A DNA stretch of 36,556 bases, from IMG/VR virus record IMGVR_UViG_3300040751_002094, positions 1 through 36,556 of that record; one strand, 5' to 3'. Under the pieces are notes generated by a model that saw only the letters and a program-made list of their open reading frames with translations, was not told the DNA's origin and did not search any database. Within the stretch, counting starts at the first letter, position 1. Every line of letters starts with the position of its first letter. The stretch comes from a virus. A program made the translations under genes and the position numbers. Below, piece after piece: positions 1-36,556 of the stretch.

Positions 1-156
1 GACAGCCAGTGAGATCTGCAAACTATCACTTATTGACATACACCTCAATGCCTGCTATACTTATCGAAAACTTATTTTTTGACAATGAAGATGATGCAAC
101 TATCTTAATGGATGCAACTTTCTGCGTGAACTTGTGTGCTCGTATTTTGAGAGCTA
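1..156. repeat. Left copy of the 156-bp terminal overlap
   Basis: Bases 1-156 match 36401-36556 except at position 30 (T here, G at 36430). The repeat lies inside the amidase gene, and joining the two ends restores one uninterrupted reading frame. This fits assembly overlap of a circular or circularly permuted genome with a unit of about 36,400 bp. A physical direct terminal repeat is less likely because it would cut a gene. Confidence 0.95.
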
Positions 157-170
157 TTGAGAGGGCATAA
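1..170 (+). CDS. N-acetylmuramoyl-L-alanine amidase, C-terminal part (continues from 36556)
   Basis: This is the 3' end of the gene that begins at 35965. Reading through the overlap, the frame continues past the copied segment and ends at TAA 168-170, giving a 201-residue protein in the circular genome. This part carries the PAILIEN strand with the expected catalytic glutamate (E168 of the whole protein). In this copy, codon 156 reads TTA (Leu) instead of GTA (Val) at the other end. Confidence 0.9.
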   Translation, partial: QPVRSANYHLLTYTSMPAILIENLFFDNEDDATILMDATFCVNLCARILRAIERA

Positions 171-197
171 AAAAAATAGGGACATTTCTGCCCCTAT
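170..197 (-). terminator. Rho-independent terminator of the last leftward unit
   Basis: On the minus strand a 6-bp stem ATAGGG/CCCTAT with a 10-base loop is followed by a run of Ts at 170-176. It ends the small-gene cluster that starts at the 1492-1522 promoter. It directly abuts the stop codon of the rightward amidase gene, so the two converging transcription units meet here. On the plus strand no T-run follows the stem. Confidence 0.7.
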
Positions 198-231
198 CCC
201 CCAATAAACTAAAACACAATGAAAAACATCT

Positions 232-348
232 TTATTGATTCCCTAAAAAAGCGCGTCTGATCTTGCGCCTATTGTCTAGGGTCTTAATTAGTTTTTTATT
301 TTGGTCAAGCAGCTTCTTAGCCGCTTCAAGTTCTTTATTTTTTTTCAT
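232..348 (-). CDS. Small lysine-rich helical protein (38 aa)
   Basis: A 38-residue ORF starting MKKNKELEAAKKLL and ending RRAFLGNQ. Nearly every second residue is charged and the first half has a heptad-like leucine pattern, so it is probably a single helix or short coiled coil. Its ATG follows the upstream stop with one base between them (TAATATG), the same tight spacing used throughout this arm. It is the last gene before the terminator. Function unknown. Confidence 0.5.
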   Translation of the reverse strand: MKKNKELEAAKKLLDQNKKLIKTLDNRRKIRRAFLGNQ

Positions 349-349
349 A

Positions 350-706
350 TTACCAAAGATTCATAGTTAATTGATCGGTGATTTGATATGGGTACTTCTT
401 TTCATACTCTCTGAGAGTTGCAACAAATGGGTGATCTTTGCCAAGTAGATCCTCCTCATCCAGTATGAGAGCAGCCCAAGACTTGTATCTATTGAAGATC
501 GAGCGAAAACTTGCATCTATATATCTGGCCTCTCTCTCCTCACTTTCTCTCTCAAAAATTAGCTCACAGTTAAGCTGTGAAAATCCTCTATGTGCAAGCG
601 TGCGCTCTAAGCCGGGAAGATAACCCGAGCAGACAATTATCTGCTCTGGGTTTCGTGCTGTGGTACGGCTTTTATCCTTGTATCTAAATTGTATTTTGTG
701 GCTCAT
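350..706 (-). CDS. Hypothetical protein (118 aa)
   Basis: I do not recognise this protein. The preferred start is MSHKIQF at 706, which overlaps the end of the zinc-ribbon gene by 23 bp. Two in-frame ATGs at 736 and 733 would lengthen it by about ten residues and overlap more. The N-terminal half is basic (RYKDKSRTTARNP) and the middle is rich in Glu/Arg (ERESEEREARY). There is no signal peptide or membrane segment, so it is probably a cytoplasmic soluble protein. Confidence 0.65.
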   Translation of the reverse strand: MSHKIQFRYKDKSRTTARNPEQIIVCSGYLPGLERTLAHRGFSQLNCELIFERESEEREARYIDASFRSIFNRYKSWAALILDEEDLLGKDHPFVATLREYEKKYPYQITDQLTMNLW

Positions 707-818
707 CCTCTTCAAGTTCTGTGACTGTCTCATCATTGCACTGAGGGCAACAGCCTAAATTCTCAATAAAATCATTCTCTTCAGCTATATGCTGACAGTT
801 TAAGCAAATCATCTCCAT
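684..818 (-). CDS. Small zinc-ribbon protein (44 aa)
   Basis: A 44-residue ORF with two Cys pairs, CLNC near residue 5 and CPQC near residue 24, about 16 residues apart. This is the spacing of a minimal treble-clef or zinc-ribbon knuckle. The C-terminus is acidic (TELEEDEPQ). Its ATG overlaps the previous stop as TAATG at 818, which strongly supports translation. Small zinc ribbons in phages often bind nucleic acid or host polymerase, but nothing here shows which. The protein is real by context; its role is unknown. Confidence 0.65.
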   Translation of the reverse strand: MEMICLNCQHIAEENDFIENLGCCPQCNDETVTELEEDEPQNTI

Positions 819-1048
819 TAGTAGTCTTCTTTTGTAAGGTCAGGCAATTGGGTTGCAGGGGCGTTCAACACTGGCATGCTGTCTCTATAAACGTGCATGC
901 GTGACTCTAGTTGACCAATAGAGGTTTGAAGTTTTTGATTTTGGTCTTTGTAGAAATTGAGTGCTTGCATTGCATGGTCAAGCTTTGCTTGTAGGTCGCG
1001 CACTTTATTTGATAGGCGGTTGATCTCTTGAATTGTTTCTTTAGTCAT
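818..1048 (-). CDS. Coiled-coil protein (76 aa)
   Basis: Begins MTKETIQEINRLSNKV and continues as a near-perfect heptad array (LSNKVRDLQAKLDHAMQAL) to about residue 52, followed by a short Pro-rich tail ending TKEDY. It is expected to form a parallel coiled coil. An in-frame ATG upstream (1102) would place the start on the far side of the hairpin at 1077-1096, so the start at 1048 is preferred. No enzymatic motif. It could be an oligomerisation adaptor or a host-takeover peptide; neither is shown. Confidence 0.65.
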   Translation of the reverse strand: MTKETIQEINRLSNKVRDLQAKLDHAMQALNFYKDQNQKLQTSIGQLESRMHVYRDSMPVLNAPATQLPDLTKEDY

Positions 1049-1076
1049 GGTTGTAGTTTTTTGATGGTGGAAAATA

Positions 1077-1096
1077 GGCCAGTCCGAAGACTGACC
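1077..1096 (-). terminator. UUCG-capped hairpin, possible attenuator
   Basis: On the minus strand an 8-bp stem GGTCAGTC/GACTGGCC (one G-T pair) is closed by a TTCG tetraloop and followed by TATTTT. It lies between the 1120-1440 and 818-1048 genes. The U-tract is short, so it is more likely a partial terminator or an mRNA-stabilising hairpin than a full stop. Confidence 0.5.
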
Positions 1097-1119
1097 AGTC
1101 AATTAAGTACTCTTAGATC

Positions 1120-1440
1120 TTAGAACCAAAGTTCATCGTCAATCTCTTCGGCATTTTCGAGGTCTTCAAGTGCCTCGTATAACTCAGAGCAACAACGCTC
1201 ATCCCACTCTTGGACAGTCAAGTCAAACAAGTAAGCAGCCTCTTGGTCTGTATATTCTTTGCCGTTGATGCGGATGTAAGTCACAAAAGCATCGGGAGCA
1301 GTAGCGCACTCAGTTGGGCGTCCGAACTCATCGCGAGCAGCGTCTTGTCCCTTAGTGATCTGACCAACGATGGTCACTGTTGCCTCGTCAGCACCTACAA
1401 ACATATTAAAAACGGCTTCAACATTTACTGGATTATTCAT
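1120..1440 (-). CDS. Acidic hypothetical protein (106 aa), first gene of its unit
   Basis: The start chosen is MNNPVNVEAVF at 1440, about 45 bases downstream of the expected transcription start of the 1492-1522 promoter. An ATG at 1494 lies inside the promoter -7 box and cannot be used from that transcript. The protein is strongly acidic, ending in a run of Asp/Glu (LEDLENAEEIDDELWF), with a CC pair before it. Small acidic early phage proteins can be DNA mimics that inhibit host nucleases or polymerase. That is only a possibility here; no family was recognised. Confidence 0.7.
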   Translation of the reverse strand: MNNPVNVEAVFNMFVGADEATVTIVGQITKGQDAARDEFGRPTECATAPDAFVTYIRINGKEYTDQEAAYLFDLTVQEWDERCCSELYEALEDLENAEEIDDELWF

Positions 1441-1491
1441 TGCGTAAGAATTTAAAGTGTAAAAAAAATAGTTGTTTGTTATTGTGTTATA

Positions 1492-1522
1492 CAAATATAT
1501 GAATAGTTTTATACAAAAACAA
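1492..1522 (-). promoter_or_regulatory. Bacteroidota-type promoter for the 1440-232 unit
   Basis: On the minus strand, TTG (1522-1520), a spacer of exactly 20 bases, then TATATTTG (1499-1492), matching the Bacteroidota consensus TTG...TAnnTTTG. The block 1488-1530 matches 9991-10033 at 34 of 43 positions; both the -7 side (16 bases) and the -33 side (18 bases) are identical and only the spacer differs. Confidence 0.85.
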
Positions 1523-1555
1523 GAAAATAGAGTATTTTTTTAAAAAAAAACTTCA

Positions 1556-1590
1556 TAAAAATAAAAAACCCCCTAGAATCCTAGAGGGTT
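1556..1590 (-). terminator. Rho-independent terminator of the main leftward operon
   Basis: On the minus strand a 10-bp stem AACCCTCTAG/CTAGGGGGTT (one mismatch) with loop GATT is followed by TTTTTATTTTT. It lies just after the 1616-1960 gene and just before the next promoter, so it separates two leftward transcription units. Confidence 0.85.
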
Positions 1591-1615
1591 GTAGAAATAA
1601 GTATCACCAAAAAAA

Positions 1616-1960
1616 CTACTTCTTGGCCTTGACTGCATCAATGATAAAATCAACAGTGAGCACCGTTACAAGTACCCACTTGATGACTCGCTCTGCAATC
1701 GCTTCGGCTGTATCGTTTGGAAAGTCAAGTTTTGCCTTTACAGCTTCAATGATCTCCTGCTCTTGTTGTGCTGTGATCCCTGCCTCGACTTCCTTTTTTA
1801 TTTCTTTGACATTCGCTGCAACTTTGCCCAGTGATGTCACATGAGGGGCAAGACTCCAGACTTCAGTAAAAAACGAGAATTTCCCATCCTTTGCAATTTC
1901 TGCAATGGTATTCATCAAGCCCGCGCTCGCGAGAATTGCCTCTTTTAAGTTCTTTGCCAT
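1616..1960 (-). CDS. Small protein with C-terminal membrane segment, holin-like candidate (114 aa)
   Basis: Begins MAKNLKEAIL at 1960; a longer reading from 2026 would run through the terminator hairpin at 1980-2006 and is rejected. The body is helical with a charged middle (NVKEIKKEVEAG). Near residues 92-108 there is one hydrophobic stretch (VIKWVLVTVLTVDFII) before a short basic tail. It follows the glucosaminidase gene, so a holin or other lysis role is conceivable. However, a single C-terminal membrane helix does not match a standard holin class. Treat the function as a guess. Confidence 0.6.
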   Translation of the reverse strand: MAKNLKEAILASAGLMNTIAEIAKDGKFSFFTEVWSLAPHVTSLGKVAANVKEIKKEVEAGITAQQEQEIIEAVKAKLDFPNDTAEAIAERVIKWVLVTVLTVDFIIDAVKAKK

Positions 1961-1979
1961 TGTTGTTGAGTTGATTGAT

Positions 1980-2006
1980 AAAAAAAAAAGGGGACCGTAG
2001 TCCCCT
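1980..2006 (-). terminator. Terminator between glucosaminidase and downstream gene
   Basis: On the minus strand, stem AGGGGAC/GTCCCCT (7 bp, loop TACG) is followed by nine Ts. There is no convincing promoter between this hairpin and the next ATG at 1960, so that gene must be expressed by read-through. The hairpin would lower its expression relative to the operon. Confidence 0.8.
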
Positions 2007-2061
2007 CGCACCCTTCCTAAAATCATAAAATCCTATGGTATAAAAATACATAAATTTTATC

Positions 2062-2541
2062 TTAATTGCAAGCGTACTGGGTGTCATATTTATACAGCTT
2101 GTATCTTTTTACAATCTTTGTGATCTTTTTCCAGTATCCTGCCTCCCCATATCCCTCAAGAGTTTCGTAAAACTCCCAAGACTGGTGCATTGCATTGGGG
2201 TAGTAGTTAGCAATGAAAGCGGCATGATCCAACCAACTAAGCCCGACATTGTCATAAGCTCTCCAGCAGCCCGACTTTGAATAGTATCGCTCTCCTTCCC
2301 AATCATCTCCGCATCTGATGCCAAAGTGATTGCATGAGTTTTGCGCTATGTTCGACCGTCCTGCTCCGCTCTCATAGATGGCTTGAGCAAATTGGATCGA
2401 CACTGGGATGCCGTATGCTCGTTCTAGTTCTTGCGCCTTAAATAGATGCTCGTCAATATAAGCTTGATAGCTTGACGGAATGATAAAACTCTCTAATAAG
2501 AGAATACAGATGATACAGATGATTAAAATTGTTATTCTCAT
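2062..2541 (-). CDS. Membrane-anchored glucosaminidase (GH73-like endolysin, 159 aa)
   Basis: Cleaves the glycan backbone of peptidoglycan, by family. Residues 1-22 are a signal peptide or signal anchor (MRITILIICIICILLLESF). The body has the GH73 signature: GIPVSIQFAQAIYESGAGRS with the expected catalytic Glu57, then NHFGIRC, and later LSWLDHAAF and YWKKITKIV. At 159 residues it is a minimal catalytic domain without cell-wall binding modules. The N-terminal hydrophobic helix suggests export by the host Sec system (SAR-type endolysin) rather than dependence on a holin. Its ATG overlaps the ATPase stop by four bases (ATGA), so it is co-translated with a replication gene. Confidence 0.88.
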   Translation of the reverse strand: MRITILIICIICILLLESFIIPSSYQAYIDEHLFKAQELERAYGIPVSIQFAQAIYESGAGRSNIAQNSCNHFGIRCGDDWEGERYYSKSGCWRAYDNVGLSWLDHAAFIANYYPNAMHQSWEFYETLEGYGEAGYWKKITKIVKRYKLYKYDTQYACN

Positions 2542-4247
2542 TCTATTATATTTTTTATTGGGATCATAAGACCAGAACCTTGCACCCCTGCTGAATAGTA
2601 TTTATTTTTCTTGTATGCTTGCGCTCCCTCCAATCTACCCAAGACAGTTCTGTGACTTGAGGCCCATGCTGTCTTTTTTAATCGCTCGCTTATCCAGGAG
2701 GAAGTATTGAGCAAAAATAAGAATTGAGTGCCTGCTTTGTCATTGTCAACCATTAGCCCCAAACGTCTGAGCCTTTTATTGGCTTCCTTGAATGGGATCG
2801 CTCCATCCATATTGACACAACACTCAACTAGCTCACCCACTGTCAAAGTCCCAAAGAACTCACCATCAATCTTGACCTCCGCACTAAGTAAGTGCTGCAA
2901 GCATCTTTGTTCGTCACTCTCCCTCTGTCCAGTTGATTTGCTCATCTGGTCAGAGACTGCTGCCTCGGCTAAAATCTGAGCATCCTCAAAAGGGATCACT
3001 GCATCTTGAGATATATGCCAATAGCCTGCGAGCATGCCCCCAAGCTGATCGCCTAGCGCTCTGTTTTTGCTGTAATTTGCAACAGCGTTGGTGCAGATCT
3101 CAATTGACTTCAAAATATTAGGCATGTTCAATATCATTCTAGCCTGGAAGCGTTTTGCAAAATCGTCCGTGATCGTCTCAACTCGTTTCTTGTCAAGCTC
3201 TAAAAAAGCGGACTGGCTACTCATTCTCTTAAGCTCGAATAAAGTGATACGTCTAAAATCACTGCCATGCTCCATCTGTGGCACGATTGAGGCAAAAGCA
3301 AAGCAGCTTCGAATCATAAAGGACTTACTCTGACCAGTAGCAGAGCCCTTCAGGACTTCCGCACCTTGACTGGCTGATGCTGCTCTCATCAATCCCATGA
3401 CGTTCTGCATACGAGCATAAGCTTGCTCATTCTCTGCCTCTGCCTCGTCAAAAATCACATTCAAAGCATCGAGTCTCAGCTTTTGTCTAACTCCTGCCTC
3501 TGTTGAGTTACCTTGCACAGATATAGAGATGTTGTTTATCATCTTTCTAATGATATTGTCAAAGGTCCAGGACTTACCCGTACCAGTTCCCCCAGTTATC
3601 CATATATGAGGACGCCAAGGCAAGACTCCACAAAGCGGAGCGATAGCCAACCACCCTGCAAGCAGCTCCCCATCATGAGTCCCCTCCCAATTTATGGCGG
3701 TTAGTATGTCCACCATTTTGCTCGCTTCTTTTCCAGTCAATGGGTCAGAGACATCGATATCAAGGTTTTTGCCTAGCTCATAAATGTATTGCGTTTCTCT
3801 TTCACCTAGTCCAGACTCCTGCCCATCTATTATCAAAGTTGTGCCGGTATGGATCACAACCTTGTCCCCATCTAACCAAGCCCCACGGCCTCTAATCATA
3901 TCCTCCTGAAAGATGCCGCGATGATTGCAAAGTCTACACAACAGATCTGCTGCTTTTACATTGTCCCATCCTCCTTTATCTTTAGCAAAAGCATACTCCC
4001 AAAAATCCAAAGGCGCAAGCATAATGAGATTGAGCTTTGAAAATTGCGAGGAGGTTAGTCTGATAATCGTATTAGAGCCCTTCACGAAAAAATAAAAGGC
4101 TTGCACTCCTTTCTCATCCTTGTTGAATCCAAGCGGCTTGAAATACCCAGAGATATAGCCCGACGCATCGGGACGCAATGACACCTCAGTTGGCTGCCGC
4201 TGGTCTCCAGTTGGCTCATTGTGGCCTAAGTCATTAAGTGTTATCAT
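2538..4247 (-). CDS. DUF927-like P-loop ATPase, putative replicative helicase (569 aa)
   Basis: Residues 219-226 read GGTGTGKS (Walker A) and 263-270 read NVIFDEAE (Walker B, acidic pair D267/E268). Between them lies the STEAGVRQKLRLDAL segment seen in DUF927-type ATPases of plasmids and phages. The arrangement WRPHIWITGG...GKSWTFD followed by an Arg-rich segment (FRRITLFELKR) fits a hexameric AAA+/SF3-like motor. The N-terminal 180 residues resemble the accessory region of primase-helicases, but I see no clear primase motif. The likely role is unwinding during phage DNA replication. It overlaps the glucosaminidase gene by four bases and follows a 58-aa gene by three. Confidence 0.75.
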   Translation of the reverse strand: MITLNDLGHNEPTGDQRQPTEVSLRPDASGYISGYFKPLGFNKDEKGVQAFYFFVKGSNTIIRLTSSQFSKLNLIMLAPLDFWEYAFAKDKGGWDNVKAADLLCRLCNHRGIFQEDMIRGRGAWLDGDKVVIHTGTTLIIDGQESGLGERETQYIYELGKNLDIDVSDPLTGKEASKMVDILTAINWEGTHDGELLAGWLAIAPLCGVLPWRPHIWITGGTGTGKSWTFDNIIRKMINNISISVQGNSTEAGVRQKLRLDALNVIFDEAEAENEQAYARMQNVMGLMRAASASQGAEVLKGSATGQSKSFMIRSCFAFASIVPQMEHGSDFRRITLFELKRMSSQSAFLELDKKRVETITDDFAKRFQARMILNMPNILKSIEICTNAVANYSKNRALGDQLGGMLAGYWHISQDAVIPFEDAQILAEAAVSDQMSKSTGQRESDEQRCLQHLLSAEVKIDGEFFGTLTVGELVECCVNMDGAIPFKEANKRLRRLGLMVDNDKAGTQFLFLLNTSSWISERLKKTAWASSHRTVLGRLEGAQAYKKNKYYSAGVQGSGLMIPIKNIIE

Positions 4248-4250
4248 ATC

Positions 4251-4427
4251 TTATATTTTTTTAAAATGAGTATGCAGATACTTCTTAAATCTGTATACTA
4301 TGCCTTTTTCAAAATTTGTGGCATTATTTAAACACTCTGCCAAAAAGCAATCATCTTCAACCTCAGTTAAAATAAATCTAGGTTCTCCAGGTGAGTCGCA
4401 TTGTATTATTGTTCCTTTCTTCCACAT
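4251..4427 (-). CDS. Hypothetical protein (58 aa)
   Basis: A 58-residue ORF, MWKKGTIIQCDSP...HTHFKKI, spaced one base after the upstream stop (TGATATG) and three before the ATPase ATG. Its alternating hydrophobic pattern (TIIQC, RFILTEV, CFLAEC, IVYRF) suggests a small all-beta fold with a basic C-terminal strand. No motif or family recognised. Confidence 0.6.
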   Translation of the reverse strand: MWKKGTIIQCDSPGEPRFILTEVEDDCFLAECLNNATNFEKGIVYRFKKYLHTHFKKI

Positions 4428-4428
4428 A

Positions 4429-4770
4429 TCAAAAATTATATTTTAGTGATGCTCTACGGATTGATTCTGCTCTTGCCTCCTCTCTGCTCCCCATGTATTC
4501 AATTTTTCTGAGGCTCTTTGGCCTCGGTTTCATTTTCTTGCGGATCTCATCCTCATACTCCTCATCACTACACTTGGGCAAGTTGTCGTAATTCTCAAGG
4601 GCTGTGATAATGTCCTCTAAGTGTTGCAGCTCTTTATTGACATACTCAATGTAAGAGGCTTGCTTTTCCTTGGTGGGTAGCTTCTTAGCGTATTCTATCG
4701 CTTTGGTTTTGCGCTTCTCGTAGAGCTCGCGAGTCTGCTCTAGGGTTTTTTCAATTTGTTCTGGTGTCAT
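4429..4770 (-). CDS. Helical charged hypothetical protein (113 aa)
   Basis: Begins MTPEQIEKTLEQTREL and is almost entirely charged alpha-helix to about residue 60 (heptads through LQHLEDIITALENY). A Lys/Arg-rich stretch follows near residues 78-90 (RKKMKPRPKSLRKIEYM). The basic tail could bind nucleic acid. The gene is the first after the structured RNA at 4781-4877, so its expression is the most likely to be affected by that element. Function unknown. Confidence 0.65.
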   Translation of the reverse strand: MTPEQIEKTLEQTRELYEKRKTKAIEYAKKLPTKEKQASYIEYVNKELQHLEDIITALENYDNLPKCSDEEYEDEIRKKMKPRPKSLRKIEYMGSREEARAESIRRASLKYNF

Positions 4771-4780
4771 ATCTCTAAAT

Positions 4781-4877
4781 TAAAAAAGCCCGTTAAACTA
4801 TCAAGGAGGTCGGAGTCCTATCAAGCTAACGAGCTTATAATTTTATATTTTTTGGATGTAGTTTTGAAGCTCCGACC
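4781..4877 (-). other. Structured leader RNA with interleaved stems (candidate attenuator or pseudoknot)
   Basis: On the minus strand the order is GGTCGGAG (4877-4870), AGCTCGTTA (4835-4827), CTCCGACC (4815-4808), TAACGGGCT (4795-4787), then a T-run (4787-4782). Arm 1 pairs perfectly with arm 3 (8 bp) and arm 2 pairs with arm 4 (9 bp, one G-T). The second hairpin plus T-run has terminator form, and forming the first would compete with it or make a pseudoknot. It lies between the VRR-NUC gene and the 4429-4770 gene in an operon that otherwise has almost no gaps. No known riboswitch class was recognised. Confidence 0.5.
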
Positions 4878-4933
4878 CAACAAAACGACATATATCTGAC
4901 TTGCTTATGCTTGCAAGGTATGTAAAAGTTTTT

Positions 4934-5290
4934 TTATTTGCAAAAGTTTTCAAAGATTTTTTTGTACTCCTCTTCATTGTAGACTATCCCTGCAAGTCCT
5001 CCAGCTTGATGGACTTGCTCCACAAAATTGATCTGCTCAGGGCTTGCTCTGTCTTTTTCGGTCTTGAGCTCTACTGCTGTGAAGACTGCTATTTTTTTGC
5101 CAATCATCTCCTCTGTGATCTCTATTGTAGTCCATCCGATTAAGTCACTGCTGCCTTTGCCTAGTCCGTACTGAATCCACCTAGCTCCTTTTTGATACGC
5201 TCCAACATTATTGCGGAGCAGCCTGCCAGTCTTGACATGAGCCATCTTGATAGTTTTCTCAAGGTTTTTTGCATTGGTGTGTTTTTTCAT
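4934..5290 (-). CDS. VRR-NUC domain nuclease (118 aa)
   Basis: A minimal PD-(D/E)xK nuclease of the VRR-NUC family, which cuts branched or flap DNA. Key residues are D49 in KGSSDLIGW and E74/K76 in FTAVELKTEKD, then RASPEQINFVEQVHQAGGLAGIV, the typical helix and final strand. Length matches stand-alone phage VRR-NUC proteins. Such nucleases are often encoded with SF2 helicases, and one is found further upstream in this operon (7992-9536). A role in recombination or resolution of replication intermediates is likely. Confidence 0.88.
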   Translation of the reverse strand: MKKHTNAKNLEKTIKMAHVKTGRLLRNNVGAYQKGARWIQYGLGKGSSDLIGWTTIEITEEMIGKKIAVFTAVELKTEKDRASPEQINFVEQVHQAGGLAGIVYNEEEYKKIFENFCK

Positions 5291-5523
5291 TAGTTTTTAT
5301 TTTTGTCTAAAAAGCTAGTCCTCTCTAGCATTAAAAGATAGATATTATCCCCATTATAAAACTCAGCATCAGATAGCCCATAAAGAACACTTTTGTTGTA
5401 TATTTCTTTTAATTGAGATACTAAACATATTAAAACGTTGTCAAATTTATATTCTTCTAGGTTAATAGCGAGAGCTGCTGACATCCACAAATCAATCCGA
5501 TCATAAATAGATATATTTTTCAT
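5290..5523 (-). CDS. Hypothetical protein (77 aa)
   Basis: Begins MKNISIYDRIDLWMSAALAI and ends RTSFLDKNKN. It is a mostly helical small protein with no motif recognised. The start overlaps the preceding stop as TAATG at 5523 and its own stop overlaps the nuclease ATG the same way at 5290, so it is firmly embedded in the operon. Confidence 0.65.
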   Translation of the reverse strand: MKNISIYDRIDLWMSAALAINLEEYKFDNVLICLVSQLKEIYNKSVLYGLSDAEFYNGDNIYLLMLERTSFLDKNKN

Positions 5524-5684
5524 TAGTATCCTAGGTTTTTGAGGTCGTGTGCAAGTTTTACAATTTTGATGTAGTTTTTTATTTTGGTATTACATAGCTC
5601 ATTGATCTCCTGCTCTGTTTTCCCATTATTAGCATTTAGCCTCAGTTTTCGCTCTTTGTCTATTATTTTTATCGGTTCACTCAT
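5523..5684 (-). CDS. Hypothetical protein (53 aa)
   Basis: A 53-residue ORF, MSEPIKIIDKERKLRL...AHDLKNLGY. It overlaps the preceding gene by 8 bp and ends in a TAATG overlap with the next, filling an otherwise empty gap in the operon. Basic and probably helical. No family recognised. Confidence 0.6.
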   Translation of the reverse strand: MSEPIKIIDKERKLRLNANNGKTEQEINELCNTKIKNYIKIVKLAHDLKNLGY

Positions 5685-5874
5685 CTACTGTGATTTTGCT
5701 CCCACCATTCTCAAGATCCCACTCGATAGTGAAACAGCTAGGCAGTGGCTGCTCCTCTTGTGGAGGGGCAACCTTTGCCGACTGCTGCACTGGCTTGCGC
5801 TTGCGCTCTTTGCGATACGCTTGCAAGATCGTGACTGCTAAAAGTAGGATGTAGATGATGGGAAATGTTATCAT
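5677..5874 (-). CDS. Small single-pass membrane protein (65 aa)
   Basis: Residues 2-18 (ITFPIIYILLLAVTILQ) form one membrane helix. A very basic stretch follows (RKERKRKP), indicating N-out/C-in topology, then a soluble tail with a Pro/Gln linker and one Cys. The ATG overlaps the DUF3310 stop by four bases. It sits beside a large membrane protein gene and could be its partner. Nothing identifies its role. Confidence 0.65.
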   Translation of the reverse strand: MITFPIIYILLLAVTILQAYRKERKRKPVQQSAKVAPPQEEQPLPSCFTIEWDLENGGSKITVDE

Positions 5875-6071
5875 TTATATTCTTGTTCAATAATGTACTC
5901 AATGTATGTGATAGCCTTAAGCAAGTCCTCAAGACCGTTCTTTTCTCTATGCCTTGCAATGTACTTGATAGCGTTACCCTCTGCAAATGGGATCTTGTTC
6001 TTATGGATAAACTCTAATGGCTGAATAGGCATTTTTTGATAGTGATCTCCACCCTCTTGTTTAATGCTCAT
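5871..6071 (-). CDS. DUF3310 family protein (66 aa)
   Basis: Matches the DUF3310 pattern found in many phages: GGDHYQKMPIQPLEFI, then FAEGNAIKYIARHREKNGLEDL, then a final helix AITYIEYI. The family sits in nucleotide-metabolism or early regions of phages and is sometimes called nucleotide kinase-like, but its biochemical role is not settled. It overlaps the upstream membrane protein gene by 11 bp. Confidence 0.85.
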   Translation of the reverse strand: MSIKQEGGDHYQKMPIQPLEFIHKNKIPFAEGNAIKYIARHREKNGLEDLLKAITYIEYIIEQEYK

Positions 6072-7170
6072 CTAGTTTTGATTTCATTTGTTTCCAATAT
6101 TGTTTTGCTTCTCCTTTACAGTTCGCAATATTTCGAGATAGCTCGCTCTTGCTGTACTCTCTCAGCTCTCCATCTTTGCCCTTGCAGAGTATCACATACT
6201 TTCTGCCGTCGTTCTTGATCGCTCCCTCATGAGTGAAGCCGATTGGTGCTTGCTTAGGTACTTGCTTAGTAAGTGGCTTAGGTCGCTTAGTGGGTTGCTT
6301 AGTCCCATGTTTAGGGGCTTTAACTGGCTCTTGCATACTTAGTCCATCTTTAAGATACTCTGTGTATTGATGGAAAGAGTAGTCTGTCAACCACCAGATA
6401 CAGAGCAAAAACAGCCCCTCAAAGAGCAAACATACTCCTGCAAATACCCACCCAATAACAGCAAGCTCTTGCTCGCTCGCTTGCAACTCCTCTTTGTGAC
6501 TCCGTTGCGAGGATTCCCACAACGCTGCTTTTTTAGCTGCGAATACAGAACGAACTTGAGCAACACTATCTTGAGCTTTGGCTGCCATTGCCTCAAAAGT
6601 CAGTTGCTCATCTCTTGCTGCTCTAGTGGTCACACCCTTCCAGTTGTTCTGCGCATGGATCTGATCTGCTTTGCCCAATGCCGTTGCGCTCATATCTACC
6701 CAAGGGCTCATAGCATCCACCTCCAAACTATCCAACTCAGCAACTACCTCAGAGCGAACTGGAGCAGATGGGCGAGGAGCAAAGTCTTGGACCGCCAAAG
6801 GAGTACCAAAGAAACTCATCAAGATTGAGCCCGTAATGAATACCCCAATGATGGCCTTATGCTTTGCAGTCAATCGCTCCTGAAAGTAGAATTTTGCTGC
6901 TTTGTTAAACCAAATTCTTTTAGCTGTCTCAAATACTCCAACAGCAACAACAGCGGCAACGATAGCAGCAACCATCTGACCAAACAACTTGAATGCTCCA
7001 TAGTAGGCAAAGTATCCAGCCATTAAGCCAGTACCAATCTGAAGTATAAAACTCAAGACGATGACAAGACTCTGCATAGCTGACCACTCTTGTGAGTAGG
7101 GCTTGACCTCAAAGCGATTGCGTAAATTGTTAAAGCGTATTTTATTGATTTTTTCAGTGTATTTCTCCAT
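6061..7170 (-). CDS. Four-TM membrane protein with large loop and basic cytoplasmic tail (369 aa)
   Basis: Not recognised. Hydrophobic helices lie near residues 32-55, 64-84, 105-126 and 237-262. Residues 127-236 form one extracytoplasmic, helix-rich loop (TFEAMAAKAQDSVAQVRSVF), and both ends would be cytoplasmic. The tail has a Lys/Pro linker with repeated TK-P units (residues 286-308, TKQPTKRPKPLTKQVPKQ) and then a compact domain, residues 310-369, rich in Lys (GRKYVILCKGKDGELREY). Its place in the early operon between DUF3310 and a small basic protein argues against a virion or lysis role. Superinfection exclusion, membrane tethering of phage DNA or a signalling role are possible; none is shown. 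Confidence 0.75.
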   Translation of the reverse strand: MEKYTEKINKIRFNNLRNRFEVKPYSQEWSAMQSLVIVLSFILQIGTGLMAGYFAYYGAFKLFGQMVAAIVAAVVAVGVFETAKRIWFNKAAKFYFQERLTAKHKAIIGVFITGSILMSFFGTPLAVQDFAPRPSAPVRSEVVAELDSLEVDAMSPWVDMSATALGKADQIHAQNNWKGVTTRAARDEQLTFEAMAAKAQDSVAQVRSVFAAKKAALWESSQRSHKEELQASEQELAVIGWVFAGVCLLFEGLFLLCIWWLTDYSFHQYTEYLKDGLSMQEPVKAPKHGTKQPTKRPKPLTKQVPKQAPIGFTHEGAIKNDGRKYVILCKGKDGELREYSKSELSRNIANCKGEAKQYWKQMKSKLDEH

Positions 7171-7412
7171 TATTCCAGTATTTTGATGTTTTTATTTTTG
7201 TATTTGATTTTTGCTGCCTCCAACTCCCTGCGAGGGATTCTAAACTTGATGCGTCTCCCTCTGTCTAGTCCTCTGTCTGTGACTCGGCTCTGTGACTCGT
7301 CAATCTCAATCCAGACCCAATCAGTGACTGTGATCTTTTCTAGTGGTCGGATCGGTTTTATCTCCTCAACCTTTGGCAGCTTCTTCTTTTGATATAGGTT
7401 TTTTTTGCTCAT
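7170..7412 (-). CDS. Small basic protein (80 aa)
   Basis: Strongly basic at both ends (MSKKNLYQKKKLPK and KIKYKNKNIKILE) with a beta-like centre (VTDWVWIEIDESQSRV, RGRRIKFRIPRRE). It ends in a TAATG overlap with the four-TM protein gene and starts inside the preceding gene (47-bp overlap). Charge suggests nucleic-acid or membrane-surface binding. No family recognised. Confidence 0.6.
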   Translation of the reverse strand: MSKKNLYQKKKLPKVEEIKPIRPLEKITVTDWVWIEIDESQSRVTDRGLDRGRRIKFRIPRRELEAAKIKYKNKNIKILE

Positions 7413-7563
7413 TTTGATATTTCTTATATTGTTGTTGTTGATTAAACACCTCCCATTGAGGGATCTTTGTTGATATTCTATTTAAGTGATCTTTGGCTTT
7501 TTTATTTTTAGGCTTGCCAAAATGATTGATAGCTACTTTTTGGAAGACATTCGGCTTACTCAT
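7366..7563 (-). CDS. Basic hypothetical protein (65 aa)
   Basis: The start chosen is MSKPNVFQKVAINHFGK at 7563, overlapping the zinc-finger gene by 8 bp. The longer reading from 7635 is only the shadow of that gene. The sequence is Lys/Gln rich (FGKPKNKKAKDHLNR, NQQQQYKKYQNEQKK). Probably disordered or helical and nucleic-acid interacting, without a recognised domain. Confidence 0.6.
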   Translation of the reverse strand: MSKPNVFQKVAINHFGKPKNKKAKDHLNRISTKIPQWEVFNQQQQYKKYQNEQKKPISKEEAAKG

Positions 7564-7738
7564 ACCCCCATTGCTTTTTATATCGTCTGATAAAATCCCC
7601 AGGGAACTGCGAGCGCCATCCGCACTGGCAAACAAACTGAGATACTTTGCTGTCCCATTCTGTTTTTGATTGACACTTGAAACAACCAGGAGAGTAGTGT
7701 CTTGATCTTAGTAGTTTTTTTCTATCTGTGATTATCAT
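7556..7738 (-). CDS. Small zinc-finger protein (60 aa)
   Basis: Contains CFKC (residues 19-22) and, about 15 residues later, CQCGW, the spacing of a small zinc ribbon. The flanks are basic (DRKKLLRSRHY and FIRRYKKQW). It overlaps its upstream gene by four bases (ATGA) and the next by eight. Likely a DNA- or RNA-binding knuckle; target unknown. Confidence 0.7.
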   Translation of the reverse strand: MIITDRKKLLRSRHYSPGCFKCQSKTEWDSKVSQFVCQCGWRSQFPGDFIRRYKKQWGYE

Positions 7739-7995
7739 GAAATTTCTCTTTTTCTGCTTTTTAATAAGTTTTTAAATTTTTGAAACCTCTTCCATTGAAG
7801 TTTTATGTATTCATTTGAGTATGGAAATTCTAAGGTTGTCGCCTCGTATCCTAAATAATTTATAAAATCATTATACTCATAACTATTGACATCTTTTGCA
7901 ATAGTGATATACCCATTAGTGTTTTCTTTGTGGATATTATTTGCATTGTGCCAAAATGCGCCTTTTTTAGCATTGTATTCTAAAGTAAAATTCAT
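7735..7995 (-). CDS. Hypothetical protein (86 aa)
   Basis: Begins MNFTLEYNAKKGAFWHN and ends in a basic helix (WKRFQKFKNLLKSRKREIS). The Tyr/Asn-rich first two thirds look like a mixed alpha-beta fold. ATGA overlaps at both ends place it in the operon directly after the helicase. No homologue recognised. Confidence 0.65.
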   Translation of the reverse strand: MNFTLEYNAKKGAFWHNANNIHKENTNGYITIAKDVNSYEYNDFINYLGYEATTLEFPYSNEYIKLQWKRFQKFKNLLKSRKREIS

Positions 7996-9536
7996 TTTAA
8001 CTTAGGTTTTAAACTCATGAATGTATTATATTTTTTTGTGATCGCTCGATCAAGGGCTTGCTCGCTTACTGTGTCCCATTGCATCAACTCCCAATGATTT
8101 TGAAATTTTACAAGCTTATTCTTATCTGATCCACAAGCTTTGTACTCCTTCAGGACTTTGCTCTTAAACTTAAATAAAATCCATCCCTTTTTATATCCTC
8201 GATCTTTTGCTATCTCATACAACTCTGTCAAGCTTCCTGCTCTGCCCACTTGCATGCGCTTTTGCTTTTTCTCCTCGATCTTTTGAGCCTCCTCAAGTGT
8301 GACCTCTTTCAGCTCCCCGTCTACCTTACTCAATACTCTCTTTTTCTTCTCTACTGGCGTGCCGCATTCAGGACAAACATCTGCAGGCAGAAAAACAGCA
8401 TAGCACTCTTTGCACTCTGACACCTTGATATCTGCCTCCTCTGTTTGGCCTTTGCGCACTTTCTTCTTAGTCATGTCCAGACTCCACTGCCTGTCTTGTG
8501 CAGGATGTCCGTGTCTTTGGAAGTTGCCGACATGGTCTAGTATTATCGGTCTAGGCTTGCCCTCCCCAGATCTTGCTCGGCCTACCATCTGCAAGTATAA
8601 GCTTAAACTGTGGGTAGGTCTTAGCTGAATCACACATCCAATCGCTGAGATATCAGTCCCCTCACTAATTAAGTTGCAGGAGCAGACAAGATCAATGTCA
8701 CCATTCTCCAATGCTTTGAGCCTTTTATCAATCTCCTCCTCACTTAAAGAAGATGCTACCCATGTCGCACGATAACCAGCTTGCTCAAATTCCCAAGCAA
8801 CTTGCTTGCAATGTTCTACAGATATGCAAAACGCTACAGCAGGACGTCCCTCTGCTTTTGCCTTGTACTCTGCAATGACATTGCCTGTAATAGTTGACCT
8901 ATTGACAGCTCGCTCTAGCTCCTTAGTGTTAAAGTCTCCCATGCTAGTACTAATGTTGGTCAAGTCTAAAAGAGTCTCTGGCTGATAAACTATAGGGACT
9001 TTAAATAGTCCTAACTCAACTAGGTCTAAAACCGATGGGCCTAAAACCATATGCTCAAAGAAGTCTCCCAAGCCTCTGCCATCCAAACGGCAAGGTGTAG
9101 CGGTCACGCCTAAGAAATAAGCGTCTTTGAAGTAGTCAAATAGAAAAGCCCACTGATCAGCTGCTGCATGATGGGCCTCATCCATGATGACCAGGTCTGC
9201 ATCTAAGCCTAACGTCCCCTTAGCTAATCTCAATGCAATAGTCTGCACAGAGCAAACTTGAGCTGACTGGCTTAGGTCGTTTTTGATGTTGCCTTTTATA
9301 AGTCCATGAGGGATACCAAACATGGTAAAACTATTACTTATTTGATTAAAAATAGTTTTCTTATGTCCTGTCGCTACTATCCACTTTCCTTTATCAAATG
9401 CCTTTTTGGCCATGTGAGAAAATGTAAAAGTCTTCCCAGATCCTGTAGGCATAACAAGCAGTACACGCTTATGTCCTTTTTTATATGCAGCCCTTATGTC
9501 CTGCATCGCTTTTAGTTGGTATTCTCTTGGCTTCAT
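7992..9536 (-). CDS. SF2 DNA helicase with zinc ribbon (514 aa)
   Basis: An ATP-dependent helicase of the type III restriction/DEAD superfamily. Numbered from MKPREYQ: Q motif REYQLKAM, Walker A MPTGSGKT (29-36), DEAH (119-122), TAT (145-147), ISEGTDI near 290, motif VI QMVGRAR (316-322). A four-Cys ribbon follows at C375, C378, C388 and C391 (CKECYAVFLPADVCPECG). The start at 9536 is preferred because it overlaps the previous stop as ATGA and fits family N-termini; an ATG at 9563 would add nine residues. With VRR-NUC and YqaJ it forms a likely recombination/replication set. Confidence 0.9.
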   Translation of the reverse strand: MKPREYQLKAMQDIRAAYKKGHKRVLLVMPTGSGKTFTFSHMAKKAFDKGKWIVATGHKKTIFNQISNSFTMFGIPHGLIKGNIKNDLSQSAQVCSVQTIALRLAKGTLGLDADLVIMDEAHHAAADQWAFLFDYFKDAYFLGVTATPCRLDGRGLGDFFEHMVLGPSVLDLVELGLFKVPIVYQPETLLDLTNISTSMGDFNTKELERAVNRSTITGNVIAEYKAKAEGRPAVAFCISVEHCKQVAWEFEQAGYRATWVASSLSEEEIDKRLKALENGDIDLVCSCNLISEGTDISAIGCVIQLRPTHSLSLYLQMVGRARSGEGKPRPIILDHVGNFQRHGHPAQDRQWSLDMTKKKVRKGQTEEADIKVSECKECYAVFLPADVCPECGTPVEKKKRVLSKVDGELKEVTLEEAQKIEEKKQKRMQVGRAGSLTELYEIAKDRGYKKGWILFKFKSKVLKEYKACGSDKNKLVKFQNHWELMQWDTVSEQALDRAITKKYNTFMSLKPKLK

Positions 9537-9775
9537 ATATTGTGTTGACTTGATGAGCCCCATCCAATCTGTTTTGGTTCGGGCGTCGGTTTAGGTTTAG
9601 GGTTTGTTAACTCTTCCAATCTTGCCAGTATCTGAAAATACTTGATAACATTCTTGGGCAATCCTCTGCGCTTCCAAGCATACCAAGTGTCTTTTGTCAT
9701 TATACCCTCATAGATTTTTGAAGTTGTGATGTCGTTGGTCTCAAGCTCTTGGTTGATGTCCTCGATCGTTTTCAT
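9533..9775 (-). CDS. Putative HTH-type small regulator (80 aa)
   Basis: The segment ITTSKIYEGIMTKDTWYAWKRRGLPKNVIKY has the look of a helix-turn-helix: a short helix, a turn, then a recognition-like helix with Trp and Lys/Arg. A Pro/Lys tail follows. An alternative ATG at 9793 adds six residues. It is the second gene of the leftward operon, a place where phages often keep regulators. The DNA-binding call rests on the pattern only. Confidence 0.6.
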   Translation of the reverse strand: MKTIEDINQELETNDITTSKIYEGIMTKDTWYAWKRRGLPKNVIKYFQILARLEELTNPKPKPTPEPKQIGWGSSSQHNI

Positions 9776-9971
9776 AGATGTAAAATTTATCATTTGATTG
9801 AATATGCTTAAACTTGATCTTATACATATATTGTATAGAATCGTAAAAGTCTAGCATGTTGTTGATCTGCTCCTGGTACTCTTCAGGAGTAGGGGCATAA
9901 ATTGCAACCTCTTGAGGCTGCTTATCTGTCTGAAATGCTAATAATAGCAAAAACAAAAATACATTTTTCAT
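9741..9971 (-). CDS. Small exported protein, first gene of the leftward operon (76 aa)
   Basis: Residues 1-13 (MKNVFLFLLLLAF) are a classical short signal sequence and no lipobox Cys follows. The rest, QEVAIYAPTPEEYQEQINNM onward, is soluble and Tyr-rich. The ATG lies about 20 bases past the expected transcription start of the 9995-10025 promoter, so this is the first protein made from the operon and it goes to the envelope. A cell-surface function such as superinfection exclusion is plausible but unproven. It overlaps the next gene by about 35 bp. Confidence 0.65.
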   Translation of the reverse strand: MKNVFLFLLLLAFQTDKQPQEVAIYAPTPEEYQEQINNMLDFYDSIQYMYKIKFKHIQSNDKFYIYENDRGHQPRA

Positions 9972-9994
9972 AAACTTGGTTTTTAGTTACTATA

Positions 9995-10025
9995 CAAATA
10001 TATGAAAACAAACAGACAAAAACAA
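9995..10025 (-). promoter_or_regulatory. Bacteroidota-type promoter of the main leftward operon
   Basis: On the minus strand, TTG (10025-10023), 20 bases, TATATTTG (10002-9995). It sits in the extended 43-base block shared with the 1488-1530 promoter. Its -33 box is only 8 bases from that of the divergent rightward promoter, so the two may compete or share a regulator. Confidence 0.88.
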
Positions 10026-10033
10026 GAAAATAG

Positions 10034-10064
10034 TTGCTTTATTCATAAATTTGTCATATATTTG
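10034..10064 (+). promoter_or_regulatory. Bacteroidota-type promoter of the recombination genes
   Basis: TTG at 10034-10036, a 20-base spacer, TATATTTG at 10057-10064. The first ATG is at 10097, leaving a leader of roughly 25 bases with no Shine-Dalgarno sequence. Same geometry as the two leftward promoters. Confidence 0.88.
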
Positions 10065-10096
10065 TATTATTAGATAACCAAATAACTATTTTTCTT

Positions 10097-10615
10097 ATGA
10101 AAACTCATTATCGAAAAGCTTACAAGTCGGATCACTTAGGTACGGCAGATTTAGAGGACTACATTGAGCAAGGTAGAGTCCTTAATTTTGTAATTGCTCA
10201 CGTAAAATATGAACAAGGTGCAACCGTAGCAGGTCGCAAAGGAGACTTTAATATTGCATACTTTAAAGATAAGAAAGTAAAGCCTCTTGTCTTAAATGCT
10301 ACCAATGCCGCAATGATTAAAAAGTTTTGCAAATCTTCATTCTTAGAGGATTGGACTAATGTCCCTATCACTCTATACATTAAGGAGGGTATTAGAAACC
10401 CTGGAACAGGTGAAAAAGGTGGAGCGGTACGCATTAGCCCAGTGCAACCACAAATCAAAAAGCCTAAACTGCACAGAGAGCATCCTCAATGGAGCGAGGT
10501 AGAGGAGAAGGTCAAAAGTGGGACAGCTAACCTGGAAACAATCAAAAAGTACTTTGATCTCAACAGAGTAGATGAGGACTATCTCAAAAATCTAAAATTA
10601 AAAACTGATGCCTAA
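10097..10615 (+). CDS. Putative ssDNA-binding/annealing partner of YqaJ (172 aa)
   Basis: First gene of the two-gene rightward unit, overlapping the YqaJ exonuclease gene by 8 bp. The N-terminal domain (HLGTADLEDY, VLNFVIAHVKYEQG, GDFNIAYFKDKKVKPLVLNATNA) looks like a compact alpha-beta fold. A Pro/Lys linker (QPQIKKPKLHREHPQW) and a C-terminal helical segment (IKKYFDLNRVDEDYL) follow; similar tails occur in phage recombination-associated proteins as I recall them. Exonuclease genes of this type usually travel with an annealing protein or SSB. The assignment is by context; no catalytic motif is present. Confidence 0.6.
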   Translation: MKTHYRKAYKSDHLGTADLEDYIEQGRVLNFVIAHVKYEQGATVAGRKGDFNIAYFKDKKVKPLVLNATNAAMIKKFCKSSFLEDWTNVPITLYIKEGIRNPGTGEKGGAVRISPVQPQIKKPKLHREHPQWSEVEEKVKSGTANLETIKKYFDLNRVDEDYLKNLKLKTDA

Positions 10616-11207
10616 GTCTGGACATATAACTCCCTCGCAGTTTAAGGCTGTGATGACAAAGGGGAGAACTAAAAATCAAATGTGGGGGCAGACTGCCCTC
10701 ACTTATGCTGATCGACTCGCAATGAATAGAGCGACGGGGATTGATATTGAAGAAGTCACAGCCAAAAGCCTTGAGCATGGCAAAGAGCTAGAACCATTCG
10801 CAATACAAGCTTATGAGCGTGAGAACTTTGCCGAAGTCTATACTGTAGAGACTCCCATCCATCACCCAGATTATGAGTATATTTGTGGAACTATGGACGG
10901 GCTAGTGATGGAGGATGGAATGATTGAAGTCAAGTGCCCGATCAATCCGCTCAACCACTTTCAGAACATCATGTATGCCAAGCAATATGAAAAAGACTAC
11001 AAGTGGCAAATACAAGGTTATCTGTGGATAACTGGCCGCAAGTGGTGTGACTTCGTAAGTTTTCATACTCACGAGGGTTGGGGTGACAAACAACTATTCA
11101 GTCATCGCATCACTAGAGATGAGGATCTCATCAACCAACTAGAGGAACGGATGCCACTATTCTGGCAGATCGTAGAACAACTAACAAAAGATTATTTAGC
11201 TAGATAG
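10608..11207 (+). CDS. YqaJ-type viral recombinase exonuclease (199 aa)
   Basis: A PD-(D/E)xK exonuclease of the lambda-exo/YqaJ group, which resects double-strand ends for annealing-type recombination. Motifs: GKELEP (E60/E62), CGTMDGL (D97), MIEVKCP (E107, K109), and the helix YKWQIQGYLWITGRKWCDFV (Q134). Length is usual for the family. It overlaps the upstream gene by 8 bp and ends 40 bases before a terminator. Confidence 0.9.
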   Translation: MPKSGHITPSQFKAVMTKGRTKNQMWGQTALTYADRLAMNRATGIDIEEVTAKSLEHGKELEPFAIQAYERENFAEVYTVETPIHHPDYEYICGTMDGLVMEDGMIEVKCPINPLNHFQNIMYAKQYEKDYKWQIQGYLWITGRKWCDFVSFHTHEGWGDKQLFSHRITRDEDLINQLEERMPLFWQIVEQLTKDYLAR

Positions 11208-11247
11208 AAAACGTTCTTATAAACAAGTTCTTATAGGTCTACTGGTC

Positions 11248-11278
11248 AGCCCCTGCAATCTAGGTGGGGGCTATTTTT
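11248..11278 (+). terminator. Terminator of the recombination unit
   Basis: Stem AGCCCC (11248-11253) with GGGGCT (11267-11272), a 13-base loop, then ATTTTT. Just upstream (11215-11236) is a short direct repeat GTTCTTATA. Confidence 0.85.
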
Positions 11279-11299
11279 AAAAACTTAAATCAAACTGTA

Positions 11300-11737
11300 A
11301 TGAAAAATTTATTTTTGCTTTTTGCCCTTTCATTTGTATTCGAATCTTGCAACAAAACTGAAACTATAAACCCAGTGGAGGAGGATGTCATTATCACAAC
11401 CCATCAAGAAGGCAGCAAAGTCTTGTACACTATCACTGTAAATTTTGGAGCTGGAGACTGTGCAGGCAACGGCAAAACATGGAACAAACTCCAAAACGAA
11501 CTAAACGCAATTTTTGCCAACAATGGTACTAATATGGCACTAGTGCAAGTCACTGGTCACGATTGGGAAGGTGGAAACCTTTGCAATTGCAGAGCAAACA
11601 AAGCATTGCAAGAATTTAACCGATGGGCAGCCACTAAAGGAGTGGGGCAGTCTTTTGGAATCACAACTTGTCAAACGCATATTCATTCCGGTCCTCAAAA
11701 CCAAGTTGCTGTTTTAGAGATCGACGCATTTTTATAA
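11300..11737 (+). CDS. Predicted lipoprotein, moron-like (145 aa)
   Basis: Starts MKNLFLLFALSFVFESC, a type II signal peptide with lipobox-like FESC and lipidated Cys17; the upstream ATG-like reading from 11264 overlaps the terminator and is rejected. The mature part has four further Cys (GDCAGNG, CNCRA, TTCQTH) that could form two disulfides, and a beta-rich C-terminus (QVAVLEIDAF). The gene stands alone between two strong terminators and is not part of a structural or replication operon. This is typical of a phage moron acting at the host surface, for example in receptor blocking. No family recognised. Confidence 0.75.
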   Translation: MKNLFLLFALSFVFESCNKTETINPVEEDVIITTHQEGSKVLYTITVNFGAGDCAGNGKTWNKLQNELNAIFANNGTNMALVQVTGHDWEGGNLCNCRANKALQEFNRWAATKGVGQSFGITTCQTHIHSGPQNQVAVLEIDAFL

Positions 11738-11758
11738 TCCCTCTGCTATCCCATTCGA

Positions 11759-11790
11759 AGCCTTCAGGAGTCTCCTGGGGGCTTTTTTTT
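11759..11790 (+). terminator. Terminator after the lipoprotein gene
   Basis: An 11-bp stem AGCCTTCAGGA/TCCTGGGGGCT (two G-T pairs) with loop GTC, followed by seven or more Ts. The last Ts form part of the TAA stop codon of the convergent gene 11789-12097, so the two genes abut with no spare base. Confidence 0.9.
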
Positions 11791-12097
11791 ATTCAGTTTT
11801 ATTCAGCTTTGCATCATCTGCAATGTCACTCAAGAACTTTTGAGCCATTAAATAAAATTCACTGTTTTGATCGTCTGGGCTCTCATTGTTCAAATAAATT
11901 GCAATATCCATCAAAGCTCTTGCTATTGATTTCTTGACATCTCTCACAGATCCATTGGGCTCAATTGAGTCATTATAAACTTGATCTATTCCCATTCTAA
12001 ATAAATCGCTTTTTGAGATGTTCAAAGAGTTGCACAGAAAAACAATCTTTTGCTCAGTTTGATAGTCTACTCTGAAAATTTGCTTCTTAAATTTCAT
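11789..12097 (-). CDS. Ribbon-helix-helix-like regulator (102 aa)
   Basis: The start chosen is MKFKKQIFRVDYQTEQKIVF at 12097. The first 45 residues fit an RHH protein: a basic beta strand (KKQIFRVD), helix (EQKIVFLCNSL), a turn (NISKSD) and a second helix (LFRMGIDQVY). The C-terminal half is acidic and helical. It reads away from the 12198-12497 repeat region, with its own promoter at 12142-12149 overlapping sequence repeated at the late promoter. A role as autorepressor and regulator of late transcription is inferred from this layout. The RHH call is from pattern only. Confidence 0.7.
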   Translation of the reverse strand: MKFKKQIFRVDYQTEQKIVFLCNSLNISKSDLFRMGIDQVYNDSIEPNGSVRDVKKSIARALMDIAIYLNNESPDDQNSEFYLMAQKFLSDIADDAKLNKTE

Positions 12098-12141
12098 TTG
12101 CTTTATATTTTTATATTTCGGTCGCGATCTTGCGATATATA

Positions 12142-12172
12142 CAAAGATACTGCAATGTATGTACAAAAGTAC
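12142..12172 (-). promoter_or_regulatory. Promoter/operator region of the RHH-like gene
   Basis: On the minus strand a -7 box TATCTTTG (12149-12142) lies 45 bases before the ATG. No TTG is found at the 20-base spacing, so it may be weak or need an activator. It overlaps the 13-mer TTGCAGTATCTTT (12155-12143) that recurs at the late promoter. A palindrome GTACTTTTGTAC lies at 12161-12172 and a direct repeat GCGAT-CTT-GCGAT at 12124-12136. Confidence 0.6.
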
Positions 12173-12500
12173 TTTTTTAGCTAAGTTTTCTATTAAATTA
12201 AGGGGATTTCCTTAAATCCTTAAGCGTCCTTAAAGCGTTTTAAGGGCTATTTTAAGGTCGAAACGCCCACCACCACTAAATTTGCGCATTTCCTTAAAGA
12301 ATTGGCTAAAACATATTAGAATATAAAAGTAGATACTAATATCAAGACACTAATCTCATATACATATCTTATTATTATTAAGTTTTTAAGATTATTATTA
12401 TTATTATTATAGAACGCCCACTATCACTAGGTTTTTCGTCCTTAAATTTTCCTTAAAAATACCCTTAATTTCCTTAAATTCGCTTATTTCTTTAAGGTTT
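12173..12500. other. Non-coding iteron-like region, candidate replication origin and/or packaging site
   Basis: No gene is seen here. There are 12 copies of CCTTAA or its complement TTAAGG. Seven lie at 12198, 12210, 12218, 12228, 12240, 12252 and 12292; five at 12440, 12451, 12463, 12472 and 12492, mostly 8-12 bases apart. Two imperfect direct repeats of about 35 bases, starting AACGCCCAC and ending at a CCTTAA, lie at 12262-12298 and 12413-12446. Between the blocks is an AT-rich stretch with (ATT)n at 12371-12380 and 12391-12410. Iterons around an AT-rich core suggest an origin; the place just before terS would also suit TerS binding. Confidence 0.65.
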
Positions 12501-12536
12501 TTGCTTTTTACACTAGTTTGCAGTATCTTTATACTG
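12501..12536 (+). promoter_or_regulatory. Late promoter with overlapping palindromic operator
   Basis: TTG (12501-12503), 20 bases, TATCTTTA (12524-12531): same geometry as the early promoters but with a last-base mismatch in the -7 box. The perfect inverted repeat CAGTAT-CTTT-ATACTG (12521-12536) covers the -7 box, so a bound protein would block or remodel initiation. The 13-mer at 12518-12530 is identical to that at the RHH-gene promoter. Confidence 0.75.
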
Positions 12537-12537
12537 T

Positions 12538-12631
12538 AAGAAAAATAGTGTTTCTTTTATAAGGAATTTGGTTTAGTTATTGATTAGAGAGTGAGCGGTT
12601 GTAAGGGAAGCCGCTCGCTTTTCTTTTTTTT
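12538..12631 (+). ncRNA. Possible short leader RNA ending at the pre-terS terminator
   Basis: A transcript from the 12501-12531 promoter would begin near 12538 and reach a strong terminator at 12591-12631 before any gene. It would be an RNA of about 90 nt unless read-through occurs. No ORF of note lies within it. It may be a leader for antitermination or a small RNA in its own right; the sequence alone cannot tell. Confidence 0.35.
12591..12631 (+). terminator. Strong terminator between the late promoter and terS
   Basis: An 8-bp stem GTGAGCGG (12591-12598) with CCGCTCGC (12611-12618), one G-T pair and a 12-base loop, followed by a T-rich tract TTTTCTTTTTTTT. It lies 33 bases before terS, so late transcription must pass it. 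Confidence 0.85.
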
Positions 12632-12664
12632 GAACTGGGGCAGGATTTTTGATGTTTTAACAAT

Positions 12665-13093
12665 ATGGCATATAATACAAACGAACTAGAAAAACAAGCC
12701 CTTGAGGCAATCAAGGAGCATGGGCTCATCTTCATTGAGGAGGTAGTGAGCTTTTTGCCATGTTCTAAGCCCACATTCTACGAGCATGGACTTAACGAAC
12801 TTGACTCTATAAAAGAGGCTATAAACTTTAACAAAGTATCTAAGAAGGCGAAACTGCGCAAGAACTGGGAGCAATCAGAGAATGCAACACTAAACATCTC
12901 CTTATATAAACTCTTGGCTAATGAGGAGGAGTTAATGAGGCTATCAGTGCAGAAGATCCACCAGGAGACAAAGCAAGAGACAAAGCACTCCATTGACTTT
13001 AATAAATTAACAGACGAGCAGCTAGATGAATACCTTAGAGTTACAAAAGGAATACTTGAGAGCGGTAAGGGAGAAAGCGAGGAGGAGCTTTGA
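12665..13093 (+). CDS. terS: Terminase small subunit (142 aa)
   Basis: Recognises phage DNA and loads the large subunit for packaging. Assigned by position directly upstream of and overlapping terL, by size, and by an N-terminal helical region resembling an HTH (LEAIKEHGLIFIEEVVSFLPCSKPTFYEHG). A helical middle and an acidic C-terminus (ESGKGESEEEL) follow, as in other TerS proteins. The nearby repeats are a possible binding site. It overlaps terL by 68 bp. Confidence 0.82.
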   Translation: MAYNTNELEKQALEAIKEHGLIFIEEVVSFLPCSKPTFYEHGLNELDSIKEAINFNKVSKKAKLRKNWEQSENATLNISLYKLLANEEELMRLSVQKIHQETKQETKHSIDFNKLTDEQLDEYLRVTKGILESGKGESEEEL

Positions 13094-14456
13094 GCAGTTT
13101 GTCCTGATAACTAAGCCAGATTACAAACTTAACTGGCATCACAAGCTCTTGATGAGCAAGCTCCAAGCATTTGCAGAGGGTAAGATCAAAAAAATGATGG
13201 TTTTTATGCCTCCACAGCATGGCAAGAGTGAGCTGACAAGTAGGAGACTCCCCTCATATATCTTGGGGATCAATCCAAATGCAAAGATAGCAGGATGCTC
13301 CTATGCAGCAGATCTGTCTAAAAGTTTTAACAGGGATGTACAGAGAATAATTGAGGATGATGCTTATAGTGGGATTTTTCCCAATACTAGACTAAACTCC
13401 TCAAATGTAAAGAGCTCAGCAAAAGGGAGCTATCTGAGGAATGCAGATATTTTTGAGGTTGTGGGATATAGTGGCTTTTATAAGTCTGTAGGTGTGGGGG
13501 GATCTCTCACAGGGACTCCAGTGGATATCGGTCTCATTGATGATCCTGTCAAAGATGTAGTGGAGGCTAATAGTGCGACATATAGAGCGAGGGTGTGGGA
13601 CTGGTTTACAGGAGTCTTTTTGACTCGTCTACATAATGACTCACAGATCCTGATCACTCAGACTAGATGGCATGAGGATGATCTCAGTGGGAGGATCTTA
13701 AAAAGCAAGCAAGCTCATGAGTGGGAGATATTAACACTCCCAGGCATATTGGAGACAGATGACAAGCATGAGGATGATCCCAGACAGATTGGAGAGGCTC
13801 TGTGGGCTGATAGACATAGTTTAAAAAAGTTGCTTGATTTTAGGGATGCAAGTCCGAGACTATTCCAAGCAATGTATCAGCAAGATCCTAGGCCTTTCGA
13901 GGGTGGTCTTGTTTATCCTAAATGGAGCAGCTGCAGTCTTCAGGACTATAAGATGGTCAGAATTGAAGAGATCAACGGGCTTGACTTTGGATACTCAACG
14001 AGCCCAGCGGCATTCATAGGAGTAAAGATTGACAAAGATGCAAAACGAATATATCTAAGGCTCAAGATCTATGGCAAGTTTATCAAGCTTAAGCAACTAG
14101 CGGAGCAGATGACAGACAAGTTGGATAGTGCTAGGCAGGAGATAATTGCAGATAGTGCGGACCCTCTGCTCATAGAGCATCTAAAAGGACAGTACAAAAT
14201 GAATGTACACAAAGCTATCAAAGGCAAGGACTCTGTGAGCTTTGGGATCACTCTTATGAATAACTTTGAGCTAGTTATTGTAGAGGAGGGAGGCGAGCCA
14301 TTGAAACGAGAACTAAAAAACTATAGATATAAAGAGGATGCCGATGGTAATCCTTTAGATGAGCCAGTCAAGGAGTATGACCATGCACTTGATGCCGCTC
14401 GTTATGTTGTACTTAAAAAACTAGGGCGAAAGGGCTCAAAATTTACTGTATTCTAA
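13026..14456 (+). CDS. terL: Terminase large subunit (476 aa)
   Basis: Packaging ATPase and nuclease. Walker A PPQHGKSE (from residue 62), Walker B IGLIDDP (168-174) and the coupling-type segment TQTRWHEDD (211-219). The RNase H-like nuclease has GLDFGYS (D320), IADSADP (D376/D379) and YDHALDAARY (D452/D456). Length and motif order are standard. The start at 13026 gives a normal N-terminus although it overlaps terS by 68 bp; no other ATG is available before residue 43. It ends in a TAATG overlap with the next gene. Confidence 0.95.
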   Translation: MNTLELQKEYLRAVREKARRSFEQFVLITKPDYKLNWHHKLLMSKLQAFAEGKIKKMMVFMPPQHGKSELTSRRLPSYILGINPNAKIAGCSYAADLSKSFNRDVQRIIEDDAYSGIFPNTRLNSSNVKSSAKGSYLRNADIFEVVGYSGFYKSVGVGGSLTGTPVDIGLIDDPVKDVVEANSATYRARVWDWFTGVFLTRLHNDSQILITQTRWHEDDLSGRILKSKQAHEWEILTLPGILETDDKHEDDPRQIGEALWADRHSLKKLLDFRDASPRLFQAMYQQDPRPFEGGLVYPKWSSCSLQDYKMVRIEEINGLDFGYSTSPAAFIGVKIDKDAKRIYLRLKIYGKFIKLKQLAEQMTDKLDSARQEIIADSADPLLIEHLKGQYKMNVHKAIKGKDSVSFGITLMNNFELVIVEEGGEPLKRELKNYRYKEDADGNPLDEPVKEYDHALDAARYVVLKKLGRKGSKFTVF

Positions 14457-14686
14457 TGGCAAAAACTGAAACAATCAAGAAGGCAATCGAGAAAGCTAGG
14501 CAGCAACTCGAAGACAAAAACGAGGAGTGGGTTGCATACCATCGCACAGCATGGCAACGACTAGAGCAGGCAATACTTGCACTGGATAGAGCCATCAAAC
14601 ATGAGGAGGCAATTGCAACAAGTGGCAAAGAGTATTTTGATAAAACAACTAAGGTGACAGGAAAGACAAAACTAGAGAAATCATGA
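14456..14686 (+). CDS. Helical hypothetical protein (76 aa)
   Basis: Begins MAKTETIKKAIEKARQQLED and is a charged, Lys/Glu-rich helical protein with coiled-coil character through residue 50. Translationally coupled to terL (TAATG) and to the next gene (ATGA). Not recognised; position suggests a packaging or head accessory role, which is not shown. Confidence 0.65.
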   Translation: MAKTETIKKAIEKARQQLEDKNEEWVAYHRTAWQRLEQAILALDRAIKHEEAIATSGKEYFDKTTKVTGKTKLEKS

Positions 14687-14868
14687 GTAGCTACTACAGA
14701 ATACTAATATACATTTGTTTAGGTAGTACAGCTCTAGATATAACTAGAGAAATTAACTCATATACAGATGCAGGGAAAATGCCTGAGGCAATTGGGATGA
14801 TATTTTTAACTCTTATGTTTGTGATCTCAGCTAAATTGATAAGCAAAGAACTAGACAAGAATGATTAA
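14683..14868 (+). CDS. Small two-TM membrane protein (61 aa)
   Basis: Two hydrophobic stretches, RILIYICLGSTALDI near residue 6 and IGMIFLTLMFVISAKLI near 37, are separated by a polar loop (TREINSYTDAGKMPEA). A charged tail (SKELDKND) follows. Size and topology suit a class II holin, but the gene is next to terminase rather than a lysis enzyme. It overlaps its neighbours by 4 and 8 bases. Confidence 0.6.
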   Translation: MSSYYRILIYICLGSTALDITREINSYTDAGKMPEAIGMIFLTLMFVISAKLISKELDKND

Positions 14869-15562
14869 GATAAAAGTTGGCAAAACTAGGGCGTTTCTGC
14901 CTGATCCTAAGACTATCCTCTTGACTCAATATATAGACTGGCTTGAGTGGGTAGATGAGAATCAACCCAGTTGGTGGAATGACATCTCTGCTGAAGATGA
15001 TGATAAGCCATTCATTGACAAGTTGAACCAAAAGCAGAAGCTGCAACTGTTTGACTTTTGCGCAAAAGAGTTGGCTTTTTGGTCTGACCTAGGACATAAG
15101 GAATGGAGAAAAGCGGAGCTTTCGGAGTTGTTTGGGACTTGGGCATGGTTTAGGTCTCACTTTAACTATGAGCATGTTGAAGACTGGAACTGCTTGGATG
15201 TAGATGGAAAGATCTACTATCTCCCAGAAAAGTTCATGAGCGAGTCAACGCTTGAAGATTATGCCGAAGCGAACGCATACGAGGAGAGTCTTGCTGATGC
15301 TTTGGATGGTCAATATCTTGCTCTTTTTGGAATTGCTGCAATAATTTTGCGGTTGAAGGACAAAGAGACAGGCCGATTGGAGTCATACGATGACTATGAT
15401 GTTGACTGGAGAACTGCACATTTTAAGGACCATCTAACAGCAGTACAAGCGCATCAGATAGCTTTTTTTTTGCAGAGACTAAGCAACACATTGCAGAAAG
15501 ATACACAAATCTATTCGATGGCTCAGACGCTCGCGCAGTTAAAGCAGGATACGAGGAGCTAG
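14861..15562 (+). CDS. Frame-0 product of a frameshifted ORF (233 aa), tail-chaperone-like candidate
   Basis: Starts MIKIKVGKTRAFLPDP and is rich in Trp and acidic residues (WLEWVDENQPSWWNDI, LFGTWAWFRSHF). After codon 203 the frame enters a nine-T run. The remaining 30 residues (QRLSNTLQKDTQIY...) look like the shadow of the -1 frame, which stays open for another 84 codons. A short product plus a -1 extended product is the layout of tail assembly chaperones (lambda G/GT). Here, however, the gene lies upstream of MazG and the tail completion genes rather than beside the tape measure. Family not recognised. Confidence 0.7.
   Translation: MIKIKVGKTRAFLPDPKTILLTQYIDWLEWVDENQPSWWNDISAEDDDKPFIDKLNQKQKLQLFDFCAKELAFWSDLGHKEWRKAELSELFGTWAWFRSHFNYEHVEDWNCLDVDGKIYYLPEKFMSESTLEDYAEANAYEESLADALDGQYLALFGIAAIILRLKDKETGRLESYDDYDVDWRTAHFKDHLTAVQAHQIAFFLQRLSNTLQKDTQIYSMAQTLAQLKQDTRS
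15463..15472 (+). other. Slippery site T TTT TTT for -1 frameshifting
   Basis: The run T15463-T15471 is read in frame 0 as GCT TTT TTT TTG. A slip of -1 on T-TTT-TTT (15463-15469) re-pairs both tRNAs perfectly and continues as TTT GCA GAG. An overlapping T-TTT-TTG heptamer (15466-15472) is also usable. A one-base homopolymer error in the assembly would give the same continuous frame and must be excluded. Confidence 0.65.
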
Positions 15563-15723
15563 TTGCACCTTATGGATGGCTTAACACTTATATCATGTTA
15601 GCCAAGGGGGATGTGATGAAGTTGCCAGAAGTGGAAAAGCTGCCGTTGTACATGGCTCTTAATTTCTTGAGTCAGCAAAATGCAGAGGCAAAATACTTGA
15701 CTAATTTACAAAATACTAAATAA
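15469..15723 (+). CDS. -1 frame extension (84 aa) giving a 287-aa fusion with the upstream ORF
   Basis: In the -1 frame the sequence continues FAETKQHIAERYTNLFDG, then LVAPYGWLNTYIMLAKGD, then LPLYMALNFLSQQNAEAKY, to TAA at 15721-15723. It has no start codon of its own near its 5' end and fills exactly the space before the MazG gene, overlapping its ATG as TAATG. Its composition is that of a real folded helical domain. The fusion would be 203 + 84 = 287 residues. Confidence 0.7.
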   Translation, partial: FAETKQHIAERYTNLFDGSDARAVKAGYEELVAPYGWLNTYIMLAKGDVMKLPEVEKLPLYMALNFLSQQNAEAKYLTNLQNTK

Positions 15724-16049
15724 TGACATTTGACGAGTTGCAGAGTAAGATCAAAGGATGGGGACTATCTAAAGGAATCACAACCAAGAAAAAACAGAAG
15801 GGCAAGAAGGTCATACAAAAGTATGCTCAGACATTAAAGATTCAGGAGGAGTCTGGTGAGTTGTGTGGTGCGATCTTAAAAGACGATGAGCCAAAGATCA
15901 AGGATGGAATAGGTGACACAATTGTGACTCTCATCCTACTGGCAGAGATACAAGGCTATACTTTAGAGGAGTGCTTGCTGATCGCCTGGAATGAGATCAA
16001 GAGCAGAGATGGTCAGCTAGTTAATGGGACATTTATAAAAAACAACTAA
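15723..16049 (+). CDS. MazG-like NTP pyrophosphohydrolase (108 aa)
   Basis: All-alpha NTP pyrophosphatase fold: the metal-binding helix has QEESGELCGAI (E42, E43, E46) and the second has KDGIGDTIVTLILLAE (D61, D65), followed by the closing helix LEECLLIAWNEIKSR. Phage MazG proteins are thought to hydrolyse non-canonical nucleotides or alter host ppGpp. Its place inside the structural operon is unusual, since phage mazG genes commonly lie in early regions. Coupled upstream by TAATG. Confidence 0.82.
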   Translation: MTFDELQSKIKGWGLSKGITTKKKQKGKKVIQKYAQTLKIQEESGELCGAILKDDEPKIKDGIGDTIVTLILLAEIQGYTLEECLLIAWNEIKSRDGQLVNGTFIKNN

Positions 16050-16050
16050 G

Positions 16051-16143
16051 ATGCTTGCATACGGAATAATAATACACATACTAGCGTTGGTCGGGGCTGC
16101 TTTTCTTTTTGCTTTAGCAACGACTCCAAATAAAAACAAATAA
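16051..16143 (+). CDS. Membrane micropeptide (30 aa)
   Basis: A 30-residue ORF, MLAYGIIIHILALVGAAFLF and a short polar tail, that is a single membrane helix. It fits exactly between MazG (one-base gap) and the next gene (one-base gap). Short but consistent with the packed gene layout. Confidence 0.45.
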   Translation: MLAYGIIIHILALVGAAFLFALATTPNKNK

Positions 16144-16144
16144 G

Positions 16145-16735
16145 ATGCTATTTATACAAATTTCGAACATTATCAATGAGCTAGTCCAGTTGGATGCAGA
16201 TTTGCAATACTTCCACTATGGACTGCCTCAAGATGTCAATCGAAACATACCAAACAACTTCGACCCCAACAGTGATACTGGGCGTTTGTATCCTTATGTT
16301 TTGCAGATACCAAGAGAGCTGACAGCAAGAACACAACAGAACGGGACGCAATCCCTTTTTGAGACTCACACGGTAGAGCTTTTGTTTATTGACACATACG
16401 CATACAATGCACAACAGTTTGACTTTAAGCGAGACACACAGCTAAAGATCTTTAGCAAGTTGCAAGTCTTAGCGGAGCGGATCATCAAAGGTCTCCAGGA
16501 GTATGCTGAAGAGATTGCAATACCTCCTTTTAATATCTCAGACTATACCATTGACCCCGATCCAGCGCGATTCATTGCAAATACGCGGATGATTAGAGTG
16601 AACTTATCACTAGTTTTCCCATCTGCATGCAGTAGTTTTGACTATGATTTGAGTAGTTTAGAGATAGACCCTAATGATACAGTCACCACTGATCTGGAGG
16701 ATGTCAATGATAGTACTCCGATCGTAGAACCTTAA
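16145..16735 (+). CDS. Putative tail completion/minor tail protein (196 aa)
   Basis: Begins MLFIQISNIINELVQL. The centre (SLFETHTVELLFIDTYAY, DFKRDTQLKIFSKLQVLAERII, ARFIANTRMIRVNLSLVF) has a helix-strand pattern like small neck or tail terminator proteins. The C-terminal tail is Asp/Thr-rich. It is followed by an HK97 gp10-like gene, a usual neighbour of tail terminators. Assignment is from size, fold impression and context. Confidence 0.55.
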   Translation: MLFIQISNIINELVQLDADLQYFHYGLPQDVNRNIPNNFDPNSDTGRLYPYVLQIPRELTARTQQNGTQSLFETHTVELLFIDTYAYNAQQFDFKRDTQLKIFSKLQVLAERIIKGLQEYAEEIAIPPFNISDYTIDPDPARFIANTRMIRVNLSLVFPSACSSFDYDLSSLEIDPNDTVTTDLEDVNDSTPIVEP

Positions 16736-16785
16736 AAAAATGATTCCTAACAATCACAGCCTAACAGTACAACATATTGACGATT

Positions 16786-17289
16786 ATGGGAGACAGCGCA
16801 CTTATATTGCAGCGACTTGCTGCGCTATTAGTCAGGACAATGAGAGCACAGATAGAACTTGCAGGGCATGTGATGACGGGAAGCTTGAGGGATTCGATAG
16901 AGAGCAAGATCGAGGTAACAGCGTCAACCGCTACAATATCCATCTTGCTAAACGACTACGGCCTTGCTTTAGATGGTGGAGTCCCTCCCGATCGTATTCC
17001 ATTCGATTTTATACCTCCTTATCGTGGGGGTAAATCGGACTATATTGAAGGGCTCAAGCGTTTTGCACAGTTAAAGCTTGGGGCTAATGATGAAAAGGAA
17101 GCGTTGAGCATTGCCTTTGCAATTGCAAACAAGCATAAAAGAGTGGGCTTGCCCGTTGGTGGTCCCTCTGAATTTATTCAAAAGACCTTAGATGCAACAG
17201 AGCTAGAGATCACGAAAGCAGTTGAGGAGTATAGTGAGATTGTATTTGGGGTCATGATTGACAACTTTATCCAAACAATAGCAGCATGA
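16786..17289 (+). CDS. HK97 gp10-like tail completion protein (167 aa)
   Basis: Start taken at ATG 16786 (MGDSALILQRLAALL); an upstream TTG at 16777 is less likely. The segment HVMTGSLRDSIESKIEV and the later FIQKTLDATELEI match the pattern of gp10-like head-tail joining proteins, where an N-terminal TGxLRxSI motif precedes a small beta sandwich. It probably bridges connector and tail tube. A 97-aa ORF starting at 16740 in another frame is a shadow. Confidence 0.65.
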   Translation: MGDSALILQRLAALLVRTMRAQIELAGHVMTGSLRDSIESKIEVTASTATISILLNDYGLALDGGVPPDRIPFDFIPPYRGGKSDYIEGLKRFAQLKLGANDEKEALSIAFAIANKHKRVGLPVGGPSEFIQKTLDATELEITKAVEEYSEIVFGVMIDNFIQTIAA

Positions 17290-17441
17290 TAAGAGATAGT
17301 GGTTATTGCATAAATTATGAGGAGGGTTGCAGGCTCAAGCCTTGTCAACAGTTATGCTCAAGATGTAAGGGATATTTTAAAGTGAACCGAAAAAACAGAA
17401 GAGATGCCGATCACACAACTGCCGCAGTACGATCCTGCTAG
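17286..17441 (+). CDS. Cysteine-rich small protein (51 aa)
   Basis: Starts at the ATGA overlapping the previous stop and reads MIRDSGYCINYEEGCRLKPC then QQLCSRCKGYFKVNRKNRR. Cys at 8, 15, 20, 24 and 27, plus one at the C-terminus, suggest a zinc- or Fe-S-binding knuckle. It fills the only gap in this part of the operon and overlaps the next gene by 38 bp. No family recognised. Confidence 0.5.
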   Translation: MIRDSGYCINYEEGCRLKPCQQLCSRCKGYFKVNRKNRRDADHTTAAVRSC

Positions 17442-18645
17442 TGTATATCAGCCAGTAGTCTATAAAAGTCAGTTTTCAATTGCTGCGCCTGAGTCGGTTG
17501 CATATATTGAGATCAATGTCTTATACAATGGCACGAGCATAGCGATAGATACCAAGAGCCCGGATGAGGTTGTTGGTACTACTTCATTTTTTGAGATAGA
17601 TATATCAGCATTTTTGCAGCGATTCCTTGCACCGAATAGAGATAAGTCTAGCATGTTTGGCGACTTGTCTGGCTTATTTGTTGACAACAACCCCGATGCT
17701 TTTGGTGACATCCAAGTGCAACTGAAGTATGCGATTGAGGATGAGTTTGGCATCATTGGAGACCCAACTTTTACAGAGAACTCACTGATCCAAAAGGCAT
17801 CAATTGCAAAGCGTCAGAATGGAGAGCTTAGGAGCTTAGACCAGTTCATTACTCCACAAATCAAGTTTTTAACTAAGCGACCAGAGTACAAGACGTCAGA
17901 AGGCTGTGCAAGCTTTTTGAGTTTCTACAACAATCAACCAACTCTCAACGGGTTTAGACTGATAGCTCTTGATTCTTCAGGTGCTGTCATAAATACTCAC
18001 TATTCTACTTTTGGAACTTACCAAACGGTTGAGCAGATGACTGTTGGAGTAGGCTATGAAAACATTGATCAGAGTCTAGCTACTGACTGGCTGAATGGAG
18101 ATGACAAGCCGATCCTAAGTGCAGCGGATTCTTATCTGATTGACTTTGGAGAGATCACTGCTGATATTAGTGGGATTGTATCTGCTTATACTCCTTTGAC
18201 TGAGCAAGTGCTTTATGAGATAGACAACATCTGCGGCAAAAAGCTCAAGCTGTTATGGCTCAATGATCTTGGTGGGGTGGATGAGTACGCTCTGCCATTT
18301 GTCAACTTGGCTGCTGTTGTAAACTCTGACACTTTCGAGAAGCCTCTTGCATGGGATGCAGGAAGCGCGACGCCTCACGCTCAATATGACTATGGGCGTT
18401 TAAGAAATAACATCACAGCACAAAGAAAATATACAATAGAGACGCAAGTCAAGCCATCGGTTGCAAAGTGGTTGAGGGAGTTGTTGACATCTGCTGAGAT
18501 CTACCTAGTTAACCCAGATGATGCAACAGAACTTTGGAGAGTATTCCCAGATCCTAACACATACACTGAGCGCGTTGGTTTTGGGCTTGTACCGATTAGC
18601 TTTGATTTGAATTTGTCACAGGATTACGTAGTACATAGAGTTTAA
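17404..18645 (+). CDS. Putative minor tail protein (413 aa)
   Basis: A large beta-rich protein without enzymatic motifs: MPITQLPQYDPASVYQPVVY, VAYIEINVLYNGTSIAI, FEIDISAFLQRFLAP and a C-terminal RVGFGLVPISFDLNLSQDY. The composition and position between the gp10-like gene and the 719-aa tail protein suggest a tail or baseplate component. I recall similar proteins in Bacteroidota siphophages, but no named family is certain. Confidence 0.55.
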   Translation: MPITQLPQYDPASVYQPVVYKSQFSIAAPESVAYIEINVLYNGTSIAIDTKSPDEVVGTTSFFEIDISAFLQRFLAPNRDKSSMFGDLSGLFVDNNPDAFGDIQVQLKYAIEDEFGIIGDPTFTENSLIQKASIAKRQNGELRSLDQFITPQIKFLTKRPEYKTSEGCASFLSFYNNQPTLNGFRLIALDSSGAVINTHYSTFGTYQTVEQMTVGVGYENIDQSLATDWLNGDDKPILSAADSYLIDFGEITADISGIVSAYTPLTEQVLYEIDNICGKKLKLLWLNDLGGVDEYALPFVNLAAVVNSDTFEKPLAWDAGSATPHAQYDYGRLRNNITAQRKYTIETQVKPSVAKWLRELLTSAEIYLVNPDDATELWRVFPDPNTYTERVGFGLVPISFDLNLSQDYVVHRV

Positions 18646-18648
18646 GAT

Positions 18649-19008
18649 ATGGCTGTTCTAAATATTGACGAAATATACAACACACTAAGGAACAACTCCT
18701 ATGAGTTGACAGGCATCGAGATTCAAGGCAATCCAGTCACAAAGATATATTGTGAGGAGCGCATTAGTTTTGGTCCTGGTACTTTCTTAGGTTCGAGGGT
18801 TGAGTTAGACTGTGATAGAGAGATCAATGATGTTGACTACACAGAATGCGAGCTATCTGCTGACGATGATCTTGGTACGGCTGTCAACATCTTTCTAACT
18901 TGGAAAGACATCACGGCCAAGCCTTTGATCCGTATTGAAGACAATGCAGGGCTCATCTCCTTTGTTTACTCCAATGATTATACAGAGATATACACACAAA
19001 TACCATAA
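18649..19008 (+). CDS. Hypothetical tail-region protein (119 aa)
   Basis: Begins MAVLNIDEIYNTLRNNSYEL. The centre (VTKIYCEERISFGPGTFLGS, VELDCDREI, CELSADDDLG) is acidic and beta-rich. It starts three bases after the preceding stop and ends in TAATG with the next gene, so the three form one translational block. Function unknown; probably a tail or baseplate accessory. Confidence 0.55.
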   Translation: MAVLNIDEIYNTLRNNSYELTGIEIQGNPVTKIYCEERISFGPGTFLGSRVELDCDREINDVDYTECELSADDDLGTAVNIFLTWKDITAKPLIRIEDNAGLISFVYSNDYTEIYTQIP

Positions 19009-21167
19009 TGAGAAAACGCTTAATAATAGACGGGCAAGAGTGCGACCTTAAAGAGGGGATTTTCCCCTTTTCGATCAGCTACAAAGTTGACAAAGGCGGT
19101 TTTATTGCAGCGAGCGCGGCCAAGCGTTCTGTTGTGTTGCCAGCTACTGCCAACAATGATGCTATATTTGGGGACTGGGGCGCTATATCTAACAACAATG
19201 GAGATGCAGCAGAGTTCAGACCGTTCTCTTATTCGCAGGGAGGTGTCACGCTGTTCAAAGGTCAGGCAGAACTGCAAAGCTCTCCGCTCCAATCTGATCG
19301 CTATAGATTCCGCTCTAAGGAGTACAAGGTTGATCTATACGGCAACAATGCAGACTGGGCGCTATTATTGCAAGATGCAAGACTCTCAGACTATGAGTAT
19401 AATAATCAAATATATAACCAATCAACTATAGTAAACGGATGGTATGCAGACTATCCTTCAGACGATGGAGGTTTCACAGTCGTAAAGTGGAAAGAGTGGG
19501 AGAAGCCGGGCAAGGTAAAACTAGAGGAGCTCACCCCGTTCGTTTTTATCCGCACGATTTTGGACAAAGCTTTTCAGTCCATTGGGTACAGGATTATATC
19601 TAATTTTCTGGACTCTGAGGCTTTTACTCGCTTGATACATCTTGCTCCACTGCCTGACAGATACCCTCAAGAGTTTTCTGAGGACTATCTAAATATCACA
19701 GCGACAACAACCGCAGGTACTAATCCGTTCGGGCCTGCTGTTGTGGATTTTTTGACACAGACCAAGACACCTGCATTGCTAGACCCTTATGATGAAGCCA
19801 ATGGTGTCTATACTGCTCCATTTACAGGCTTTTATGAGATCTCTATTTTTGCTCAAGTCACGAATTTTAATGATGGAGGGACTGGCAATGGGTATGTATT
19901 TACAGGCCAAACAACTATAAACAATCAAGCCAACTCAATCCCATCCTCATCATTTGGGGCAGGGGTATCAATCGCAGCTCCTGCTCCATATAACTCAAAT
20001 GAGTCATGGAATAATACAAGTGATGTGGTTTTATTACAGGCAGGAGATCAGTTGAGACTAGTCTTATTTACAGGAGGACAGGCAGGAGTGACTTATGACT
20101 ACTCTCTTAGTTGGTCAGTCATTGGAGAAGCAGAGCTGACTTTTGGATGTCCATTGATATACAAGTATTTGCTAGGCAATGGCAAGGTCTTGGATATGAT
20201 TAAGGACTTACAGCTGATGTTTAACCTTAGATTTGAGGCTGATCCATTGAGCAGGCAGGTAGTGATTGAGCCTGCCGATCAATATCTCTACCAAGCCAAT
20301 ACCAATGTTAATGACAACCCACCAACTGAGCCGCTGCAATTAAGACAAGGCTTTTATCGCACTACTGGTCAAGATGATACTCAAGACTTTGACCTAAGCA
20401 GAGAGTCAGAGTTGTATAATGAGGTGAACGTGCCAAAGATCACGCAACTTCAATACATTACAGAGGGAGAGACTGAGGAGTTTCTTGAGGTCAATCAATC
20501 CCTTGGGATCTATACAGCTCAATACATCCTACCAGATAACCGATTCAACGACACAACAGAGGTCAGAGAGTTGAGCTATTTTGCAAAGACTATTTGTGAG
20601 CTAGATCGAGACATCACAGCAGATGACAGTCAAAGATCTGTGCAAGTGCCTCTCATCTATCCACAAAACTACATAGAAGATCCCACAGCCAGTGAGGCAA
20701 ATTATGAGGTGACTCCTCGCATTTTGTACTTTGGTGGTTTTAGACCTTTTAGAGATGCAAATATCCGTTGGGATGCCTTTGGGAACTTTGGCTATCCTCT
20801 GAGTTTTATGGTCAACTATCAAGATGCAACAGATTTCAGTATCTCATTTGCTAATGAGTTAGTCAATGATATTGAGGTCCCAGGTCTTTTGCGATCATTC
20901 CACTTGCAGGACTTTGCACGCAAGCGGATTGGCAAGCGATTGGAGGCGTTTTATTTTTGGGATATATTGAAGATTTCAGCACTAACTTTCAGAGATCGCA
21001 TCTATTTCGATGGTCGCGAGTATGTACTGAGCGAGGTCGATGGATACAGACCACTACTAGAGACACCCACAAAGACCGTTTTATTATTAGATCAATTGCC
21101 TGAGCAAGAAGATGCAGACGCAATCAACAACACTCTAATCAATGGCAAGGCTACACTTGTGGACTAA
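19008..21167 (+). CDS. Large tail protein, possible tail-tip/baseplate component (719 aa)
   Basis: Starts MRKRLIIDGQECDLKEG and soon has KVDKGGFIAASAAKRSVVLP followed by ATANNDAIFGDW, a pattern I recall in tail proteins of Bacteroidota phages. Residues around 225-370 are Gly/Ser/Thr/Asn rich and probably a beta-sandwich insertion (FTGFYEISIFAQV). The C-terminal third (LYNEVNVPKITQLQYIT; YFWDILKISALTFRDRIYF) resembles baseplate hub-like beta domains. No hydrolase motif is visible. Position before the tape measure suits a distal tail or hub protein. Confidence 0.6.
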   Translation: MRKRLIIDGQECDLKEGIFPFSISYKVDKGGFIAASAAKRSVVLPATANNDAIFGDWGAISNNNGDAAEFRPFSYSQGGVTLFKGQAELQSSPLQSDRYRFRSKEYKVDLYGNNADWALLLQDARLSDYEYNNQIYNQSTIVNGWYADYPSDDGGFTVVKWKEWEKPGKVKLEELTPFVFIRTILDKAFQSIGYRIISNFLDSEAFTRLIHLAPLPDRYPQEFSEDYLNITATTTAGTNPFGPAVVDFLTQTKTPALLDPYDEANGVYTAPFTGFYEISIFAQVTNFNDGGTGNGYVFTGQTTINNQANSIPSSSFGAGVSIAAPAPYNSNESWNNTSDVVLLQAGDQLRLVLFTGGQAGVTYDYSLSWSVIGEAELTFGCPLIYKYLLGNGKVLDMIKDLQLMFNLRFEADPLSRQVVIEPADQYLYQANTNVNDNPPTEPLQLRQGFYRTTGQDDTQDFDLSRESELYNEVNVPKITQLQYITEGETEEFLEVNQSLGIYTAQYILPDNRFNDTTEVRELSYFAKTICELDRDITADDSQRSVQVPLIYPQNYIEDPTASEANYEVTPRILYFGGFRPFRDANIRWDAFGNFGYPLSFMVNYQDATDFSISFANELVNDIEVPGLLRSFHLQDFARKRIGKRLEAFYFWDILKISALTFRDRIYFDGREYVLSEVDGYRPLLETPTKTVLLLDQLPEQEDADAINNTLINGKATLVD

Positions 21168-21182
21168 AAATATACAGATAAA

Positions 21183-21410
21183 ATGAATGCAAAAACAGTT
21201 TTAGACAGGTTAAAAAACTTAGGCAAGCACGAGATAATGTGGCTTGAGGTTTCAGTTTTAGCAGATGAAAAACTTTATACTTTAAAAGTAGGGGACTCTG
21301 TTCTTGAGTATAAAAGGGAATTTGACAGACTAGCCAAAGTATCACAATATTGCATGGGAAGAGCTATTGAAGCAGGGAAAAAAAGGATAAAATATGAGCA
21401 AAATATCTAA
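21183..21410 (+). CDS. Hypothetical protein upstream of tape measure (75 aa)
   Basis: MNAKTVLDRLKNLGKHEIMW with helical ends and a short beta hairpin. It overlaps the next small gene by 17 bp. A run of seven As (21377-21383) near its end was checked as a slip site; the -1 frame stops within a few codons, so no chaperone-type fusion is supported here. Confidence 0.6.
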   Translation: MNAKTVLDRLKNLGKHEIMWLEVSVLADEKLYTLKVGDSVLEYKREFDRLAKVSQYCMGRAIEAGKKRIKYEQNI

Positions 21411-21540
21411 AAAAGAACTATCTGCAGAACAAAAAGCAACCGCTGCAAGGTTAATAAAAGGAGGACTTGCAATGGCATCAGAGGACTGCATTGTATTTTT
21501 TTGTGAATGGGATAAACAAACTTTTTTGACTTATGGCTAA
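21394..21540 (+). CDS. Small protein overlapping the tape measure start (48 aa)
   Basis: MSKISKKELSAEQKATAARL then GGLAMASEDCIVFFCEWDKQ. It overlaps the gene before by 17 bp and the tape measure gene by 8 bp, so translation is likely coupled. Its place just before the tape measure is where chaperone genes often sit, but it is too short to identify. Confidence 0.55.
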   Translation: MSKISKKELSAEQKATAARLIKGGLAMASEDCIVFFCEWDKQTFLTYG

Positions 21541-24500
21541 GACAGTAGGATTAAAAATTGAGATAGAAGGACTCAGCACCATCACTCAAGAGGTGGTAAA
21601 GCTAGAGCAGGAGCTGAAGGCTTCCAAGACTGCTGCCAAAGATCTTGAGAAGGAGATTGAAGCACTCAACAAGCAGATCTCTGAGTCAGATAATGCGGAA
21701 GAGGTTGAAGCACTCAACAAGCAGCTTGCAGTTGCAGAAAAGGAGTATATCAATTTACGCAATGCGGTTGCAGATACCAACGAGCAGTTAAAAGGAGCAA
21801 GAAAAGAGCAGAGGGATTTTATCAAGCAAGCAAATACAGCGAAGTTCAAAAAGGGCTCATATTTTGATCTCAACGAACAGCTAAAAGCAGCTAGAAAGTC
21901 CTTTAAAAATCTATCAGAGGAGGAGCGAAAAGGGAAGATAGGGCAGGATTTGACGCAACGCATACAAAAACTAGACACTGAGCTGAAAGGTATTGACAAG
22001 TCTATTGGTCAAAATCAGCGCAATGTCGGAAACTACACCAAAGCACTTGACAATCTTGTGCCTGGGTTCAGACGTATATCTAAGGCCGTGACTAATGCCA
22101 ACGGTAAACTCAATATTTTTGGCAAGACGTTGCTCGCTGGGTTCGCTGCATTCCAAGCGGCTAAATTTATTGCAAAAGCTGTCAAGCAGTTGGATGAGTT
22201 CATTGGCAAAATCAATGAGACTACTCAAGCGGTTGCAGGATTTGGCGAGGTATCTGGTGAAGAGTTGGAAAAACTAACAGCCCAGACAACAGCATTGAGT
22301 GAGACCTTTGCTGTAGATAGTGAGCAGATTGCAAAGAGTGCGCGAGCATTAGCCGATCAGCTAGGCATCGGATTCGATGAGGCGTTGACTAAAATCGAGG
22401 GCAAACTTGTCGAGGGTGTTGCTAATAATGAGGAGTTTCTAAGTACTATCGAGCAGTATCCTGAAGCTTTTGAGGATGCCAGTGGAGCGGTCACTGATTT
22501 CAGCGAGCGCAATGCTGACCTATTAGCTAGAAATAAGGAACTTGCAGCGAGTCAAGTAGAAGTAGCAAAACGCTTGCAGGGTGTGACAGATACATTCAAG
22601 AGCATATCTGCAACCGTTCAAGCTGTGCTCTTCAAAGTCTTAGCTGATCTTATTGATATTTTTAGACCAGTGGTGTCTGCATTTCAACGAGCAGGCGAGG
22701 CGGTTGGTCGATTGTTTAAGGCTTTTGCATCATTCCGGAAAGAAGGTGAGGAGGCTGTGACAATTAGCAGCTTAATATCTGGTACATTTGAGAGGCTTGC
22801 AGGCGTTCTCCAGTTTGTAGCTGATGGCATCACGTTTGTAGTTGATGGGATCACTGACTTGATTGAGAACGTCCCCCTATTACAAAAACTATTTGCGTTT
22901 ATATTCGACCAAGTTGCTAAGGTTCGGCAAGTCTTCACAGATCTGCCTTTTATATTTGCTGGAGTAGTTGCAGCACTCAAGCAGCTAGGGACTAACTTTG
23001 TGAACTTCTTTGAGGCGACGTTTATTGATGCCCAGATATTTGCTGCAAAGGTCAAAGGGATATTCTCAAGCGCAGCAAAAGCACAGATTGAAGAACTAAG
23101 GAAAAGGAGAAAGGAGTTGATTGCTGATGGTGCTAGTGTTGGAGATGCTTATGGTAAAGCATTTGAAGAGGCAAGGAGAAAAGCAGCCGACCAAGCAGAG
23201 GCGGCACGATTAGAGCAGGAGAAAGTTGCAGACTTGAAAGCTTTACAGGCTAAAACTAAAAGAGACGCAGAGGCAGCAAAGAAGCAAAGAGATGCAGCCA
23301 TCAAAGCCGAACAGGAGTTGCAAAAGGCTCGCGACAAATTTGCACAGGAGGAACTTGCTAAGGAAAAACAAAGAGCTGCACTACTGGCAGATCTATCTGC
23401 TAAGTTGTTAGACCAACGCATCAAGGCCATCGAGGATGAGAGCAAGCGCAGAGAGGAGGAGATCAAAGTAAGTTTTGACAGACAAGTGCAAGCGGTTGAA
23501 GATGGCAACAAGAAACTCCTTGAGGAGCAAGCAAAGAGAGAGGATGAGCTCATCAAGATATTTGGCAAAAAGAGCAAGGAGGTGCTACAGTCAAGACAAG
23601 ACTTTCAAAAGGATTTTATCAAGATCGAGCAACAGACGTCTAACATTATTCTAAACTTAAGAGCTGAAGAGGCTAAAGAGTTGGAAGCGTTGCAGGATGA
23701 GATCAATGCTAAGGAGATCGAGAAAGCCAAGAAAGCAGCTGCTGACTTGCGAGCATTCAGAGATCAAGCACTCAACGAAGAGCTTGCATTTATAGATCTA
23801 CAAGCTAGACAAAGAGAGCTAAAAGCGCAGGAGTCGCTTAATCGCCTACTTATTCAGGAGGAGGATGCAGCAGCAAGACAAGAAGCGATCAGAGTAGAAG
23901 CAGAGCGCAAGATTATAGACCAGATCCTTGATGTTAGGAATAAGTTGCAAGCCTTAGACGATCAGCAGGCTTTTCTCGAATCAGAGGCAGCAGCAGGCGT
24001 CAAGATTAAGCAAGAGGAGTATGATGCTATCCTGCAAGCTAGGCAACAGTTAAATACTCAGCTTAGTGATTTAGAAAGACAGCAGACAGAAAATGCAAGG
24101 GTTGAAGGAGATGAAAGGCTTAAGCGAATTATTGCAGACATCTCGAAAGTTGCTGACATTGTAGGCAAAGGATTGACAGCGGTTGACAATGTCCTTGATG
24201 CTTTAGACTCAAGACAAGAGGAGCAGCTCACAAAGTCCTTAGAGCGATCACAAGAGAGACAGGCACAACTTGAAGCAGAGGCCGAAAATGCAACAGGACT
24301 CCGCAAAAAGTTTTTAGAACAGCAAGCAGCCAATGAGATCAACACACAACAGCAACTAGAAAAGCAGCAGGAGAATCTTGCAGAGCGAGCAGCTAAGAGA
24401 GACCAACGCATTGCAGTTACTGAGAGCATCATCCAAGGTCTTTTGGCTATCACTAGAGCAGCGGCAGCGCCTCCGGGCTTCCCTCTAAACTTGCCAAGTG

Positions 24501-24925
24501 TTGCAGTAGTCACAGCATTGAGCGCGGCAAATACGGCAGCGATAGCATCTAAGAAGTTCCAAGATGGTGGTATCATTCAAGGACCATCACACTCGCAGGG
24601 CGGTGTCAAGTTTGCTGTAGGTGGCCAAGTAGGATTTGAGGCTGAAGGTGGTGAGTTTATTGTCAACAAACGTGCAACGGCTAAAAACTTGCCTTTATTA
24701 GCTCGCATCAACTCCCAGAAGTTTGCAAGTGGTGGGTTTATTGGTGGTGTGTCTCCAGTTCCAAGCGTGACAAACATCAACACAGTACAAGCTGACTCAG
24801 TGCAAGCCCTTGCAGGGACTTTGGCAGGCGTCATCAACTCACAGAAAGTAATACTGGTGACAGATGACTTGGATGAAGATAGAGACAATCAAGAGCGAAT
24901 CGAGAAACGTACAATTATTAGATAA
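21533..24925 (+). CDS. Tail tape measure protein (1130 aa)
   Basis: Sets tail length and is ejected into the host. Residues 1-170 are coiled coil (EVVKLEQELKASKTAAKDLE onward). A hydrophobic segment follows near 195-215 (LAGFAAFQAAKFIAKAV), then a helical domain with more hydrophobic patches to about 510. Next is a long Lys/Glu/Ala-rich coiled coil (about 520-950) and a Gly-rich C-terminus with GPSHSQGGVKFAVGG and GGEFIVNKRAT, typical of tape measures. At about 0.15 nm per residue the tail would be near 170 nm (inference). Long antisense ORFs opposite it are compositional shadows. Confidence 0.92.
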   Translation: MAKTVGLKIEIEGLSTITQEVVKLEQELKASKTAAKDLEKEIEALNKQISESDNAEEVEALNKQLAVAEKEYINLRNAVADTNEQLKGARKEQRDFIKQANTAKFKKGSYFDLNEQLKAARKSFKNLSEEERKGKIGQDLTQRIQKLDTELKGIDKSIGQNQRNVGNYTKALDNLVPGFRRISKAVTNANGKLNIFGKTLLAGFAAFQAAKFIAKAVKQLDEFIGKINETTQAVAGFGEVSGEELEKLTAQTTALSETFAVDSEQIAKSARALADQLGIGFDEALTKIEGKLVEGVANNEEFLSTIEQYPEAFEDASGAVTDFSERNADLLARNKELAASQVEVAKRLQGVTDTFKSISATVQAVLFKVLADLIDIFRPVVSAFQRAGEAVGRLFKAFASFRKEGEEAVTISSLISGTFERLAGVLQFVADGITFVVDGITDLIENVPLLQKLFAFIFDQVAKVRQVFTDLPFIFAGVVAALKQLGTNFVNFFEATFIDAQIFAAKVKGIFSSAAKAQIEELRKRRKELIADGASVGDAYGKAFEEARRKAADQAEAARLEQEKVADLKALQAKTKRDAEAAKKQRDAAIKAEQELQKARDKFAQEELAKEKQRAALLADLSAKLLDQRIKAIEDESKRREEEIKVSFDRQVQAVEDGNKKLLEEQAKREDELIKIFGKKSKEVLQSRQDFQKDFIKIEQQTSNIILNLRAEEAKELEALQDEINAKEIEKAKKAAADLRAFRDQALNEELAFIDLQARQRELKAQESLNRLLIQEEDAAARQEAIRVEAERKIIDQILDVRNKLQALDDQQAFLESEAAAGVKIKQEEYDAILQARQQLNTQLSDLERQQTENARVEGDERLKRIIADISKVADIVGKGLTAVDNVLDALDSRQEEQLTKSLERSQERQAQLEAEAENATGLRKKFLEQQAANEINTQQQLEKQQENLAERAAKRDQRIAVTESIIQGLLAITRAAAAPPGFPLNLPSVAVVTALSAANTAAIASKKFQDGGIIQGPSHSQGGVKFAVGGQVGFEAEGGEFIVNKRATAKNLPLLARINSQKFASGGFIGGVSPVPSVTNINTVQADSVQALAGTLAGVINSQKVILVTDDLDEDRDNQERIEKRTIIR

Positions 24926-25203
24926 TGAATAAGCTAGAAGAATCTTTTTACCGCATACCAGTGGAGCATCGTGAGAAACTTATCGAGATGCTTCCCTGGT
25001 TTCGCAAAACTATGAAGCTCATCAAAAACCATGAGTACACAAATTATCTGTTTGAATTATATCGCACCTACTTAGCTAGGGGGTGGAGTGGTACGCAAAA
25101 CTGTGGATATTGTATGCAACAAGTCAAGCACAGACTATTTTTGGCAGCACAAACTTTTGAGAAATTTGGGATTAAATTGGACGAGAATGCAGGACAAGCT
25201 TAA
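24925..25203 (+). CDS. Hypothetical protein (92 aa)
   Basis: MNKLEESFYRIPVEHREKLI with an aromatic, helical body and a CGYC pair near residue 60 (QNCGYCMQQVKHRLF). It starts at the TAATG overlap with the tape measure stop. Possible metal or redox site at CGYC. Not recognised. Confidence 0.6.
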   Translation: MNKLEESFYRIPVEHREKLIEMLPWFRKTMKLIKNHEYTNYLFELYRTYLARGWSGTQNCGYCMQQVKHRLFLAAQTFEKFGIKLDENAGQA

Positions 25204-25456
25204 ACAAGAACTTACTGAGGCCTTATGCGATGCGCTTCAGGGCAAATACTTGACAGTTGAGAATATTGCAGAATATCTAGTTGACTCCAAACTGCTAGAG
25301 CCTAGCCGATTGCGTCAGTATTTAGCTGTAAAGGAGTTTTTTGAAAATTACAACGAGCAGACTAAGACAAGCCTCGTGCATCAACTGTCTGCAAAGTATG
25401 ATATATCTGTCCGCGTGATGTGGCAGCTAGTGCACAAAAGACGTTTTTCTATTTAG
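25187..25456 (+). CDS. Hypothetical HTH-like protein (89 aa)
   Basis: The start chosen is MQDKLKQELTEALCDAL at 25187 (17-bp overlap); an upstream reading from 25088 is the shadow of the preceding gene. The C-terminal segment SLVHQLSAKYDISVRVMWQL then VHKRR resembles a small HTH with a basic recognition helix. A DNA-binding protein between tail and head modules would be unusual; it could instead be a helical virion protein. Confidence 0.55.
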   Translation: MQDKLKQELTEALCDALQGKYLTVENIAEYLVDSKLLEPSRLRQYLAVKEFFENYNEQTKTSLVHQLSAKYDISVRVMWQLVHKRRFSI

Positions 25457-25518
25457 TGCAGCCTCGTGCAGTATTTGAGGCGTTTTTTGGTGTATTATTG
25501 ATGTAAACAATTGTTTTA

Positions 25519-27099
25519 ATGGAAAGCTTCGACGACTACCCAAAGGCAGCGAGCAACAACGCTCAAAGAGCCATTGATTACAAGGAGGAAAACGATGATA
25601 AGGGCGGCTGTGGTACGCAAGTTGGATGGGTTCGCGCTCGTCAACTAGCAGACCGCAAGCCTATTTCATTCGATACTGTAAAGCGTATGGCTAACTTTCA
25701 GCGATTCGAGCAGTACAAAGATGATCCCTATGAAGATGCAGACGGCCAAGCTAATTGCGGCCGCATCATGTGGGACGCATGGGGAGGCACTGAGGGAGTT
25801 AATTGGGCTATCCGTAAAGTTGAGCAAGTGGAAAAACAACAACAAGAAAATAAAGTCGAGCTCTATCTTGATAAGCCAGTTGGGCAAGGGGTTGATCCTT
25901 GGACGGGTGAGGAGATGATGAGCATGGAAGATATTAAGGCACAGATTGGCAAAGGTGAAGAGCTTAAGCTTATCCTGAAGAGTCCAGGCGGCTCAGTTAT
26001 CGAAGGTTTTGCAATGGCTGACATGCTTGCCGCTCATGGTGCTGAGGTGGAGATCATAGGGACAGGTATCGTGGGCAGTATTGCGACGATGATCTTTTCA
26101 GCTGGTACTCCTGGCAAAAGGAAGCTAACTAAAAACGCTTTTTTCATGATCCACAAGCCATCAAGCGGCATCGGTGGAACTGCTGAAGACTTGAGAAGTG
26201 AGGCAAAGATCTTGGACACTATGGATGATCGTATTGTCTCTAATTATATCGACCTTATTGAGTCCAATGGTAAACTCATCAACGGCAGCAGAGAAGAGAC
26301 AGCGGCACAAGTTAGAGCATGGATGGCAGAAGAGAAGTGGTTTAGTGCGCAGGAGGCTGTCAATGTTGGACTCGCTGATGCAATTGCAGAGGGTGACTAT
26401 ATGAATGAGCGCACAGCTAGAAGCTTTGCAGCTATGGCCAAGAACTGCAAGAACACTCCTGCACAATTTACCAACTATATAAAAACTTTTGAGATGCAAG
26501 AGCAACAAGATACAGCGCTCCCAGTTGAAGCTGAGGAGACAAAAAGCTTTTTATCTAAGTTCATGAATCACATGAAAGCATTCTTTACAGGCCAAAAAGC
26601 CGAAGCGGAAGCGATGTGTGAGGATGAGGATAAAAAAGAGGATTCAATTATTGAAAACAAAACAGACGAAATGAAAAAGGAAAATATGACCAAGGAAGAG
26701 CTCATGAAAATGGCTGAGGAGATGGGTCTTGAACTTGTCGAGGTTGAGATGGAGAAAGAAGAGCAAGAGGATGAGATGACAAAGGAGGACTTGCTTGCTA
26801 TGGCTGAGTCTATGGGCATGAAAGAAAAAGAAGAAGAGGACATGTACGAAGAGAAGGAAGATGCAAAAGCTGAGGTATCAGTTGAGCAGACTGCCTCTGC
26901 TGATGAGATCAAGCAACTCAAGGAGGAGCTTGCTCGCATGAAAGCACAAGCGCACAAGTCTAAGACTCAAGGCTTGAAAAACAAGTCTAAAGAGATCCAA
27001 ACAACTAACCGCGACCGCACTCTTGACGAGATCACAAACAAAAACGATGGTTTTGCCAATGCGATTGTTGAAGGGTTAGGCTCTTACTTTGGTAAGTAG
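25519..27099 (+). CDS. ClpP-like prohead protease fused to scaffold (526 aa)
   Basis: Three parts. Residues 1-103 carry a domain with NNAQRAIDYKEEN, CGTQVGWVRARQLA, and CGRIMWDAWGGTEGVNWAIR, recurrent in phage protease genes as I recall. Residues 112-320 are an S14 (ClpP/SppA-like) protease: LKSPGGSV (154-160), the Ser in GIVGSIATM (S187), and His in FFMIHKPS (H212). Residues 340-526 are an acidic, Met/Glu/Lys-rich coiled coil typical of a scaffold. The last part has an internal repeat (390-404 and 420-434, MTKEELMKMAEEMGL / MTKEDLLAMAESMGM). As with lambda C/Nu3, a separate scaffold could start at an internal Met. It cleaves itself and capsid precursors during maturation, by family. Confidence 0.85.
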   Translation: MESFDDYPKAASNNAQRAIDYKEENDDKGGCGTQVGWVRARQLADRKPISFDTVKRMANFQRFEQYKDDPYEDADGQANCGRIMWDAWGGTEGVNWAIRKVEQVEKQQQENKVELYLDKPVGQGVDPWTGEEMMSMEDIKAQIGKGEELKLILKSPGGSVIEGFAMADMLAAHGAEVEIIGTGIVGSIATMIFSAGTPGKRKLTKNAFFMIHKPSSGIGGTAEDLRSEAKILDTMDDRIVSNYIDLIESNGKLINGSREETAAQVRAWMAEEKWFSAQEAVNVGLADAIAEGDYMNERTARSFAAMAKNCKNTPAQFTNYIKTFEMQEQQDTALPVEAEETKSFLSKFMNHMKAFFTGQKAEAEAMCEDEDKKEDSIIENKTDEMKKENMTKEELMKMAEEMGLELVEVEMEKEEQEDEMTKEDLLAMAESMGMKEKEEEDMYEEKEDAKAEVSVEQTASADEIKQLKEELARMKAQAHKSKTQGLKNKSKEIQTTNRDRTLDEITNKNDGFANAIVEGLGSYFGK

Positions 27100-27137
27100 T
27101 CAGAAAACTATTTTTTTAAAAGCAAAAAATCAGACTA

Positions 27138-27878
27138 ATGAATATCATTAATCAAAAACAGCAACAAAAAAGACGCGTCAATCCAGGTGTCAAGTCTTTC
27201 AGTGGTGCATTGCAATTGCGTGGTCTTGATCCTTATGGATTCCATGCAGAGCGTTTCCCAACATTCACGGCAGTTGTTGCCGCAGGAGGTGCATCAGTAG
27301 ACTTTGAGCTCACTAGTGGAGATTTTGACCAGTACGAGATTTGCAACTTTGTAGTATCAAACGCAAAGGGAGAGCAAGCAATCCTTGACTATGTAGGGCC
27401 AACAGGCGCAGAGTCTTTAGATACTTCAGGACTTGACCTGAGCTACAACAACAACTTGCCAATTGCTATCGGTATCATCTACCGTGAGAAAGCAGGCGTA
27501 AGTCTTGACGACAACAACAGAACTTTGTCTTATGAGGCATTGGTTGACGTTGGAAGCTTCACAGCAGGCGTAACAGTTGACACAGCTCTATTCTTAGATA
27601 CCAATATTTCTGGTATTCAGATCGACTTGGCTGCTGCTTACACTACTGGACCAGATCAAGTAGCTGTTGACATCACTGCAATCTCTGCTGTAGGTTTAGA
27701 CTTTGAAGTCTTCCAGAACGGAGTAAGCGCAGGAACTGGAACAATCGGTGCAGATGGTACGGCTCAATTTGTTGACGCTGGAACATTAGCCCCAGGCTCA
27801 TACACTTACAAAGTAGAGTTCACAACAGAAGGACAAGCAAAGGGATCTTTTGCTGAGGTCGTAGTTGTTGTGGCTTAA
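27138..27878 (+). CDS. Putative head decoration protein with Ig-like domain (246 aa)
   Basis: Located between protease-scaffold and major capsid protein, the usual place for a decoration protein. Residues 1-165 form a soluble beta-rich domain (FPTFTAVVAAGGASVDFELT). Residues 172-246 look like an Ig-like fold (DQVAVDITAISAVGLDFEVF, GVSAGTGTIGADGTAQF, LAPGSYTYKVEFTTEG). Such domains on phage heads can bind surface polysaccharides. Codons here and in the capsid gene favour CGT, ATC and TTC more than neighbours, suggesting high expression. Confidence 0.65.
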   Translation: MNIINQKQQQKRRVNPGVKSFSGALQLRGLDPYGFHAERFPTFTAVVAAGGASVDFELTSGDFDQYEICNFVVSNAKGEQAILDYVGPTGAESLDTSGLDLSYNNNLPIAIGIIYREKAGVSLDDNNRTLSYEALVDVGSFTAGVTVDTALFLDTNISGIQIDLAAAYTTGPDQVAVDITAISAVGLDFEVFQNGVSAGTGTIGADGTAQFVDAGTLAPGSYTYKVEFTTEGQAKGSFAEVVVVVA

Positions 27879-27897
27879 TCATCATTTTTGAAAATTC

Positions 27898-27930
27898 GAG
27901 GGGAGTCTGGGAGGGACTCCCTCATTTTAA
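27898..27930 (+). terminator. Hairpin after the decoration gene, partial terminator
   Basis: Stem GAGGG(G)AGTC (27898-27907) with GACTCCCTC (27915-27923), nine pairs and one bulged G, followed by ATTTT. It precedes the capsid gene by 20 bases. Confidence 0.6.
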
Positions 27931-27942
27931 AATACAAACAAA

Positions 27943-28947
27943 ATGGCAGTTACTAATATAAGTCTAAATTTAGACTTGAATAAACAGCAAACAATTGACA
28001 TCTTTTTGCAGCCTACCATCACAGATGACAGCTTGCGCAACACTTTTAGAGTTATCTCTAATTTGCACGCAGGCAAGATGAATCTTGGTTTGATGGAGCA
28101 GCTTGACAAGATCACTCGCAAAAAACAACATTGCAACCCTCAGTATCCTGGCAAATTCTCTTTGTCTGAGCGTACTATTGAAGTGAAGTATGCTCAAGGT
28201 GGTCTTGAGTGGTGCTATGAGGAGCTAGTTAACACTCACTATGATTACCTTGCACCATTGTTCACAACTATGAACAATCGCCAGATCCGCAGAGAATTGC
28301 TTGATCTTATCTTCACTCAGATGAGCATTGCTGCTCGTCGTGACATGGAGCGCGTTGCATGGTTTGGAGATTCAAACAGCACAGATGCAGACTACAACTG
28401 GGCAGATGGTATCTGGACTCGCTTAGAGCCTGTCATCCTTGATGGAACTATCGGGAACGTTGTAGATACTCAGAGTGGTACTGACATCACAAACGCTCAA
28501 GCGTTCAACTTCTTGCGTGATGTATTCCGTGATGCTCCTGCTGAATTGCGTCAAATCCCTGCTAACCAGAAACGTATCTACATCTCTGGTAACATGTGGT
28601 TGAAGATCATCGACTACCTAGAGGACAACGCTTTGAGCAATGGCTTTATCAACGTATTCAATGAGCCTCAAGCAGGTATCGCTGCAACTTATCGCGGTGT
28701 GCCTATCGTTGTTCAAGATCGTTGGGATCAGATCCAATCTGCAGACTTCGCTGAAGACAATGCAAACTTCATCATCTACACTCCGCTAAACAACTTGGTA
28801 CTAGCAACGGACATGACTGCAAATGCAAATGCTAACACTTATTTCCGTCAGTATCTTGAGCCTCGCACTCGTGTGTTGTATGTAGATTACAGCTATGTGA
28901 TTGATACAAACTTTGTGTTCCCTCAGTTGATTTCTGTAGGTAAGTAA
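27943..28947 (+). CDS. Major capsid protein, HK97-fold (334 aa)
   Basis: Forms the icosahedral head. Features include a helical N-terminus, the E-loop-like segment (GKFSLSERTIEVKYAQGGLE), the long spine helix (RQIRRELLDLIFTQMSIAAR), P-domain strands and a C-terminal IVVQDRWDQIQSA...YTPLNNLVLATDM region characteristic of HK97-type capsids in Bacteroidota phages. Size is typical without an attached scaffold. Codon usage is biased to CGT/CGC/ATC. Assignment rests on context (after protease and decoration, before tail tube and portal) and fold pattern. Confidence 0.82.
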   Translation: MAVTNISLNLDLNKQQTIDIFLQPTITDDSLRNTFRVISNLHAGKMNLGLMEQLDKITRKKQHCNPQYPGKFSLSERTIEVKYAQGGLEWCYEELVNTHYDYLAPLFTTMNNRQIRRELLDLIFTQMSIAARRDMERVAWFGDSNSTDADYNWADGIWTRLEPVILDGTIGNVVDTQSGTDITNAQAFNFLRDVFRDAPAELRQIPANQKRIYISGNMWLKIIDYLEDNALSNGFINVFNEPQAGIAATYRGVPIVVQDRWDQIQSADFAEDNANFIIYTPLNNLVLATDMTANANANTYFRQYLEPRTRVLYVDYSYVIDTNFVFPQLISVGK

Positions 28948-28953
28948 GAAAAA

Positions 28954-28978
28954 GGAAGGGGGGCACTGCTCCCCATCC
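28954..28978 (+). terminator. Hairpin after the capsid gene
   Basis: GGA-A-GGGG (28954-28961) pairs with CCCC-A-TCC (28971-28978) around one A-A mismatch with a 9-base loop, followed by ACTATTTTA. Weak as a terminator; may stabilise the 3' end of the capsid mRNA. Confidence 0.4.
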
Positions 28979-29009
28979 ACTATTTTAGAATTTAATAAAC
29001 TCAAAATAA

Positions 29010-29561
29010 ATGGGATCTATTACTAAAGGCTTTGCCGGTCAGGACTGTTCAAAAACTTGTCCCGGTGGTATTCGTCGCTTATGGGTTGCAAATGAGGATG
29101 ACATCACAAGCATCACGTTTGGAGCTAATGGTGAAGTTGACAGTTATGTCATGGCTTCAGGTACTAATTTTTATGAGATCAAGTTGAAGGTCAACACTAA
29201 GCAGCTCACAGAGGATGTGCAGGTGTCTGATGATGGTTGTACTCAGTCAGTAGTACAGACATTTGAGGGGATTGGTGGCTGTTGGGATCAAGATGTGCGC
29301 GACTTATTGCTTGAACTAGGCAAGCAGTCTTGTTGTGGTATCGTTGTTATCCATGAGGAGAACAGTGGTGAAACTGTGACTTGGGGCTACCTTGAAGACT
29401 TATATGCTCGTTTGGGTTCTGGTACTCAGACTGTAACTGGTGCAAACTTGACTGACCCTAACCAGTTCACTTTGCAGATCGTATGTACTACGACTTTAGA
29501 CGGATTGAAGACAACATTTACTCCAGGAGCGGCAGGCGTACCGATTACTCCAGCGCCTTAA
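29010..29561 (+). CDS. Major tail (tube) protein (183 aa)
   Basis: Starts MGSITKGFAGQDCSKTCPGG, followed by IRRLWVANEDDITSITFGAN, a pattern I recall from tail tube proteins of Bacteroidota phages. Size and beta-strand-rich centre (FYEIKLKVNTKQLTEDVQVS) fit a tube subunit. Seven Cys (13, 17, 77, 91, 108, 109, 159) are many for a protein assembled in the cytoplasm. A Pro-rich tail closes it. It is separated from the capsid gene by a hairpin and followed by a strong terminator. Confidence 0.75.
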   Translation: MGSITKGFAGQDCSKTCPGGIRRLWVANEDDITSITFGANGEVDSYVMASGTNFYEIKLKVNTKQLTEDVQVSDDGCTQSVVQTFEGIGGCWDQDVRDLLLELGKQSCCGIVVIHEENSGETVTWGYLEDLYARLGSGTQTVTGANLTDPNQFTLQIVCTTTLDGLKTTFTPGAAGVPITPAP

Positions 29562-29584
29562 TTGGTTTTTTCAGTATATTACAG

Positions 29585-29611
29585 CAGCCTCCTCTCCAGG
29601 GGGCTGTTTTT
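29585..29611 (+). terminator. Terminator after the tail tube gene
   Basis: Stem CAGCCTCC (29585-29592) with GGGGGCTG (29599-29606), one G-T pair, loop TCTCCA, then TTTTT. Full rho-independent form inside the late operon. Confidence 0.85.
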
Positions 29612-29625
29612 AAAATTTTCAAAAG

Positions 29626-29898
29626 ATGATAACAGTAAGCAAGAAATTTGAGAAGTGCATCATTAAGATGGCAACCAAAACAATGAGAGGCAAGACTCAG
29701 CTAACAGACAAAGAGCTAAAGGACTGGACTCAAGACGAGCTAAAGTTCTATATCGAGCGCACTCTCCAAAACCCTCGCAACTACAAGACGCTTGAGAGCT
29801 TATTCGATCACTCGGTTGATGAGCTTAGGGAGTTGGTAAAAGATGCCGCTCCAAAGGTTAAAAAGCCAAAGATCAAAAAAGAAGATAAAGAGGACTAA
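29626..29898 (+). CDS. Small basic protein before the portal (90 aa)
   Basis: Helical with a very Lys-rich C-terminus (APKVKKPKIKKEDKED). Start at 29626 (MITVSKKFEK) or at 29668 (MATKTMRGK); both are open. The segment KDWTQDELKFYIERTLQNPR is a charged helix. Not recognised; could be a head or connector accessory. Confidence 0.55.
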   Translation: MITVSKKFEKCIIKMATKTMRGKTQLTDKELKDWTQDELKFYIERTLQNPRNYKTLESLFDHSVDELRELVKDAAPKVKKPKIKKEDKED

Positions 29899-29911
29899 AA
29901 AAACTAGCTAA

Positions 29912-31450
29912 ATGTCAGACAGACAGCGCAACCCACAACGATTTAAAAGTCAAACGTATAACAGTTTCTATGTGTCATCTGGGCGCATAGATTCTGTCGT
30001 ACGTCCGCAAGACATCTATCGAGAACAGTCAGAGACTTACAGGGCTGCTTTTGATGTCTATGATTATATCCCATTTATTGAAGTGGGAGAGCTAGAGCAT
30101 CTCAATGCTTTGGTCCAGAACTCATCAACCGCTCAAGCAGTTATCAACAAACTTGCTACCTATACCATTGGTCAAGGGTTTATCATTAAGGATAAGCGCA
30201 ATATCTTAGGCGAAGAGGTTGCAATTGATCTGACAGACGAGCAAAAGAATGAGCTATATGAGATATTGAGCCGCGTCAATCATGATGGGGACAACGTTCT
30301 TGAGATCTGCAGAAAATCAGCCTACGACTATAAGCAGTTCGGTAACTGTTTTGGGCAGTTGGATGTCATCCCTGCAATGGATGATAATATTGTATATCTG
30401 ACCCATCAACATACCAACTTTGTAAGGCCTTACAGATCAAGAGACCTAAAGACTCGCTTTTATGGTATCTCTCAAGACTGGGGAACTATACCCTATATAC
30501 TAAACAATAGCTATGCAAACTTAAATAAAGAGGAGAGGATTGCAGCAGCAGAGCAGCAACATATCCCTAGTTATGTGCATAATATCCCATCCTATCCAAG
30601 TTTTGACGATGAGGCAATCATGAGCTATCATGAGAATGAAGACGGATTGTATGAAGATGAGCAGGATGAGAATGAGGTATCAATTAAGAGCTCAATGCTC
30701 CATGCAAAACAGTATAGTCCTGAATTTTATTTTTGGGGCTTGCCAGATTGGATCGGATCAAAGCACTGGGTAGAGCTTGAATATAGAATAGCTAAATTTA
30801 ACGTCAGCAAGTTTCAGAATGGATTGACTCCATCTGGTATCTTGCAGATGTTTGGAGACTTGACCGACGAGCAAAAGCAGGCCTATATCCATGACATGAG
30901 ACAGAAGATGACAGGAACGGAAAACGATTTCAAAGTGATCTTTCAGATCTCAGAAAATCCCGACCTAGTCACTAAGTTCACACCATTTGAGCAGTCTTAT
31001 CAAGGGTTTTTCATGGAGCTTGCGAGCCTTTGCAAGGAATTTATTGCAATTGGCATGGGCGTGCCTTTGTCATTGGTGCAAGCTACTCCGGGGCAACTGG
31101 GAAGCAATCAACAGCTGCGCTCAGAGTTTGAACTTTTGTACAATACGGAGATCTTTGAGATTCAACAGGCTGTTATGCGTAAAATTGTCAAGCCTTACCT
31201 TGATACGGTTGCAGAGTATGAAGATAAACCATGGCTTAAAGATGTAGAGCTAGGGTTTAGGAATATCATTCCAGTATCTTACAAGGGTGATCTTGATGTC
31301 AATAAGTTGCTATCTGTTAACGAGGGGCGCGAGCTTATAGGATACGAGTCAAACGATGAGATAAGAGCAGAGGAGATGATTGAACTCGATGATGAGCAGC
31401 AGGTGAACATGATGCAACGATTTTTTAACTGGTTTAAACGCAACAAATAA
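29912..31450 (+). CDS. Portal protein (512 aa)
   Basis: Dodecameric DNA channel at the head vertex. Seen: NALVQNSSTAQAVINKLATY, then IGQGFIIKD, the crown/wing region KSAYDYKQFGNCFGQLDVIP, the stem-helix segment ELEYRIAKFNVSKFQNGLTP, and the distal FMELASLCKEFIAIGMGVP then SLVQATPGQLGSNQQLRSEF, typical of SPP1/HK97-type portals (a VP-L-G-N motif in the last third). Length is standard. It sits about 15 kb downstream of terL, not next to it. It ends in TAATG with the connector gene. Confidence 0.88.
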   Translation: MSDRQRNPQRFKSQTYNSFYVSSGRIDSVVRPQDIYREQSETYRAAFDVYDYIPFIEVGELEHLNALVQNSSTAQAVINKLATYTIGQGFIIKDKRNILGEEVAIDLTDEQKNELYEILSRVNHDGDNVLEICRKSAYDYKQFGNCFGQLDVIPAMDDNIVYLTHQHTNFVRPYRSRDLKTRFYGISQDWGTIPYILNNSYANLNKEERIAAAEQQHIPSYVHNIPSYPSFDDEAIMSYHENEDGLYEDEQDENEVSIKSSMLHAKQYSPEFYFWGLPDWIGSKHWVELEYRIAKFNVSKFQNGLTPSGILQMFGDLTDEQKQAYIHDMRQKMTGTENDFKVIFQISENPDLVTKFTPFEQSYQGFFMELASLCKEFIAIGMGVPLSLVQATPGQLGSNQQLRSEFELLYNTEIFEIQQAVMRKIVKPYLDTVAEYEDKPWLKDVELGFRNIIPVSYKGDLDVNKLLSVNEGRELIGYESNDEIRAEEMIELDDEQQVNMMQRFFNWFKRNK

Positions 31451-32028
31451 TGGATACTTTTATCAGAGCTAGGGAGATTGTGACTGGTGGCTTTTTGAGA
31501 GTTGCACCAGTTGACACCCAATATGATCCTACTTTATTAGGTCCCTACATTGATCTAGCAGAAAGCAAATATATCCGCGATATCATTGGTAAGGAGTTTT
31601 TCCAGTCACTAAAAGACAATAGGACTCCCAATGATGTGAGCTACAATGCTGCCTATCCACCGTTTCAAATCATGTTTCCCAGTGATCCAGATCTTGAGGC
31701 GCTATTTATTCAGGGCAAGCTCTTCAACTTGATTGCATGGGCATTGCTCAACGAGGCACTGCCTCACACGCATTTTCAAATGACGAGCATGGGAGTTCAA
31801 ACACCTACGAGCTTGAACGCAAATGCAGCACAAGGGAATGAAATGCGATACCTAGCTGACAGGCTAAAGGACAATATTAACTTTCTCACTAAAGAGGTCC
31901 AGGACTATCTCTGCGAGAATCAAGATAAATATACAGTCTACGGATACAAGCCAGAAGACTTCTGTGATGACTGCAAAGAAAATATAAATAAATTTCAAAA
32001 CAACTCAACACTACCAATATGGTACTAG
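31450..32028 (+). CDS. Head-tail connector (adaptor) protein (192 aa)
   Basis: Follows the portal with a TAATG overlap, the usual place for an adaptor. Helical body: YIDLAESKYIRDIIGKEFFQ, LFIQGKLFNLIAWALLNEAL and MRYLADRLKDNINFLTKEVQ are characteristic of a DUF6712-type/gp6-like connector found in Bacteroidota phages, as I recall. A CDDC pair lies near the C-terminus (EDFCDDCKENI). Confidence 0.72.
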   Translation: MDTFIRAREIVTGGFLRVAPVDTQYDPTLLGPYIDLAESKYIRDIIGKEFFQSLKDNRTPNDVSYNAAYPPFQIMFPSDPDLEALFIQGKLFNLIAWALLNEALPHTHFQMTSMGVQTPTSLNANAAQGNEMRYLADRLKDNINFLTKEVQDYLCENQDKYTVYGYKPEDFCDDCKENINKFQNNSTLPIWY

Positions 32029-32672
32029 ATACTGTAAAAATCTATTTAGATGGCACAATGCTGCGCTTTGAATCAGATGATCCGGAGTTCTTCACTAGAG
32101 CAACTCCAACGGGCAGAGTAGACATTGTACTTCAAGGCAATGGTTTTATCTTCACTGACGTAGTGCAGGAAACTGTCATCTGTTCAGTCAAAGACTTTGA
32201 CGATGTACTTGATGCAGGCGGCTCTCCTTATGGGGTGAGTCAAGCTGCTGTGACTACTGCTTTAAATGCTTTTTTAAATTTTAAGCAGGGAGGTGGTGGG
32301 GATTCTGCTGAGATAATATTCCAAGAGCAGGACATCTCAAGCGACTTGACAAATGCAATTTGGCTGACTCGTCACTCATTTAATGGAGAACTAGCAGCAG
32401 GTACTTATCAAATAGACAGCTATCAAGAGCTACAAATCCAAGGGGCTGCAGGAAGTTTACAGAATGGAATAAGGTTCGACTCTGCTGCAATTGATCCAAG
32501 TCAGATAAAAGGTCAAATATTTCAGCTTAATCAAGCAAAGCAAATTCTGAATAGATTTATCTATGTTCATGGTGGGGGTTCTGTTTTAATCGAAGCACAG
32601 TTTAGAAGATTCACAGCAGCAACCACAGCACAGTGCAATTTCAGCTCCTTAATCATTAAAAAAATAGGATAG
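32019..32672 (+). CDS. Fibre-like protein A with shared N-terminal anchor domain (217 aa)
   Basis: Residues 6-86 (VKIYLDGTMLRFESDD to SPYGVSQAAVTTALNAFL) are paralogous to residues 7-87 of the protein at 33158-34039. A Gly linker (KQGGGGDSAE) and a C-terminal beta domain (QELQIQGAAGSLQNGIRF, FIYVHGGGSVLIEAQFRRFT) follow. A common virion-attachment domain with a variable C-terminus is the layout of tail fibres or head fibres. It overlaps the connector gene by 10 bp. Confidence 0.65.
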   Translation: MVLDTVKIYLDGTMLRFESDDPEFFTRATPTGRVDIVLQGNGFIFTDVVQETVICSVKDFDDVLDAGGSPYGVSQAAVTTALNAFLNFKQGGGGDSAEIIFQEQDISSDLTNAIWLTRHSFNGELAAGTYQIDSYQELQIQGAAGSLQNGIRFDSAAIDPSQIKGQIFQLNQAKQILNRFIYVHGGGSVLIEAQFRRFTAATTAQCNFSSLIIKKIG

Positions 32673-33080
32673 ATGCCAAGTTATAAAATAGAAAAAGACA
32701 ACATTGCAAGATATAAGAACTTTGATACTTTAGAGCTTGCGCAGGCCTATGCTGATAGTTTAGGGGTGGGATTTATTGCTACTCTTGAAAATGTGCAAGA
32801 CTTCCCTCCATTCACTAGGACTCTGGCTGATGATATGAGATTTAGCAAAGACTTGTATGACAGTTTTGTCCAAGGGAATAGAGATGCAGAGATCACTCCA
32901 GAAGAGTCACAGCAGCTCATATCTACTCTAGGGACTTTGAAGGCTTTAGTTGATGCAGGAGCTGTCCTTGAGATGATTGGTTTTCTACAGTCCTTAGTGA
33001 CTCCTCTTGCTAGAGTTTACACAACCGCTCGCAGGGACTTGGATGTTTTAAAGATACAGAGCTATATTGATAGCTTATAA
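32673..33080 (+). CDS. Hypothetical protein between the two fibre-like genes (135 aa)
   Basis: MPSYKIEKDNIARYKNFDTL with a helical body (ITPEESQQLISTLGTLKALV then DAGAVLEMIGFLQSLV). It starts directly after the preceding stop and is followed by a terminator. It could be a fibre partner or chaperone by position; no family recognised. Confidence 0.55.
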   Translation: MPSYKIEKDNIARYKNFDTLELAQAYADSLGVGFIATLENVQDFPPFTRTLADDMRFSKDLYDSFVQGNRDAEITPEESQQLISTLGTLKALVDAGAVLEMIGFLQSLVTPLARVYTTARRDLDVLKIQSYIDSL

Positions 33081-33121
33081 ATAAAGGTTCTTTTGTGCCG
33101 ATTCGCTACCGCTAAAAGGAC

Positions 33122-33146
33122 GGGCAGGCTAACCCCCTGCCCTTTT
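33122..33146 (+). terminator. Terminator before the second fibre-like gene
   Basis: Stem GGGCAGG (33122-33128) with CCTGCCC (33136-33142), 7-base loop, then TTTT. It lies 12 bases before the ATG at 33158. Confidence 0.75.
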
Positions 33147-33157
33147 AAAAAATAAAG

Positions 33158-34039
33158 ATGGCAAAACTAAACAGTATCAAAATCTATGAGGATGGCACTA
33201 TGATAGCCATCACAACAGATGCAGACATCCCAATTGCATCCGAGCCCTTTGGCAATGTACGAGTGAGGCCATTTGGGACAGAGGGCTTTTCTTTTGTGCG
33301 ATTGAGTACAAATGAGGCAATCGCTGATATATTAGATTTCAATCTGATACTTGATAGTTCGGGCTCTCCTTACTCAGGCACTTATTTGGGGACCTTTGGA
33401 GCGTTAAACGCATTCTTAGATAAATGCTGCCCTAGTGGAGGCGGTGGAGGTGGAGAAGCCAACACTGCAAGCAACGTGGGAGCAGGAGCAGGAGTATTCA
33501 AGCAGAAGGTAGGAGTTGACTTGCAATTTAAGAGCATCGTTGTCACTCCTCCATTGAATCTAACTGCAGGAGCTGATGACTTGACAATTAGTTTAGCTGG
33601 TGGAGTTGGGGACATGCTTGCTAGTATATACGACCCAAGCAACTTGCAGCTAGACGTCTATGATAAAGCGAATGAGACAGGCATCGAGCAGATAACTGGC
33701 TCAATCATCACACCCCCAATCCTAACGGCAACAGCAAACAACTACAACCCCCCTGGGTTTGCAACTGCCAACATGATCCGACAGGATATAAATTCAAACA
33801 ATCGCTCAATATCTGGCTTTGTTGCGCCTCCTCTTGGTGTTAATAGGATTATCTATATAAATAACATCAACGGGACTGGTGACGATTTGAGATTCTTAAA
33901 CAATAGCGTTTTGAGTCTTCCAGAAAACAGGATACTATTGAGAGATAATGCAAACAAATCCATCAAGGACAATGAGACCGCTGCCTTTTGGTACGATCAC
34001 ATAAGCCAAAGATGGAGGCCCTTAAATAGAGTAGGATAA
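33158..34039 (+). CDS. Fibre-like protein B, putative receptor-binding protein (293 aa)
   Basis: Residues 7-87 (IKIYEDGTMIAITTDAD to SGSPYSG...GALNAFL) share the anchor domain of protein A. A longer Gly linker (CCPSGGGGGGEA) and NTASNVGAGAGVFKQKVG then VDLQFKSI follow, a segment I recall in many phage tail-fibre proteins. Residues from about 160 form a variable C-terminal domain ending RWRPLNRVG. The combination suggests a receptor-binding fibre. It overlaps the next gene as TAATG. Confidence 0.7.
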   Translation: MAKLNSIKIYEDGTMIAITTDADIPIASEPFGNVRVRPFGTEGFSFVRLSTNEAIADILDFNLILDSSGSPYSGTYLGTFGALNAFLDKCCPSGGGGGGEANTASNVGAGAGVFKQKVGVDLQFKSIVVTPPLNLTAGADDLTISLAGGVGDMLASIYDPSNLQLDVYDKANETGIEQITGSIITPPILTATANNYNPPGFATANMIRQDINSNNRSISGFVAPPLGVNRIIYINNINGTGDDLRFLNNSVLSLPENRILLRDNANKSIKDNETAAFWYDHISQRWRPLNRVG

Positions 34040-34431
34040 TGGCTAGAAAATTTTACAAAGAAGATGGGCAGCAGATCCCTGCAATCTGCTTTGAGCTCAC
34101 AGCACCAACAGGGTTCACAGAGATCACTGATCCAGTTGAGATAAAAAGGCTGTATTTGATAGAGTACAACAAAAGGCAGACCGATGGGCAAAACTTTGTC
34201 ATTGACTTCACAGCGGACTTATACATTGACATTATCAATGGAGTCTACACAGAGGCTGAGGCTTTTGCTCTTGAGAGTCACATAGGGCAGATCTATGCTG
34301 ACTTGAATAATGGGTGGTGGTTGACCGCTCAAAATGAAAATCAAAATCTATCTTTGTCGGGTATCTATGATCAGACCATGAAAGACGACATTCAAAGTAT
34401 TTTAGATAATTACGTCAATGAAAACTACTAA
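34039..34431 (+). CDS. Hypothetical protein, possible fibre accessory (130 aa)
   Basis: MARKFYKEDGQQIPAICFEL, then TEITDPVEIKRLYLIEYNKR and VIDFTADLYIDIINGVYTEA. Coupled to fibre-like protein B by TAATG and to the next gene by the same. Short acidic/aromatic proteins after a fibre gene are often chaperones or fibre components. No family recognised. Confidence 0.6.
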   Translation: MARKFYKEDGQQIPAICFELTAPTGFTEITDPVEIKRLYLIEYNKRQTDGQNFVIDFTADLYIDIINGVYTEAEAFALESHIGQIYADLNNGWWLTAQNENQNLSLSGIYDQTMKDDIQSILDNYVNENY

Positions 34432-34778
34432 TGAGAGGATTGATTCTTTTTATCATTGCAGTATTTTTGTTGTACTTGCTTGCTCCTATTGGCTTGTTTT
34501 ATGCTATGTTTAAGCCGAGCCGAGGGCGTTATCTGTATAGGGTTGCTTTTAGTATAGATCAAACGGGCAACGCTATTTGTGGCAAGCTGTTCAATGATTT
34601 ACTTATCTTTGAGAGTGGTTTTAAGTTTGGACATCCAGATCACTCAATAAGTGCAGTTTTAGGAGTAAATGAGCACAATGGGAGTCTGACATCATTTGGC
34701 TGGCTAATTTGTGCAATACTAGATAAAATTGATCCCAATCACTGCATCAAGTCAGCAAAAGAGGAGGGACTATTGTAG
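34431..34778 (+). CDS. Membrane-anchored conserved phage protein (115 aa)
   Basis: Residues 3-28 form one hydrophobic helix (LILFIIAVFLLYLLAPIGLF). The soluble part has AFSIDQTGNAICGKLFNDLL, FGHPDHSISAVLGVNEHNGS and ILDKIDPNHCIKSAKEEGL, a pattern I recall in many Bacteroidota phage genomes near lysis genes. Function is unknown; a lysis-associated or envelope role fits the place. Confidence 0.65.
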   Translation: MRGLILFIIAVFLLYLLAPIGLFYAMFKPSRGRYLYRVAFSIDQTGNAICGKLFNDLLIFESGFKFGHPDHSISAVLGVNEHNGSLTSFGWLICAILDKIDPNHCIKSAKEEGLL

Positions 34779-34801
34779 AACTATGAGAACAAGCAAAAAA
34801 A

Positions 34802-34987
34802 ATGATAGAGCCCAGTATTTTATGGCTAAAAATATTCACTATATCAATGACAGCTTTAGCAGTCTGCACTCTTTTGTGGTTGGTTGTGATGTATGTAGTG
34901 GATAAGATCCAAGCATACAAAGAGCATAATTGTAGTAAAAAAATAAAAGCTTTAGAGGATGAACTTGAGAGATACAAAAACAGCTAG
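34802..34987 (+). CDS. Small TM plus coiled-coil protein, Rz-like candidate (61 aa)
   Basis: One membrane helix (WLKIFTISMTALAVCTLLWL then VVMYVV) is followed by a charged coiled coil (CSKKIKALEDELERYKNS). This is the layout of an inner-membrane spanin (Rz), and lysis-region context supports it, but no outer-membrane lipoprotein partner was found. Holin is the alternative. Confidence 0.55.
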   Translation: MIEPSILWLKIFTISMTALAVCTLLWLVVMYVVDKIQAYKEHNCSKKIKALEDELERYKNS

Positions 34988-35049
34988 TTTTTTGCATTTG
35001 GCAGTGATGGGGATGATGTTTATCTCCTATTGTCTTATAAATATAAAAT

Positions 35050-35961
35050 ATGATTTCCAAAGAATTCAGACCGAGATTGGGAGAGATACACACAGAGGAG
35101 CAGGAGCTCATTGGCAAGCTCTTAGCACAAAAGATCAGAGCCCTAGGCCTCAGCCAGAGTTTAGAAATTTTAGGCCAGTTGCCATCATGCAAAAAGATGG
35201 GACACTTATCCAAAGGGCAAAAGTGGATTGTTTTAAGTGACATCCACAGACCTTTTCACAGTCAAGCTCTATGGTCCAAAGTTCTCCGACTCATCAAAGA
35301 CATGGGAACGGACTTGCATGGGGTTGTATTAGCAGGCGACTATCTTGATCTCTATACTCTAGGCAGTTACAACTCTATGAGCTTAGGACTGCTTGAGGGC
35401 ATTGATCTAGGCTATGAGTACGAGGATGGCCTAAATGGATTGATTGAGTTGCAGAGCGTGCTCCCTGAAGGATGCAAAAAGCTGTTTTTATATGGCAACC
35501 ATGAAGATAGATATTTCCGCACCATGAACAGCCGTGACCATAAAAAATTTGGGTCTGCTCTGAGAGATCCGATTGAAGCACTACGCTTGCAAGAGAATGG
35601 ATGGGAAGTGAAAACGAACTGGAAAGATGACTTTTTTACATTGGGCGAGCATCTTGATATATGTCACGGGACCTATCACAATAAGCATGTAGCTGCCAAG
35701 CATCTTGACCAGAATGGAAGATCTGTGATGTTTGGACATACCCACCGAATCCAATCCTATCATTTAGGGAATAAAGCTGCCTTTAATATTGGCGGTCTAT
35801 TCGACATCAAAAACAAAGCTTTTGGATATATGCCCAGAATGACTCGCAGAAACTGGGCGAACGGTTTTGCCATTGTCAATGTTGATGATAATGGTGACTT
35901 TTATGTTAATCAAATAACTGTCTGGAATGACTGCTTTTTTGCAGAAGGACGCAAATACTAA
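35050..35961 (+). CDS. Calcineurin-like metallophosphoesterase (303 aa)
   Basis: Two-metal phosphoesterase motifs in order: VLSDIHRPF (D64, H66), LAGDYLDL (D97), YGNHEDR (N150, H151), CHGTYHN (H206) and FGHTHRI (H230, H232). Residues 1-55 are a helical extension before the catalytic domain. The substrate cannot be read from sequence; phage relatives act on nucleic acids, cyclic nucleotides or phosphoproteins. It sits three bases before the amidase gene, at the very end of the late operon. Confidence 0.88.
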   Translation: MISKEFRPRLGEIHTEEQELIGKLLAQKIRALGLSQSLEILGQLPSCKKMGHLSKGQKWIVLSDIHRPFHSQALWSKVLRLIKDMGTDLHGVVLAGDYLDLYTLGSYNSMSLGLLEGIDLGYEYEDGLNGLIELQSVLPEGCKKLFLYGNHEDRYFRTMNSRDHKKFGSALRDPIEALRLQENGWEVKTNWKDDFFTLGEHLDICHGTYHNKHVAAKHLDQNGRSVMFGHTHRIQSYHLGNKAAFNIGGLFDIKNKAFGYMPRMTRRNWANGFAIVNVDDNGDFYVNQITVWNDCFFAEGRKY

Positions 35962-35964
35962 TAA

Positions 35965-36556
35965 ATGAGAGATAAAGTTCTATTTATTGACGCTGGGCAT
36001 GGTGGAATTGATGCAAGCGGCATCTACACAACAGCACCAAGCAAACAACACAAATTTGAGCAAGGATTCCATGAGAATGGTTGGTTTTATGAGGGAGTGA
36101 GCAACAGAAAGATAGCAGCGGAGTTCATGGCTCAAGCCTCAAGAATGGGCTTTTTATGTATTCCCGTTTATCATCCTAGTGAAGATACCAGTCTAAGCAC
36201 GCGCACGAACTTAGCCAATCACATTGCGAGCACTCTCAATGCTGAAAGTATCTATATATCTTTTCACTCTGATGCCTTCAACGGCTCTGCTAGGGGTTGG
36301 ACTGTTTACCACCACCCAAACAGCTCAACAGGCAACGCAATAGCGCAAGAAGTATCTAGGCAAGTGCTGCCTTTGTGCGAGGAGTATGGAGTACCAGGCA
36401 GACAGCCAGTGAGATCTGCAAACTATCACGTATTGACATACACCTCAATGCCTGCTATACTTATCGAAAACTTATTTTTTGACAATGAAGATGATGCAAC
36501 TATCTTAATGGATGCAACTTTCTGCGTGAACTTGTGTGCTCGTATTTTGAGAGCTA
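35965..36556 (+). CDS. N-acetylmuramoyl-L-alanine amidase (Amidase_3), runs over the junction to base 170
   Basis: Zinc amidase that cuts the bond between muramic acid and stem peptide. Starts MRDKVLFIDAGHGG with H12, then E43 in WFYEGVSNRK, LSTRTNLAN, H101 in ISFHSDAF, and PAILIEN with catalytic E168, all in the Amidase_3 order. The full circular gene ends at base 170 and gives 201 residues, with no signal peptide and no wall-binding domain. It needs a holin or host export to reach the wall. It is the second peptidoglycan hydrolase after the GH73 enzyme at 2062-2541. Confidence 0.9.
   Translation, partial: MRDKVLFIDAGHGGIDASGIYTTAPSKQHKFEQGFHENGWFYEGVSNRKIAAEFMAQASRMGFLCIPVYHPSEDTSLSTRTNLANHIASTLNAESIYISFHSDAFNGSARGWTVYHHPNSSTGNAIAQEVSRQVLPLCEEYGVPGRQPVRSANYHVLTYTSMPAILIENLFFDNEDDATILMDATFCVNLCARILRA
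36401..36556. repeat. Right copy of the 156-bp terminal overlap
   Basis: Identical to 1-156 except G at 36430 (T at 30). See the left copy; the two mark the join of the circular genome. Confidence 0.95.

Follow-up and report, generated by a model that had tools for sequence, protein, structure and literature searches.

A repeat array upstream of terS as the probable origin of replication in a circularising tailed phage

The origins of PICIs are built from sets of iterons flanking an AT-rich melting region and follow a rep-ori order (PMC6092414), and the iterons are read by SaPI Rep and by Cch2 with a C-terminal domain (PMC7581432). For Cch2, which is encoded on a chromosomal cassette and not by a phage, only three iterons have been described. 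The P4 alpha protein, a helicase-type initiator fused to a Toprim primase, reads short repeats in ori and crr through a winged-helix domain (PMC4234260). A description of such an origin in tailed phages of the type considered here was not found in a search of open-access literature. The Sfi21-type origin of Streptococcus thermophilus phages is a short, repeat-rich non-coding element with origin activity, located beside helicase and primase genes; the locus described below resembles it, at the level of description, in being non-coding, rich in repeats, and associated with phage replication genes, but differs in host and in repeats.

The window, that is, the whole stretch of DNA analysed, comprises the 36,556 bp of a virus record, the two ends of which share a 156-bp overlap containing one mismatch. 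Because of this overlap, and because an amidase ORF (35965 to 170) is intact over the contig join, the record represents the whole genome, circular (or circularly permuted) and ~36.4 kb long, of a tailed phage. From ~10 kb the early genes point leftward, and from 12.6 kb the late genes point rightward; these include terS and terL as well as a long late operon. The initial annotation had recognised a single large non-coding stretch, and this was upheld (Table 1), the apparent gap at the contig ends being the amidase ORF. The array region had no DNA-level match in the phage collection and no match in Rfam. The repeat cluster in this stretch is very probably the site at which replication of the phage starts, and positions 12198-12497 can with good confidence be assigned to an origin of the SaPI/PICI type that would be opened by a D5-like helicase.

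Table 1. Location of the repeat array, its parts, and the genes discussed in the text (positions in the window; hexamer sites are given by their first base)
Feature	Position	Strand	Remarks
D5-like helicase, putative initiator (569 aa)	2538..4247	-	PHROG 35358; early operon, ~8 kb from array
SF2 (ResIII-type) helicase	7992..9563	-	early operon
Small HTH-like protein adjoining SF2 helicase	9533..9775	-	no family match; alternative candidate DNA binder
RHH-like repressor gene, left edge of array	11789..12097	-	PHROG 876 transcriptional repressor, E=1.5e-4 (weak match)
Non-coding stretch holding the array	12098-12664
Left iteron block, 7 sites	12198..12297		CCTTAA + at 12210, 12218, 12228, 12292; - at 12198, 12240, 12252
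GC-rich element, copy 1, AACGCCCACCACCACTAAATTT	12262..12283	+	kept in phages with other iteron types
AT-rich core, ATTATTATTAAGT...(ATT)n	12298..12412		presumed DNA-unwinding element; string kept in L007/L068
GC-rich element, copy 2, AACGCCCACTATCACTAGGTTT	12413..12434	+	related copy in L050
Right iteron block, 5 sites	12440..12497		CCTTAA + at 12440, 12451, 12463, 12472; - at 12492
Promoter-like TTG-N20-TATCTTTA for packaging/late operon	12501..12531	+	tentative; kept in L007, L008, L010, L068
GC-rich hairpin and T-run, intrinsic-terminator-like	12590..12631	+	between promoter and terS; RNA fold z ~ -3
terS and terL, downstream of array	12665..14456	+	terS exchanged in L010

The locus shares with SaPI/PICI origins two sets of short iterons around an AT-rich melting region, with a word that differs between elements, and a putative helicase initiator whose C-terminal DNA-binding domain matches in predicted fold. 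It differs in that SaPIs and PICIs are satellites, whereas the window is a full tailed phage with structural genes; in that the array lies immediately 3' of the initiator gene there but ~8 kb from it in the window, directly upstream of terS; in the sequence family of the putative initiator, which is PHROG 35358; and in an extra conserved pair of CGCCCAC elements. With P4 it would share a helicase-type initiator that reads short repeats, the winged-helix domain being modelled, but the window protein is without the N-terminal primase domain and no second, crr-like array was found in the window, as CCTTAA clusters only once in the genome. The closest structural match of nearly the whole window protein is Cch of SCCmec, and it is the C-terminal domain of Cch2 that binds iterons (PMC7581432). 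The design is a known one in variant form, placed in a complete tailed phage with the array apart from the initiator gene and upstream of terS.

The hexamer CCTTAA/TTAAGG occurs 27 times in the genome, and 12 of these sites fall inside 12198-12497. They had been described as two blocks with a spacing of mostly 8-12 bp, and the list of sites agrees, although gaps of 20 and 40 bp within the blocks make the spacing irregular. The iteron proper was delimited as 6-10 bp, TTCCTTAAA. Chance as a source of the cluster, which the initial annotation had named as grounds for giving it up, was not borne out: in 5000 dinucleotide shuffles of 12173-12500 the mean count was 0.78 and the maximum 6, the commonest hexamer of any kind never exceeded 6 in 2000 shuffles, and outside the array no 328 bp of the genome held more than 2 sites. 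The array is carried by the close relatives L009 (identical to the window), L010, L008, L007, and L068, and the repeats, whose absence from relatives would likewise have counted against them, were present in all close relatives covering the locus. Between the window and the divergent L007, 65 of 72 hexamer positions (90%) are identical, as against 162 of 238 (68%) in the rest of the array (p=1.2e-4), and this higher conservation at the hexamers than around them suggests that they are under selection. DnaA boxes (TTWTNCACA), which mark DnaA-dependent iteron plasmid origins, were absent from the array, although the Bacteroidota box may differ; the genome has three, no more than expected by chance, the nearest 1.2 kb away.

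Within the core, the ATT tract spans ~12369-12410. On each side of the core lies one copy of a GC-rich element starting AACGCCCAC; a paired direct repeat had been reported here, and the pair exists, but its length is 22 bp at 82% identity and not ~35 bp. The CGCCCAC-type pair remains constant while the iteron changes and, speculatively, may bind a second conserved factor. The string AACGCCCACCACCAYT was tried as a family marker and dropped, since most of its 19 hits were chance occurrences in GC-rich contigs.

GC skew, which had been proposed as a check, was computed at third codon positions after removal of the coding-strand bias. The skew axis fell 32-700 bp from the array in G009, G012, G014, and G030, the signal was of intermediate strength in G035 and G036 and missing from several other genomes, and the tests, combined by the method of Fisher with one genome per lineage, gave p=0.02. 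The signal was clear in some relatives but weak in the window, where the minimum and the array are 0.7 kb apart and the symmetric two-arm test was not significant (fraction 0.39). These profiles support, but do not prove, bidirectional replication from the array. In G030 (L461, array near 29386 of the record) a very strong skew switch was located 32 bp from the axis, with a polarity reversed relative to the other genomes.

The same place and layout were found with other iteron words. Phages L012-L025 and L032 (TerL 65-68% identical), and also L028, carry TGTAACA/TGTTACA instead of CCTTAA, and L011 (TerL 83% identical) carries TGTACAC. Across iteron types the core string ATTATTATTAAG persists, being retained in part in the TGTAACA group, as does the element CGCCCACCACCA in some genomes. 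The GC-rich element accompanies TGTAACA iterons in L028/L053 and L050 and, in reversed orientation, TGTACAC iterons in L011/L060. Helicase-anchored and D5-anchored searches added many unrelated phages, with words such as GTCACG (L160), GTAACG (L124), GTTACC (L307), TGTTGC (L317), GTTTAC (L322), TCCGCA (L319), CTAAACA (L085), GGCACA (L150), GCGGAC (L117), and AACCAACCT (L122). Alignment of the YqaJ exonuclease was rejected as an anchor, as the TGTAACA group has a non-homologous gene at that place. Arrays no further than 3-5 kb from the D5-like gene were present in one gut contig and five named isolates (Acinetobacter phage Acjo_20, Bdellovibrio phage phi1422, Synechococcus phage S-H1, Pararheinheimera phage KLER1-1, and Serratia phage MQ-4), while 7 of the 13 named records with a D5-like gene had none in the stretch read near it (3-5 kb). 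In seven distant lineages (L160, L124, L111, L444, L446, L449, and L315) the D5-like gene ends no more than ~100 bp before the array starts, which is the rep-ori order of PICIs. The same scan found no array in 14 unrelated control phage contigs; among viral contigs with a D5-like gene it flagged 24 of 79, and among bacterial contigs 12 of 80, with some doubtful hits. Hexamer-scan positives in L321, L306, L301, L311, L125, and L101 were discarded by eye as coding or tandem repeats, and a CCTTAA triple-iteron pattern intended to find origins of the CCTTAA type returned mostly unrelated repeats.

The design is seen, with many iteron words, in complete tailed phages that include named isolates, and this points to a pool of origins shared by phages and their satellites. 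It also provides a sequence rule by which phage origins can be sought in metagenomes, together with natural pairs on which initiator-iteron specificity can be tested. A single origin scaffold may be common to tailed phages with D5-type initiators, with the iteron word exchanged like a specificity cassette; this is a tentative proposal, held with less than even confidence. If it holds, close relatives (TerL 83% identical) would carry non-cross-reacting origins, perhaps avoiding incompatibility or hijack by satellites of the same origin design. Arrays were also observed beside another initiator family: in the P4-alpha-like prophages L358 (4006-4400) and L409 (6128-6520), TTAAGGG/CCCTTAACA arrays of the same origin design adjoin the primase-helicase gene. 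Similar arrays occur in the bacterial contigs L240 (11801-12200, TGACAC), L202 (14401-14800, GAGACA), and L164 (13001-13420, TGTCAC), which are probably prophages.

The D5-like protein of the window aligns only to positions 411-946 of the 968 of its PHROG profile, and a search of PDB sequences with the initiator profile returned nothing significant. Its AlphaFold model (pLDDT 88.7) matched best the SCCmec helicase Cch (5dgk; Z 16.7 over 424 residues, model residues 35-565) and SaPI5 PriRep at Z ~14.5, among MCM and D5-type helicases. The C-terminal domain (~residues 440-569), folded alone, reached a pLDDT of 94.6 and had as its best match among 1000 chains the C-terminus of SaPIbov1 Rep (8tch), at a weak Z of 5.6; the next matches were DNA-binding proteins that included several with a winged helix. 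Foldseek returned nothing below E 0.1 for this domain alone. In predicted fold the protein has the ATPase core and, by a weak match, the C-terminal DNA-binding domain of SaPI Rep-like initiators. According to the proposed mechanism, the helicase would bind the iterons through its C-terminal winged-helix-like domain and, being self-loading, assemble on both sides of the core, and would then melt the ATT-rich core for theta replication, as is thought for the SaPI Rep helicases and phage P4 alpha. Precedent, predicted fold, and gene adjacency point to the C-terminal domain of the D5-like helicase as the likely reader of the iterons. It was not identified as such by covariation, because the partial Mantel test of recognition-helix against iteron similarity in 21 lineages was negative (p 0.27-0.41). 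A recognition-helix 'code' noted by eye, in which the D5-like C-termini of phages with GTTACA iterons share an S-[Y/W] motif, was set aside, neither the Mantel nor the partial Mantel test over these lineages being significant.

The small HTH protein is a lesser candidate for the iteron reader. The array would still be an origin, but the HTH protein would read the iterons and recruit the neighbouring SF2 helicase, with the D5-like protein acting as replicative helicase only. L068 has both a CCTTAA array and the HTH gene, the TGTAACA genomes have a different HTH gene at the same place, and phage KLER1-1 is also annotated with a small HTH gene beside a helicase. This arrangement is nevertheless judged unlikely, as the ORF listings of the array-bearing phages L160 and L085 contain no such gene beside the helicase and the distant arrays adjoin the D5-like gene, not an HTH gene.

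The promoter-like sequences at both edges of the array and the terminator ahead of terS mean that the locus also houses transcription control. The putative late promoter abuts the last iteron, and its box is one base off the Bacteroidota -7 consensus. A strict Bacteroidota promoter pattern gave no matches and a looser one gave 13, and the promoters suggest a host among the Bacteroidota. A hairpin with T-run of different sequence occupies the same place in L007, L016, and L011, and, by analogy with lambda pR'-tR', the succession of promoter and hairpin before terS could be a late-gene attenuator, an antitermination site, or the source of a short RNA. Elsewhere in the window, at 9971-10097, two TTG-N-TATATTTG promoters with near-identical boxes stand back to back (10025 minus, 10034 plus), with a third at 1522.

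The promoters at the edges, together with the weak repressor match of the RHH gene, would also suit an operator array at which a phage regulator switches two divergent promoters, one for the RHH gene and one for the packaging/late operon. In L007 and L068, however, the CCTTAA array is kept although the RHH gene and left promoter are absent, and an exonuclease gene abuts it; the distant arrays adjoin initiator genes, not repressors; and 300 bp of array with a central AT core exceed what an operator needs. The operator function, to which the initial annotation had pointed from the neighbouring RHH-like gene, was not supported and is improbable.

The location directly upstream of terS-terL had further suggested a packaging initiation (pac/cos) site recognised by TerS. 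An array of this kind would be expected to travel with its TerS, and it does not: L010 retains the array beside an unrelated gene in place of terS, L050/L052 conversely have the window-type TerS beside TGTAACA iterons, and in L028 another gene intervenes between array and terS. A packaging site is very unlikely in view of this double dissociation. In L010 the exchange (1022-1432) is a clean swap of the terS module, the non-coding origin stretch retaining 93% identity (hexamers 99%) and TerL 93%. On comparison of these genomes the array is part of neither an RHH nor a TerS unit, being kept without the RHH gene (L007/L068) and with an unrelated TerS (L010), with L050/L052 showing the converse for TerS.

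A partition centromere (parS/parC-like) bound by the RHH protein, which the short repeats about one helical turn apart and the adjacent RHH-like gene recall, is hardly credible given the persistence of the array in L007 and L068 with no RHH gene beside it and given that no ParA/ParM-like gene was recognised among the proteins covered by an incidental scan. The replication-origin reading, put forward initially from the iterons and unwinding element, is supported by the two-block layout, by the single cluster, and by a scaffold that is kept while the word changes; the proposal that origin, packaging site, and operators coincide is not needed, because the latter two are unsupported. The gene adjoining the RHH gene (window 11264-11737) is lipoprotein-like; in L008 it ends differently but the shared terminator is still present, and its position is possibly a variable accessory (moron) slot.

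Follow-up and report, generated by a model that had tools for sequence, protein, structure and literature searches.

In the window analyzed here, a stretch of 36,556 nucleotides that is the entire record of a virus of Bacteroidota bacteria, the gene that follows the terminase large subunit gene (TerL) raises the question of whether one start codon serves two proteins by a programmed −1 frameshift and, if so, what these proteins would do. The initial annotation had proposed such a shift on a run of nine Ts (T9), with products of 233 and 287 aa. Its ORF coordinates, T9 position and product lengths were all reproduced on the sequence, and the features are as follows.

13026..14456, + strand: terminase large subunit (TerL), the conserved upstream neighbor
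14861..15562, + strand: frame-0 ORF of 233 aa, the short product (candidate tail-chaperone-like, G-like protein), with the same 30-codon frame-0 tail in homologues
15427..15723, + strand: open stretch of the −1 frame, with its TAA stop at 15721-15723; homologues are alike
15463..15471, + strand: slippery run T9, read GCT TTT TTT TTG; T9G in phase in related loci (22/22)
15469-15720, + strand: C-terminal extension, 84 codons after the slip; the domain is in frame in unsplit relatives
15472..15562, + strand: dual-coding overlap of frame 0 and the −1 frame, with synonymous change approximately halved in both frames
15723..16049, + strand: MazG-like gene, outside the frameshift system; absent in L003 and L004
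16145..16735, + strand: next tail-module gene, a probable tail terminator by inference, without a family match; conserved synteny
21533..24925, + strand: tape measure protein of the same tail module

Layout of the split gene

The T9 run was found to hold both T_TTT_TTT and T_TTT_TTG in frame-0 phase, and a slip at this position joins 203 aa of frame 0 to the 84 aa of the extension to give 287 aa. Apart from the −1 frame, the 160 bp at 15563-15722 are empty, and the earlier proposal that the −1 ORF fills this gap was correct. The TAATG described at the junction of the −1 ORF and the MazG gene is present (ATG at 15723-15725), but it is not a feature of the system, as two near relatives (L003 and L004) are without MazG and in these the TAATG is formed by the −1 ORF stop and the start of the next tail gene (window 16145). 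Because it is missing in these two near relatives, MazG was considered to be an insertion. Together with a small ORF, likewise absent in L003 and L004, the MazG-like gene occupies 15723-16144, precisely where the frameshifted gene would otherwise meet the next tail gene.

Conservation of the T9 run and constraint on both frames

A search with the frame-0 protein identified three near relatives in other metagenomes, each having T9 and the two ORFs, and a terminase scan yielded 31 loci, many of which had the same split gene downstream, with parts mostly 28-55% identical. The initial annotation had suggested that homologues be aligned, and both frames and the T9 run were found to be kept in every one of the 22 window-type loci. 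These loci represent 20 distinct proteins, down to ~20-26% identity, and T9G is exact and unchanged in phase in all of them, even in L026 and L030, whose identity is 21-26%. The −1 ORF spans ~83-90 codons across the 22 loci, and L030 is the exception to the frame-0 tail of 30 codons past the slip site. Zero substitutions were detected in T9G, while the flanks differ at 20-37% of sites. A or T runs of at least 9 occur three times in the window, compared with 1.4 expected by an order-1 Markov model; the T9 run alone is near chance expectation, and its conservation exceeds chance. The minus strand has a further run, T10 at 1980-1989, immediately ahead of a likely ATG for the ORF 1616-2026 on that strand.

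When 16 aligned loci were compared, pS in the overlap was 0.32 in frame 0 and 0.295 in the −1 frame versus 0.57 upstream and 0.70 downstream, and pN/pS was 0.55 (frame 0) and 0.58 (−1 frame) versus 1.15 in the unused frame; these values are descriptive and carry no p-value because the locus pairs are not independent. Homopolymers are error-prone and unsplit relatives exist (see below), such that an assembly or sequencing error, or decay of the gene, might be thought to have split an ordinary 287-aa ORF. This explanation is extremely improbable considering that (i) the run and its phase are identical across many independent metagenomes, (ii) comparable runs are found in cultured phages and bacterial genomes, and (iii) purifying selection acts on both frames; sequencing error as the source of the split is ruled out by the conservation of the run. 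As judged from the sequences, the locus is a real and selected −1 recoding event, and the programmed shift that had been proposed is strongly supported by independent assemblies, two cultured phages, bacterial genomes and dual-frame constraint.

Split genes in prophages and cultured phages

A genome scan with A2 gave no matches, and prophages came up by a profile search of 395 Bacteroidota genomes, in which relatives were found adjoining TerL and split at CA[T TTT TTT]. Across the junction, this prophage family was aligned by the fused profile (prob 96.2, E 2.3e-9). An in-phase T_TTT_TTT or T_TTT_TTG was present at the junction in 68 of the 71 prophage loci examined, with a run of at least 7; the runs were mostly seven or eight Ts in the same phase, and genome G788 carries the T9 form. 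L092 and L140 look decayed, and L141 keeps the run without a −1 ORF in the stretch fetched. Of 400 genomes sampled from a single Bacteroidota order, 91 matched the TerL-adjacent split gene, which is frequent for one prophage type (L087-L116 and L121-L160), and it is possible that in these genomes the gene belongs to a domesticated element.

Among cultured phages, a search with the predicted frame-0 structure led to Nonlabens phage P12024S, for which support at the profile level is weak (prob 29, E 6e-4). This phage has a 175-aa ORF after TerL, a T9 run at 23578-23586 that was read directly in its sequence, and a −1 extension to 231 aa. The corresponding P12024S_38 and P12024S_39 (L119 23136-23830) were deposited as two hypothetical proteins and probably make up a single frameshifted gene. 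Phage P12024L carries a 99% identical copy, P12024L_40/41, likewise located after TerL and annotated as two hypothetical ORFs. The P12024S/L genes are like the window gene in their place after TerL, predicted frame-0 fold, T9 (P12024S) and −1 extension, but are shorter (175 and 231 aa), of very low sequence identity and annotated as separate ORFs. A structural match was also obtained in Flavobacterium phage 6H (L120 10352-10927), where the frames are broken at the expected place: TGT TTT TTC TAT occurs near the gene end, but the −1 frame terminates immediately and the C-terminal part is taken up again further on; based on structure prediction, this gene probably corresponds to a similar fold.

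Unsplit relatives

Homologues encoded in a single frame were identified as TCUEAP1_3 of an Elizabethkingia phage, the A5 set (L076-L085), L074 and gp02 of Polaribacter phage Leef_1. When the fused profile A1 was compared with the unsplit A5, the two aligned over 235 columns (prob 96.5, E 8.6e-10), which indicates that the −1 part naturally continues the frame-0 protein. Leef_1 gp02 and TCUEAP1_3, both hypothetical proteins, are similar to the window gene in standing at the head of the tail genes, with homology established via the unsplit family L074/A5 for Leef_1 and via the C-terminal part for TCUEAP1, but they differ in having one frame without the slippery run (read directly in TCUEAP1). 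The initial annotation had held that one-frame homologues without the run would speak against a programmed shift; such homologues do occur among the more distant relatives, while the close ones keep the split. As all close and many distant homologues are split, we interpret the unsplit relatives as gain or loss of the shift and not as its refutation.

Mechanism of the shift

In the proposed mechanism, two proteins would be made from one start codon: most ribosomes would read the 233-aa product, and on U_UUU_UUU(UUG) a fraction would shift by one base into the −1 frame and continue for 84 residues, giving the 287-aa product. Given that the shift is real, ribosomal slippage, which the initial annotation had assumed, is the probable route, because the related prophages use only T7-T8. 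The X_XXY_YYZ heptamer in frame-0 phase was found to be conserved in the window-type loci and the related prophages, and U_UUU_UUU is one of the heptamers for which −1 shifting in E. coli exceeds 0.1%, with no stimulators needed (PMC4066793). No conserved stimulatory RNA structure was found downstream among pseudoknot-free folds (z-scores −2.0 to +0.6, weak consensus), and the window gave no matches to Rfam. A small 4-bp hairpin was seen repeatedly ~11 nt downstream, but it is disrupted in L008, L023 and L026 and was rejected as a stimulatory stem.

The same two products could also arise by transcriptional slippage, in which RNA polymerase would add a U on T9 and the altered mRNAs would be read normally. 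The run is exactly nine throughout the window-type loci, a one-base insertion opens the right frame, and the lack of an RNA stimulator among the structures found would fit this route; conserved 9A/9T runs among homologues are a stated hallmark of programmed slippage (PMC1088944). The conserved run of nine in the window clade is thus shared with transcriptional slippage of the Shigella mxiE / Thermus dnaX type, which relies on long T or A runs. However, unlike that type, the related prophage genes mostly have seven or eight Ts at the junction, below the usual length needed, every site keeps the X_XXY_YYZ phase required for tandem tRNA slippage, and the run length in the window clade is also constrained by coding in both frames. 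Transcriptional slippage is therefore considered unlikely, with ribosomal slippage preferred. It is also doubtful that one family uses three modes in separate clades, with transcriptional slippage on T9, ribosomal slippage on T7 and full fusion; if true, control of the ratio would have moved between polymerase and ribosome and then been abandoned.

Position in the tail module

The order of the module is TerL, frameshifted gene, terminator-like gene, gp10-like gene, large tail proteins, tape measure, protease, capsid and portal, and is broadly common to TCUEAP1 and prophage L073; TerL relatives in Bacteroides and other Flavobacterium phages have a different gene order. The terminator-like and gp10-like roles, as well as that of the putative major tail protein (29010-29561), are putative and were assigned by position, and none of the three genes gave a family match. 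The terminator-like gene is ~90-130 residues longer in L013, L018, L021, L022 and L023 (280-317 aa versus 188). The frameshifted gene at 14.9 kb and the tape measure at 21.5 kb are separated by several genes, and the distance that the initial annotation had remarked on is real in the window; in the relative L074, however, the order is unsplit gene, terminator-like, gp10-like and tape measure, with the gene only two genes away.

Putative tail assembly chaperones

A ribosomal −1 slip whose short and long products would most likely serve this phage as tail assembly chaperones, by analogy with G/GT of lambda, is our preferred reading, to which we assign a probability of about 0.72. Following that analogy, the tape measure protein would be coated by the short form, and the long form, the rarer of the two, would recruit the major tail protein via its extension, as for gpG/gpGT. 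The −1 shift of lambda yields G and GT at a ratio of 30:1, and its conservation extends widely across long-tailed phages (PMC5009743), in which frameshifted G/GT chaperones are a widespread precedent (PMC5009743, PMC3711429). The comparison with lambda was already made in the initial annotation and still provides the best functional guess, with the gene opening the tail module after TerL. Shared with lambda G/GT and HK97 gp13/gp14 are the one start, the −1 shift at a heptamer close to the 3′ end, the C-terminal extension and the location in the tail module; differences include a longer N-terminal part (about 200 aa) and a homopolymeric T slip site in the window gene. Furthermore, this gene lies after TerL and before the terminator-like and gp10-like genes, whereas lambda G/GT lies between the major tail protein and the tape measure.

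Searches for similarity to lambda G, lambda T and HK97 gp13 gave none (hhalign prob 0.1-0.2), searches of PHROG, Pfam and NCBIfam matched neither a chaperone family nor any other, consistent with the original remark that no family was recognized, and the PDB gave no usable match by sequence or by fold. Known tail chaperones share low similarity among themselves (PMC5009743). The predicted structure of the frame-0 product had a pLDDT of 84, and the model of an unsplit relative was weak (pLDDT 68); toward the bottom of the list of structural matches for the latter, tail assembly chaperones were the only phage functions with a name, though at E about 1. Because its position differs from that in lambda and no homology to the known chaperones was found, we refer to the system as G/GT-like in its working and not as a homologue.

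A real shift might instead serve a protein that is not a tail chaperone. It could, for example, yield two lengths of a structural or connector protein, as with T7 gp10A/10B. Other phages are known to have virion proteins made by frameshifting, a precedent for such a role, which would also be consistent with the gene adjoining the terminase and with the missing link, in homology or fold, to known chaperones. Counter to this, the tail module begins with this gene, only two genes (terminator-like and gp10-like) separate it from the tape measure in L074, and its size and C-terminal extension of about 85 aa fit G/GT. A non-chaperone role is thus considered unlikely, and tail assembly chaperones remain the preferred reading.

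The family is without a functional name in Pfam, NCBIfam and PHROGs, and annotation of cultured phages has split the gene into two hypothetical genes. With the G/GT-like pair, the tail chaperone so far missing from a large set of phages and prophages of Bacteroidota would be accounted for, at an unexpected genomic position. Furthermore, relatives that have T9, T7 or no shift allow a direct test of whether the short and long products are needed in a fixed ratio.
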